From: Norana najaformis | Lineage: Eukaryota; Annelida; Clitellata; Crassiclitellata; Hormogastridae | Reading direction: 5' to 3' | DNA: 64,000 nt | NCBI GenBank assembly: GCA_964023275.1 | Contig: OZ029928.1 | Span: 16,227,182 to 16,291,181, forward strand | Shown here: piece by piece, positions 1-64,000 of the stretch | How positions within the stretch are numbered: the stretch's first letter is position 1 | Layout of the letters: the number at the start of each line of letters is the position of its first letter | The notes under the pieces: model-generated | What the model was told of the DNA's origin: nothing | Database searches by the model: none | Seen by the model: only the letters and a program-made list of their open reading frames with translations | Program-made: the position numbers and the translations under genes

Positions 1-2
1 GG

Positions 3-92
3 CTGCCAGAGCTGCTCAGGACAGAGAAGGATGGAGAACCTGTATCGCCCAATGTGCGCCAGCACGTGGAGGGACTAAGGTCTAAGGTCTAA
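3..92 (+). CDS. possible partial exon at window edge
   Basis: A reading frame open from base 3 gives about 29 residues of ordinary composition, including LPELLRTEKDGEP, and ends in TAA at 90-92. The sequence AAGGTCT is repeated at its end, so donors are possible after 79, 86 or 93. Only the donor after 93 (GTAAAG) has a strong consensus, and its exon would contain the TAA. It may be an internal exon using the weaker GT at 87, which would keep phase 0 into the 2505 exon, or the end of a gene. I do not recognise the protein. Confidence 0.25.
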   Translation: MPELLRTEKDGEPVSPNVRQHVEGLRSKV

Positions 93-299
93 GGTAAAGA
101 TTCAACAATGCCATCCCTTCCTCTCTTCCCTCTACCTGGAACTTATCGAAAGACAGACAGACACACAGACAGACACACTGACAGACAGATGTGTTATTTT
201 AGTCTTCAGCTGCAGCCGACATTCTTGATACACGTGACCTGTATGGAACGCTGCAACTCCAACATTTATTCAATAAATATTTGCCCATTTTGGTTTAAA

Positions 300-420
300 A
301 GTTCTTATATATATATATGTAAATATACATGGTTTTATATAGCGACCGTATGTCCACGACCCTGATCATTTTAGAATGAATTTATCGTGTGAGATCATTC
401 TCTTGTTTCATTGTTCGGGC
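300..420 (-). mobile_element. dispersed repeat family E, fragment
   Basis: This minus-oriented copy of a repeat recurs near 24100, 29300, 38600, 39200, 40200, 40400, 53050, 55830 and 59300. The family shows a TTTACA-type tail, a segment GCGACCGTATG (reverse complement CATACGGTCGC) and GTGAGATC. Here the tail is degraded into an AT-rich run. No coding capacity was seen. A SINE or the 3' end of a LINE are both possible. Confidence 0.55.
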
Positions 421-460
421 GCCTATGACCGAAATGGTAATAAACAAATTCAAATGAACA

Positions 461-582
461 AACTGAACCCTTTTTGCCTACCGATTTTGTTTTGACTGAG
501 CGCCTGTGAATAAGCTGGTCCCCGTGACGTGGTTTTCGTTGGGCGCTGTAGAAATTACAATTACGATCACGATTACGACACG
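461..582 (+). mobile_element. LINE family A, 3' end fragment
   Basis: This is the 3' terminal part of the commonest repeat in the window. It carries TTTTGACTGAGCGCCTGTG, AATAAGCTGGT, a GGGCGCTGTAGAAAT block and a degenerate ATTACGA tail. A longer copy at 35920-36571 shows the same end directly downstream of a reverse-transcriptase C-terminus, so these short copies are read as 5'-truncated LINE insertions. Confidence 0.75.
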
Positions 583-814
583 TGATTCAGGATATATGTG
601 AATGTACTGGACTACTTGTTTGCCTAAATGTATTTTGCGCAGTCGATGACTCATTGAGCCTCTATTTCCTCTGCAGGAAAATAAATATTATGGAGGAACG
701 GCGTTCCATGTGAGCAGATTGCATTACGCGAGCGAACGTAACTGTGAAGTGTGCAGTGGGCTGCGATGAAGGTTCTAGGCTATGGGTAGCCAGGAACACA
801 CAATTAGATCTCTC

Positions 815-817
815 TCG

Positions 818-859
<42 letters not shown>

Positions 860-948
860 CTGACTCACTCTCTCGCTCGGTCACTCACTGTAGTTCTCTC
901 ACTCTCTAGTCGTGTCTTGATGTCTACCTGTCTCTCTCTATCCCAACT

Positions 949-1004
<56 letters not shown>

Positions 1005-1290
1005 GACTCTCTCTGCCCCCCATCTCTCTCTCTTTCTCTTTCTCTCTCTCTCTCTTTCTCTGACTCTCTCTGCCCCCCATCTCTCTCTCTTTCTCTTTCT
1101 CTCTCTCTATCTTTCTCTGGCTCTCTCTGCCTCTCTGTCTCTGTCTTTCTGTCTGTCTCTCTCTACCTCTACTTCTACCTCTACCTCTGCCTTATCTCTA
1201 CTTCTGCCTCTCTACCTCTTTCTCTCGCTCGCTCTTCTCTGTCTGTCTGTCTGTCCGTCCGTCCGTCTGTCCGCCTGTCTGTCTGTCTGT
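815..1290. repeat. GT then CT/CTGT microsatellite tract
   Basis: A (GT)n run at about 823-858 is followed by (CT)n at 953-998. Imperfect CTCT, TTTCTC and CTGT blocks then run to about 1290. A 68-base block containing CTCTGCCCCCCAT is duplicated around 1005 and 1070. The reading frames here are low-complexity artefacts. Confidence 0.9.
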
Positions 1291-1638
1291 CTGTCGGGGT
1301 ATGTCTCAGTATCTCCTCCCTATGAAACTTGCATGTATCATTCGCCATCATTCTTCACCAGATCGACAGATGCAGAGCTGAGCATGTCGTTCACTGGGCG
1401 TGTAGCCAGAGGCACAAGTGAGCCAACAGACAGACAGCCGTGGAGCCCAGACCGACTCGACTCCTCAAGAACTCGTTATCAGTTTCGCCTCGAAGCGAGC
1501 AACCGTTGCTCAAAGTAAGTTCGCGCGCATCTTAAGATCCGCACGAAAGCGTGTAATCTGGGCGCATCGAAGTAAGTTTAACATTAATCAGTTAATTTAA
1601 ACTCTGGGAGTTTTTTGATCTCTGTAGCGGAAAGAGGG

Positions 1639-1640
1639 AG

Positions 1641-1679
<39 letters not shown>

Positions 1680-1876
1680 AAAAAAAGAGAGAGAGAGAGA
1701 GGAGAGAGAGGGGAGAGAGAGGGAGAGAGAGAACAAGAGAGAGAGAAGGAAAGGGAAGAGAGAGGGGGAAAAGAGAGAGAGGGGAAGACAGAGGGGAAGA
1801 CAGAGACAGGGGAGGGGAAGAGAAAGAAGGGGAGAAGAGAGAAGAGAAAAGGCAGAAGGGAGAGAGAGAGATATAT

Positions 1877-1907
<31 letters not shown>

Positions 1908-1935
1908 CAGAGAGACAGAGAGACAGAGAGGTTAC
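1639..1935. repeat. GA-rich microsatellite
   Basis: About 300 bases of (GA)n interrupted by poly-A and AGGGGA motifs. This is a long polypurine strand on +. The Arg-Glu frames through it are not genes. Confidence 0.92.
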
Positions 1936-2377
1936 CTCAGATAATTTAGTATGCAAGGTGTTTTTCTGACGTAAGCAGACTGACCGATGCGTACATACAG
2001 ACAGACAAGCAGACAGACACAAGCAGACATAAATGTAGGCCGGCAGACAAGGGGGCTGCCATCATCATCATCTTCTTCTTCTTCTTTTTCTTCAAATACA
2101 ACAACAATAACAACAATTTTACCATCATCGTGGCTACTCGTCGTAATCATAGAGTCATTATCATCATATTTGTCTTAATCATTATTATCATCAAAAATAG
2201 AATATTACCATCATCATCACTACCAGCATCAGCATCAATGGCTTCGTTTTTATTACTCAGTATGGTAAATAACATAAAACATTCCTTTTAGGTTTCTTTG
2301 TGGCGCCTTTCGCTGTTGTGAGTTTTATGTTCGCGTTTTATGAATCATAAGATCTTACGTGATTTCTGGCAACCAAG

Positions 2378-4082
2378 AACGTCAGTAGCAGCAAACAGGG
2401 AGCTGAGCATCCCTCGAGAAAAGGTCAAGATCAACAACTTGCAGAAAACAATCGAGCTCTGCAGCCGGCAGCTGAACATCCCCTAGAAAAAAGTCGAGCT
2501 TTAGTCGGCAGCTGAACATCCTTTAGAAAAAGTCGAGCTCTCTGCAGAAGAACACAAACCTGTTCACAACAATGATATTGCGGCGAATTCTACCGAAACC
2601 GTTCAGAATTTAAATCTTGTTCCCACAAAGAAAGAAAGCTACTTGTATTCTGAAACAACTTTCACTTCAGCGATGGATAAAAACGTTCCAAATCCGGTGG
2701 ATGAAAAAGTGGAAGATCAAGGAAGACAAGCGGAAGATGTTCGGAAAACCACTTCCGGGACGGACGTCATTTCAACGGCGAAACAAGAGGAAAAAACTGA
2801 AACTGTTCAAACTGAACTTTTGAAAACGGAAGCAGCTAAAACGGAAGCGAATAAGACGGAAGTAGCTATATCTGGAGTTGCTGAAACTGAATTGGCCAAA
2901 ACGGAAGTGGATAAAACGGAAGTAGCTCAACCGGAAGTGATCAAAACGGAAGTAGCTCAACCGGAAGTGATCAAAACGGAAGTGGATAGAACAGAAGTAG
3001 CTCAACCTGAAGTGATCAAAACGGAAGTAGCCAAAACGGATGTTGCTCAAACTGAATTGGTTAAAGCCGAAATTGACAAAACGGAAGTGACAGAAGTGGT
3101 AAAAACGGAAGTGGCTAAAGATAAGCCGGAAGTTGCCGACACTGAGCCGAAAGCTTTCACCACGCTACCGGAAACTATCAAAACAGACACCAAACCAGTC
3201 ACAACTGAACAGGGTGTGGCTAAAACTGAGCCGGCATCTGAACCGGAAGTTGCAAAACTCAAACCGGAAGTAAACATGACAACTCCAGCCGATCCGGAAC
3301 ATGTCAGCAGTGAACCGAACTCGAGTGAAACGGGACAGGCCTTAACCAGGGAATCAAAAGGTGATGGTAAAGAGGCAGCAACGCCTAGGGAGCCCTCAGG
3401 GTCAGGGTCAGGGTCAGGGTCAGGGTCATTCGCGAGGCCATCACTGGGGTCAGCAGCGACAAGAACTCGATTCTCGCTCGAATCAGACTCCGAGATTTCC
3501 GATATACTTCGAGACGCCCCACCGCCGACGGTCTGTGAGGAAGAGAACGATCATGTACCCTCGGAGACAAGTGGTAGAGAGACAGGTGGTGGAGAAACAA
3601 GCAGCGGAGAAGTAGCCGGTGACACGGAGACGATTGTCATAATGAAAAAGACGTTCACGGAATCCGTTCGGCCAGACCAGGAGTTCATCCCGATATCCGA
3701 AGATTCCGATAACAGCGCAACCAGGAACAGAGGCCCCCTTCTGGATACCATCACGGTGCTGGCATCACTCACTCCAAAGGAAGTCGCCAAGGAACCAGAA
3801 ACGGACGGTAGACAGGTGGAAAATGGCTCTGGAACAGTCCTGGAACCAGAGATGACCAGCGACGGAGAAAACGTCCTTTCGAAGGCCCAGATGGAAGCAC
3901 AGGACCTCAGTTCCGAGTTTCGACGCCTTCAGTACCTGCTGGAAAATCTGACAGCATTCAGTGACCTCGAACTATCGCCCTCTGGGGAACTTCCGTCACT
4001 TCAGGGGTCGGCAGAGCAAAACCGGGACCAAGTTCCGGAGCCGTCGACGGGGAAGACTGAACCGGAAGTGGAGAGCAAATAG
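2378..4082 (+). CDS. unrecognised acidic Lys-Thr-Glu-Val repeat protein, last exon
   Basis: A long frame open from 2505 to TAA at 4080-4082 encodes an acidic, disordered protein. The first in-frame ATG is at 2673, but coding-like sequence extends upstream, so this is probably the large last exon of a gene. Residues from about 2830 to 3120 are degenerate copies of KTEVA and KTEVAQPEVI. Next come a Ser-Gly run from a GGGTCA hexanucleotide (about 3400-3430), a Ser/Glu-rich middle and a more ordered C-terminal piece (SSEFRRLQYLLENLTAF) that could form a helix. Upstream, a different frame (2363-2515) encodes the same AAEHPLEK-type motif, so the coding frame appears broken near 2505 (see findings). 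No known family was recognised and no membrane segment or signal peptide was seen. Confidence 0.6.
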
Positions 4083-4184
4083 GAACATCCGGGAACGCAA
4101 ACCGCTTTCCTTTCTCGTGCCGCCATGTTTACCAGAACGAGATCTCGATAAAAGTTGCCAAATTATCTGGTTGCCCTATGCTTC

Positions 4185-4405
4185 GAATGCTGGTTGGTTG
4201 ATTAATTGGTTGATTGATTCGTTGATTTGTTGATTGATTGATTGATTCATTGATTGGTTGATTGGTTGATTGATTGATTGATTGATTTACTTATTGATTG
4301 ATTGAGTGATTGGTTGATTGATTGCTTGGTTGGTTGGTTGATTGATTGATTGGTTGGTTGATTAATTGGTTGATTGATTGATTGATTGGTTGGTTGATTA
4401 ATTGG

Positions 4406-4436
<31 letters not shown>

Positions 4437-4445
4437 GTTGGTTGG
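4185..4445. repeat. TTGA/TTGG tetranucleotide array
   Basis: About 260 bases of GATT/GGTT tetramers with a few interruptions, lying just 3' of the preceding stop codon. Confidence 0.9.
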
Positions 4446-4779
4446 ACCTCAAACTCAGCTCTCAGCGCTCAACTTACTTACTGAAACTAAACGTCACCAG
4501 CCCAGATTTTACCCAGCTGTACAAAAATACAACAATTCCACACCATCTACCATAAAAATCATGTGTATAGGCCTATGTCCAATACGTGTATATATGTCAG
4601 GACACTTTATACGATACATAGGCCCCTGTGTATGTAAAAATATTGCATATAAGCCTATACATTAGCGATATATACAGATACATAATTTGTGTTATATACT
4701 AAATATGTACTCTGTATAATATGTATGTGGGCCTATATATACATAGGCCTACATATGCATGTACTTCATACGTATTGAA

Positions 4780-4903
4780 TCAACATCTATAAATAAAATG
4801 TTTCACAGTGACGCAACATCTATTAATAGAATGTTTCACAGTGACGCAACATCTATTAATAGAATGTTTCGCAGTGACGTAACATCTATTAATATAATGT
4901 TTT
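4780..4903. repeat. 33-bp minisatellite, about 3.5 copies
   Basis: The unit contains CAACATCTATTAATAGAATG followed by TTTCACAGTGACG. Copies start near 4780, 4814, 4847 and 4880, and differ at a few bases. Confidence 0.85.
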
Positions 4904-5189
4904 TAACAACAATCATTCGTCAATAAAAAATCATTGCTTAGTCTGACCTGATGAGAGGGCTCCTTGTAAATCATGATTAACGAAATGGCAGTTCGTTTCG
5001 TCGAAGTAAAAAAAAACTGGGCCTGCAGACGCCACTTTCGTTTTCATACACAAAACAGTTTTGTCTTAGACTGCATCAGAAGCGGATGGCGAAACAAACA
5101 AGATAACGGGGGCGGAGTCAAAATGCTCTACATAAGTCGTATACATAATTATTTAAACTCAATTTCATAGGCATGGACAAATTTGGGGC

Positions 5190-5245
5190 TGGTGGAGATG
5201 AGCTCCTCCCCTGCCTCTCACTTGTGGGATAAGGGATACTTTACT
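5190..5245 (+). mobile_element. SINE-1 3' end fragment
   Basis: CCTCTCACTTGTGGGATAAG followed by GGATACTTTACT matches the tail region of the tRNA-derived SINE at 58024-58430. Confidence 0.6.
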
Positions 5246-5254
5246 AAATATCCA

Positions 5255-5478
5255 TCGTACAAACTCATCCATGCTCCACCTGTTGCAATTTCTGCATCGG
5301 CCTTCCAAATAACGCTGTAAACATTCATTTTTTACAGATCTTTTCCTGACTCCCCTTCACTCTGTCTCTCTCTGTCTCTCTCTCTGTGTCTCTCTGTCTC
5401 TGTCTGTTTGTCTCTGTCTCTGTCTCTGTCTGCCTGCTTGCCTGCCTGCCTGCCTGCCTGTCTGTCTGCCTGCCTGCC

Positions 5479-5562
<84 letters not shown>

Positions 5563-5755
5563 CTCCAATACCAAATGTCACCCACCGTAGCTGCCACGCT
5601 GTCTTTCTGCCTGACTTTTGGATCTTGACCTGGAACCGAACCCTTTTGCCTATCGATTTTGCTTTGACTGAGCGCCTGTGAATAAGCTGGTCCCCGTGAC
5701 GTGGCTTTCTGGGCGCTATAGAACTGTCTGAATTACGATTACGATTACTTTACTT
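5255..5755 (+). mobile_element. LINE family A copy split by CTGT microsatellite
   Basis: The left part (5260-5360) matches the reverse-transcriptase C-terminal/3' region seen at 54470-54550. The right part (5568-5750) is the 3' end with an ATTACGATTACG tail. Between them a TCTG/CTGT array (5359-5561) occupies the place where other copies carry a short pyrimidine-rich stretch. The array probably grew from that tract. Confidence 0.75.
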
Positions 5756-5946
5756 TTTCCGTGGATAAATTGGCAAGGCTGCAATGTAAATTTAACGGTT
5801 CCGTTTGACTGGCGCCACCTTGCGAACTCGATATACAATCGGCTACTTCGGTTTGCTGTCAGTGGGAGATCAGGCCACAGCAAGTTTACTGTCCCTCATA
5901 TACCAGGGCTAAGAAAATGAAGTTGCTAATAATTTATACTCATGGG

Positions 5947-6137
<191 letters not shown>

Positions 6138-6164
6138 TTTTCTTCACCCTTGTTGTGCGGACTT

Positions 6165-6510
6165 TATTCGTAATCGTAATCTTAAGATTTCTTCAGCGCC
6201 CTAAGAAAGCTAACTGGGGTAGCCAACTTATCCACAGGCTCTCAGTCTAAACAAAATCGTTAGGAGGTAAGGTCGGATTCGGTTCCAAAGATAAGGCACG
6301 TACTCAATCAGCCAGAATCGGAGCGAGAGCGGCGAGAGAGACACAAGTGAGGTGGAGGAATCAGTATAGGAGTTGTGGTAGAGTAGTGTTTTCAGTGTTG
6401 AGTGAAAGATCTGCACAGATTTTGCACGAGGCGCAGTGTTGATGAGTTCGTAGGATGAGTCAAATAATTGTCTTGATTCTGGTGGGAGTTTATTCCAGAG
6501 GGGCAGAACA
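6165..6510 (-). mobile_element. LINE family A copy, minus strand
   Basis: It starts with a CGTAATCGTAATC tail and continues through the complement of the 3' end into the reverse-transcriptase C-terminal part. GGGAGTTTATTCCAGAGG near 6484 is the complement of the Trp-Asn-Lys-Leu-Pro codons. It abuts the CTGT array. Confidence 0.75.
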
Positions 6511-7800
6511 AGTTTTTTTTGTTATCTCTCCCGAATTATTGAACCGCATAACTTGACACCGAAATTGACCTAGAACTACACCTCTTGTGGAGTTATGTGA
6601 TTATATGTGATTAAGTGCCGGAAAATATTGTTTTTCCTCTACAAACACTTCATGTGGCGAGATTTCACATTACATTACATACATGTACTTACTCACACAG
6701 TTGTTTTACGTACGGACGGCGTCCCATACTGAGCGATAACAGCGTATATGTAAGGCTTTTTATATTTATTAAAATAATGATAAAATTTCAATGAATTTTA
6801 AAAATAAAGGTAGATTTTATCTGAACTCTTGTTTTTCAATTTATTAGGTTGTTTATTTGCAGCAGATGACCCATAAATTGGCTAGATTGAATATCTTTAC
6901 GGTAATTTAATAGTGCCGATGTCACGTTGGATTTCGATTGCAGTATTATGCAGTTTACTGGTATAATAGCCGCAAAATAAACGCATGCGCAGAATGACTA
7001 ATTTATTTGATAGAAGTCTTTAGAATTAAAAGAGTAGATGTTGAGATTATAAAGGAGATTGAACCAGATTGTAATTTGAGGACTGCTGGTGGCCATCTTT
7101 AAAAGCCGGTAGCTTCTTAAACACCGGATGCGTCACTGACTTCCGACAAGGCTCGGATTTTGCAGACAAATGGTTACCAAGGAAACTGTGCAAAAGCGAT
7201 TATCAACGCACTAGCGTTTAAAGAATGAAGCTAAGCAACAAAGTCGCCAGGTCTACTGGGAAAGGGTAATCATGCGCCGTCCAATTAACTCATGATCGAA
7301 AATCTCCGTGAATTTTTTAGGTACCTGTTGCAAACAATGCACATCTGCCCTAAAAAACATTAATAATAATAATTAGTAACTTCTAATGCGCCGGTGTCTA
7401 ATGCACAAGGCATCTACCGATGGTGCATTTCTAAGAGACCAAAGCCAAACCTGGGAATGTCTCAGACTCTTGAAAATCATTGTAAACAAATTCAATAATT
7501 CATAATTCTGTGTAAATTTTGTGATGTTGAAGCCAGATCAAGACAAATTGATCACACCCATTTCTGGAAGCCTTGCACTGAATTCAACAATCTGACTTAA
7601 AATGATGCAGAAAGAGTTTTCCTTGCTCCTGTGGCTTTTTCTTTATAATGCTTATGCTTGCTAGTCCATTTTGTTTTCATTTAACATGTGGTAAGGTGTT
7701 AACGGTTTTCAAGGCCGGGGCATTTGTGTGCATTTGTGTCTGTCCATTCCGCTGCCTTCCCATTTCTCTCAGCATAAACACAATCCACCCTAACAGCTCC
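6511..7800. other. intergenic, no gene seen
   Basis: AT-rich, mostly single-copy-looking sequence between the repeat protein gene and YEATS2. No convincing exon was found. A GTTACC-AA-GGAAAC site at 7173-7186 resembles an RFX X-box, and 7080-7260 is less AT-rich. This stretch could hold an upstream exon or promoter, but I cannot show it. Confidence 0.4.
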
Positions 7801-7829
7801 TTTCCCCTTCTCTCTCTGGTCTTCTGGTA

Positions 7830-8125
7830 ACCGGACTTGATTCCTGACATGGCAGTTTTGGACTGTCACACTGGCTTGACACAGCGCTTTTGAATAAGCC
7901 GGTGCCCTGCACTTAGCGTTTAATTAGTGCTTTAGAAATTTGGAGATTGCGATTACTATTACAAGGCTCGAGCTCCTCTGTTTGTCCCTTCCGCAGTTTC
8001 GCAAGGACCTGAAGTCTATTATTTGACAGTGTTATCACTGGTTTGGGTAAGGAGCACCTCTGATGAGTTTATTCTTGAAGTGGCGCTTTGTAAAGTCAGA
8101 TTACAGTTGCAATTACATTGCCAAC
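7830..8125 (+). mobile_element. LINE family A then family C fragments
   Basis: 7830-7965 is a diverged family A 3' end (ACAGCGCTTTTGAATAAGCC, then GATTACTATTACA). 8030-8125 is a family C end: GAGTTTATTCTTGAAGTGGC, then GCTTTGTAAA and an ATTACA-type tail. The family C end recurs at 21335-21395, 24250-24320 and 34995-35075. Confidence 0.6.
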
Positions 8126-8291
8126 CTTACCATTTCTCATGCGTAAACAAATGCTTACTTACTTGAGGGTTCATGTCTTGTCTTGTGAGACTGAAGTGTG
8201 GTTGTAACTGATTGGTTAAGAACTTAGTATTCTTCGAATTCTCTAGAGAATTTGTGAGCAGGGAACTTTGGCGACTGAGAAATTGGGCGGA

Positions 8292-9906
8292 ATGAGCCAG
8301 AAACGACCTTTCGATGAGGTTGACACCGACTACCAGCAATTTGACTTCCTCACCGAACATCAAAGCAAGCGACAGAAACTTCTGGAGCATGACGGCAAGT
8401 CGTCGAAGTCGTTTTAAGTTGTTAACTGTTGTTAGGATGTAATCGTAATAGTAATCATAATCCTGAGATTTCTACAGTGCCCAATGAAAGCCACGTCACG
8501 GGGACCAGCTTATTTGCAGGCGCTCAGTCAAAACAAAGTCGATAGGCAAAAGGGTTTGGTTCCAGGTCAAGATCCAAAAGTCTGATGGAGAGACAGCATG
8601 GCAGCTACGGGGGTGATGTTTGGGATTGGAGCGGAGAGAGATAAGAGGAAGAAATGGTGTGTGGGTTATTATTATGAACAAAATCGTGGAACATTTGTAG
8701 GCAATTTCCTACAAGGTTCTTAGAAGGCAGTTTCTTAATTTTAGTTTTATGACAGTTATCTAACCCATCCTACAAACTCCTGAACACTGTGCCTCTTGTA
8801 ATCTCTGCACAGGTCTTTCACTCAGAACTGAAAACCCTCCCCTTGCACAAATCCTATCCTGATTCATTTTGTTAGAAGGTCCTTAGATGGCAGTTTCTTA
8901 AAACCTGTAGGAAGCACATAGTTGGCCTAAAGGATTACTACAGTGGAGACTCATTATAAGTTTCCTCATTATAACATGAATTCTGGTATAAACACTTGGG
9001 CACATGGATCCAAAAATTAGTTCAGCTTTTGAATTTAAACTCATTATAATAAAGCCGTGTGTGTTATGAGGCTGCTCTTGAAATTACTTCGAAAGACAGT
9101 TTCTTACGTTTTCTTATCCTAGACCAATAACCAGCCTTCTCCCTTGTTATCTCTGGTTTCCTGTTCTGTAGATCAGGTCTTAAATACTTGTAAACCAATG
9201 TGCGATTAGCTATTGGTTAATAAAGAATATACTTACTTACTTTACTTACTTACTTAGACAGCAGTAGTGGAAGAGTAATATTGACATATTTTTCTGTCCT
9301 GTGAAGAATCAAACCCGCAGCCTGTAAGTGGAATATCTGTTACACTAACCGCTAGACCTGAAGATGCATCAGGATTGCAACAGTTATTTTCCTTTGGTTT
9401 ATTTTGCAGCTAAAGAAGCAACAGTTAAGAAGATTGAAACGATTATCCGACGAGAATTTACAAGAGAACTGTGCAACAAAGAAGCTGAGATCGATTTAAT
9501 TGATGAGGTTTTGCAATATTTTTGTTAAGGGTTTGCACGACTTAACTTGATTGAAACAATGGGATTAATTTGTGTTGAGAATTAGAAACAAATTACACTC
9601 AGTTGAATCTGGATCCTCCAGAAACTCATTTGTAATGCTGTCTTTGTCAGCCGTAACAAGAAACCGTCATATAACAAGGTTGTTATAATCAGTTTATTTT
9701 CTATAGTGCTCTAATTTTGGGACCCACATACCCAACCGTGTTATGCCAGAATTTTTGTTATAATGAACAGTTTTTTAAGAAACCGCCTTATAACAAGCTT
9801 GTTGTAATCAGTTTGTGTTCTATAGTGCACTATTTTGGGACCCATGTCACCAACCGTTATGTCAGAATTTTTGTTATAATGAAGAGTATTTTAAGGAGTC
9901 TCTGGT

Positions 9907-9942
<36 letters not shown>

Positions 9943-11608
9943 TATTGTTATTATTATTATTATTATCATTATTATTATTATTGCATTTATTACGCGTGCA
10001 AGGTCAGTAAATCTAAATCTGAGGTACGAAGCAATCGTGAGTGAAGGACTTTGCTCAAGGTCCCTACACAGTAGCCGTTTAAGGGGAGGCTCAAACCTGT
10101 ACTCTCTGCGTTACAAGCCGAGCGCTCTGTCCAATCATCTACTGAGCCCCACACACTAAAATGTGACAGTAGCAAAATGCAGCAATATGCCTTTGATTGT
10201 TTTTTAATTACATAATTCACTTTTGTTGACCTAATGGGTTTGATATTTTAAATCAAATCAACTTTCTAAGCATTTGGAATGGCAGAACCAAAATGAGCAA
10301 CTGTACACTAATTAAGAATAGAATATGTATTAATCAAAAAGAGAATATATTTTAATTAAGATAAGAATATGTATTAATTAAAAAGAATATTTTTTAATTA
10401 GGAAGAGAATATGTTTTAATTAAGAAGAGAATATGTATTAATTAAGAAGAGAATATATATTAATTAAGAAGAGAATATATATGAATTAAGAAGAGAATAT
10501 ATATGAATTAAGAAGAGAATATATATGAATTAAGAAGAGAATATATATGAATTAAGAAGAGAATATATATGAATTAAGAAGAGAATATATATGAATTAAG
10601 AAGAGAATATATATGAATTAAGAAGAGAATATGTATGAATTAAGAAGAGAATATATATGAATTAAGAAGAGAATATAATCTGTTGTTGCTTGATTAGGTC
10701 TTAGTTTCACTCAGTGGTCTGTTTCTGTTGCTACTTATAGAGGATAAACGAAGGAAGGCGACTCTTAGATCGACTACGTGCCTGCATCGTGGCTCAACAC
10801 TACAGCAGAGTTCTTCCTAATGCAGGACCTGTAAGCTTCATCCTGTCATCCTATGCTTCTGTTTCGCGATTCAGAACCTGCATAGGATTCTCTGTATGCT
10901 AGTGAGACTGGCTGAGAAGAAATGTAACTCTTTTGATGATAAAACGCACCGTTATTTGATTGCAGTGCTGACCACGCTTTTGTGGGGTCATCCTCAACAG
11001 ATGTGTAGTCAACCTAAAGATTGTGACTTACTGGAATTTCGTGACACAGTGATGTTTGCAAATGGTGTAACATAAGTCATAATTGTATCCAGATATAAGT
11101 AAGTAAGTTAAGTAAGTAATGTAGTTGTTAACATGCCATGTGTCCATCGGCTGAGCAAGGAATCGTAGGCGTGAACAAACACACAAACAAATACATGACA
11201 CAGCAAACAAATAAAGGAAGATGCACAGCCACAAAGCCAGACATACAGAATGACACTCAACCACACAGACAGACACACAGAATGGCAATAAACACAATGG
11301 TAGAGGCACGCAGATTCCTACAAAAACATAGCGTACACCAACTGTAACTGGAACATCTGACCAACACATGATTATCATATGCTTTTCTGTACCAGTCGTC
11401 TGCTTCTGGATTGTCTGAGTCACAGTCAACTGTGATACATCCCGCCGTGAAGAGATTTCTAGGAAAGACAATTTGCTCCTCACAGTCCGTGGATGGCCTA
11501 CCTTTGTCGGCAGCCTTTCCTGACCCTCAGGATTTTAAATCTCAGTCAGTCGGGGATCAGAGTCGGTCGAAACAGTCCGGCCACTCAAACACATCAGCTA
11601 ACTCTCAG
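8292..11608 (+). CDS. YEATS2: YEATS2 exons 1-4: N-terminal coiled coil
   Basis: Exons 1-3 encode residues 1-97. The helical stretch [11 protein letters not shown] ... [19 protein letters not shown] matches the conserved YEATS2 N-terminal coiled coil. Exon 4 (residues 98-168) holds the conserved [12 protein letters not shown] motif and then a Ser/Gln-rich linker. Introns 1-4 contain LINE, SINE, MITE and minisatellite sequence. No promoter was identified: the 100 bases before the ATG are moderately GC-rich but have no TATA box, and a non-coding upstream exon cannot be excluded. Confidence 0.88.
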
Positions 11609-14600
11609 GTACTTGTAGACTTTACCATATTCAGACGTTTTGCTGCCTGATACGATAGTTTTCATTTATAGTTGAGCTACAATTGTGTAAATGTGATGTA
11701 AATGTAAATCTCCAAAATTTCTACGTGCTGCACAAAAGCTGCATCAGGATCTGGTGTGTGTATGTATGTATGTATATATACATACTTATGGTGGGGCACG
11801 GTAGCATATTGGATGGAGCGCTTGGCTTGTAACGCGGAGAGTACAGGTTCGAGCCTCCTCCAAGACGCTTACTGTGTAGGGACCTTGAGCAAGTTCTTAA
11901 CTCACAATTGCTGTGCCACTGATTGATGCTAGTTAGCGGTGCCTAATAAATAAATAAATAATATATATATATATATATATATAATTATATACACTGTGTC
12001 CGGAAAAATTCCAAGGCTTTACGGTAAATATGAAAATAATTAGTAAACATTAATCGATTTTTAAAATTCCAAAAACAGTTTAATCCTGAAATATATAATT
12101 ACCAACAAAATTCTTTGTAATTTATTAACGGCCCCTGTTTAAAATTACGTCACAGTGACGTATTTGAATTTTATATTTTGTAAAGAAAGTTGCTAGAAAA
12201 ATGGCGTTCAGCGAGGAAGACAAAATTGTTATAAAATTTTTATGCCAAAACAACAATTATAGTGCAAATAATATTTCAGGATTAAACTGTTTTTGGAATT
12301 TTAAAAATCGATTAATGTTTACTAATTATTTTCATATTTACCGTAAAGCCTTGGAATTTTTCCGGACACAGTGTACATATATGTATGTATTAGGACTCAT
12401 TCAGTGGTCATATAAGATGAATAAAGAAGTCCTGTCACTTTCCTGGTGTTTACTGCCAAGTCTCTTATTTGATCTGCTTTTTGCAACTGAGGGGTCTTGA
12501 CTTCTGGCTGGGCTTGAAGCACTGATCGTAACACTCCCCAACATGTTCTCTTGATGTATTCACCTTGTTCATTCCCATGGAAATGGCACTAATATTAGCA
12601 GGTGATTCCCCTGGAAACTACAATGATTTATGGTCACGGCTTTCATGGTCGTGGCTTTGGCCGTGGCAAGAGGTTCCAGACCTTCGTCGTATCCTTAGCT
12701 TTGAACACTTTTATGCTAACTTTGTTGGGTTTTATGGCTGTTAGGTGAATCAGAGCCACTCAGGGGCTGCTGCTGCGTCCAGTGAACCGTGCAGGGGTGA
12801 CCGCTTCAAAATCGTTAAGAAAATTATTGTGGGCAACGTGTCTAAGTAAGTGGCTGTTGATCTCAGCCCCGTATGCTGTTATCTGATAATTTGTGTAATG
12901 TATTGTAATGTGAGTGTAAGGGGCTTTTGGCAGTTTATGAGGGTTTCGGGGCTGTAGGGTAGGGTTGGGATTGGGGTTGGGTTGGGAGTAGGGTTAGGGG
13001 CAGGGTAGGGCCGGGTATTTTTGCTCTATCAACTATTATTATGAGATGGTGACTGTGCATCTAGATGATGATGACAACAACAGAAACCACAATAGTGATG
13101 ATGGTGGTATTAGGTGCATGATGGTAGTGGTGGGGGTGGTGGGGGTGGTGATGATGGTAATGATGGTGATTATGACGATGGTGGTGATCATGCTGATGAT
13201 AGTGGAAACAAATTTTTTTCCAGGTTATCTCTTTAATAACTGCACTAGTGGCAGGTCATTCCCATGGAAACTGCAACAACATTAGCAGGTCATTCCCATG
13301 GAAACTGCAACAACATTAGCAGGTCATTCCCATGGAAACTGCAACAACATTAGCAGGTCATTCCCATGGAAACCGCAACAACATTAGCAGGTCATTCCCA
13401 TGGAAACTGCAACAACATTAACAGGCCATTCCCATGGAAACTGCAACAACATTAGCAGGTCATTCCCATGGAAACTGCAACAACATTAACAGGCCATTCC
13501 CCTGGAAACTGCAACAACATTAGCAGGTCATTCCCATGGAAACTGCAACAACGTTAGCAGGTCATTCCCTTGGAAACTGCAACAACATTAGCAGGTCATT
13601 CCCATGGAAACTAAATGATTTGTTGAAACTGATTATTTATTTTGACATTACTGTTTTGTTAGCTGCCTGTTACACTGCTTTATCAGCTGACTGACTGGTT
13701 GATGTTCTGTCAGATACCTGGCTCCAGACAAGAAGGAATCAAATGACAGATCAACTCATAAGTGGATGGTCTACGTCCGGGGACCAAAAGAGGAGGCGCC
13801 AATTGACGAATTCGTCGAGAAAGTCTGCTTCTTTCTTCACGACAGCTACTTTCCAAATAACGTTGTTGAAATAACGTATGTCAGCTTGGTTGTATTTAGC
13901 TTCTGTGACCAAATTGTGTGATAAAGATAACATTTGGTAGAAAATTCGTTGAAACAGCGCCTTTTTGTACTGGACACATTTGTGTGGTTTTCTGTGTCTT
14001 TTACGGGTGCTGTATAAAGCCCAGATATGTTACAACATCTGTAAATTATGTGACATTACAGTGCTTTGCATTATGTTGCGTATGTTAAGCAGATGCATTC
14101 ATTCACAACTGTATTCTGCACAAATATGGCTGTGTAAGTAAGATTTACAACATAATACAACGTGTCCTATTACAGTACTTCCTTACTATTACAGTTCTTT
14201 CTTACTGTGGTACTTTCTTATTATGGTATTTTCTTATTTGGGTACTTTCCAAGTTCGTCTGCAGTAAGTCCTTTCTGCAATTAAAGATGTCTTAGTGCAC
14301 GTTGAGTTTGTTGCATTTAAAATGTTTCTGATGGTGTCCCTGTTTTAGCCAGCCGCCTTTCCACTTGACCCGTCGCGGATGGGGTGAGTTCCAGGCCCGA
14401 GTGCAGCTGCACTGTAAAGGTCCAAGCCGGAAGATCTTCAACATCAGCCACCAACTCAAGGTATTTCTTTCCTTCATTTATACGACGTTTAAAATCCGTG
14501 TTATGGTTCACAAATCTCCTGAACTATCTCTGTTTCATGCTCAACTGTCGTACCAACAAATATTGCACTCGATCAGTGGACACTACAACTCTTGTTGTCC

Positions 14601-17600
14601 CTTGTACCACAACAGTGTTGGGTTCCAGAGCTTTCTCGGTTGCTGGTCCATGGCTTTGGAATTCATTGCTTCCCTCGTTGCCTGGCTTCTGGTTTCTCTG
14701 ATCTATCGGAATTCGACCCAGCGTCTCCAGTGGTATATGATTTTTGACTGCGATTTTTGACTGAAGTGACCATCGATTGATGCCTTGAGCATTATGATAA
14801 CGGCACTATAGAAGTCTTTAGGTTAGATTAGAAGGATCTTTGGCTGAAACTTGCAAATATTACAACATCAGTCTTAAAATTGGTCAGCCTCTCCTTAGTG
14901 ATATAACTCATTTTCGTATGGTGCGTTAGGATTGAATCTCAAACTTGAAGTGACCATCGACTGACGCCTTGAGCATTATTATAATGGCTCTATAGAAGTC
15001 ATTAGAGTAGAACGTCATTCTGTAGTTCGCTAGACTTTGGTTGACAACACTAAGTTGTTGTGAATTCAGAGACTTCTGCATGCTATGCTGAAATGTTGAT
15101 GGTCTCAGGAATTCTTGAACCTTTTGCCAGGGTTTGGGTTCTTAGTGGATGTATCTATGAGTAAATTTATATTAAACTCTTCATTGCTTTTTTCTTACTT
15201 ACAGTCTATCTTGTCACTTTCGTTGTATGCTTGTGTGTCTGTGTGTGTGCCCAATTATTTTGTCAGTTTTTGTATCTCTGATTTATCTGGGTCTTCAGGT
15301 TTTTGACAGTTGATTCCGTTTGCTGTTGTGGCTAATTTGTTCCTGATAGCAGTTATCTGTGTTTGTTAGCAGTTAATTGTTCTGCTGTTTTCCAGCTGGA
15401 CAGAACGTATACTGGGCTTCAGACAATGGGAGCGGAAACGGTAAGTTAGAGTTCATTAGTAAACTAGACATTCTTCCTCTTTCCATTTTCTCTCTTTCTG
15501 CTTCAATTACTAACACTGTCCACCATAGCCATCCGACTGTCTGCCTGCTTGACTCTTGGATCTTGACCTGGAACCAAACCCTTCCTGCCCATTGATTTTG
15601 TTTTGACTGGGCATAAACTAGTTCTTGCAAATTAGCTTTCATTGGGCACTGTAGAAATCTTGAATTTATGATTGTGATTAATCAGTTTATTTCTGTATTA
15701 GTACAAAATCGTTTTTATTTAATAATGCAGAAATGCTTAAAGAATACCTAAAGATGTGCAGCTGTGATTATGCGCTCTTTTCCAGATGAATTGCTAATCA
15801 AATTGCTGCCTGCAAATTACCAGTTTTGCAGGAATGAACTTGGAATCAATTGTTTTATTATTTTTATTATTATTTGTACGTTTATTAAACACCACGGTCC
15901 AATTATTGATTGATGGCACTAAGTGAATAACTTGCTTAAGGTCCCTAAACAGTAAATGTCTCAGGGGAGACTCAAACTCATACTCTCAGCATTACAAGTC
16001 GAGCGCTCGAACCAATTGGCCACTGTGCCCCAATTTGCAGAGGTATTTCACTAAGCCATGCAGTAAGTTTTTTTCTGAATTGATGTTCATCAATTTCTTA
16101 ACCAGATGTTGAACTGGCGGGGAGCATCTTCGAGAAGCATTGTATTTAACATCGTTTAGACTAGCATAGTGAGTTCCTTTGAATAATTTCGCTTGAAACA
16201 GCGCTGTGTAACTTTCTAATTGCAATTCACAAATTACAGTTACTATCGAGGTGCTGTGTAAGCATGTAGTTACATTATGTTACTGTGAAAAATTCTGTTG
16301 CAAATGTTTAGGTGGTTGAGATCAAACTTGATAAAGAAATTGCTCATTCGCTGAGTCGTGTCTTGCACGACTCGTGTGACAGTCCTCCAAGACACGAGGC
16401 GGAGACAACTCAGCAGTTGCTGCAGCTACAGATCAAGGAAGAAAACAGTGGCGATGGTTACGAGGATGTGGCACCAAATGAACTGGGGCCAGAATCTAGA
16501 GATGCACAGCATGAGTTAGCCGCAAGTTCTCTAGCTGTCTGCTGTCCAGCTGTGTCCTGCACTCAGCAGCCAGAGATGACAAATGCAAATCAATCTGTTG
16601 GCAAAGACTCTAGCGATAGTGCGACGTATGGGGGAGGTTTTCAGCATTCCCGTGTGTGTTCAGGTGTTGGTTTGGAAATGGAGACGATACCCGTTAAGTC
16701 AAGGACGTCTGCTGGATCAGATCAGCCACTACCAACTGGGTTGTCCTTGCGGTGTGAAAGCAGAATGGATTGTGAACGAAAATCCGGCTCGAGTAGTTTT
16801 CGAATGGAAAGTGAGACTCGTGAGTTTGCAGGTTTTTCAATGACTCCAGCCTGCAGTCCATCTGGTATCAGTGTTGGCACGGTACCAGAGGAGAGTTGCA
16901 ACGTATCTTTGGAAGCCGAAGACTGTGATAATGTCCAAGAAGAAGTTGTGGTTGGTGATGCGGTCAGCACGGAACCAGCTTCATTTGATAATGTTTCCAT
17001 GGAACCAGAAAGTTGTGATAACATCCTTGAAGAAACACTGACTGGCAGTAATATTTGCTTCGAACTAGAGAATTCGTTCGTAAAATCAGAAGTCTGTGAT
17101 AGCATGCTGGACGGCAGAATTGATATGGAACATGACAGCCTCTGTGTAGAAATGGAAGTGTGTGAAAATGTGCATGAGGAAGTAGTGATTGGTGATACAG
17201 TTTGTGTGGAGCCAGTCTCGAGTGATGACGTGTGTGTAGTACTGGATCAGTCTGGTAAAACTCAAAACGACAGTGAACCAGCGTCCTGCGATGTCGTCTA
17301 TAGGGAACCAGATGGTTTTGTTAGAGACTGCATGGAAACAGATCCCTCTGGTGATGGTACCAACCAAGAGCTGACAGCGTGTGATGATTTGTTGGACGTG
17401 GAACCAGATGCTGTGGTCGTTAATTGCACAGAACCAGTCTTGAACATGGAACCAGATGCTGTGGTCGTTAATTGCACAGAACCAGTCTTGAACATGGAAC
17501 CAGATGCTGTGGTCGTTAATTGCACAGAACGCGTCTTGAACATGAAACCAGATGCTGTGGTCGTTAATTGCACAGAACCAGTCTTGAACATGGAACCAGA

Positions 17601-20600
17601 TGCTGTGGTCGTTAATTGCACAGAACCAGTCTTGAACGTGGAACCAGATGCAAGTACAATCAGTGTATGCTCTATATCGGAAGCCAAAAAAGTGGTATCA
17701 GCAGCTGAAGGCACGGCACGGATCAAGGTAGACGAGGAACAAGATTTCATCAGGTGCATCGACGCTTCAGGCAGAATTTTTCGGATTCCGCGCCATCTAC
17801 TGCAGTTGAGCTCTGCAGCAAAAACAAATGCTACAATTCAGGTTAGTCCCATGGTTCAGGCAAATATAGCGACAAATGCCTCAAACGCGATAAGTGCCGC
17901 AAAAAAAATAAACAGCACAGTGCACGTTGGTACACGAGAACACCAGGTGGAATTGCCCCAAATGAGCGCAGCTTTAACACTGCGCCAAACTATTGCCGCT
18001 AGCCCAATAAGTGCAACGAATAATCGTTTTCAGAATACGACGGTAAACAGGGTAACCGTGAACTCTCTGGGGTTACAGAATGCGGTTAATGTAGCAACGA
18101 AAGCAGTCGGTGTCTTACGTAGAGGAGTCGAATCAGAGGGCGTTTTGGGCGCAGCAGCCATCGTTGGACCTGAAACTAGCAAGGTTCAAGACGTTATTAG
18201 AGCAGAATCAGGTGACTCCATTGTTGACGTCCCATGCACTTATTTCGGTTCTTTGCCTACCGCAAACTCTGTTATTTCGCCGGCCCAACGGAAAAGTGAA
18301 ACCAAGGTGGTGACGTTGATGACACTAGGTGGCGTTAAAAGCGTTACTCCTTCTGGTGTTTGCGTTTCTACTCGGATTCAGCCGACACGACTGGGATCTG
18401 ATTTGTCCAGTGTGAGAATGACGGCCGTTCAGAGTGATCGGCCAAAAACAGTTCTTGTGCAATCGATTGGTTTGAGCCCTAAGCAGCCAAAGGTCTTCCT
18501 TGGTGAGGTGAGACCAACGAATTTGGTAAGGACAAGCGGTGGTGGAACAGTCACGTTTTTTGCAACGAAGCGACTAAGAGGAGTGGCACCCACTTCCTCT
18601 GTGCCGTGCGTTCGAGTTCTACCACCACGAGTTTCTACTTGTATTGCAGCTTCACCTGTATTGCCATCCCCAGGTGGGTCAATCACACGACTGCTGCCTT
18701 CCCAGGTCAGTCCAATTGTGAGGTCACTACCTTCCCAGGTCAGTACGGTTGTGAGGCCAGTGTGTCCCCAGGTCAGTACAATTGTGAGGTCAGTGCGTCC
18801 CCAGGTCAGTCCAGGTGTGAAGTCACTGCCTTCCCAGATCAATCCAGTTCAGCATTCCATGCCCCAAAATTGTTCTGCATCTCAGCCAAAAGTCGACTCA
18901 AAACCTTTCTTCGTGCTTGTGCCTTCAGAGGGGAAGGGTCGTCAGGTTTTGGTCGCCCCGAATTGCCCTCGGCCATCTGTTCGCCATGTGTTGTTTGTGC
19001 CGAAAGGCACCAAAATTAACTCTTCCGGTCAGAATTTTACATCACAGCTGAAGACGAAGAATTTGGCAGGCATTCGACCGGTTAAAGTAGTTTCGGGAGT
19101 TTCAGGAAACCGGGACGCTGCCCTCACATCAGTATCAGCACCCGTGGATGTTCGACTGGCTGCTGAACACAACGGCAGGGCGAAGGCAGTTTCTATCCTT
19201 CGACCTCCAGCACCTCCAAGCTCCTCCCTGACGAGTCTTCTGAAAAAGAATCTCTCTGTTCAACCTGCAGTTTCAGTTTCTCTCGCTCACACTGAAGGTC
19301 CACATCTTGAGGCAGTGACATCCAATAACATCACTTCAAGCGCCAAATCTTCCACTGGAGGATCTGTCGCGCCTCCTTGTCCTTCTGGTCTTGCCCGCCG
19401 CACCGAAACCCTTCTGACAACACAGATTGGCAATCAGACTGTCATAGTTAAACTTGATCGGAGCGAAAACGCCGACCAAGAGCAGACGAAGCAGAATGCA
19501 GAATTAAAACCGAACGGTCCGTGCCTATCGACACCGTCTGTCACGACTCGGGAAGATCGAGTCCCATTTGTCCGGCCAAAAGAGAAACACCTCATGTTCA
19601 AGTCGGTACGCGAGTCTTCCCAGAAAAAGCCCGCGGAAGATGTCACTGCGAACATCAAGTGAGTGAAGATCAAGAAATTAGCATGATACAAATATCTGAT
19701 TGATAACAATGACATACGCCAGATCTTGATGATTTATAGCTGTCCCAGAAATTTTTCATTCTGCAGCGAATTTTTCAAATCCTGAGGAATCATGTATACC
19801 TTGGGTAAAAGAAAAATAATAATAGTAGGTATTAGTACTATGTAAATTGAATTTATAAATAATCAGATCTGTAAACTTTCTTGGCGTTTCTTGTCCCAGA
19901 ATTGAATGGATAGGGTAACACTAAGCTGACCTAATAAATTTGCTCAGAGGGTCTCCTTCTTTTCCTCATGGGTATTTTTGTTTGTGCCTTTTCCAGCCTT
20001 CAGGATCTGGAGAGCATGGAGGACCTGGTGAGGTCGCTTGCCAAGCATTACCCGGTCTACGGAGGCAATGTTGGTAAGGCATTCATTTTTCAATTGCCTC
20101 CTTATTTTCGTCTTGCTATGATTTGATTTGTGCTTTTTTCGTTCTGTCTGTCTTCTGTCTTTCTCGATATGTCTGTATGTGTCTGTGGCTCTGTCTGTGT
20201 GTCTTTATCTGTGCCAGTATCTGTTTAGCCTCTCATTTGTCATTAGGTACATACCAAGGGCCCAGCGAGGAGTCCTGCATTAAGGGGTGCTATATGAATG
20301 TGTAGTTACGATTACGATCGTTGTGCACTCATACTAGTGCATCGTCAAACTAAGAACTCTTCGAATTTTAAACTATTAATGCCCTGCTTGCTCTTTGTCG
20401 ATTTTCTCCGTGGTTCTTAACAGACCGGAAACTCTTCTTAATGCTGTCATTATCAGCCATTTCAAATACCATATTATATAGCAAAGCTCTTTTTTAATGT
20501 TCAAAGACAGCTTCTAAAGTTCTTGGATCTGACCACGTTCTTTCGGCATTCGCATTGTAACGTTTGTTATAATTCAATCTTGTCTTATGATTTCTGTTGA

Positions 20601-23600
20601 TTCGTTATCATAATTCACAAGGCATCCATTTAAGTGAAACTGTTGGTAAAAATCCATTGGGAAGCCCAGTTGAAATCAGGTTGGAGGCGTCAAGGTTACA
20701 CGAAGGTTTCTGTGAATTTTCGTCAATGACTAAAACTACGCATGTTATTTATGCAGGAATACCATGAACTGTAACTCGTATCTCTAAGTTTAGTAAGTAA
20801 GAATTCGTTTAGAAAACTTTATTTGTGTCTTTGATTTGTTAGATCGTTCTGTTTACCCATACTGTGCGATGTCCTGGGATGGTTTCCTCCAGTGGAATGT
20901 TGGAAAACGAAGAGCGGCTGAGGTTATTTTTCTTCCATTTTCGTCTTCTATCTCTTCCAGAGGCCTAGACTGATATTGGATGTTTCTTTCTTGGAATTAT
21001 TTAGCAATTATGTATAAAATTCAAAATCCTGGCTCTCGTACATAATTGTCTCTTAGGTTGCGCCCGATTTTATCTTAGGGAGCTCTGTGTTTTGGCCTCC
21101 TCCATTCCAGGCCGCAGACTACTTCGTTTGGTGGTACGGGGTGACTTGCTTGTCCCATCGGTCCGAACAGCTACGGCCCAGCGCAGAAGTTTTGCTGTAG
21201 TTGGTCCCGCTTTCTGGAACGGGCTTCCTATTGACCTACGCCAGGAACTTCTTAGTCTGTCTCCTCCTCTTTTCCGCAAGAGTTTGAAGACCTTCTTGTT
21301 TCCCAGTGCTTCTGGGTTGTCGGGCCGGGAGCGCCTCTGAGGAGTTTATCTCGAAGTGGCGCTTTATAAATTTTCGATTACATTACATTACGACCTATTG
21401 ATGAAGTATGCTACGAATGTCCAAAAGTTCACAAAAGAGTCCAGTTAGGCAAAGCTGCCCTTTGCCAATTTTACTGTTGGGATTTAATAAGCAGAAAAAT
21501 TTCATCTTTTTTGTGACTTTTACACTAGGGAATCCTGACTATGACCAGTGGTGGGGGTCCAACTCAGTGTTGTGATGAATTGGATGCATGACCTGCCTGA
21601 ATCCCCCTGGGTGCTTAAGGGGAACTTGAACCCAGAACTTTACTTCTTCTTCCTTCTGGCTGGAATTAATCCCTCCTAGGGAGGGGCCTTTCTATCTCCA
21701 GTATCTTCTTTCTTCAGTCTGAGAAGCTCTAGGTCTTGCTGAATCGTGTCTCCCCGTCTCAGAACTTTACTCTGTGTATTTTATTTTACATTACGCATAA
21801 CTATGTTTCAGTTGTATCGAGCTGTTGCAATTCAGAAGAAAATGTGTTTGATGTTGAATGGTGTTGACACGTTCCGTGGAGAAGCGATATGGTCAAAGCG
21901 ACGAATCATCACATGGTGTCGTCGTCATTTGTACACGCCGTTGGACGATGGTAGGCTCATGTGATTATCGAACCTGTATGCTCAAAATTACACGCAGGCA
22001 CTCGACCACTGTTATTTTTACTGTTTTAAATTTTGTTTTGTTGAAATGGACTTCCACTGAAAATCTTAACTTTACCATCGGTTGAGAAACATTTTCAGTG
22101 TTTCGTAAAAGTTGCACCTATTTAGAACTTGTGTGTCCATTAAGACCCTTAATGGACACACAAGAGCGGTAATGGACAGTGGACAGTCTTCCAACAAGAA
22201 GAAAACCAACAAGAAGTCGACAAAGGTGCCATCAACCAGTCAACAAAACCCCCTTCGCCTGCATTTGGTCTCTCATCCATGTCGTGCTGCAATCAGTTTA
22301 AAAAAATACATACATTACCTACGGAAACAAAAATCTTAAAGGAAACGATAAGAAGAAAGAAATGAACTTATGGACAACTTCAACAACATTTTCATGTCGA
22401 AGACGTCAACGGCCTTAGTTGCCATAAGATGTCGTTAAAAACATGGACAACAGCACCTATTTAGGACTATTAGACAGCCATGGTTCAGTTCCTCTGAGAG
22501 GTTCTTAAAGGTGTCTTCTGGCCTCTCGGAGGGCTGGAAATCATTGCTGACAGGGCCCTGGCATGGTCCTGGTATACACACGTACATGCATGTATACATA
22601 CATATAAACATATTTACGTTTTGTTTCAGAAATGGCAGTTCGCCTGAGAGAGAGTCAGGTGGAAAAACCATCAAATCCTCCAGAAATCTTCTCGTCATTG
22701 ACAGACCACAAAGTCGTTTTAAGTCGCCTTGACGCCTTGTCACAAATGTCATCAATGACACAAGGCAATGGAAACAATGGTGGCGATGAAGATATGGAGC
22801 TGGATGTTGTCACAATAGGTTAGAGTGCCGTCCAAAGTAAAGTATCCTATATCCCACAAGTGAGATGTAGGGGAAGTGCTCACCTTTTCTTTAGGCCCTT
22901 GAGCCGGCAATGGACGAATCCCAAGCTCCTGGACACGGGGCCAGTGCATCACAGGACTTGTCTTATTACTTCCCAGCTTACGCCAGTACCAAATTCTGCT
23001 GCTTGGTGACAGAGGCACAGTGTGTGCAAAATAACATGACCAGGATCATTACATGGAGTTGAACCCACAGCCGCATGATCGTTGACCAAAAGCGTTACCG
23101 ATAGACCACCATGCTGCGCACACATACCATCGCTTACCTGTAATAAATACAGATAAGAATAGGAGATTGTTGTCCATCATTACAGGTAATAGGTTCATTG
23201 GTAAAGGTTTGGTCTTTGTTAACCTGCGGATATATCTTGGTGTTCATTTCCTTTTCTTGGGTCTTCAGCCAGCAAATGTGAACATGTCTAATATTTGCCA
23301 AAAATCCTTGTGACAGACGTCAATGTATTGCGAATTCTGATAGAACACTGATCAAAATTATATAATTCTGGCTTAGAATGCAACCTCTTTAAGATGTGGT
23401 ACTCGGCATAACTTTCAAAAGTAGCGACTGAAGAAGGTCCATGTGTGATTTCATGACAATTTTGCCTTTACTTAACTCGACTGAATTTATGATTGAATAA
23501 TTTGTTAAATAAATAATAAATATTAATTAAATAATTATTTAAATAAAGCATGTTTGTTGGTCTCCGACTGAAACAAATCGGATTCTGTATTGTAAACATG

Positions 23601-26372
23601 TGGCGACTCTTTCCTGAAGTTTTTCTTGTAACTGTAGAGGATTCGTTGGAGACGAAAACTAAGGTCAGAAGGTCACCCGTCGAGGCAATGACTGGAGCGG
23701 AGGTCATTCCACCCAGCACAGAGGCACAGTTCGTCCACGAGGTGGCCTCAAAGGTTAGTCTCTGGATCAAAAAGTACCAGAAAAAGGTTTGTGGTAATTA
23801 GTCCGGTACACTGGAACTCCGCTATAACTTGCATCGTTATGACACAAAATCTGATATGACGCAAATTTATTTGGCTTTAAAAGATGGGTTAGTTATAACA
23901 CAGCCTTGTTATGATATAATACTCAATTTTGGCTTCCGGATGTAAACGTATGTATATATAAATGCCTTTGTATGTATGCACGTTTTTCTAAGTGACCATG
24001 TAAGATCAGCCCTGCTTATATTTCAGTGAATATATGGTGTGAGATCATTTCAATGAATTCATCAGTAATTCATCAGATGAGAGCCCCATCTCGAGTAAAT
24101 GGTGTGAGATCATTTCAATGAATTCGTCAGCTTTGCCTTTGTTGGCCCTTCCAGCTGGAACTGCCTTCCTCTTGACCTGCGGCTTCAGTCACTTAGTCTC
24201 TCTCCTACCTAGTCTCGCAAACGCCTGAAATCCTTTTTGTTTGTTCAAGTCGGGAGCGCCACTGTTTCCTAAGTGGCGCTTTATAAATGTTCGTTTACAA
24301 TTACAATTACAATTACAATCAGATGAGAGCCATCTCGAGTATATGGGGTGAGATCCTTCCAATGAATTCATTGGGTGAGATCCTTTACCATCACTGTCCA
24401 TTTTTAAAACAGGCTCTCAGCATAAATAGGCACAGAGCCGTGGTTTGTTATTCATGTATGATTTGTTTTTTGATTCAGATTGGAATTCGTCTCTGTCCCG
24501 TGTCACTAGACGAATGTTCAGACGTTTTGTCGTCAACCGTTGAAGAAATGATTGCAGCGGTAGGCATTAGCAGTTGTATTAAGCAATTATCTGTCCCATT
24601 GTTAGAACTCGCCATCACTTCATCCCTTGCAATCTCTGTGCAGGTCTTCCACTCAAAACTGAAAACACTCCTTTTCTGCAGATCTTGTCATGATTCATCC
24701 TCTTCCCCTTATCTCTGCTGCAGATCCATTTCCAAAACGCCACCCACTGTAGCCGTCTGACTACCTGCCTGCCTGACTTTTGGGTCTTAACCTGGATCCA
24801 AACCCTTTTGCCTATCAATTTTGTTTCGACTGAGCGCCTATGAATAAGCTGGTTCCCGCGACTTAGCTTTCGTTGGGCGCTGTAGAAATCTCGAGATTAC
24901 GATTACTGGTAGTGTTTCGATGCTGCTTCAAACATTAAGGAATGTTCTTGTAATGCTACCTTAGGCATGAGACAGCTGTGTCATCAGCTTTTCCATTGTT
25001 TTTTTAAACAAGAATCCATTCAACAGCTTTGAACCAGCAATTGTTAAATGACAGACCTAGACTGATACGAATTAGACTGTCTTGCGTGAATAATCGTACG
25101 GCACAGCCCAAAATGGGTGTGGGATTCATGTTGCTAAACTATCCTTCTGCTTGAGCATTAAAGTTTGTTCTAGTTAATTTTATAGTTAGTTATGAATAGT
25201 CCTAATTAAGTTGTGAATTTAGCTAGTATTGCATGGTTCTGTTGCTTTTGTGGCGTCTAGGCAACACGAGCGTTTGCAAATGAACTGGTGAGAACGGCCT
25301 CTGCAAAGCTGTTCGAGAGTGGAAGGTAACATGTATTTATCTTCGTCTTGCACATTCTTGTGAAGACAACGTGTCTTTATCTTCGTATTGCATGTTCTTT
25401 TGAGCAATAACATGTCTTTATCATCGTATTGCGCATTCTTATGAAGGTAACATGTCTTTATCTTTGTATTGGACATTCTTATGAAGGTAACATGTCTTTA
25501 TCTTTGTATTGGACATTCTTATGAAGGTAACATGTCTTTATCATCGTATTGCGCATTCTTATGAAGGTGACATGTCTTTATCTTTGTACTGCACATTCTT
25601 ATGAATGCAACATGTCTTTATCATCCTATTGCACATTCTTATAAGGTAGTCTTGCATATCATGCAACTCATTTTCGTTGTCCTACGGCACATTTTTATAA
25701 TTAAGCCTCCCAAATCCTGAAGCAGGACTTTCAGGAGGCCCTCATTTCTTTTTTAACTCGAGTCTTAGAAGCACTGTTAACATCGATGTATTCATTATAA
25801 ACACTGAGGGGCCCCAACGGTGCAAAGTACAATGGACCCCGGTCACGATTTTCAATATTTCAGTTGCCAAAGTCTGGGCGGGTCCCTAGGAAAGCGTACA
25901 CCGAGATGTTGAAAACCATAAAAGCGCCTCTGTGGGTCTTAAAGGATGACACCAAACGTTTGGGGTGGTAAAATTATGCTAGAGAGAATGGCAATTGTTT
26001 ACTGGTAATAGATTCTTCTGAGCTGCCCAGGAAGGCAAATGCATGACTTTGTTATGATTTTCTTAATAAATTAAGATGTTGTCTTGCTGTCTTAAAATGT
26101 GTTGGTGTTGTCAAAATGTGTTGGTGTTGTCAAAATGTTGTCAAAATGCGTTGGTGTTGTTAAAATGTGCTGGTGTCGTCATTTCGAGAAAAAGGTTGTT
26201 CAGGTCACTGATCTGTGCCATGTGGTTGCATTCATACTGTTTTTCTTTTCTCAGGAATCCGCTCCATATTGACGTTGCTAGCATCTGTGCAGTCGTTGGT
26301 CAGACGAGTCGGTTTGACTTTCTCTCAAATCATTCGCTCGGAGTTCAAGAAGAGGAAACAAACCCCAGCTAA
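8292..26372 (+). CDS. YEATS2: YEATS2 orthologue, ATAC complex subunit (17 exons)
   Basis: YEATS2 is a scaffold and histone acyl-lysine reader of the ATAC histone acetyltransferase complex in the nucleus. Its C-terminal histone fold pairs with NC2-beta in known orthologues. Coding exons by my splice model: 8292-8394, 9410-9507, 10741-10830, 11396-11608, 12745-12845, 13714-13875, 14349-14460, 15396-15440, 16312-19658, 19997-20073, 20843-20922, 21812-21950, 22630-22818, 23638-23753, 24479-24559, 25261-25325, 26255-26372. All phases agree and the sum is 5136 nt, or 1711 residues, against about 1420 in human; the excess is mostly in exon 9. The start is the first ATG of a frame giving [15 protein letters not shown], like the vertebrate N-terminus. 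Intron 1 must use a GC donor. Exon boundaries come from reading consensus sites and homology, not from transcripts. Confidence 0.93.
8437..8680 (-). mobile_element. LINE family A copy in YEATS2 intron 1
   Basis: Minus-oriented 3' end: a GTAATCGTAATAGTAATC tail, then the complement of the family A block (CAGGCGCTCAGTCAAAACAA). It begins only about 40 bases after the GC donor of exon 1. Confidence 0.8.
8770..8880 (+). mobile_element. LINE family A reverse-transcriptase end fragment
   Basis: TAATCTCTGCACAGGTCTTT then CACTCAGAACTGAAAACCC matches the reverse-transcriptase C-terminal codons (VFHSRLKT) of the copy at 35920-36571. The 3' UTR part is missing. Confidence 0.6.
8936..9080. mobile_element. 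Tigger/pogo-like DNA transposon remnant
   Basis: CAGTGGAGACTCATTATAAG and repeated CATTATAA motifs resemble the terminal repeats of Tigger-type elements (CAGTNGNACCTCNNTATAA). A related remnant lies at 23812-23945. No transposase frame was seen. The assignment rests on end similarity only. Confidence 0.4.
9655..9895. repeat. two-copy tandem duplication, about 118 bp
   Basis: AAGAAACCG, TATAACAAG, TTTTGGGACCCA and TTTTTGTTATAATGAA recur in the same order at 9658-9773 and 9777-9888, with about 85 percent identity by eye. Confidence 0.7.
9906..9985. repeat. ATT trinucleotide array
   Basis: About 75 bases of (ATT)n with one ATTG break, followed directly by a minus-strand SINE-2. It may be that SINE's A-rich tail in complement. 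Confidence 0.88.
9985..10160 (-). mobile_element. tRNA-derived SINE-2, minus strand
   Basis: The complement reads from a tRNA-like head (GGGGCTCAGTAGATGATTGG, AGCGCTCGGCTTGTAACG), through a diverged B box (AGGTTTGAGCCTCC), to the GACCTTGAGCAAAGTCC region shared with copies at 11790-11965 and 15860-16035. The TAA/ATT tract beside it is the likely tail. Confidence 0.75.
10300..10678. repeat. 22-bp minisatellite in YEATS2 intron 2
   Basis: The unit contains GAATTAAGAAGAGAATATAT, 22 bp long, with about 11 well-conserved copies after 10430 and older, shorter variants before. It ends 60 bases upstream of the exon 3 acceptor. Confidence 0.9.
11790..11965 (+). mobile_element. tRNA-derived SINE-2, plus strand
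   Basis: The head GGGGCACGGTAGCATATTGG with AGCGCTTGGCTTGTAACGC is followed by a perfect polymerase III B box (GGTTCGAGCC) near 11848. The body TAGGGACCTTGAGCAAG is shared with the other copies, and a TAAATAAATAAATA tail ends it. tRNA ancestry follows from the B box and from the spacing to the A-box-like part. Confidence 0.82.
11992..12373 (+). mobile_element. Tc1/mariner-like MITE, copy 1
   Basis: This 382-bp element is flanked by TA on both sides. Its terminal inverted repeats are about 103 bp and identical by eye, beginning CACTGTGTCCGGAAAAATTC. Between them a short frame at 12201 starts [14 protein letters not shown]. That resembles the N-terminus of Tc1/mariner/IS630-type transposases, then runs into the 3' inverted repeat, so no active enzyme is encoded. 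The centre holds a 17-bp palindrome, TACGTCACAGTGACGTA. A nearly identical copy lies at 56286-56667. Confidence 0.9.
12745..15440 (+). CDS. YEATS2: YEATS2 exons 5-8: YEATS domain
   Basis: Exons 5 (12745-12845), 6 (13714-13875), 7 (14349-14460) and 8 (15396-15440), plus the first codons of exon 9, encode the YEATS beta-sandwich, about residues 193-315. Diagnostic segments are [62 protein letters not shown] and [15 protein letters not shown]. The acyl-lysine pocket residues are present: His and Ser-Tyr of HDSY (AF9 HESF) and Gly-Trp of RGWGEF (AF9 Gly-Tyr). The reader function is therefore probably intact. Crotonyl-lysine preference is known for human YEATS2 and is inferred here. Confidence 0.93.
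12950..13012 (+). repeat. G-run tract in YEATS2 intron 5
   Basis: Repeated GGGTT, GGGATT and TAGGG motifs give more than eight GGG runs within 62 bases on the transcribed-sense strand. This satisfies the simple G-quadruplex pattern. Confidence 0.75.
13045..13205. repeat. GATGGT-type triplet tract
   Basis: Imperfect GAT/GGT triplets on +. The Met/Val/Asp frame through it is not a gene. Confidence 0.8.
13251..13612. repeat. 34-bp minisatellite in YEATS2 intron 5
   Basis: The unit contains GCAGGTCATTCCCATGGAAA then CTGCAACAACATTA, 34 bp, in about 10.5 copies with very few differences. A lone diverged copy at 12598-12625 lies in intron 4, so the sequence existed before amplification. Confidence 0.92.
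14500..14830 (+). mobile_element. LINE family B copy with reverse-transcriptase end
   Basis: The frame through 14540-14690 reads [19 protein letters not shown] then [11 protein letters not shown], the usual C-terminus of CR1/L2-type reverse transcriptases. The 3' end (TTTTTGACTGAAGTGACCAT, CTATAGAAGTCTTTAGGTTAGATTAG) matches 34450-34560, 41300-41530 and the complements at 37465-37625 and 59945-60000. A second partial 3' end follows at 14945-15012. Confidence 0.8.
15490..15690 (+). mobile_element. LINE family A copy in YEATS2 intron 8
   Basis: It carries CTTGGATCTTGACCTGGAAC, then ATTGATTTTGTTTTGACTGG and GGGCACTGTAGAAATC, ending in a weak ATTATGATTGTGATT tail. This copy is diverged. Confidence 0.75.
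15860..16035 (-). mobile_element. tRNA-derived SINE-2, minus strand
   Basis: The complement of CTTAAGGTCCCTAAACAG and of the head GAGCGCTCGAACCAATTGGC matches the family at 9985 and 11790. The B-box position reads GAGTTTGAGTCTCC and has decayed. Confidence 0.72.
16312..19658 (+). CDS. YEATS2: YEATS2 exon 9: giant low-complexity exon
   Basis: A single 3347-nt exon (residues 309 to about 1424) runs from acceptor TTTAG at 16311 to donor AA/GTGAGT at 19659. Its first codons VVEIKLDKE finish the YEATS domain. The rest is acidic and Ser/Thr/Val-rich with little recognisable structure. There are two coding minisatellites: five 16-residue copies at 17401-17640 and five 11-residue copies ([11 protein letters not shown] type) at 18694-18858. 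Vertebrate YEATS2 has a comparable long disordered, Ser/Thr-rich centre, so expansion here likely explains the larger protein. The frame stays open throughout. Confidence 0.9.
17401..17651 (+). repeat. coding 48-bp minisatellite in YEATS2 exon 9
   Basis: Five 48-bp units start at 17401, 17449, 17497, 17545 and 17593, plus an 11-base partial. Each encodes [15 protein letters not shown] plus Met or Val. Units differ by only one or two bases, so the array is recent, and its 48-bp period keeps the frame. Confidence 0.95.
18694..18858 (+). repeat. coding 33-bp minisatellite in YEATS2 exon 9
   Basis: Five 33-bp units encode variants of [11 protein letters not shown]. They are more diverged than the 48-bp array, so probably older. 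Confidence 0.85.
19997..26372 (+). CDS. YEATS2: YEATS2 exons 10-17: conserved C-terminus and histone fold
   Basis: Exons 10-12 encode [33 protein letters not shown] and the Trp/Cys/Arg-rich [15 protein letters not shown], matching the conserved post-linker region (human WNIGKRRAAEW). Exon 13 is a variable acidic linker. Exons 14-17 carry [49 protein letters not shown] and [14 protein letters not shown] before TAA at 26370-26372. This corresponds to the histone-fold part that binds NC2-beta in human YEATS2. All expected helices seem present, with no truncation. Confidence 0.88.
20090..20842 (+). other. YEATS2 intron 10, no further gene
   Basis: It contains a pyrimidine-rich TCTG stretch (20140-20215) and a family C-like tail near 20260-20310. 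The rest looks single copy. The short frames here are not coding. Confidence 0.5.
21020..21395 (+). mobile_element. LINE family C copy with reverse-transcriptase end
   Basis: A frame at 21092-21340 encodes [19 protein letters not shown], then [15 protein letters not shown] and [11 protein letters not shown], the CR1/L2-like C-terminus. It stops at TGA before the 3' end GGAGTTTATCTCGAAGTGGC with a GATTACATTACATTA tail. This fragment has no obvious frameshift and so may be fairly young. Confidence 0.85.
21640..21765 (-). mobile_element. RTE-like LINE 3' fragment, minus strand
   Basis: CTTCTTCTTCCTTCTGGCTG and the following AATTAATCCCTCCTAGG are the reverse complement of the end of the element at 30866-31240. 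Confidence 0.7.
22820..23112 (-). mobile_element. tRNA-derived SINE-1, minus strand
   Basis: A full-length-looking copy: the tail complement AAAGTAAAGTATCC at 22837, the body GGACACGGGGCCAGTGCATC, and the head GGTCTATCGGTAACGC in complement near 23095. Its left end lies within about 20 bases of the exon 13 donor (22819). Confidence 0.82.
24090..24410 (+). mobile_element. family E and LINE family C fragments
   Basis: Pieces of family E (GTGAGATCATTTCAATGAATT at 24040-24130 and GTGAGATCC at 24340-24400) flank a family C 3' end. That end (24140-24325) carries CCTAAGTGGCGCTTTATAAA and a TTACAATTACAATTACAA tail, and a decayed reverse-transcriptase end ([14 protein letters not shown]-like) precedes it. 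Family C appears to have inserted into family E. Confidence 0.6.
24590..24912 (+). mobile_element. LINE family A copy in YEATS2 intron 15
   Basis: It begins 30 bases after the exon 15 donor, in the reverse-transcriptase end ([19 protein letters not shown]) that the frame at 24287-24760 picks up. It continues through the full 3' end to CGAGATTACGATTAC. Confidence 0.82.
25320..25650 (+). repeat. 40-bp minisatellite starting at the exon 16 donor
   Basis: Eight or so units of about 40 bp carry ACATGTCTTTATCTTTGTAT then TGGACATTCTTATGAAGGTA. The first unit overlaps the authentic 5' splice site GGAAG/GTAACATG at 25325/25326, and three later units (near 25445, 25485 and 25565) reproduce GAAGGTAACATG or GAAGGTGACATG. 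Confidence 0.9.
26088..26185. repeat. 19-bp repeat in YEATS2 intron 16
   Basis: Four to five copies of AAAATGTGTTGGTGTTGTC, about 70 bases before the last exon's acceptor. Confidence 0.8.
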
Positions 26373-26384
26373 AAACTCTCCACA

Positions 26385-26970
26385 GTCACTTTTAGAGTCA
26401 ATGCTAACGACAGTGTTTAAAGCCTCTTAGATGACGAGAGATGGACCTAAGAGGTTTAGAGTCAGTTCGAAGATGACGACTGTGTTTGAAGAATTCTAGA
26501 TGATGAGAGATGGACCAGAGGGTTTAGAGTCGATTCGAAGGTGACGACAGTGTTTAAAGCCTCCTAGATGACAAGAGCTGGACCTAAGAGGGTTAGAGTC
26601 AGTTCAAAGGTGGCGACAGTGTTTGAAGCCTCTTAGATGACGAGAGATGGATCAGAGGGTTTAGAGTTGGTTCGAAGGTGACGACAGTGTTTAAAGCCTC
26701 CTAGATGACAAGAGCTGGACCTAAGAGGGTTAGAGTCAGTTCAAAGGTGGCAACAGTGTTTTAAACCCTCCTAGATGACAAGAGCTGGACCTAAGAAGGT
26801 TAGAGTCAGTTCAAAGGTGGCAACAGTGTTTGAAGCCTCTTAGATGACGAGAGATGGACCAGAGGGTTTAGAGTTGGTTCGAAGGTGACGACAGTGTTTA
26901 AAGCCTCCTAGATGACAAGAGCTGGACCTAAGAGGTTTAGAGTCAGTTCAAAGGTGACAAACATGTCTGA
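26385..26970 (+). repeat. minisatellite (about 73 bp) in YEATS2 3' UTR
   Basis: About seven units each contain GACAGTGTTTAAAGCCTC, TAGATGACAAGAGCTGGACC and AGAGGGTTAGAGTCAGTTC-type sequence. The array begins only 13-15 bases after the stop codon, so it should lie in the mature 3' UTR. Confidence 0.88.
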
Positions 26971-28059
26971 AGACACATGGCGCCTCCAAAAGGATGGAGT
27001 TTTAAATCAGCTGAAGACCAGGTGACCTGGCTGTGAACTTCCTGTAATATGAGTAGTTAAGCTGCTTTTACTCGGAGATCATCAGATCTTTCAAGATGGA
27101 GATTGAGGACTTGAGGTCAAATGATAGAAGCCTCGAAATTCCCTGAGATTGATGTACAACCAACCAAATCTCAGCGCTTTTAGATAGAAGGCCATACCAT
27201 TTTATTCCAGAAAACAAGGGACCGAGAAGCGTTCAACGTCTGAGCAGACCGTTAGGAGCCCTCTGGAAGCGTGTTGAAGTTTTTAGGGTGTGGTGCGGGT
27301 CATTGTTTTTGGAAGGCATGTATGCCTCTGCAGCTGCTAAATTATGTGCATAAACAGTAAATCAATGAGGTTTTGTTTCTGCATTTTAACATTTTGAAAT
27401 CAATCGTGTGTTCTATTTTACCTCATTTGATAGCAGCACATTTTAAGAAAAACTGAAAGTCAGTTCTTCTAATGGCAAATTTCGTTCGTAAACGTTTTTA
27501 TCCACAGGATCTCAGAGATGTCTGTTTACAAACTTTACAATTGAACACTCGACGATAAGTTTCAACATGTGACAGAGTTTCTAAGAACTTTATTCATAAA
27601 CTCGTTTTAAACGGTTCATTCACAAGCCTTTTTAAATGCTAATTTACTCACAAAATCGTATCTTTTCAACATTCGTCCAGAGTTTTACAAGTTGTCTTCT
27701 ATCTTAAGTTACTCCACTTACGGGGCTCTGAAAAAACTCAGAGCTAGTTGGCAAAACAAAAGGCACTGATGCAGTGAGATGAAAAAGAGAAAACAAATAC
27801 ACACACACACGACTATTGCACTCTTTTCAATGCAGTGATTGCTTGTCGAAGACTCAAAACCCCAACTATCGGAGCTGGCAGCCGAAGTGAAGCTATATGC
27901 AGGCAAAATATATTGACTAACAATAAGTGAGTTCATCTTTAGCACCGCATAAGAGCCCCCAGCTCAGCTTTTAGGGCACTGATTGGCAAACTGTGGTACA
28001 CGCAACTTTAACTAGTCTCTTAGTTTACCAGACTGCACATATTCAAAGTAAACAAGCAA

Positions 28060-28337
28060 ACTATCCCATGTTCCACAAGTGAGACATAGGGGAGGCGCTC
28101 ATTTCCTTTTCTTTAGGCTCTTGAGCCGGCAACTGACGAACCCCAAGGTTATGGACACGGGGTCACTGCGTCCCAGGCCTTGCCGTTTACATCCAATCTT
28201 ATGCCGGTACCAAATTATACTGCTTGGTGGTAGGCATGGTGTGCTCAAACAACTTGCCCAGGGTCGTTACATGGAGTTGAACTCAACCTGATGATCACTG
28301 ACCAAAGGCGTTCCTGATAGACCACCGTGCCACACAA
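28060..28337 (-). mobile_element. tRNA-derived SINE-1, minus strand
   Basis: The complement of the tail-body (CCACAAGTGAGACATAGGGG, GAGCCGGCAACTGACGAACC) runs through to the head (AGGCGTTCCTGATAGACCACC). Confidence 0.8.
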
Positions 28338-29289
28338 GTAATCAAAGTAATCAGACATAAATCAACTGCCTTTGAATAAAAGTGTCCCTGGTTACCTTAC
28401 AAGCTGTTTTTTTGCTGTTACATACCAATGTCTTTCCCATAAGTCTTTGTACTTGGGCTAAAGCTGAACTTCATTACACTCAAAGAATACTACGACCAGA
28501 TTGCGGTGAAGACGAGACTTAAAGCATTGCCAAGTCAGAGACTTGACATAATGTCCGCTAAAACCGATTCTTCAAACATATTGTTGACTTGTTTAAAATA
28601 AGAAAGTTTGCACACCAGCTCATCAACTGAACAACTAAAACGTATTACAAAGATGCATAGATCAGCACAAATTGCTTCAAAGATCACAATAAGCACCAGT
28701 AACAAGTGAGCAGTGGAAACCTGCCACTCGTTCGAATGACTGAATCCGTTTATGCGCTCTTCTAAAAGCAGAAGTGATGCAAAATTGATACATGTTGCTT
28801 TGCATGTAAAATTTTGTGAGTTTTTTTGGCATCTCCTTTGAAACTGGGATACAACTCAACTTTACAAAAGCCCTAACGGAAAAAGGCAGACTGAAGCTTC
28901 TTCGGTAGTAGCCCCTAGCTCACTGAATTTGCATAGAAACAAGAAAAATTTAGAGTTTAAGGCACAGCACAAATCTCTTACTTATTTTCCAAGATTTCAG
29001 CAGCACTGACATCTAATTTCAGCTGAATAAATCAAACATTGGCACTGAAAATCCTGGTACTGTACGAACACACGAAAAAAATGAAAGAATACTTTGTTTG
29101 CAGGGAGACCACTGTTTGGGCCAGTGAGCCATTTGCTGTCGTATCAAAACTTTACGTCATGTAGCACACGACTTTCGCTGTGCTCCCATGCACGTTCTTG
29201 TATGACAAATGGGCACATATACGTAGCTGGTAACAGTAGTTAACAGACAGAACTGGTGTTAATCAAGCACAGAACAGGAACAAACCCAA

Positions 29290-29410
29290 AACCGGTAAAT
29301 GTAAATGTACACGTTTTTCTATATCGACCTCAATCCTGCTCAGTTTTCAATGAATTTATCGGGTGAGATCCTTCACCACCACTGCCCATCTGAACAGGTG
29401 CCACACCATT
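29290..29410 (-). mobile_element. family E copy, minus strand
   Basis: A GTAAATGTAAATGTACACG tail, then TCAATGAATTTATCGGGTGA and GATCCTTCACCACCACTGCC. Confidence 0.72.
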
Positions 29411-30859
29411 TAAGATCCTCATAGTAACGGACAAGCACGTAACTGCTAATAGGATTAACAGGCAGATCTGGCAATAAGCACAGAACAAGACTCCCACAAT
29501 AACAACAAATACCTTGCAAGACAAAATGAATCTGAAGAGAAACGTCTGAACAATTGCAAATACAAATACATCACCATAAAATACACAAACAAATAACTTA
29601 CTTGAGTACCAACCGTTTTCTCTGTTACTTATTCACTTAAGTTTAACAAACAGATCTTCCTGGTAACCAAATCAACTGTGCCCATAGCTTACCTGCATTG
29701 CACCACTTGTGACCAGGAATAGACCCAATATATTTGGCAGCCAGGGAGAAAACTAAGTTTGCAATAATGCATTGCACGTGACTACACGCAGCCTGACTAA
29801 CCCAAGGCAACGACTAGAAAATACTTACTACTGCTTCAATGAAGCACCAAAACTAGTCAGTCTTCACGTCGGTTCTTCAAAGCGTTCAAAACTAGACTAG
29901 AAACATCTGAAACAACTAGAACAAGGCTCCAAGTTCCAGTGTACACACTGGCAAACAAGGCATCAGATACAAATAAAAACCTCTTTAAACCACAAAGAAA
30001 TTCAGCCGCTTTCGTACACTGCACCAAGATACCCATAGCAGTTGTGAAAGGCAGGTTACTTTGAAAAAATGGCAGCTCGATAAACAAACAGCCCCGTAAC
30101 ACAGCTAACTCACCGTAGCATCAAAGCCGTCATCAGAACAAACTCTTGTTACATGTGTCTTGTGTAAACTTAAAATGTGAACACAATTTTCGTACACAGT
30201 AAAGTTCAAAACAGCTCAAAACACATATACCGTAAAAAGTTACAATTTATGCATAATTTTACCAGTAAATTTCCATGCGATCAGACACACACTGGTTGTC
30301 GTTCTCCAGCAGTTTAAATAAAAAGGTTCATTTACTTAAAGCACTAGAATTGTCTCCATCTTGATCTACATCACTGGATTACAACATACGTTACTGGCAC
30401 ATCTTCCCTTAAACTGAACACCATTAAACCGCAGGGCTTGCAGTCTATCGCAAGAGTATGTCGTAACTCTGTGGAAAACTTTCTGTTTACATTTTCCGTC
30501 TGATCGGCACAGCGAACAATTCAGAAAAAAAGGAACTGCTTAAGTCACAGATATGTCCGATGCAACTATAGTCGTCATCATCAGAACTCGAGCAATACTG
30601 TAAATTCTTAACAAAACATGCACACTTCCCAAAAAGAGAAACAAAGTACCCAATACTGACTAATTATACACATCTGCTATAAAAGGTAGCACAGCCTACA
30701 ACTGAACAGTCACTACAACCAGCAAAAGTTCCTTAGCCGTAAATAAGCACAAAAAGGAAATAGGAAACAGCTTTCCTATTAGAAAGGAAAAAAACAGTGA
30801 CAGGAACAGTAAACACATCCAATTATAATTGCTATTATGATTATTATTAATTAGTAACT

Positions 30860-31240
30860 TCTATTGTGGAGAGAACAGAAATGAGAATGCTGCGATGGAT
30901 ACTTGGAATCTCACTGAAAGACAGGAAAAGAAATGAGTATATCAGACCGACACTGGGAGTGGCATGTATATCTGACAAGGTACGAGAAGCCAGGCTGAGA
31001 TGGTATGGCCATGTGATGAGGAGAGAAGAGGAAAACTGCATTAAAAGAATTATGACAGCAGAGGTTTACGGATGCCGCAGTCGTGGACGACAAAAGAGAT
31101 GGGGAAACATGAATCGGAAAGACCTAAAGCTTCTCAGATTGAAGAAAGAAGATACTGAAGACAGAAACAAATGGAAAAGAAGGATTCATATGGCTGACCC
31201 CTCTCCTAGGAGGGATTAATTCCAGCCAGAAGGAAGAAGA
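30860..31240 (+). mobile_element. RTE-like LINE, reverse-transcriptase C-terminus
   Basis: The frame at 30866-31219 (117 codons) reads MERTEMRMLRWILGISLKDR, SDKVREARLRWYGHVMRREE and ENCIKRIMTAEV, and ends in MADPSPRRD. This is the conserved C-terminal motif of RTE-type endonuclease-reverse transcriptases. It lacks the catalytic domains and is 5'-truncated, but the remaining frame is unbroken. It ends in a GAAGGAAGAAGAAG tail, and the 3' end is repeated in complement at 21640. Confidence 0.85.
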
Positions 31241-31374
31241 AGTAACTTCTATTGTGCTGGTATCTAATGCACAAGGCATCACCTGGTGGCGTGCCACATC
31301 CAAGCAGCAAATATCCAAGCAGCAAATATCCAAGTCCGTCTACTAAGACAGAGAGGCAGCCTATGGTGGATAAG

Positions 31375-31440
31375 CAAGTTGAGAAAGGTAAGTTGAGAAA
31401 GGTAAGTTGAGAAAGGTAAGTTGAGAAAGGTAAGTCTTTG
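31375..31440. repeat. 14-bp repeat GTTGAGAAAGGTAA
   Basis: Four copies in tandem. A short duplicated AGCAAATATCCAAG occurs just upstream at 31306-31335. Confidence 0.8.
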
Positions 31441-32032
31441 GCTGAGAACGAAACGACACAAGCAACTACGTAGGAAGGCAGTTCCAAAATCTAGGTTCAG
31501 CACCCAAAAAAATCTCCTTCACCGAGAACAGTTCTAGTCTTAGTCATCACAAGAGAAAGGCAGTCAGATAACCTGGTCGAATAAAAATGCTAAGTCAGGG
31601 GAATGAGAACTGATTTTAAGTATTGTTAAAATAGTAGGCATCTTCAGTGTCAGCAATATAACATAAAAAACAGCACCAAATAAAACCAAAAAACCAAGAA
31701 TCGTATACACCGAAACCTCCTTTTAAAATGACATTACAAAGCGACTTCTGTTACGACAAAGTCAAATACATGAATTGCAAATATGTCAGCTGCTTCTAGT
31801 TATAGCACATAAGTCGACAGATCAGGCACTTGTAATTAGACATTTACATGGCACAGTTTTTACAGAAACTAATCAAAGTGGTAGCGTACGAGGAGGTTCC
31901 GGGATATGTTGTTGGCTACGGCCATATTCGCTGTTTTCGAAAAAGTTAATATTATCATGATTGTTCTTTCAATTACTACTTAGGTTATCACCATTCATTC
32001 CAGTTCCTTGTAGTCCTTCCCACATTAAGGAG

Positions 32033-32310
32033 GCTCAGTGCTCATGATTAATCATTAAAGCATGAATATTCATTATATTCCATTTTTGCCCAACTCAGTG
32101 CTCATGATTATTCATTAAACCACGAATATTCATTATATTCCATTTTTGCCCAACTCAGTGCTCATGATTATTCATTAAACCACGAATATTCATTATATTC
32201 CATTCTTGTCCACCTCAGTGCTCATGATTATTCGTTAAACCATGAGTATTCATTATATTCCATTTTTGTCCATCTCAGCACTCATGATTATTCGTTAGGT
32301 CATGATTATC
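32033..32310. repeat. 60-bp minisatellite, about 4.5 copies
   Basis: The unit has CTCAGTGCTCATGATTATTC and CATTATATTCCATTTTTGCC. Units begin near 32033, 32093, 32153, 32213 and 32273, and the first three are the closest to each other. Confidence 0.9.
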
Positions 32311-33036
32311 CCTTACCATCATTATCCCTCTCATCACCTCAGATAAACCAAGGACAGAACTTAAATACACTTAAATGACATTAAAATCAGTCACCTCGTT
32401 TGAGATCAAAGTTTCGACCACCTGTTTTGTTACTTAAGTTCAAATAAATCGTGAAACACATGAACCAAATTGCAAGATACTGATGCAAAAACCTCTGGCA
32501 TCATATCTCAGACAAATACAACCTCAAAAATTACCTTAAAACTCGTCCTTCTGCCAGGCAATTGTACTAAGCCATGTGACTAAATGAACGCATAGCAAAC
32601 AGGAAAAAGCAAACACCAATCAGACAAATAAAAAACGCGAACACATCAGATGAAGAACGCCAAAGATGGGGCGCTCTGATTCACACTCAGACCTTGAACA
32701 CAAATGGTAAACAGACCAACCCGTGACAAACACAAGACGATGTTATTTACGCTGACACGTTGCGAAAGGAATGCCGCTACCTGCACCATTCTCAAGTCAC
32801 GTGCAACGAGGACAGAAATTTCACGCAGCAGACTACTGTGTCACACTCTTAACTAGAAAACCACGGATCGTAAACAGGAAGACGGCTCGGCGTTTGGACG
32901 GATGTCGCGGCCATGAAAAGAGGAAGTAAAAGTGCATGCCCTGGCAAAATTCCAAACTCCTATTACGAATGATAACGGCTAACGAACTAAGCGCAAGTGG
33001 AGATCTAATCCATGACGCTGGGCGGAGCGAGTGGAG

Positions 33037-36000
33037 TCACTTGACGTTCGGACGAACCTTCTGCAACTTCTCCAGGCGTTTCTGTAGATGGCCATTTTCC
33101 AGCTCAAGCTCTTGCTTCTGAGACTGGACCTCTCGTAGCTGGAAAAGATCAAGACTGACTCAACCAACCACGTCAGAGCTTTAATACTGACTCAGTCAAT
33201 CAGTTTAGAGCATTACTACACTCTCAGCCAATCAATTCAGAGCATTAATACAGACTCAAGCAATCAATTCAGATCATCAATACACTCTCAGCCACTCAAT
33301 TCAGACCATGATACAGACTTGGCCAACCAATTCAGAGCATTAATACAGACTCAGCCAATCAATTCAGAGCATTAATACAAACTCAGCCAATCAATTCAAA
33401 CCATTATACAGATTCAGCCAATCAATTCAACAACAATACACTCAGCCAATCAATTCAGAGCATTAATACAGACTGAGCCAACCATTTCAGACCATGATAC
33501 ACACTCAACCAACCGATTCAGACTATTAACAGTTTTAACAGATTAATCAACACGAACAAATGAACACGAAGCTCTCAAGCTACTATTGTTTTAGGGAAAA
33601 ACCAACTTTAAGAGAAGAACAGACTTGCTTCATGGATAATCAAATGAAAAAGTAGCAAAGCTTTTTATTCTTAACTGCATACGTACCTCTTTCTGAAATC
33701 TTCGTTTTTCCATTTTCAGCTCTTCCTCGACTTTCTCCGCATTATCTGCAGCCATTTTGAATCTCTTTACCTGGCTCTCTAATCGAATTACCTGAAAAAT
33801 CCACCAAAAAATATAGTTATTCGTGCTAGCTACATCACTGACCTACTGACCTAACAACTATATGCGTCAGGTCAGCATGAGCTCCTTACATGTAAGGAGA
33901 AAACATCCACATGATTGAAATCAAAACAATCAAAACTGCCTTTAATGACTAAAACAAAAATTAATTAAAATGCCATCAATGGCAATTAATAATTAATAAG
34001 AAATGAATGGTGCAACCATGGATAATGAGGTTTTACAAAGGAGCTACATAAATCGCTATATAAAAATTGTATACAAAAGCAAACAAGTGTGCATTCAACT
34101 CAAACAATATACACATAGAACGTTCCTTTGAATCACTTACTATGTGAGGTTCTAAAAAGCAGCTACATAAATATCTGTTTACATTGCATTACAGACTTTA
34201 AAGTGCAGATGAAAAACCGAATGAGAACAGCGTACATTTCCTTCGAGCGTCGTAATGTCTTGTTCGGCCCGTTTTAACTTGAACTTGTAGTCGTTAATCT
34301 GTCGTTGCAAATCAGCTACAAATCAAAACCACTGAGTAAACATTCCATCTTAGCAGAACGCTGTTTACATATGCATTTCTGCAAATAAGTAAGATATTCC
34401 CACTTATTCCCAAATATGTAAGGTATTGCTAATGGAATATGACCAGCTTCTCCAGTGGTTCATGATTTATGACTGCAGTTTGACTCAAAGCGACCATCGA
34501 CTGTTGTCTTGGGCATTATGATGACGGCGCTTAAGAAATCTTTAGATTAGATTAGATTAGGCTGCAGCAGAAATGCAGTATCACTAGGATAATAAGTATG
34601 TCAGTATGACAACACCGTCTGCTGTCCAGCGTGGGTCTTCCTATAAACATTCGTTCTATTTCTGTTAATTTGGCTCAAGAAACATTCTCTTTGTTAGTTA
34701 AGGCTCGCTTGTTATGATTCACTGGGCAGCCATCATCACAGCACTTTGAGAGGTTCTTAAAATGCGCTATATAAAAGACTAGATACACACAATTGCTCAT
34801 CCAGCAAGAGAAAACAGAAACAAGACTGATGATGATGATACCTTGGACGTCGAGCACCTGAGGCTCAGTTGGGCCGTTGGACAGGGTGTTTGGCGTTGGG
34901 CTGTGCGACTTGTACTTATCAACAACTGATCGCCGTTCGCGCTCATCCTCCAAATCCTGTTTTAACTTCCGAACCTACAGACAGATACAGACCAGAGTCC
35001 AAAATGTACCTCTGTTGAGTTTATTCTCTAAGCGGCGCTTTACAAATCTTAAATTACAATTACGATTACAACACAGATCAGATGGCACCTCACATAGGTT
35101 TCCTTCCAGCTGATGTCCACAGGCTCACTGAGTGTTGGCGTCGATTGCATGCCTCCATTTGTTTAATAATAATAATAATAATAAGACAATTTATATAGCG
35201 CCGTAGCACAGCCGAGGCCGAAGAAAAGGGCGCTGTACAAGGGTTCAAAAATCAACTGCAGTCATAAGATATCCTAAAAAGATGTGTCTTGAGTCGTGAC
35301 TTGAATGTGTCCAGCGATGGGGCATTCGTCACATTCTCAGGAAGACTGTTCCACGCAGTGGGTCCGGTTTGACTACCCAGGTTTTATCCATAAGATGCAT
35401 GTCATCGTCATCATCATCAACATCATCATCTTCTTCTTCTTGCCTTTTATGCTTAATACGTTTCAAAAAATTAGTCCTGTACTTAGCCAGACTACCAGCA
35501 TTTACACTAAACAATTTCGCATTCTCACATTCAGGCCAAGTCAAACCAGTAGATATTCACACCATCCACCTGCTGAGCTAAAAGAATATTTGACGTGTAA
35601 GTACCTCTTTTTCTAGCACTTTCTTCTCTTCGGCAATCTTCCGCAGCCTTTCATCTGAACATTTACACTCGTAATCAGCAATTTTAAAGCCACCAATTCA
35701 CAGTAAATTGCATTAATGCAAATGAAATCATCCACAATACGGATTCGTTAAAAAATGAAATTTTCAGTGAAACCCACCTCACTCAGTAAATGCTTTTAAG
35801 TTGTTACATGAACAGCATGTGAAACACTATAGTGTACTATACATGTTAAACACTATACTGTACTACACATACTAAACACTATACTATACTATACAAGCTA
35901 ACCACTAAACCACACAACCCAGATAAATCGCCTACAAGCTATCCAGAATGCTCTCGCACGTGCTGTCACCAAAACCCCCAAACACCATCACATCACCCCT

Positions 36001-39000
36001 GTTCTCAAATCACTGCACTGGCTTAAATTACCAGAACGAATAGAGTACAAAGTCTTATCCCTCACCTACAACACACTTCAATCCTCCCAACCCTCCTATC
36101 TTCGTCAATTATTTACTATCCAACCATTCCGTTCAACCCGCTCCTCATCTGTCCTAACACTTCTTCGCCCTCCCGTCACCTCATCCTTAAAATTTGGAAA
36201 TCGCTCGATAGCCATAGCTGCCCAACCCCTTTGGAATAAACTCCCGCCAGAATTGCGACAGTTGTCTGGTCAATCATACGAACTCACCAACATTTCACCT
36301 CTTTCAGTTTCTGCGCAGGTCTTTCACTCAAGACTGAAAACACTTCTTTTCCAGAAATCTTATCCTGATTCTTCCTCTTCCCCTCATCTCTCTTCTCGCT
36401 TCAATTTCAAACATCATCCACCGTAGCCGTCCGACTGTCTGAGTGCCTGACTCCTGGATCTTGACCCTTTTGCCTATCGATTTTGTTTTGACTGAGCGCC
36501 TGTGAATAAGCTGGTTTCCGCAACTTAGCTTTCGTTGAGCGCTGTAGAAATCTCGAGATTACGATTACGATAAACTGTACTATACATGTCAAACACTATA
36601 CTGTACTATACATGTCAAACACTATACTGTACTATACATGTCAAACACTATACTGTACTATACAGGCTAAACACTAAACTGTACTATACATGTCAAACAC
36701 TATACTGTACTATACATGTCAAACACTATACTGTACTATACATGTCAAACACTATACTGTACTATACAGGCTAAACACTAAACTGTACTATACATGTCAA
36801 ACACTATACTGTACTATACATGTCAAACACTATACTGTACTATAATGTATACATGCTAAACACTAAACTATTAACCACCACAGAGCAAATTACACTTGTA
36901 GGGGAGCACAGTGTCTTATTTGTTGGAGTATTGGCTTTGAATTAATAAAGAAAATTGATCTAAATTATTACCGAGCGACCCAGAATACGATTCCAGGACA
37001 GCTATAGACTCGGCTGACAGAAGAGCAGCGTTCGTCGTGCTCGCTGGCAGCTGCAGCGGCTTCCTTTCTGACAGAGGAGCATCTGTCGTGTCTTCCATCA
37101 TTTCATCCGTTACAAACACCAAGCCGTGCTCCTGTACGTCACAACAATCACCAAGATCAATTTAATGGTCTATTTAATTTATTACATAATATTAATTCAA
37201 ATTATTTAAAGGTATTCTTAGTACAGTAATAATTATAGTAATAATGAAAATAATGAAAATAATGGTAACAGAAAATTCTACTATACTATTGCAGAATTCA
37301 GGGTTGTTAAACATCTGAAGTTCATAGAAAATAAAATTAAATATATTAAATAAAATTAATATTACACAATTTAAGATCTTTCCAACAATCAACACAATCA
37401 ATTTAACACCCATTAACATCATTCTGATCAAACTTACAGAGCATCCCATTGGAACATGATGACACAAATCTAATCTAATCTAATCTAATCCAATCCAATC
37501 TAATCTAATCCAATCTAATCTAATCCAATCTAATCCAATCTAATCTAATCCAATCTAATCCAATCTAATCCAATCTAATCTAAAGACTTCTATAGCGCCG
37601 TTATCATTACGCCCAAGGCAACAGTTGGATGCATACATTTATATGCTTAAGTGTTATTATATCATTCAGACAAATGAAGCAGATTAAGCACATTTTTCAA
37701 CCTGTATGAGAGCATCTCTTTGCTGTAGCTGTTCTGAAAGGACGTTAAATTTCTGTTCTAAGTCTGTGAAATCGCGCTTCTTAAACTCCAGCTCCTAAAA
37801 GCCATTCAAATTCCAACTTTAAACTTCCACAGCAAGAATAATAATAATAATCAACTACTAGTAACACATAATACTAACTCATACAAATAAAAATAATAAT
37901 CGTGCCATACACTACGACAATGGGAAATTGTTTTAAATCCTGAGGCATCCTTTCTTCCGTGTCTGAAAGTTTTGCACTTTTGCATGGCAGAAGTTGATGG
38001 CACAAAGCCATTCAAGACAATAGTTTCTTCTGACATTATTATTAACTCCAGAGGGATCATTTCTACTTCAGGTAAAGAAATAACAAAAACACAGTAACAT
38101 TGTCTAACTGCAATCAACACAAGAAATCCCATCTTTTGCAGCACCTTTCAATTTGCACACAACATTACAAAACCGTTGCATTCAGCGGGGATGATCGCCA
38201 TTAGTTCCACACACCCTTCTTGCTCCTGCAATGATTTTTGTTCTGAGGGATCATACGTACCCTCAGTAAGAACAATAATGTTGGTAATAAAAAGCATCCC
38301 AATCCCACAAGGAAGACACAGAGGAGACGCTCATTTCTTTTTCTGCACGCCCTTGAGCCAGCAATGAACGAATCCCAAGATCCAGGACACGGGGCCAATG
38401 CATCGCAGGACCAGCCGTTTACATCCTAGTTTATGCCGGTACCAAATTCTCCTGCTTGGTGACAGAGGCACGGTGTGCACAAACAACTTGCCCACGAGTC
38501 ATTACACGGAGTCAAACTCACGATCTCATGATCTTTAACCAAACGCATTACCAAAAGATCGTAATCATAATTCCGAGATTTCTACAGTGCCTAGTATGGT
38601 CCATGCATGGGGACCTTATATGGCGTGGTGTCCATTCAAACAGGCAGCGGTGGTGAAGGATCTCACCCGATTAATTCATTGCAAAATATGCAGAGTCAAG
38701 GCCATACGGTCGCTACAGAAAACGTCTACATTTACATTTACTCCACGCCACGGGGACCAGCTTATTCACAGGCGCTCAGTCAAAATAAAATCGATAGGCA
38801 AAAGGGTTCGGTTCCAAAAGATCCAAAAGTATGCCGCACAAAAGTAGTAATAATAATAAAATAATCCAAGGACTTCTACAGTCGGACTAGACGTAGCAGA
38901 GATTCTGAAGGCGTTGTTTTGAAAAAAGAGGTAGAAGACAATACCCGAGCTCGGTCCTTGAGTTCTCGCTGGGTTTCGACGAACTCTTCTTCCATCTCTT

Positions 39001-39115
39001 CCACCTTGTCCTTCAGAAGGTCCACCTGGTAACGAAGGACCTGTTTTTCATTGTCCAGCTGTGCATTGGTCATCATGGACTTCTTGTACTTCTCCTCCAG
39101 TTCTGATAACTCCTT
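33037..39115 (-). CDS. LRRFIP2: LRRFIP exons 5-12: long coiled coil
   Basis: Eight exons carry the continuous heptad-rich part from [12 protein letters not shown] to the C-terminus [20 protein letters not shown] and TGA. Exon 7 (37131-36972) is the least conserved, with a Ser/Thr/Ala-rich insert in place of the LRRFIP2 EHGLVIIPDG-like segment, of which [10 protein letters not shown] remains. Joins match vertebrate sequence without gap, for example exon 10-11 [14 protein letters not shown] against TTLEQSISRLEGQV. The last exon is only 34 codons. The C-terminal region is the part reported to bind the Flightless-1 repeats. Confidence 0.9.
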
Positions 39116-42100
39116 CTGCAAACCAGAAACAGACAAACCTCTAATCACAACTCCATTGCGCAGGACCCTCGTTAGAAGTACCCTCATTCTAACATGTGTG
39201 TAAGTGTAAACGTAAATGTACATGTTTTCTATAGCAACCGTACGCCTCAACCCGGCTCATTTTTCAGTGAATGTCTACGTAGTTTAAGGTATCTACAGTA
39301 CCCAGTAGTCATTCAGACAACCCCGCGAGCTGAGCTACAAATGTGTTACGTTAAATCATCAAAAACATGCTTCATTCCAACATATGTACACTGACTTCCT
39401 AACAGTAACCAATCATGCAAACTCAGTCACAACTTAATGCAGACTTGTCTCATTTCCCAGTTTATCCTCAAATGACCCACAGAACCATGACCCATCATCC
39501 TTAATGTGTAAAGTAACAAAACATAATGTAACACATCTAGGAATTTATATAACACCACTTGATCGTAACTTTTCAGCAGTGCCCCAACCTTACAGCCCTA
39601 AACTTAGAATACCAATCTTTTAATAACCATTCACAGTATTATACTGTATTTATTAATATTAATTTAATATATATAATATATTACACTTATTAATATTATT
39701 TTAATAAATAATATTATAGTGTATTACATGCTAAACAATTACATAATTAGCTTATTCCAGGACAAGACCTTTAATGTTATCACACGACTTGTAAACTGGC
39801 ATTCCACTTACAGAAAGAGTTAGCAACTTTTACTACACGCAACGTACCAATTAATGTAAAGTACCAGTTAATGTAACGGTAACGTACACATACCCGTAAA
39901 TCTCGAGTGTCGTCCGTGGAAGCATCGCTACCGCGTCGCGAGCTGTTTGTGCTCGAACCATAGCGTGATGTCTGATAAAATAAGGATACAGTATCCGATG
40001 AGATCCAGTATCACGTAACACACCACGACGTAAAGAGACTTCAGTAAAAGCTAACTAGCCGCTCTATATATTTTGTGACCTGGTTTTGGTCTGCACTGTT
40101 TAATTAATCACCACACACCAGGAAATTCATTTTCATCAATCCCTAGCTCATTTGAATCTCGCGCTAGTATGGTCCATGCACGGGGACCTTATATGTTCAA
40201 ACGGGCAGTGGTGGTGAAGGATCTCACCCGATTAATTCATTGCAAAATAAGCAAAGTCAAGGCCACACGGTCGCTACAGAAAAGTCTACATTTACATTTA
40301 CTCCGATTTGGCTACCTAAAGTAGGTCATAGATACTCCAAATGGCATTGGCACCCATTCAAATGGGCAGCGGTGGTGAAGGATCTCACCCGATTAATTAT
40401 TTGAGCAGGGTCGGGGCCATACGATTGCTACAGAAAAATGTGTATATTTACATTTACATTATCACATGTATTTATCACATGTATCACATCACGTGTATCA
40501 CATTTATGTTATCATCAGTGCACATTTATATACAGCCTGTACAGCTCAAGAGCACACGATCAACTAAAATGTTCTTCAAACGGCTGGGAAAACAGAGCCA
40601 GAGAAACACAAGAAGCTCAAGTCTCGGGTTGCATGGCTGTCTGTTGCAGATAAAGAGGCAGACCACAGCAAAGTAGCTGCACTCGTGATGCACAGTCAGC
40701 CTATTTTAAGCACAAATGCAATAAGTAAGTAGGCAGTGCATTTTTTAACATGCCATATGTCCATTGGCTGAGCGAGGAATCTTTCATCTGAACATTTACA
40801 CTCGTAATTAGCAATTTTAAAGCCACCAAATCACATTAAATTGCACAAACAGATTCATTCAAAAATGAAATTTCCAGCAAAACCTCGCTCGATAATGGTT
40901 TTATGCAGACAGACGAACAGCATCTTAAATACTATGTGTAATATGTTTATTTAAATCTTGTCATCAAATAATAATACAGGGCACAATACCGGGAGGACGG
41001 AAAAGAGGAAGACCGAGAATAAACTGGTTGGGCAACATCAGGGCATGGACTGGGCTAACAATGGAGGAGATGCTCAGGCTGGTGGAGGACAGAAGACACT
41101 GGAGGAACATTGTGCATGATGCGGCCGAATCTCGGAACGAGGAAGGCTGAGAATGGAAATGGAATGGAAAAATCAAATAATTACAACTTTTAAGACAGCA
41201 ATATGACTTTAATGCATATAACATGTAGGTTTAACTCAGAGGGATGTTTTACACGATAACAGACAGTAACTTCAGACACATCTCTTCCAATTTGCTTACC
41301 AACTGTAGCCTAGCTTCTGGTTTCTCTGAACCATTGGAATTTGACTGGTTTCTCCAACGGTTTATGATTTTTGACTGCAATTTTGACTTGATGTGACCAT
41401 CGACTGAGATGCAGGCATTATGATAATGTCATTATAGAAGTCTTAAGATTAGATTAGATTAGATTAGATTAGACAGTAGCACTGCACATCCTAACGTCAC
41501 TGTAGAAGTCTTAAGATTAGATTAGATTAGATTACAGAGTAGCTCAGCATATCCTTATCAATGAACATTAAGTTTCTTCCAAGTTAGCAAATATACGAAA
41601 ATGTGATTTTCTTAGTGGTCAAAAGAGATATTTAGATCAATACAAAAGTTATTGTTAATTGTTACGAACTAATTAGTATTAATTACTAAACAAGACTCAC
41701 TGAGAAATCTCGTTTCACGTCATTTAGTCGGTCCTCTTTCTCGTCCTGCTGTACACAATCAAACAATCCATTATCAGAAAAACACAGAACATAAATTTCT
41801 GTTTTTCAATAATCTTTCAGAAACTTTCTCATCAACCATCTGTAAATGCCGAAAGTCCAATCCATTCTGCCTCAAACTACCTTCACAGGAAGTCTTAGCC
41901 TGTCCCAAGGGAGGATAAAGGAGGAGGGTTCTGCGGTGGGCTTGCAACCCACCCAGGTAAAACAACTTTAGCAACAGAAACAAAGCAATGGAAACAACAA
42001 AAGACTTAAAAGATAATGTAACAATGAGTATAATTTTTAATTTATTTCATTATTACTCATTAAACTATTAGCATGAGGAGAATGGCTATCACCTTGCCTA

Positions 42101-45100
42101 CATAGCATAGCACAGCCTAGCATATGGAGAACGGCTAACGTCTTGCCTACGTAGCATAGCATAGCATGCGGAGAATGGCTAACGTCTTGCCTACATAGCC
42201 TAGCATAGCCTAGCATATGGAGAATGGCTAATGTCTTGCCTACATAGCATAGCAAAGCATGCGGAGAATGGCCATCATCCTGCCTACATAGCATAGCATA
42301 GCATGAGGAGAGTGGCTAACATCTTACCTACATAGCATAGCATGATGAAAATGGCTAACATCTTGCCTACATAGCATAGCATGAGGAAAATGGCTAACAT
42401 CTTGCCTACATAGCATAGCATAGCACGAGGAAAACAGCCATCATCTTGCCTACGTAGCATAGCACAGAATATGGAGAATGGCTAACACCTTGCCTACATA
42501 TCATAGCACAGCATGAGGAGAACGGCTAACATCTTGCCTACATAGCATAGCACAAGGAGAATGGCTAAGATCATGCCTACATAGCACACCATATCATAAG
42601 AATGGCTAACATCTTGCCCACATAGCATAGCATGAGGAGAATGGCTAACCCCTTGCCTACATAGCACAGCATATCATAAGAATGGCTAACATCTTGCCCA
42701 CATAGCATAGCATAGCATGAGGAGAATGGCTAACATCTTGCCTAATAGGATAGCACATAGAGAATGGCTAACATCATGCCTACATAGCACAGCATAAGAA
42801 TGGCTAACATCCTGCCCACATAGCATAGCATAGCATGAGGAGAATGGCTAACATCTTGCCTACATAGCACAGCATATCATAAGAATGGCTAACATCTTGC
42901 CCACATAGCACAGCATAGCATGAGGAGAATGGCTAACATCATGCCTATATAGCACAGATTATTATAAGAATGGCTAACATCTTGCCCACATAGCATAGCA
43001 TAGCATGAGGAGAATGGCTAACATCTTGCCTACATAGCACAACATATCATAAGAATGGCTAACACCTTGCCTACATATCATAGCACAGCATGAGGAGAAC
43101 GGCTAACATCTTGCCTAATAGCATAGCACATGGAGAATGGCTAACATCATGCCTACAAAGCACAGCATAAGAATGGCTAACATCTTTCCCACATAGCATA
43201 GCATAGCATGAGGAGAATGGCTAACATCATGCCTATATAGCACAGCATATCATAAGAATGGCTAACATCTTGCCCACATAGCATAGCATGAGGAGAATGG
43301 CTAACATCATGCTTACATAGCACAGCATATCATAAGAATGGCTAACATCTTGCCCACAAGGCATAGCATAGCACATAGAGAATGGCTAACATCATGCCTA
43401 CTTAGCACAGCATAGCCTGCGGAAAACAGCTGACCTCTCTTTGCTGACGTTCGAGTTCCCTTGATCGGATCTCTCGTGCTTCTGCACGTGCCGCCCTGCG
43501 AGCTACAAGACGCGATTCGGCCTAACAACCAACAGAAACAAAAAGTTGTCAGAACACATCTTTCATGGCAGCATTTACAAGCAAGTCCTGCGATGCACTG
43601 GCCCCGTGTCCAGGACCTTGGGATTCGTCCATTGCCAGCTCAAGGGCCAAGAAGAGGAAATGAGTGCCTCCTCTACGTCTCACTTGCGTGATATGGGATA
43701 CTTCACTTTATTTAAGCTGGGAAGTAAATGGCAAGTCCTGCGATGCACTGGCCCCGTGTCCAGGACCTTGGGATTCGTCCATTGCCGGTTCAAGGGCCTA
43801 AGAAAAGGAAATGAGCGCTTCCTCTACTTCCCATTTGTGTGATGTGGTATACTTTACTTTACTTTACAGGCCACCATAAATAGCAGTAATAATAATAAGT
43901 CATAAATAATATTAGTAATAAAACTGATAATAGAAATAAAGTTAATACAAGTAATAAAATTAATACAAGTAATAAAATAATAATCGTAATAAAATAATAT
44001 TAGTAATAAAATTAATAACCGTAATAAAATTAATAACCGTAATAAAATTAATAACAGTAATAAAATAGTAAGTGAGATTAACGAACTACGACACTAATTA
44101 ACAAGACGCTAATTAATAAAAACACAATGTCACTGAGGAACTCACCAAAACAACCCCTTATCTGACCCAGACAGTCACAGAATGTCAATTTAAGCCATGA
44201 TCAACACAGTTTATCTGTGTAGACCCACACACTAGATAAGCCGTCTCGAATGACTACGAATAAAAATGTCCCATAAAACTTCTTCAAGTCTACCCGTTAT
44301 CTCCCCAATTCAGTCATTCGCTAGAAGAAAGCTTTTAATGCGAAGTTTCTGTCTGGCTCCTTCGTTCAGCTGCAGTACCCACGGTGATTAGAGTGATAGA
44401 CTACCGACTCGAGAAGTCGTGGCTTGGCTTTTAGACAGGAAAGAAATGACTTTCAACAGTTTAGTTCCTCCTAAACAAACTCAGACTTAGAATCATATTT
44501 ATTTCTTGGTTGCAGCTGCTTTAAGGTAACAACAACAACAACAGCAATAACAACAACAACAGCAACAATCAAAACAGCAGCAGCAGCAACAACAACAACA
44601 GCAATAACAGCAACAACAACAACAGCAACAGCAACAACCAAAATAGCAGCAGCAGCAGCAACAACAGCAACAGCAACAACCAAAACAACAGCAGCAGCAA
44701 CAACAACAGCAATAACAGCAACAGCAATAACAACAACAAAAGCGGCAGCAACAACAACAGCAACAGCAATAACAGCAACAGCAGCAACAAAAGCATCAGC
44801 AACAACAACAACCACAACAACATCAACAGCAACAACAACAGCAGCAACACCATGTCCCATGCATAGCACTATAAGGTAAATACAGCAATGCAACAACAAC
44901 AACAACAACAATAACATACGGTTATTCACTACGTTGAAGTGCACTCCTATGATTCCTCACTCAGCTGATGGACATATGGAAAAATGAAAAAGTTCTCACT
45001 TAGTTACACATGACAATTGTATTTCTCATAAATTAGTTATTTTTCACTTATGTTTACAGTGCAGATACTTGACAGCTGCACACCACGTGGCTGCAGTCAG

Positions 45101-46844
45101 CAAGTACCCGCAAAGCACCACCACACAGGTCGCTTGCCTCATATGATGCTATATAAACTGTAATTTTCCTTTTGTTTTCGTACTGTCAGAACTCCCTGCC
45201 ACTGTGCCAATCCTTAGAAAATGAAGTCGTTAAGGCATCACACCGAGACCCACTACATCTTGTTTAGTTTAGGAAAATGAGCTCTGTTGATCTGTCTTCG
45301 TCTGCGCCTGTGTTTCTGTGTCACCATGACTATGTGTCTGTGTCTGCCTGCCTATGTGTCTGTGTCTGCCTGTCTATGTGTCTGTGTCTGCCTGCCTATG
45401 TGTCTGGGTACATGTTTGTGGGTGTATCTGTCTGTCTCTGTCTGTCTGTCTGTCTCTGTTTGTCTGTCTGTCTCTGCCTGTTTGTCTCTGTCTGTCTGTT
45501 TCATTATTTCATCCATTTTATGCATATCTTGACCTATATAGCAACACGATTACATTTTAATTACCTTCCACGTAGTCTGAGGCTAATCAATAACATTTAA
45601 AAAAATCAATAACACTGCTCGGTGTTTTAAAACACTGGGTTTATACAGGTGAGTGAAAGAAACACCCAGTGCTTCAGCAATCATCAGCTGCCAGAAAACA
45701 ACTCAAGGAGCCAAATTCCAGCCATCAGGAACACGGTTAAACCTGGCGTCGCTGACAACTTGAAATGAGCGCCTCCCCTACATCTCGGTTGTGGGATATG
45801 GGATACTTTACTAGCATGTATCAAAACAGTTAATACAGCACCTTTTAGGTACCACTCAAAAATGCAGCAAAAGCATAGTGGGACAAGGCTTCCACTGGCT
45901 GTCTCTCGCAAACACTGACCAATTTCTGAAATAACGTGGTTGTGCAAGCTTTTAAAACTCAACCACGCACCTATACGGTGACTCACAAAGTAGTTTTATA
46001 GCGACGTCTGTAAAACGCCTCTTAAAAGGCACTTGTTTAGACAAGTTAGATAGCCTTCTGTGAAGCGATTTGTTGAGCTACTTTAAAGGAGCTATATCAA
46101 GTCTCTTGAAACATACACGCATACATGTCTGGAGATGAGGGGTAGTGTTGCCCACAGGCAGACTGTCAGTGTGGGCCTCACAGAACAATGGAACCTCCTT
46201 ACACTACCACCTTCTGATATCCTATCAAGTACCATGTCATAACAGGATCACATTCTAATGAGGGTATGTAATAAGGCTGATCCAGCGGGATCCACCTCCA
46301 CCTTGCCCCCCTCCTAACCCCAATGTTACAGAATCATCAAGCCATCCACCCATTTCTAAATGCATCACTAGCGATGGTAATGATAATGGGGTGATGACGC
46401 CAATGTAAATGTCAGGTAAATCTCTGAAATTTGTTTCAGCGCCCTTTTTGGCCTCGGCCGCTCTATAAATCATCATCATCAGCAGCAGCAGCAGCAGCAC
46501 CACCACCACCACCGTTATTATTATTATTATCATCATCATCATCATCATTATTATTACCACAACCACCATCATTATTGTTATTATTATTATTAAAAGCTGC
46601 AACTGGAAGACCAGCTCATTCACCGGGCTGCAATATCAAATCAAGTCCGCAAGGACGAGGTCGGGGGGGGGGGGGGGTTCAACTTCAGGCCAGGTCACGA
46701 CCCCACGACATCAAATCGAGTGCGCGAATATCTTATGGATGCAAAACAGCAAAGACGGTAACACAACACCACGAGTGATATGCAAGTATTAAACGCAGCT
46801 GGGAGTCCATCACGCCCAGCATCTGCTGATAATCTCTGCATAAC

Positions 46845-46875
<31 letters not shown>

Positions 46876-47995
46876 TATTCGCAGCAATGCCAGCTGGGCA
46901 GCAGGCGCCGAAGAAGGAGGCAGACCATTGCGGCGTTGCATGCACCCTTCGCGGGAGACGGGAAGGCAGCCGATCCTGAGAGCCTGACTCACCACCGAAG
47001 GCCTACTCAGAGTGAGGATAAGAACGAGGAGGAAGCAGAGCACGGAGGAGGGGAAGGCTCAGTCAAAGGCTGCACACAAGGCAACAAGCACCACACAACA
47101 AATCGTAATTGTAATCGTAAACTCGAGATTTCTACAGCGCCCAACGAGAGCTAAGTCGCGGGAACCAGCTTATTCACAGGTGCTCAGTCAAATCAAAATC
47201 GATAGGCAAGAAGGGTTCGGTTCCAGGTCAAGATCCACGAGTCAGACAGTCATGGGGTATCGTAACTTTCTAAAATCTCAAGAGCACAGGAAGTCCTGCA
47301 CTTGCCCCGTGTCCTGGTCATTGGGATTTCCACACTGCCGACTCATGAGCCAGAAATGAGTGCCTTCCCAGTGGCGGATCCAGGACTGCTTACATGGGTG
47401 GCAAGAGAATTTCCAGAGGGGCGCCACATTCTGGCAGTCCATGGGTTGGTCTGAGGAGCCCCGCCATATAACCAAGAGGGGGCGGGAGAGCGAACTGCCC
47501 CCAACCCTATAGCTAAATCCGCCACTGTGCCTTCCCTATGTTCTATGGGAGCTTCGCCTACATAACTACAGATTAGAAATGAAGTAACACGGTAACTCCA
47601 CCGGGAGTCACCTTGTTTGGGGGCAGTGCCAGTCCCAAGCCTGGATAAAGGAGGAGGGCGATGTCAACGGCCTTTGATGCCAAAAGATGTCGTTAAAGAC
47701 TGGAGCTACCACTAAGACAGACAGTCCTTCGATACGAAGACATTTCCGCAGGATGAAGTCATTCAGCCATGCCTCTGATGGAATGTTCCGTCATGCTGAA
47801 AGAATGCCTGCTCATTGAATTCCACGCACAGTGGCCTACATGTAAGATAAGAAAGAAAGAAAGAGAAACAAAGGAAGACTACGACAACAATGGATAGGAT
47901 AAACAAAGACAACAATAACAGGTAAAAGCACTAGGTCTGACAAATGACTGAAAAGAATTGTGATCACTCATTCGCTGGTGTTCAGGAACTGATGA

Positions 47996-48029
<34 letters not shown>

Positions 48030-48088
48030 GATGATGATGATGAGAAGAATGATGGTGATGATGATGATGATGATGAAAAGAATGATGG

Positions 48089-48119
<31 letters not shown>

Positions 48120-48157
48120 AAGAATGATGGTGATGATGATGATGAAAAGAATGATGG

Positions 48158-48188
<31 letters not shown>

Positions 48189-48199
48189 AAGAATGATGG

Positions 48200-48233
<34 letters not shown>

Positions 48234-51200
48234 AAGAATGATGGTGATGATGATGATTATGTGGATGATGACGTTGATGATGATAGTGGTGGTGACGATT
48301 AAGATGACGATGATTAAGATAAAGATGATGATGAATATCAATATGATGTTGATGATGATGATGATGATGACGAAGACGACGACGATGATGATGCTAACGA
48401 TGATGCTGATGATGGTGCTGCTGCTGATGATGATTACAATGAAGATTATGTATGCAATGTAACATTAAAGATTTACCGAGCATCATAAGCTACTTCTAAT
48501 GTGTTTAGCATCAACAGCTGCCAGACTGATTGGTAAAAGAGTCAAGCAATAAACACGAGAATATAAACTTGTCAAACAATCCGGAAAATCAGCCAACAAA
48601 GAAACTCTTCATAACTCAACGTAAGGACATGTTGAACTTCAGATTAAAACCGTTGTTTATCAATATGCCACTCTGTTACCAACAGACACTGATGTGGCTA
48701 TAACAGCATAAATTGTCTGGCAATGAGGGGTAGTGTTGCCAACAGAAAGATCGTTAGTATAGTCTCCACAGAGTTAGTTTGGTCTGTATAGTGTTAGGGT
48801 CATCTCCATAGTGTTAGGGTCATCTCCATAGTGTTAGGGTCATCTCCATAGTGTTAGGGTCATCTCCATAGTGTTACTATGGTCTCCACAGTACACTGGA
48901 ACCTCCTAACAAGTAATACTTAATGACTTAACGTGATGTTAACGAAATACTTAATGACTTAATATGATCTTAATGACATTTTTAACATCACTGCGGATTG
49001 CGTAGAGAGAGAGCTACTGAGTTGTTTCTTCTTTAAGTGGTGCTATATAAATGTGTGGTTACAATTACAGTTACAACAATGCTATATGTGGATGCCATAT
49101 TACATACTATGTCATAAATAAAGACATTTTCTAAAGCTGAATTAAATTTTTTGATCCACGTCTCCAACCACATTAAATCAAAATCTGCATAAAAAGAAAG
49201 GTGTTATGTGACGGTTCTGGTGTGATTACGACAAAATGCTCTGATGGCAGGCAACAGTAACTAGGAGGGCATCAAGGAGTGTCTGGCAAAAGTAGACACA
49301 CCAGCTGTCAGCGTGGCTCTTCATGGTGGCCAAATCTGTCTGATAGTAAGCCTCAGTGCTGCTACCAAACATCAAATCATACTGCATTACGAAAACGGCA
49401 ATGTGGTAGGCATCAGACAGGGTTACACTAGATTAGAAAGAACAGTAGTATCTGATCACCAGATAATTATGTCAGTGGGTGTTCTGGCCACATAAGTATC
49501 TAATTCAACCATGTATTACTAGTACCCGTGCAGTATGTTCGTTGTTTTGAAGAATTTGACATCACCACCAAAGACCAAAGATATGCGTCCAAAATGCCGG
49601 CACCAGACTTCAACAAACAGCCAGATATCACATTACACAAGGCTTCCCAGAAACTATAAATAGCTTGGATTTACCCTCTGACCTCAATATACGTCACAGG
49701 TCCCGACGGCAAACTATATTCAGCTATTAACTACCCATCGACTGATTATTTAACAGGAAAACTCGCTTCAAGGGAAACGTTTTTTAACCGTTTGCACTGC
49801 AATATCTGACATCAGTCACTTACTCTCACGAAGGCACACAATCTGTAATGCATACACAAAAGTTGTGTCTGGCACAGCAGACACTACTTTGGTCAGAACA
49901 TTCAGACACTAACTGCCTAGTCAATGTAACAGCAGATATTACGCTTTCAAAGTAAAGTCTGCAAGAAAGACCTGCAGAATATTGTAAATTGTTTGGATTG
50001 CAACAACTTGCATCATCTTGTATCAGCCACAACTGTAATACGTACAGCACACACTACACAAGTTGTGTCTAGAACATCAGACACCAGTGTGACTTAATTC
50101 CAAAAGCCACAGAAACTGTAACAACAGATACTGCACTTTAAAAATGTCTAGTCACAGCACACACTACAAAAGTAGTGTCCTGAACATCAGACACCAGCGT
50201 GACTTAATTCCACAAAGCCACAGAAACCGTAAGAGCAGATACTGCACTTTAAAAACTGTCCAGTCACAGCACACACTACACAAAAAGTGTCTAGAACATC
50301 AAACACCAGTGTGACTTAATTCCACAAAGCCACAGAAACTGTAACAGCAGATACTGCACTTTAAAAAAGTCTGGTCACAGCACACACTAGTGTGGCTAAA
50401 ACCTACAGCCACACAATTTGCCTCACTACAGTAAAAGGTCACTTCACTGATCAACTGTGTAAACCACACAGAAATCTACAGGTCAATATGCAAGATTAGT
50501 ACACCAGACACTCAACATAATGCAGTTTCTTGACAGTCACATCAACCAGCACTTACAAAGGTAAACAACAGGTCTTTGAAACAGCATGGAACAGTCTTCC
50601 TGACCACACGAAGAATGCACCATCTCTAGACACTAACTCAAGACTTACCTATTTAAAATATCATACGACATACGACTGTCACTGATTTTTGAACTCATGT
50701 ACACCACTCAATTTTTCGGTCTTGGTGGTGCTACGGAGCTACATAAATTGTCTTATTGCTATATGAAGTTTGTCTGATAAGTTAGCATATTGCATCTTCG
50801 TTTCTTTTCATGACTACGTCAGACTATTAAGTTATGAAAAAACTCTGACCTAGTATCATTTGAGTATTCAAACAACTTCCACTTTTAGTTCACCAAACCT
50901 CTTAAGCAGTTTTGCAACACATAACCTACCTACTTTGCCTTACTACTTAGGTCTTAGGTAGCATCGCAACATGTAACTTACCTCTTTGCAACCTGACTAC
51001 ATGTACTTAGCTCTTCGGTAGCATCGAAATTTGTAACTTACCTCTTTCGCAACCCGACAACTTAGCTCTTAAGTAGCATAGCAACTCGTAACTGACCTCT
51101 TTTGCAACCTGACAACTTAGCTCTTAAGTAGCATAGCAACTCGTAACTTACCTCTTTTGCAACCTGACAACTTAGCTCTTAAGTAGCATAGCAACTCGTA

Positions 51201-51412
51201 ACTTACCTCTTTCGCAACCTGACAACTTAGCTCTTCGGTAGCATCGAAATTTGTAACTTAACTCTTTCGCAACCTGACAACTTATCTCCTAAGTAGCATA
51301 GCAACTCGTAACTGACCTCTTTTGCAACCTGACTCAGGGCTTGGTCCTCAGCCGAGCTTTGGCGCAACGTCGTACGTTTTCTACTGGCACTGTAGTCGGC
51401 CGGCGATGCCAT
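33037..51412 (-). CDS. LRRFIP2: LRRFIP1/2 orthologue, Flightless-1-interacting protein (12 exons)
   Basis: LRRFIP proteins are cytoplasmic coiled-coil adaptors that bind the leucine-rich repeats of Flightless-1 and modulate actin, Wnt/Dishevelled and innate signalling in vertebrates. Minus-strand coding exons: 51412-51317, 43521-43435, 41745-41701 (or from 41748), 39971-39894, 39115-38945, 37794-37702, 37131-36972, 35654-35605, 34974-34842, 34315-34236, 33791-33687, 33138-33037. The sum is 1200 nt, or 399 residues (400 with the alternative Gln), which agrees with short LRRFIP2 isoforms. Diagnostic segments are [73 protein letters not shown] and [18 protein letters not shown]. The protein is almost entirely coiled coil. 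Whether it is closer to LRRFIP1 or LRRFIP2 is not decidable here. Confidence 0.93.
33148..33535. repeat. minisatellite (about 33 bp) beside last LRRFIP acceptor
   Basis: Eleven or so imperfect units of GACTCAGCCAATCAATTCAG plus AGCATTAATACA begin about 10 bases beyond the acceptor AG (33139-33140) of exon 12, occupying the usual polypyrimidine/branch zone. Confidence 0.85.
34450..34562 (+). mobile_element. LINE family B 3' end
   Basis: TTCTCCAGTGGTTCATGATT, GACCATCGACTGTTG and a TTAGATTAGATTAGATTAG tail. Confidence 0.75.
34995..35075 (+). mobile_element. LINE family C 3' end
   Basis: ACCTCTGTTGAGTTTATTCT, CTAAGCGGCGCTTTACAAAT and an ATTACAATTACGATTACA tail. Confidence 0.7.
35165..35375 (-). 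mobile_element. LINE family D copy with reverse-transcriptase end, minus strand
   Basis: An AATAATAATAAT tail in complement is followed by ATTTATATAGCGCCGTAGCA. The complement then encodes [19 protein letters not shown] and [17 protein letters not shown], a CR1-like reverse-transcriptase C-terminus. The same 3' end without its tail complement occurs at 54150-54245, 46436-46470 and 62915-63015. Confidence 0.82.
35825..36870. repeat. 26-bp minisatellite interrupted by a LINE
   Basis: Units of ACTATACTGTACTATACATG plus TCAAAC occur at 35825-35910 and again at 36575-36870. The intervening 660 bases are a family A LINE end. Right-hand units are almost identical and left-hand units more diverged. 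Confidence 0.88.
35911..36571 (+). mobile_element. LINE family A, longest copy, open reverse-transcriptase end
   Basis: A frame open from 35920 to TAG at 36424-36426 (168 codons, no internal stop) reads [56 protein letters not shown] and [20 protein letters not shown]. This is the C-terminal part of a CR1/L2-type reverse transcriptase. The family A 3' UTR and an ATTACGATTACGATAAA end follow. It identifies all the short family A pieces as LINE 3' ends. No apurinic endonuclease or catalytic reverse-transcriptase motif is included. Confidence 0.88.
37465..37628 (-). mobile_element. LINE family B 3' end with expanded tail
   Basis: About 110 bases of (AATCT/AATCC)n form an expanded tail, followed by AAAGACTTCTATAGCGCCGT and CCCAAGGCAACAGTTGG. 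Confidence 0.8.
38290..38556 (-). mobile_element. tRNA-derived SINE-1, minus strand
   Basis: The complement of TGGGATTCGTTCATTGCTGG and of the SINE-1 head, ending ACCAAACGCATTACCAAAAGATC. Confidence 0.78.
38557..38865. mobile_element. LINE family A (minus) split by family E (plus)
   Basis: 38558-38592 is the start of a minus-oriented family A end (GATCGTAATCATAATTCCGA). 38593-38748 is family E in + orientation (GTCCATGCATGGGGACCTTA to a TTTACATTTAC tail). 38750-38830 resumes family A (GCCACGGGGACCAGCTTATT). The joined family A parts are contiguous with other copies, so family E inserted into it and is younger here. Confidence 0.8.
39195..39300 (-). mobile_element. family E 3' end, minus strand
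   Basis: AAACGTAAATGTACATG, then CTATAGCAACCGTACGCC and CATTTTTCAGTGAATGT. Confidence 0.6.
40165..40470 (+). mobile_element. two family E copies in a row
   Basis: 40165-40305 and 40340-40465 both contain GGCAGTGGTGGTGAAGGATC (GGCAGCGGTGG in the second), CTCACCCGATTAATT and a TTTACATTTACA tail. Confidence 0.78.
40745..40940 (-). repeat. duplicated LRRFIP exon 8 acceptor segment in intron 3
   Basis: 40785-40935 resembles 35646-35825 (CTTTCATCTGAACATTTACA, ATTTTAAAGCCACCAA, AAAAATGAAATTT, ATGAACAGCAT in the parent). The parent contains the acceptor of exon 8 (TTCAG/ATGAAAG on the minus strand), so this copy carries a second intact acceptor-like site. It abuts a dispersed motif (TTAACATGCCATATGTCC) that also occurs at 11130-11165. 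Confidence 0.75.
40977..41150 (+). mobile_element. LINE reverse-transcriptase C-terminal fragment
   Basis: The + frame reads [40 protein letters not shown] and [16 protein letters not shown] before TGA at about 41148. This is the RTE-like terminal motif. No tail was recognised. Confidence 0.75.
41300..41535 (+). mobile_element. LINE family B 3' end, tail duplicated
   Basis: GGTTTCTCTGAACCATTGG, TTTTTGACTGCAATTTTGAC and TATAGAAGTCTTAAGATTAG, with a GATTA tail. About 75 bases later GTAGAAGTCTTAAGATTAG and the tail occur again. Confidence 0.78.
42060..43425. repeat. 1.4-kb minisatellite in LRRFIP intron 2
   Basis: More than 25 units of about 45-60 bp are built from AGAATGGCTAACATCTTGCC, TACATAGCATAGCATAGCAT and GAGG. 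Some variants (ATATCATAAGAATGGC) recur at intervals, giving a higher-order pattern. Its right end, GCGGAAAACAGCTGAC, runs into the exon 2 donor at 43433-43434. A similar GAGGAAAACAGCCATC lies inside the array at 42427. Confidence 0.92.
43570..43870 (+). mobile_element. SINE-1, two partial copies in tandem
   Basis: CAAGTCCTGCGATGCACTGG and GGATTCGTCCATTGCC occur at 43577 and again at 43731. Each is followed by a GATATGGGATACTTCACTT/GATGTGGTATACTTTACTT tail. The tRNA-like heads are missing. Confidence 0.8.
43880..44075. repeat. AT-rich AATAAAATTAATAA tract
   Basis: Short, irregular repeats of GTAATAAAATTAATAAC. Confidence 0.7.
44500..44925. repeat. CAA/CAG trinucleotide array
   Basis: About 400 bases of interrupted CAA, CAG and ATAACAG triplets. 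It is read as poly-Leu or poly-Val on the minus strand and is not a gene. Confidence 0.92.
45290..45505. repeat. TGTCTGCC/TCTG tract
   Basis: Imperfect TCTGTGTCTGCCTGCCTATG repeats followed by CTGT units. Confidence 0.85.
45750..45815 (+). mobile_element. SINE-1 tail fragment
   Basis: AATGAGCGCCTCCCCTACAT and TGTGGGATATGGGATACTTT. Confidence 0.65.
46130..46265. repeat. dispersed repeat shared with 48720-48960
   Basis: GAGGGGTAGTGTTGCC, ACAG and TGGAACCTCCTTACA are shared in order with the copy at 48725-48960. Family unknown, with a faint resemblance to Tigger ends. Confidence 0.55.
46436..46605 (+). mobile_element. LINE family D end plus ATT/CAG microsatellites
   Basis: AGCGCCCTTTTTGGCCTCGG, CTCTATAAATCATCATC, then (CAG)n, (CAC)n and (ATT)n. 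Confidence 0.6.
46663..46677 (+). repeat. 15-base G homopolymer
   Basis: An uninterrupted run of 15 G. Runs of this length are rare and are often mis-sized in sequencing. Confidence 0.85.
46780..47100 (+). CDS. coding-like open frame, possible exon
   Basis: A + frame opens with ATG at 46780 and runs to 47154. It has compositionally varied residues such as [18 protein letters not shown], a poly-Ser run from (CAG)n read as AGC (46848-46875) and [17 protein letters not shown]. The region is richer in CG than its surroundings. The last 50 bases belong to a LINE, so any real exon would end before about 47100. It lies inside LRRFIP intron 1 on the opposite strand. I do not recognise a family; this may be chance or a nested gene. 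Confidence 0.25.
47100..47262 (-). mobile_element. LINE family A 3' end, minus strand
   Basis: AATCGTAATTGTAATCGTAA, CGAGATTTCTACAGCGCCCA and AATCGATAGGCAAGAAGGG. Confidence 0.82.
47280..47365 (+). mobile_element. SINE-1 body fragment
   Basis: GAAGTCCTGCACTTGCCCCG then CATTGGGATTTCCACACTGC is a diverged SINE-1 body. Confidence 0.5.
47369..47527. mobile_element. hAT-type MITE with 8-bp target duplication
   Basis: A 159-bp element begins CAGTGGCGGAT and ends ATCCGCCACTG (11-bp perfect terminal inverted repeats). It is flanked by TGCCTTCC at 47361-47368 and TGCCTTCC at 47528-47535. The 8-bp duplication and CAGNGGCG ends fit the hAT superfamily. It is non-coding. Confidence 0.9.
47985..48445. 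repeat. GAT array with GAAAAGAATGATGGT higher-order unit
   Basis: About 460 bases of GAT triplets in which GATGAAAAGAATGATGGT recurs five times between 48030 and 48245. It is not a coding Met/Asp protein. Confidence 0.92.
48720..48965. repeat. dispersed repeat holding a 20-bp minisatellite
   Basis: This is the repeat shared with 46130, opened at 48780-48882 by five copies of GTGTTAGGGTCATCTCCATA. Confidence 0.75.
48985..49080 (+). mobile_element. LINE family C 3' end, diverged
   Basis: TTTAAGTGGTGCTATATAAA and a GTTACAATTACAGTTACAA tail. Confidence 0.55.
49840..50405. repeat. tandem repeat of about 115 bp in LRRFIP intron 1
   Basis: AGAACATCAGACACCAGTGT, GACTTAATTCCACAAAGCC and GCAGATACTGCACTTTAAAA recur about every 115-120 bases, with three good copies from 50060 and older ones before that. 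Confidence 0.82.
50570..50765 (+). mobile_element. diverged CR1-like LINE end
   Basis: A frame near 50574-50645 reads as [19 protein letters not shown]-like sequence, followed by GGTGGTGCTACGGAGCTAC and ATAAATTGTCTTATTGC. It is related to family D but old. Confidence 0.6.
50930..51335 (-). repeat. 55-60-bp minisatellite containing the exon 1 splice donor
   Basis: Seven units of 55-60 bp (minus-strand donors near 51316, 51261, 51206, 51151, 51096, 51041 and 50981). The minus-strand unit reads CAGGTTGCAAAAGAGGTAAG, then TTACGAGTTGCTATGCTAC. The unit nearest the coding part overlaps the last codons of LRRFIP exon 1 and its donor. At least five of the others keep AGAGGTAAGT or AGAGGTCAGT intact. 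Confidence 0.93.
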
Positions 51413-51444
51413 TACGAACTAAAGTTTGCATTCAGCGCTTTTAC
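51413..51444 (-). promoter_or_regulatory. LRRFIP2: LRRFIP 5' leader part of exon 2
   Basis: Directly upstream of the ATG, TTTCAG/GTAAAAGCG at 51444/51445 looks like an acceptor, so the leader is probably split from a non-coding first exon near 52289-52380. ATG context is CGTAATGGC. Confidence 0.45.
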
Positions 51445-52288
51445 CTGAAATTATAAACCAGCATTAATCAATCAATCCCAAAGCTGATGTAAAGATGTGT
51501 ACCCAGGCAATATACACATCTATTATCCTCATAAATTTAAATGAGTATAAGGAAAATGGGTAATAAGTTCCCTGCTTGTCCTAACCACTGTCAACACCTT
51601 ATACTCCGTAGGACTAGTTTAGGGTCGTTGACACACCTTTGAGGTGGTTGTTAATTGTGCAAGTTAAAAATGTTTGCTTAATAATAATGATAATAATATA
51701 CTGAGCCATTCCAAACATTGTGGACTCACTTCATAATTCACTGTAATGTAACAGGATACGTATGCAGCTACAGACTGGAGTTGAAAATGCTGTGATCAAG
51801 GCCGAATTGGAAATGTCTGTATAGCACCTGTTAAGATTGGAAATGCGTCATAACATCAACACACCCCAACCTATTTGCAATAAACCACGAGGTTTCCAGC
51901 CAACTATTAATATCACACGTTATAAATAATCGTCAGACTAGTGACGCTTACAAAAGTGGGGCACTTAAATCACCGGTATTGATTCAAAGAAAAAGAAGCC
52001 AGGAAAACCGATAAGCGACGAAATTATGCTAACTGAATTCCAGTAACCAGACTGTAACGATACCTTGTGTCTTAATGCCTGCTCTACAAAAGTTACTGGA
52101 TCAGAAGTATAGCTGAAAAATAGCCGACAGTCACACGTTTTCACAAGAAAATACAAAATCGTCGAAATGGTAACATCGCGTGACCCTCTTCCAAGAAAAA
52201 ACGCTAATCCACAGTACGAAATCCAACCGAATAAAAACTCCTGAAAAACTTTAACTTTCTCAAGCTTTTTTTACATAACTCCACTGAC

Positions 52289-52385
52289 CTCTCCACTTTA
52301 AAGCCCGGACGTGGAGCTTGCGGACTTCCGCTGGAGACTTGATACATGGATAACATTTGCATCTTTGCGATGACGTTATTTTCTA
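52289..52385 (-). promoter_or_regulatory. LRRFIP2: probable LRRFIP first exon and promoter
   Basis: On the minus strand a GC-richer island contains GTTATCCATGTATC, GCGGAAGTCCGC (ETS-like GGAAGT) and a donor GGAGAG/GTCAGT at 52288/52289. A CRE half site, TAACGTCATC, lies at about 52369-52378, upstream in transcription. This is the only promoter-like sequence 5' of the gene. No transcript evidence. Confidence 0.4.
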
Positions 52386-52534
52386 TGTATAGCGTTAGTT
52401 AAATTTAATTTGCTTGTTATTAGCGCTGATCAATTACTAAAAGCAGTTATAACCGATAAAGTAGTTGTAAGATTTAACCGAATTCTGCTTCTGTGGTACA
52501 ATAACGTATCACTATTCATCAATATTACGAAGGC

Positions 52535-52690
52535 TGTCTGACTGCCTGAATTCTGGATCTTGACCTGGAACCGAACCCTTTTGCCTATCGATTTTGTTTT
52601 GACTGAGCGCCTGTGAATAAGCTGGTTCCCGCGACTTAGCTTTCGTTGGGCGCTGTAGAAATCTCGAGATTACGATTACGATTACGAAGA
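52535..52690 (+). mobile_element. LINE family A 3' end
   Basis: A clean copy from CTGAATTCTGGATCTTGACC to CGAGATTACGATTACGATTA. Confidence 0.85.
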
Positions 52691-53047
52691 TTGCAAAGAA
52701 TTTAGTCCTGTGTGGCGCTACAGTTGATTCACTGACGTCACCAAATGTTGAATCTACTCAAACTATGTTCTTTGTGGATGATGTATTTCTTCCAGGGCGC
52801 GTTCCTAGTGGTGTTCTAATGCACCGTCCGCCCGACATCTTCTTGCTACAGTGAGTTTGCAAAATGCTTTTAGCTCAGGTAAAATAGAGAATAGACGATA
52901 ATTGATGCGCTGAATCAAACCAAAACTCCAGCCATTTATGTGGCGACACAATCATACGCCTACCTCGAATAAGGTTGTCAATTTCCCTCTGTAATTACAA
53001 TAAGTGTAAGCCTACTAAAATGCAAACGCGCACGGTTTTATATAGGC

Positions 53048-53124
53048 CTAAATGTAAATGTACACTACACCAGACATATGGCCTCTACCCTGTTCACTTT
53101 TTAATGAATGTATCAGGTGAGAAT
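53048..53124 (-). mobile_element. family E 3' end interrupted by a MITE
   Basis: AAATGTAAATGTACACTACA, ATGGCCTCTACCCTG and CAGGTGAGA, then broken at 53125. Confidence 0.65.
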
Positions 53125-53404
53125 CAGAGGCGTCGATCCGTAGTAAACATTGGAGGGGCCCGGGCCTAAAGTGGGGGTCTGGGCGCAAAGCCCCTGTCGG
53201 GTTCCAGAGGCAAAGCCCTTAGTATGGGGTCAAGAATAGGCCTAATGCAGGAAGAATGAGAACTTTATCAGTGCATAGCTGCCTTTTACTGATTTTACAG
53301 CTAAAATATTGCTGGCCAACCAATGGCCGAGCTCTCATACTCAAAATATTGCCTGAGCACGGGTTCGGGGGGACCCATATGATCGACGCCTCTGGGAACA
53401 TTGG
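53125..53404. mobile_element. MITE with CAGAGGCGTCGAT terminal repeats
   Basis: 280 bp; starts CAGAGGCGTCGAT and ends ATCGACGCCTCTG, a perfect 13-bp inverted repeat. It is non-coding, and no flanking duplication could be identified. Its internal half (AGCTGCCTTTTACTGATTTT then ACAGCTAAAATATTGC) is shared with 55660-55812. Confidence 0.75.
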
Positions 53405-54124
53405 TGTCAATGTAAATCTGTGAAGTAGCACCGCAAGAAAAAAAAAATGGAATCAGAAAGACCAGCGTAACTGCTTCCCAAATAGAGGTGTCGAACCATA
53501 GGCCACATTTAGTGAACACATTTTTCCTTTCTACTTCCTCTAATAAAATTACTTTTTTAATTCTAGATCCCAAATTTTTCGTTAATAAAGACTGGATTGG
53601 ACCCATATAGATTCCTTGGATTGGACCTAAAGACTATTCTTTGAGCATAGACAAAAGTAAAACCATAATTCTTTTCAAAAATGTTTTAATTGCATTAGCA
53701 AGATGGCAGCACAGGTTCATTAATGTCAGTTATATTCGCTAGGTGACAGCACGGTTTTGAAAAAGACCATTAGATCAAATCGCGCGCTGGTTACACGAAT
53801 CCTATGCACGTGTTGACCACTCCTTCACATTCCTTCGGACTGTACGTTTGGCTGTCCCTGTGCTTGTCTGTCGGCCTGTCTGTGTTTATGGCGGATTAGG
53901 CAGCTGGAAAGTGTGCTGCCTGCAGATACGAGAAGGATTGTTGACGTTATTACTACATTTCGGACGCTTGATTTCTTTGTTTGCATATAATTAGTCATGT
54001 ATGTTATTTCCTGCCCATCCCGCTGAGCACCTGCTTGTAAAGGTTTCGCTGTGAGTGTGGCGTTGCCAGATCCATACGTAATACACCTGCCTACTTAATA
54101 TAGTTTTGCCGCCCTTTCTCGGAT

Positions 54125-54242
54125 CTGGCTGGTCACCGATCCCTTATTAAATGGGAAAAGCCTGAACAGCGCCCTTTTCTTCGGCCTCGGCTGTGCTACG
54201 GCGCTATATAAATTTTATTATTATTATTGTTTGTTATTGTTC

Positions 54243-54279
<37 letters not shown>

Positions 54280-54302
54280 TACTACTACTGCTACTATTAT
54301 TA
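54125..54302 (+). mobile_element. LINE family D 3' end with ATT array
   Basis: AACAGCGCCCTTTTCTTCGG, GCTGTGCTACGGCGCTATAT and AAATT, then (ATT)n expanded to about 75 bases. Confidence 0.8.
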
Positions 54303-54404
54303 AGTGGGGAAGACTTAAGGGCAGGAACAAAATGTTGGAGGAAATGAATCTTCGGTGAGAAATATAGAAAAAAACTGATGTGGAGGGAAGAATGTTTGCA
54401 CACA

Positions 54405-54775
54405 CGTGGCACACCACTCTGGAATAAACTCCCCCCAGAATTGCCACAGTTTTCTGACCCATCATACAAACTCATCGATGCTCCACCGCTTGCAATTTCT
54501 GCTTCGGCCTTTCATTGAAAGCTCAAAACATTCCTCTTTCACAGATTGTACCCTGACACCCGTTCTTCCTCATCTCTCTCCCCTCTTCAACCCCAAACAC
54601 CACCACCCGTAGCTGCCACCCTGTCTCTCCATCTGACTTTTGGATCTTGACTTGGAACTGAACCCTTTTACCTATCGATTTTGTTTTGACTGAGCGCCTG
54701 TGAATAAGCTGGTACTCGCGGCGCGGCTTTCGTTGGGCGCTGTAGAAATCTCAGAATTACGATTACGATTACAAC
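54405..54775 (+). mobile_element. LINE family A copy with reverse-transcriptase end
   Basis: [19 protein letters not shown]-like codons at 54413-54470 and a decayed FH-KLKTFLFHRLYP segment precede the full 3' end and an ATTACGATTACGATTAC tail. Confidence 0.85.
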
Positions 54776-54819
54776 TTTGTCACCAGGCAGTCAAATTTGG
54801 TAACGATTTATGCTGGAAA

Positions 54820-54920
54820 GTAAATGGGCCCGTGTCTAGGACCTTGGGATTCATCCATTGCCGGCTCAAGGATCAGCGGAGCTGGAATGAACGTGTCCCC
54901 TACGTCCTAATGTTGGACAT
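54820..54920 (+). mobile_element. SINE-1 body fragment
   Basis: GGCCCGTGTCTAGGACCTTG, GGATTCATCCATTGCCGGC and CCCCTACGTCC. Confidence 0.65.
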
Positions 54921-55659
54921 GGTAGCCTTATTGCAGTAGCTTCCAATGTTTAACATCTTATGGCTGCCAGGGTCGTTGACGTCGACCTTTACCTTACTTT
55001 ACCATTAAAGTCATGCGTTTACACAAAATATGCGTGGGGAGGTCAGCTAACTTACTTAAAAATAGAGGTGTCGCCGTGTATCCGACATGGAATGAACAAG
55101 TTTATTCTTTACCACTTTCGCATCTTATAAAATTACTTTAACTGATGTTATGCCCTAATATTTTATTAATAAAAACATGGTTTAGCAAAAAGAAATATCT
55201 TCGAAAATAAGTAGAAGTTAAACAGCGTCTTCTACATTGATTGTGAAAAGACGCATGCCTATTGAAAATGGTTCATTTGCATTCGCTAGGTGGGAGCACG
55301 GTTTCAAAAGCCCATTGAGCTGGCAGTTTCAACACGAATTCCAAACACGTAAGCTATTGACTACTCCTTTTCGTTGCTTCTCTGATTGTTATAATACAGC
55401 ATTTGTAAAGCGCCTCGCATAACCTCTCAAAAACGCTCTAAATTTATTAATTACTCATTTATAACAGGATGTCAACACATTGAGGCACTATATAATCCGC
55501 TTACGTGATTATAATTATGTACTGTTGTAGTACATATTCATGTATCTGTCTTTCTGTCTGTCCGTTTGTTTACCTAAGCAAAAGTAGGCATAGACAGCAA
55601 TACCTAGAGAGGTACGTACAATCGGAAATTACGGACTGGGATTGTTTACTAAAGTCTTA

Positions 55660-55812
55660 AAGTGAAGAATGACAACTTTTGTCAGTCCAGAGCTGCCTTG
55701 TACCGATTTTACAGCTAAAATATTGCCGGGGCCCAAGCAATGGCCGGGCCCCCAGGCTCAAAATATTGCCGGGGCCCGGGCCCCAGGGGCACCCATAGGA
55801 TCGACGCCACTG
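55660..55812. mobile_element. half copy of the 53125 MITE family
   Basis: AGCTGCCTTGTACCGATTTT, ACAGCTAAAATATTGCC and the terminal ATCGACGCCACTG at 55800-55812. The left terminal repeat is missing. Confidence 0.7.
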
Positions 55813-55910
55813 GGTGAGATCCTTCACTACCGCTGCCCTTTTGAATGGGCACCACGCCATTCAAGGTCCCCGTGTACGGACCGCAACAGAGTTTCTGCAC
55901 ATTTACAAAT
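55813..55910 (-). mobile_element. family E body, minus strand
   Basis: GGTGAGATCCTTCACTACCG, TTTGAATGGGCACCACGCC and AAGGTCCCCGTGTACGG, the part of family E missing from 53124. Confidence 0.65.
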
Positions 55911-56026
55911 AAATGACATCGGCAACGGGGTGGGGTCATGCCCCCGCTCCAAAATCTGGGTCACAGGTGCTTCTCCAAAATTACCTCCCTAACATTTTAA
56001 ATTTGGTTTTTTTCAAGTGAATCGTA

Positions 56027-56140
<114 letters not shown>

Positions 56141-56285
56141 TTTCAGCATAAATAGGCAAACAAAGCAGCCTCTATATTTAACTTACTGAGTATGGTCTGC
56201 ATATCATAATTTTAGCTTTTAGCCTATTATTGGCGCATAGATAAACACGTAGGGCCTACCATGCATAAATAGGGCAATGCATAAA

Positions 56286-56667
56286 GTGTCTGTATATAAA
56301 AATTCCAAGGCTTTACGGTAAATATGAAAATAATTAGTAAACATTAATCGATTTTTAAAATTCCAAAAACAGTTTAATCCTGAAATATATAATTACCAAC
56401 AAAATTCTTTGTAATTTATTAACGGCCCCCGTTTAAAATTACGTCACAGTGACGTATTTGAATTTTATATTTTGTAAAGAAAGTTGCTAGAAAAATGGCG
56501 TTCAGCGAGGAAGACAAAATTGTTATAAAATTTTTACGCCAAAACAACAATTATAGTGCAAATAATATTTCAGGATTAAACTGTTTTTGGAATTTTAAAA
56601 ATCGATTAATGTTTACTAATTATTTTCATATTTACCGTAAAGCCTTGGAATTTTTCCGGACACAGTG
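56286..56667 (+). mobile_element. Tc1/mariner-like MITE, copy 2
   Basis: Nearly identical to 11992-12373. I count two substitutions in the shared 365 bases: CCCCC for CCCCT before GTTT, and TACGCC for TATGCC in the short frame. The first 15 bases of the left terminal repeat are altered, so this copy may have lost a functional end. The right end CACAGTG with flanking TA is intact. The short frame again starts [14 protein letters not shown]. Confidence 0.88.
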
Positions 56668-56819
56668 TACATATACATAAATATATAGGGGCACGTACTA
56701 AGCAAATAACATATACATAAATAGGCCTATGCATATTGTCTGTATATATATATATACATAAATATATAGGGGCTGTATACTCATTAAGTTAAATGTAGGG
56801 CCCTGTGTATGGGCCCCTG

Positions 56820-56829
56820 TGGATCTATG

Positions 56830-56911
<82 letters not shown>

Positions 56912-57055
56912 CGTCAAGTACATGCATTGTTAATAGGGTAGTGAATCTATGTTGAATATATATATATATATATATCATATATATGTATGTATATATATGT
57001 GTGTGTATATATATAGCGTCAAGTACATGCATTGCTAATAGGGTAGTGATCTGAC
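56820..57055. repeat. duplicated block with AT arrays
   Basis: ATCTATGTTGAATATAT, an AT array, GCGTCAAGTACATGCATTG and TAATAGGGTAGTGA occur twice in the same order (56822-56945 and 56945-57049). The AT arrays differ in length. Confidence 0.85.
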
Positions 57056-57199
57056 ATACATGTCGTACATAGAGCTAATCATCGGCGATTGACTGCGCTG
57101 TCACTGGCGCCAAGTCAATGCAGGTAGGCCCAACTGGCCAAGCAGACGACTCCATTAGCGTCCGTTATAGAACCACAGACTATATATAACGTGCTTCTC

Positions 57200-57318
57200 T
57201 TCGGATGACGTCACGCGTCTTTTCAAAACGCCTATAAAAGACTTCGCTCGTGCCAATTTTCCGGCAGTCGTTCCGGGGCTTAGACAAGTGCTTCCTGCTT
57301 CGTCCAGATTTTGGCATG
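57200..57318 (+). promoter_or_regulatory. CRE/TATA promoter and first non-coding exon
   Basis: A perfect CRE, TGACGTCA, at 57206-57213 is followed by CCTATAAAAG (TATA box, 57231-57240). This places a start near 57265. A probable donor ATG/GTAAAC lies at 57318/57319. The short distance and good consensus make a real promoter likely. The ATG at 57316 spans the exon end and would read only a few codons after splicing. Confidence 0.55.
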
Positions 57319-57514
57319 GTAAACTCCCGATAATTAACGGGAGAATTAATTTACTTACTACCCGCTTACTTACTTATTTTCATTTGTCCGTGTGACGCTG
57401 GTGGCCCTCTATCGATAGCTGTCTTCACTAAGCGCAGCTTCCTATCCAGTCTTGATCTTCGAAGGATAGCGTCCATCCCTAGAAGAACCTCGACAGAGAA
57501 GACTCTTGAAGGAC

Positions 57515-57577
57515 ATGGCCACCGGAAGAGAACTCGTACAGAGACGTCTGGCGTTTCAGAAAAGCTTCAGCTCAGAG
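57515..57577 (+). CDS. start exon of unknown gene
   Basis: An acceptor AGCGCAG at 57437 (or ATCCAG at 57449) precedes ATG at 57515 in a strong Kozak context (GGACATGGCC). The frame gives MATGRELVQRRLAFQKSFSS plus Glu and ends at donor CTCAGAG/GTAGGT at 57578. An in-frame TAG at 57467 shows that this is the first usable Met. I could not find the next exon before 61300, so length and identity are unknown. Confidence 0.45.
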
Positions 57578-58023
57578 GTAGGTAGCCACTCCTGCCGCCA
57601 CTCCTTTTACTTTTGACTCTACTTGTTCTCGCGTTCATATAGCGCTGATTTACCTTTAAACACGGTAATTTTATAAACAGATCTGCGTTAAGGATTCACT
57701 CAAAGCACCTTTGTGAGTGTCTATACCTGCGCTATAAAAATAACCAGATATGCACATAAGGCACGTATGTCTATATGACGGCGGATTAAGGATTTCAAGT
57801 TAGACAAGGCGAAGTGCCTTTATGAGGTTCTAAAATGCGCTATATAAAAAGTCAAATACATAGGGACTCCCCATGGAGATATGTAATGAATATAAAAAAA
57901 TCGTCTTTCCCCTATGGGCTTCCGTAGATACATTCATAAGTACACGAGTGTCTAATTGGCTTTTAGGGTGTATGGTAATAATGCTAAGTGTTAATTTGAG
58001 ACAGGTTTGCAAGGGTGGACGTC

Positions 58024-58430
58024 TCATGCGGCACGGTGGTCTATCGGTAACGCATTTGGTCAATGATTATGCGGTTGCGGGTTCGACTCCTTGTAACGAC
58101 CCTGTGCAGGTTGTTTGCGCACACCGTGCCTCTGTCACCAAGCAGTAGAATTTGATACCGGCGTAAGCTGGGAAGTAAACGGCAAGTCCTGCGATGTACT
58201 GGCCCCCGTGTCCAGGACCTTGGGATTCGTCCATTGCCGGCTCACTTGTGTGATATGAGATACTTTGATTTATATAAGCAGGGAAGTTAACGGCAAGTCG
58301 TGCGATGCACTGGCCCCCGTGTCCAGGACCTTCGGATTAGCCCATTGGAGGCTCAAGGGCCTAAAGAAAAGGAAATGAGCGCCTCCCATTTGTCTTACTT
58401 GTGGGATATGGGATACTTTACTTTACTTGC
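58024..58430 (+). mobile_element. SINE-1, complete copy with polymerase III boxes
   Basis: The head GCGGCACGGTGGTCTATCGG then TAACGC gives an A-box-like element, and GGTTCGACTCC near 58079 is a good B box. The body GGAAGTAAACGGCAAGTCC leads to the tail GATATGAGATACTTTG. A second tandem body with GGATATGGGATACTTTACTT follows at 58285-58430. It is the best-preserved SINE-1 here. Confidence 0.85.
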
Positions 58431-58552
58431 GTCTCATACACCCTCTGTGAATTAGCCACTGCCGAATGCAAAGTGACAGTCTGCGAGGAGGGTCAAATCT
58501 AGACACACTGCTCTGCACTCTGTCATAGCAACAGCAGATCAATAGCTGACGA

Positions 58553-58703
58553 AATCGTAATCGTAATCCTAATCTGGAGATTTCTACAGCGCCCAACGAA
58601 AGCTAAGTCGCGGGAACCAGCTTATTCACACGCTCTCAGTCAAAACAAAATTGATAGGCAACAAGGGTCGGTTCCAGGTCAAGATCCAAGAGTCACGCAA
58701 GCA

Positions 58704-58741
<38 letters not shown>

Positions 58742-58950
58742 CTACGGTGGATGATGTTTGGAACTGGACCTGGAGGACAGATAGGGCGAAGAAGAGGCGT
58801 CAGGAAAGGATTTCTAGAAGGGGTGTGTTTTCAGTTTTAAATGAAAGACTTGCGAGAAATTGCTACAGGTGCAGTGTTGGTGAGTTCGTAAGATGGATCC
58901 GGTAATTGTAGTTCTGGCGGGAGTTTATTCCAGAGGGGTGGAGCCGCTAA
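58553..58950 (-). mobile_element. LINE family A copy, minus strand
   Basis: CGTAATCGTAATCCTAATC, the 3' block, a GCAG tetranucleotide run (58699-58742), then the complement of the reverse-transcriptase C-terminus (GGCGGGAGTTTATTCCAGAG). Confidence 0.82.
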
Positions 58951-59289
58951 GTTTTCCTAACTTCAGTGCTGAGGTGATGAAAGGGCGGAGAAGGGAAAGG
59001 TGTTAGAGCTGAAGAGGAGGTGGATGGCTGGAAACTTGAGAAAGGGCGAATTTTCTCTCGTGGAAAATTTTCAACAACCTTTCTGGATTTCGCGACTTAT
59101 CAGGACAATAGGCTATTTCCATGGCTCGAAACTTTTATGAAGGTCTTTTTAGTACCCAACTGCTTGCCTTTGTGCTCTATTGGACTGGTTAGCTACATTG
59201 GTTAAAGCTTACGTCAAGGCGCCTCTGTCCGTGAGGATGCCGGTTCACGTCCAAGTCGTGACTTATTTCAGATATTTGAATCTCGGGCT

Positions 59290-59440
59290 ACACGGTCCGT
59301 ACACGGGGGACCTTAAATGGCGTGGCGCCCATTAAAATGGACAGCGTTGGTGAAGGATCTCACCCAATAAATTCATTGAAAAATGAGCTGGGTCGAGGCC
59401 ATACGGTCGCTATAGAAAAACGTGTGCATTTACATTTCAC
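59290..59440 (+). mobile_element. family E copy
   Basis: CACGGTCCGTACACGGGGGA, GTTGGTGAAGGATCTCACCC, AATAAATTCATTGAAAAATG and CATACGGTCGCTATAG, with a short TTTACATTT tail. It is close to full length. Confidence 0.8.
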
Positions 59441-59454
59441 TTGTATATTCAGCC

Positions 59455-59940
59455 AAGAGTTGATTAAAATGATTAGGCCTACGATAGATTTTTAAGAAAG
59501 GCAAGGTATGGTCAGTTATGATGAGGCCAAGAGGTAAAGAAATTCAAGTAAGGTATAGAGTTACAAGGACCTTCAAATGTATGTGTAAGATAGGCTAAGT
59601 ATGGAAAAACGATAAAGAAGGTGAGAAATAAGGTAAGACGTGTAAAATTAAGGTAAGGTATAGTAGTGTGAGGGAGCTAAGGATATTTAGGTATGTATTG
59701 CGAGGTATGGTATGGTAAGATTAGGTAAGTTAAGAAGGGTAAAGAAGGGTAAGTTATCAGAAAGGCAAGGTAAGGCGCGTCTATGCGAAAATGCCTGCGT
59801 ACGTAGGCCCTAAAGAATAGAAATTAGAGAAATTGTTGTTAACAATGAGATTTTTACACGAGGTAGATGATTAATGATCCCTCAGGAAATTCTTCAGAGA
59901 ATAAACAAATATCATTACGCATTGCTATTAACTATAGCGT
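59455..59940. other. GGTAAG-rich tract, no gene
   Basis: Irregular repeats of AAGGTAAG, AGGTATGG and similar run from about 59500 to 59775. No gene was seen. Confidence 0.5.
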
Positions 59941-59944
59941 AATC

Positions 59945-60000
59945 GAATCTAAAGACTTCTATAGCGCCGTTATCATAACGCCCAAGGCATCAGTTGATGG
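59945..60000 (-). mobile_element. LINE family B 3' end, short
   Basis: ATCTAAAGACTTCTATAGCG then CCCAAGGCATCAGTTGATGG. Confidence 0.7.
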
Positions 60001-60109
60001 CTGCAAACAGGTCTATGTTTTCAGGCTCTAAAATGGTTCATCAAATATAGCAGTTTATCCGTTAGCTGTTAATCAGTTTATCAGTTGAATTGAGTGCCAC
60101 GTGACTTTA

Positions 60110-60254
60110 TTCTAATCGTAATCGTAAACTTCTAAAATTTCTAAAGCGCTACTTTAAAAAGCTAAGCGCAGGACACCAGCTTATTCACGAGCGCTGCGTC
60201 AAGTCAGTGCTTTTTTCCAAAGATGCCACGTCAAGAACCAAGTCCAGTTGCCAA

Positions 60255-60317
<63 letters not shown>

Positions 60318-60460
60318 GCCAGAGAGGAGCTGTTAGGGTGGTTGTGTTTAAGCTGCGTCAGGTCAGTGGGGTTGTCCAAAGCTGCCACGTCAAGAACCAA
60401 GTCCGGTTGCCAGGAGACCAGAGAGAAAAGGGGAGAGGAGCTGTTAGGGAGGGTTGTGTT
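60110..60460 (-). mobile_element. LINE family A-related end with GA/CAGA array
   Basis: TCTAATCGTAATCGTAAAC and ACCAGCTTATTCACGAGCGC are family A-like. (GA)n and (CAGA)n follow at 60260-60318. TGCCACGTCAAGAACCAAGTC occurs on both sides (60226 and 60383), showing a local duplication. Confidence 0.6.
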
Positions 60461-60851
60461 ATTTCAGACTCCCCCATTCTGCTCATTGGACCGTGACTCC
60501 TATAAACGTCTGACCTTTACAAACACCCATAATTAGTATTTCATCATTAAATCGCCACTGAATAACACGTCATTACGACAGGTCGTTACGACATAGATCT
60601 ATGAATTAACGGCTGTGCACGTATAACGACATTCAGCCGCCATTGTGGTGCTCCGTCCAACTCAATGCGCCGTAACACGTGCTGCAGGATGCTTTCCAAA
60701 GTTCCGGGTGCTCACGCAAACTCCAAATCACCGGCTCTTCTTGGGTGATTAACTTTCCAGGGCGTTGGGGAAAAGTCCGTCAGTCAAGGCAGGGGCAGGT
60801 ATTTAGCCAATTGGAGTTCCCCTTCTACGAACAAACAGTATGAAAGGGGAA

Positions 60852-60957
<106 letters not shown>

Positions 60958-60959
60958 TC

Positions 60960-61316
60960 CATACGTGGGCGGAGGGAGAACGCAGAGTTGAGTCACGTGC
61001 GCCGGAAGTCCGACCGTCCTCAGGCAGTTCCGGTCGGAATAACAAACATTCGTCGCCGATACGCTCCGTCGACGGTACGTGACGGTTGTCATGGATACGC
61101 GGCAACGTTGCAACGGACGTCCGCTCAGGCTTGACATTTTTCATGTCGGTCCGCGATTCACAGAGGTCGATCGAAGGTCATCCGTGGCCGCCTTCCGAAC
61201 GCCATCTATCGACTGGTCACGTGACGTGCATTTCGCCGGTTTAATTTCGGTCACGTGACGCGCTTACGTCATACGTCGCGTAGTCTGGAGCCATCCGCCG
61301 AGCGGGACGGAGCAGA
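60960..61316 (+). promoter_or_regulatory. CG-rich promoter with two GTCACGTGAC sites
   Basis: This segment is visibly richer in CG than anything around it. Perfect palindromic GTCACGTGAC sites lie at 61216-61225 and 61250-61259, and a CRE-like TTACGTCAT at 61264-61272. A further CACGTG occurs near 60996. There is no TATA box. It ends at the start codon of the 61317 exon, so it should be that gene's promoter and leader. Confidence 0.6.
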
Positions 61317-61336
61317 ATGGCTCAACATCATCGCAG
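61317..61336 (+). CDS. first coding exon of unknown gene
   Basis: ATG at 61317 in context GCAGAATGGC encodes MAQHHR and the first two bases of the next codon before a consensus donor CAG/GTAAGA at 61337. The following exon was not found in the remaining 2.7 kb, so the intron probably leaves the window. Identity unknown. Confidence 0.5.
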
Positions 61337-62265
61337 GTAAGAGGCGGATTGTCTAAGGGTGGACGGTCAGAAGTCGGGATAATCGTTGCGAAAGTAATAA
61401 GGATGAGATTAGAAGTAATGAACGTGGGTTAAACAAACGGAGGAGTTTGCGCAGTGGAGGAACTGCGCTGACAGACGTCATTCGATTCAGAAATTGTAAA
61501 CTAGACTAGTTTGCCGTTGACTACCGCTAGTCTAGTCTACAATTCATGGATTTGGTGATGGGATTATCGGCTCTGCAGCAAATGATTTAATATCGAGTCT
61601 CCTTTGTCGATTTCGACCATATTGATTGATTTCGTCCTGCGATTAGCGTCGTCGCTTCAAGAAGCATCGATCTGCTTCGATTGATGTTTCTTGAAGTGAC
61701 AACTCAGACGTCACGCTATAGACATTGCTACGTTGAGAAGGCAATTACGAGGTGTCATCCACGTGTGTTCCGTGTACGCACCGAGTGCAGCCAGATAAAC
61801 AGTCTATAATATCGCTCCGTGTTCTTAGTCGCTCGGAGTTTACTCGGTGCGTACTCGGAGTAGAATTTAAATACACCCCATGCGCGCAATACAGTTATAC
61901 CACTTGACGTCGTTAGTAAAATAATAGAGCACAAAAATGTGAATACTTACACATTCACACTGTCTGCCTGGTTTTCTGGAGGAAAAGTCAAAGGGTCAAG
62001 GGTCGCAATAATAGCTAGTGAACTTTGCATAAGTCAGAAGCGATAAATATTCATTTTGTAATGAATAAGTAATTATTTGAAAAATGAAGACATTCCATAG
62101 TCGATACTGATAGCTTTGGTCACCCAGATGACCTGTTTATCAACTAATTCCTCCCTCGTTTGCTCCATCGCTCTCCCACTCACCCACTCACCCACCCAAC
62201 CACCCACCTAACCACCCATCCACCCATCCCCATCCTACATCATCACAATCGCACTATGCTGTCTA
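61337..62265 (+). other. presumed first intron, no feature
   Basis: Mostly single-copy sequence. A local inverted repeat, AACTAGACTAGTTTGC with GCTAGTCTAGTCTACAATT (61498-61545), is the only structure noted. No exon was seen. Confidence 0.4.
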
Positions 62266-62267
62266 AA

Positions 62268-62600
62268 CTGGCTAATCGTAATCGTAAACTCGAGATTTCT
62301 ACAGCTCCCTCGCGGAAACCAGCTTATTCACAGGCGCTCAATCAAAACAAAATCGATAGGCAGGAAGGGTTTGGTTCAAGGTCAAGATCCAAGCGTCAGT
62401 CAAGCAGACAGTCGGACGGCTACGGTGGATGGTGTTTGGAATTGAACAGGAAAGGGAGGCAAGGGGAAGAGGAAGAATCAGGATAGGATTTGTGGAAGAG
62501 GAGTGTTTTCAGTTTTAAGCGAAAGACCTGCGCAGAAATTGCAAATGACGACGTGTTGGTGAGTTCGTATGATGGGTCAGATAACTTTCGTCGACTTCTC
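62268..62600 (-). mobile_element. LINE family A copy, minus strand
   Basis: ATCGTAATCGTAAACTCGAG, the 3' block and the complement of the reverse-transcriptase end (GAAAGACCTGCGCAGAAATT). Confidence 0.82.
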
Positions 62601-62909
62601 CCTTTGATTCAGCTTTGTCACCGAAGCTGACCAAACAAACTTTCGCGCACTCGAGTTTATTAAGCAACAGTTAGTCTTCTGGAAACATTTTACATGCAAT
62701 GATAAGAAGTTTCGACGATGTACAGTACATTGCTTGGTCTATTTACCCTGAAATCCTACATGTACTAGTCGCATGTACTAACGAAACAGTCGCATATAAT
62801 GTAATGTAATGTTATGTAATGACGACAATTTATATAGCATCGTAAGTAGCAGGCTACTTCCAGGGTGCTTCCTAATAATGTTTTAAAGATATCTTATGAC
62901 TGTAGTTTG

Positions 62910-62985
62910 TTGAACTCATATACAGCGCCCTCTTCTTCGGCCTCGACTGTGCTACGCCGCTATATAAATTGTCTTATTATTATTA

Positions 62986-63022
<37 letters not shown>

Positions 63023-63025
63023 TTA
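62910..63025 (+). mobile_element. LINE family D 3' end with ATT tail
   Basis: TACAGCGCCCTCTTCTTCGG, GTGCTACGCCGCTATATAAA and TTGTC(TTATTA)n. Confidence 0.8.
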
Positions 63026-63204
63026 TTATAATAATATAATAATGATTTCTGCTACTTCATAACTTCATTGTGTAATATTCTAATGCACAAATCAACCCTA
63101 AAACAATATGAAAATGATTCAGCTTGAAATCAAAGAGTTTGACTCAGACGATAGAGCAAAGTTGAAATATCGAACTTTAGATCAGTTGAAGCCGTGCATT
63201 TGAG

Positions 63205-63330
63205 GTAATCGTAATCGTAATTCTGAGATTTCTACAGCGCCCAACGAATGCCACCTCATGAGGACCTGCTTATTCACAGGCGCTAAGTCAAAACAAAATC
63301 GATAGACAAAAGGGTTCGGTAGGCAGTGAT
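63205..63330 (-). mobile_element. LINE family A 3' end, minus strand
   Basis: GGTAATCGTAATCGTAATTC, GAGATTTCTACAGCGCCCAA and AAATCGATAGACAAAAGGG. Confidence 0.82.
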
Positions 63331-63469
63331 TGATTCAAATTACTAAATAAGATCTCATAGCAAGAAGTTAATTAAAGTCATTTGAATGAAGTTAATTAAG
63401 GTCATTTGAATGAATACGTGTCATATCTGAATCATTCAACTCGTAATTCTTTGGCCACATTGAACACTG

Positions 63470-63595
63470 AATGAATGAGTAAATGACTGAATTAATGAAT
63501 GAATAAACAAATGGGTGGATATGGATAGACGGGTGGATGGACAAATAGACGGGTGGATGGACAGATAGCTAGATGGATGGATGGATGGACACGCT
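63470..63595. repeat. GATGGATG/GAATGAAT tetranucleotides
   Basis: Irregular tetranucleotide repeats. Confidence 0.75.
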
Positions 63596-63742
63596 TCGAT
63601 TGAGCCAAGTTCACTGATGCGTAACAAAACAAAAGCAGCAAAACGCTGCCCATATCCACCCAGCGCCTTTACAAGGCCATCGAAGACCGTCAAATGTCGA
63701 TACTTTGCTAAATCTTTAAAGGCGCCACACACATATAATGGC

Positions 63743-63745
63743 ATA

Positions 63746-63798
<53 letters not shown>

Positions 63799-63800
63799 CA
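63743..63800. repeat. CA dinucleotide array
   Basis: (CA)n from about 63746 to 63786, plus a short interrupted continuation. Confidence 0.92.
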
Positions 63801-63889
63801 ACTATCGATCCCTATCACTCCACCCTTCCATTCAACAACTTTGAATTATCGATCCAGAATATGGCGCTAAGCTCCATCGGCGCGTGATC

Positions 63890-64000
63890 GGAGGAGGGAG
63901 GGAGGGAAGGGAAAACCGGAAGTGTTACAGCCATTAGCCATCGCTCCGCTATTGGCACTCAGCGGCTGGGAGAACAGACTAGTGGCGCTTAGTTCTTAGT
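63890..64000 (+). promoter_or_regulatory. promoter-like sequence at right edge
   Basis: AAAACCGGAAGTG (ETS/GABP consensus, about 63913-63925) is followed by ACAGCCATTAGCCATCGC with two GCCAT motifs that resemble YY1 sites, in CG-richer sequence. This combination is common at TATA-less housekeeping starts. Orientation and gene are unknown. Confidence 0.35.

Follow-up and report, generated by a model that had tools for sequence, protein, structure and literature searches.

In the annelid Norana najaformis, the 5' splice site of what is probably the first coding exon of a gene of the LRRFIP family lies within the first unit of a minisatellite whose tandem units each span the exon/intron boundary, and the array is probably a passive one, with the 5'-most donor used by virtue of its position. 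The window analysed here is a stretch of 64,000 nucleotides from contig OZ029928.1, and the gene is read from its minus strand. The anatomy of the array, the effects of its donors on the reading frame and the variants common to distant units are direct observations. The exon boundary itself was called from the frame-preserving join to a Pfam-supported LRRFIP exon, and a tandem unit across such a boundary is what distinguishes the repeats known as mirages. The features concerned are as follows.

51317..51412, minus strand: probable first coding exon of the LRRFIP-family gene, starting at the ATG 51412 (open frame closely preceded by an in-frame stop)
50944..51332, minus strand: minisatellite of 7 units, beginning 16 nt inside the exon (TRF and unit division)
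43435..43521, minus strand: LRRFIP exon 2, acceptor TTGTTAG/G, donor GAG/GTCAGC at 43434 (Pfam PF09738, E=3.7e-11)

The array occupies 51332-50944 of the minus strand and comprises seven tandem units of 55, 55, 55, 55, 55, 61 and 53 bp; TRF placed it at 50938-51333, with a period of 55, 7.1 copies and 85% matches. The first unit consists of the last 16 nt of the coding exon, which are the 3' end of the open reading frame from the ATG, followed by the 5' splice site, and the other six units repeat both. A unit is made up of TC(A/G)GGTTGC(A/G)AAAGAG, which in unit 7 is one base short, the donor and about 33 bp resembling intron sequence. Since the unit starts 16 nt inside the exon, the letters coding for VAKE and the donor are carried in each copy. 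A GT donor is present in six of the seven units, that is, many but not all units keep the splice signal. When the 608-Mb assembly (608,420,607 bases) was searched with the array sequence, at least one match was obtained, from a single candidate, and this was the array itself.

Joining exon 1 to exon 2 (43521-43435) keeps the frame. The exon 2 frame matched the Pfam LRRFIP profile from profile position 1, and the exon 4 frame (38876-39256) matched the same profile with E=7.1e-25. Exon 1 alone gave no Pfam family match, and its place in the gene is therefore supported by phase, by frame and by an apparent resemblance to vertebrate LRRFIP2 N-termini. A search of solved structures with exons 1 and 2 as the query returned no useful match (best E 0.08). 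Visual inspection of the minus strand gave five more LRRFIP exon ends, at 39893, 38944, 36971, 34841 and 33686; only the end at 38944 lies in a frame that passed the Pfam cut-off, the frame at 36971 fell under it (E=0.048), the frames at 34841 and 33686 had no match, and the exon ending at 39893 lay outside the Pfam scan. Two of the seven donors counted as LRRFIP's thus have Pfam support for their own frame. Upstream of the ATG on the minus strand there is a possible 3' splice site, TTTATAATTTCAG/G (TTTCAG/G, 51445/51444, 9 of 16 pyrimidines), so the annotated first coding exon may not be the first transcribed exon; these letters suggest a 5'UTR exon further upstream.

The donors of the individual units, and the stop codon that the later ones lead to, were assigned as listed here, with scores taken from a metazoan matrix and distances given relative to the first donor.

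51311..51319, minus strand: unit 1, productive donor GAG/GTCAGT, score 8.1 (matrix and frame join)
51256..51264, minus strand: unit 2, dead donor GAG/TTAAGT, without GT, site 51261 (unit alignment)
51201..51209, minus strand: unit 3, donor GAG/GTAAGT, score 11.8, +110 nt (matrix and frame join)
51146..51154, minus strand: unit 4, donor GAG/GTAAGT, score 11.8, +165 nt (matrix and frame join)
51091..51099, minus strand: unit 5, donor GAG/GTCAGT, score 8.1, +220 nt (matrix and frame join)
51036..51044, minus strand: unit 6, donor GAG/GTAAGT, score 11.8, +275 nt (matrix and frame join)
50976..50984, minus strand: unit 7, donor GAG/GTAAGT, score 11.8, +335 nt (matrix and frame join)
50924..50932, minus strand: decayed eighth remnant TAG/GTAGGT at 50929, score 8.6, +387 nt (matrix and frame join)
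51227..51229, minus strand: in-frame stop, codon 62, reached through all six later donors tested (open reading frame and frame join)

Exon 1-2 joins were made from each donor, and an open frame into exon 2 was obtained from donor 1 alone. The six later donors tested (five live and one remnant) all led to the stop at codon 62, which precedes the junction by 20 to 297 nt; the distances of +165 and +387, although multiples of three, end at the same stop. The +55 product is unavailable because the donor of unit 2 is dead. Donor 1 (8.1) scores below four of the five live downstream copies (11.8), and its computed pairing with U1 is -8.0 kcal/mol, compared with -12.1 kcal/mol for donors 3, 4, 6 and 7. 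Since donor 1 is the weaker one both in the matrix and in U1 pairing, strength alone would favour an unproductive donor. The C at +3 is also found in the LRRFIP exon 2 donor (GAG/GTCAGC), and donor 1 is third, nearly equal to the second, among the seven donors taken as LRRFIP's; donor 1 therefore need not be poor for this genome.

These results partly agree with the initial annotation of this region, which had assigned the gene to LRRFIP, an assignment supported by the Pfam match of exon 2 together with the in-frame join of exon 1, and had placed the exon 1 end and its donor within the repeat unit, as was indeed found, the unit beginning 16 nt before the exon end. Its row of seven near-identical donors made by a minisatellite holds for the array but not for the count, since six of the seven units have a GT and unit 2 is dead. 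Likewise, it described an authentic donor followed by six copies, most with full consensus: four later copies do read GTAAGT, but the authentic donor is itself the weaker GTCAGT and one of the copies is dead. The predicted early stop from later donors was recovered in six of six tested, whereas the statement that a later donor would add 55 bases or multiples of it has to be corrected, because the first usable one adds 110 and the live ones add 110, 165, 220, 275 and 335.

Comparison of the units points to the way in which the array may have turned over. Units 3, 4 and 5 are 1-2 aligned columns apart and unit 1 differs from them by 2-4, whereas units 2, 6 and 7 differ from the rest by 7-18 columns (unit 7 from the others by 8-15). 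At the edge, unit 1 is close to units 3-5, while units 2 and 6, which lie in the interior, have diverged. The donor GTCAGT is common to units 1 and 5, a block ACAAATTTCG...CCGAAG is common to units 2 and 6, and the mean unit difference is lowest at a lag of four, a value that comes from three pairs only. The shared variants would fit the exchange of a four-unit (220 bp) block. If such an exchange occurred, the functional donor was part of the minisatellite turnover, and the same +3 letter in donors 1 and 5 suggests that a real splice site was drawn into it. Selection on the donors was not supported: 4 of 22 columns were variable in the exon and donor segment and 11 of 32 elsewhere in the unit (Fisher P=0.23), and 9 of 54 circular placements of this segment did equally well.

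We then have to consider how readily an array would meet a splice site by chance. Arrays with a period of at least 15 make up 11.7% of the 64-kb window, and when 4000 minus-strand positions were drawn at random from the window, the array included, 2.4% had a self-match as strong as that of donor 1. Among the other donors taken as LRRFIP's, none of the six had a comparable self-match, with three of the positions set 1-2 bases off. By simple arithmetic, one array overlap among seven donors at 2.4% each has a chance of about 16%. In a sample of 53 sources from the same genome (266,592 bases), there were 61 arrays of at least three copies; three or more strong donors on a single strand were carried by 5 of them and three or more near-perfect ones by 2, the present array being included in both counts; donor-bearing arrays are thus not rare. 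Exon ends were surveyed at 50 loci, namely 30 of the at least 94 P450 matches listed and 20 of 22 globin matches, with ends picked automatically and approximately and a donor score above 4 required; many of the P450 loci look recently duplicated. This yielded 26 ends, the other 24 loci giving none, and a repeated donor with a self-match score of at least 30 was found at 0 of the 26, while in a flank control of 2000 positions 6.0% had a self-match of at least 30 and 3.4% of at least 40. Repeated donors as a genome-wide habit are therefore not supported by these automatically picked exon ends. Of the at least 94 P450 matches listed, for which 90 of 731 candidates were scored, 85 are on contigs C1 and C6, most of them in the form of one large exon.

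Several other arrays were noted during this work. The same gene contains a second boundary-hugging array, a 44-bp minisatellite directly behind the exon 2 donor:

42069..43423, minus strand: second minisatellite, 44-bp unit, 1.35 kb, first base at +12 of intron 2 (TRF)

The exon 2 donor was examined as a second mirage, which was not supported: the letters across the donor agreed with the repeat consensus at 6 of 13 positions (P=0.09) and with the best of 31 units at 7 of 13 (P=0.12), and the best local match of the exon 2 junction 20-mer was equalled by 29% of shuffles. On the plus strand of the window, a 33-bp tandem repeat at 18694-18849 lies in an open frame of 1116 aa (16312-19659) and has six sense donor-like sites scoring at least 8.1. 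At the locus L050, a pyrimidine-rich 42-bp array of 29 copies (296-1481) ends 24 nt before an apparent globin exon start, and its antisense strand has 62 donor-like sites scoring at least 8.1. At L052, a GTGA-rich array (1787-2055) with five strong sense donor-like sites lies 40 nt past a likely globin exon donor and is one of the five arrays with strong donors counted above; it had been flagged as lying at a donor, which was a wrong pick, the likely donor being 40 nt upstream. With it, a further intron of the genome would contain strong decoys.

The LRRFIP array belongs to an already known kind, and boundary-spanning minisatellites are not new, as judged from the lancelet mirages and from repeats in human F7, ABCA7 and CBS. 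In the available text of two reports, mirages of lancelets are minisatellite-like tandem duplications of exon/intron boundaries in Adh3, TnC (troponin C) and the globins BflGb6 and BflGb9, with mirage-like repeats in PGBD5; AG/GT is kept in many, but not all, units, the interior is homogenised with the edges excluded, haplotypes differ in length, and splicing is regular, as reported or inferred (PMC3087553, PMC3902484). In BflGb9 the 3' exon boundary is duplicated, on the same side as in LRRFIP, whereas in BflGb6 it is the intron/exon (acceptor) boundary, in units of 150-160 bp, compared with the donor side and about 55 bp here. The present case differs further, as far as these texts describe, in the gene concerned, in the host, every repeat called a mirage in these texts being from a lancelet, and in that the LRRFIP coding donor is unlike most of its copies, and weaker. 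A search of the present assembly for the GFP family gave no hit, but it also gave none in 14 of 14 controls. In intron 7 of human F7, according to the accessible sections of the paper, the authentic 5' splice site is in the first of several highly homologous 37-bp repeats, and the most upstream repeat donor alone is normally used (PMC6627357); the position in the first repeat is the same as in LRRFIP, but the unit is of a different length. The parts available of a penetrance review, PMC3778950, contained nothing on the F7 repeats. In intron 18 of human ABCA7, the first GT of a 25-bp VNTR is described, in the portion of the report at hand, as the exon 18 donor; the donor of the next unit shifts the frame, one-unit retention occurs independently of length, and longer VNTRs lead to more exon 19 skipping and lower expression (PMC5954066). 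That array starts at the GT itself and is polymorphic, with 23.7 reference units, while the LRRFIP array starts 16 nt inside the exon. The 31-bp VNTR of human CBS (c.1444_1467+7, 16-21 repeats; PMC2630376, available in part) spans, by its name only, an exon/intron boundary with 24 exonic and 7 intronic nt, like the LRRFIP unit. The same partial text describes a 68-bp duplication of the intron 7/exon 8 junction of CBS, in which the more distal site is reported to be strongly favoured (PMC2630376). The earlier view that concerted amplification of a splice site is unusual was consequently too strong: there is a named class in lancelets, the donors of human F7 and ABCA7 are repeated, and CBS can be added by name.

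The following course of events would account for the array. An ancestral slip or unequal exchange would have duplicated about 55 bp across the exon 1/intron 1 boundary of the LRRFIP gene, and later exchanges would have lengthened the array and partly homogenised it, with the real exon joined to the first copy alone. The spliceosome would choose the 5'-most donor through exon definition and a 5'-first choice, and the intronic copies would be passive decoys that are spliced out within the 7.8-kb intron. That the 5'-most donor is used may be inferred from its being the only one at the end of a complete exon, in line with what the texts available report for F7 and for lancelet mirages. By analogy, the undisturbed splicing in lancelets, the upstream donor of F7 and the length-independent unit retention in ABCA7 would favour a reliable choice of the first donor. 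The same analogies also supply points against a passive array, since some ABCA7 transcripts use a downstream repeat donor and longer VNTRs go with more skipping of exon 19, and the CBS duplication indicates that the first copy may not always be the winner. Given the exon 19 skipping in ABCA7, array length may have an effect in some other way.

The dilemma posed in the initial annotation, reliable choice of the first donor or tuning of LRRFIP output by copy number, is the right one. With tuning, a stronger downstream donor would lead to the codon 62 stop and to NMD, in a share of transcripts that grows with copy number. Four downstream donors do score above donor 1, the stop lies upstream of the exon 1-2 junction for every later donor tested, and retained units and length effects are described for ABCA7 in the available part of PMC5954066. 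In that report, however, the share of unit retention is constant across VNTR lengths, and the lancelet mirages are reported, in the text at hand, without aberrant mRNA (PMC3087553, PMC3902484); in the LRRFIP array conservation is not significantly higher at the donor letters than in the remainder of the unit, and one donor, that of unit 2, is already dead. We regard tuning by copy number as unlikely. That the donor copies serve as U1 decoys or enhancers, defining exon 1 or shielding the long intron from early polyadenylation, is very unlikely: the 335 nt downstream do contain five live copies, of which four are near-perfect, but one copy is dead, one is decayed and there is no sign of selection. 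Masking of donors by RNA structure was not supported, the array folding worse than 100 of 100 shuffles (z +2.9); in one local-fold calculation, too weak for use, the unpaired probability was 0.56 and 0.61 for donors 1 and 5 and 0.43, 0.36, 0.48 and 0.19 for donors 3, 4, 6 and 7.

Assemblies often misstate the copy number of tandem arrays. An artefact is nevertheless highly improbable here, because the units are 1-18 columns apart, the assembly has 17 contigs and the flanks on the two sides of the array are unlike, although the copy number may still be wrong. The array might instead record the birth of introns, each unit being a 12-nt micro-exon (VAKE) between an acceptor TTGTCAG and a donor GTAAGT, added in frame. 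Units 3-5 do read TCAG/GTTGC(A/G)AAAGAG/GT, 12 nt preserves the frame, and intron gain from mirages has been proposed in the accessible text of one of the lancelet reports (PMC3087553). The six repeat acceptors, however, have 6-7 pyrimidines in 16 positions compared with 11-12 of 16 in four LRRFIP acceptors (exons 2, 4, 6 and 7), a contrast unaffected by an offset of one base in the unit positions and of two bases in that of exon 4, and they are also below the 9 of 16 of the possible acceptor upstream of exon 1. The arrangement would require an intron of only 43 nt and an exon of 12 nt; unit 2 lacks a donor, unit 6 reads TCGG, and in unit 7 the exon would be 11 nt. Such an origin is scarcely credible, and the passive array with its donor chosen by position is the preferred explanation.

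The sole productive donor of a conserved gene, with C at +3, is accompanied by four near-perfect copies within 335 nt, and the LRRFIP array is therefore a natural test of position against strength. There is some small chance that either of two consequences applies: position would outweigh a disadvantage of several bits in U1 complementarity, or LRRFIP transcripts would pass to NMD in a share that is heritable and dependent on copy number. If the NMD branch were true, unequal exchange in a minisatellite would set LRRFIP output. As most copies are stronger than the first donor, RNA-seq could tell position from strength in the choice of a 5' splice site in this animal.
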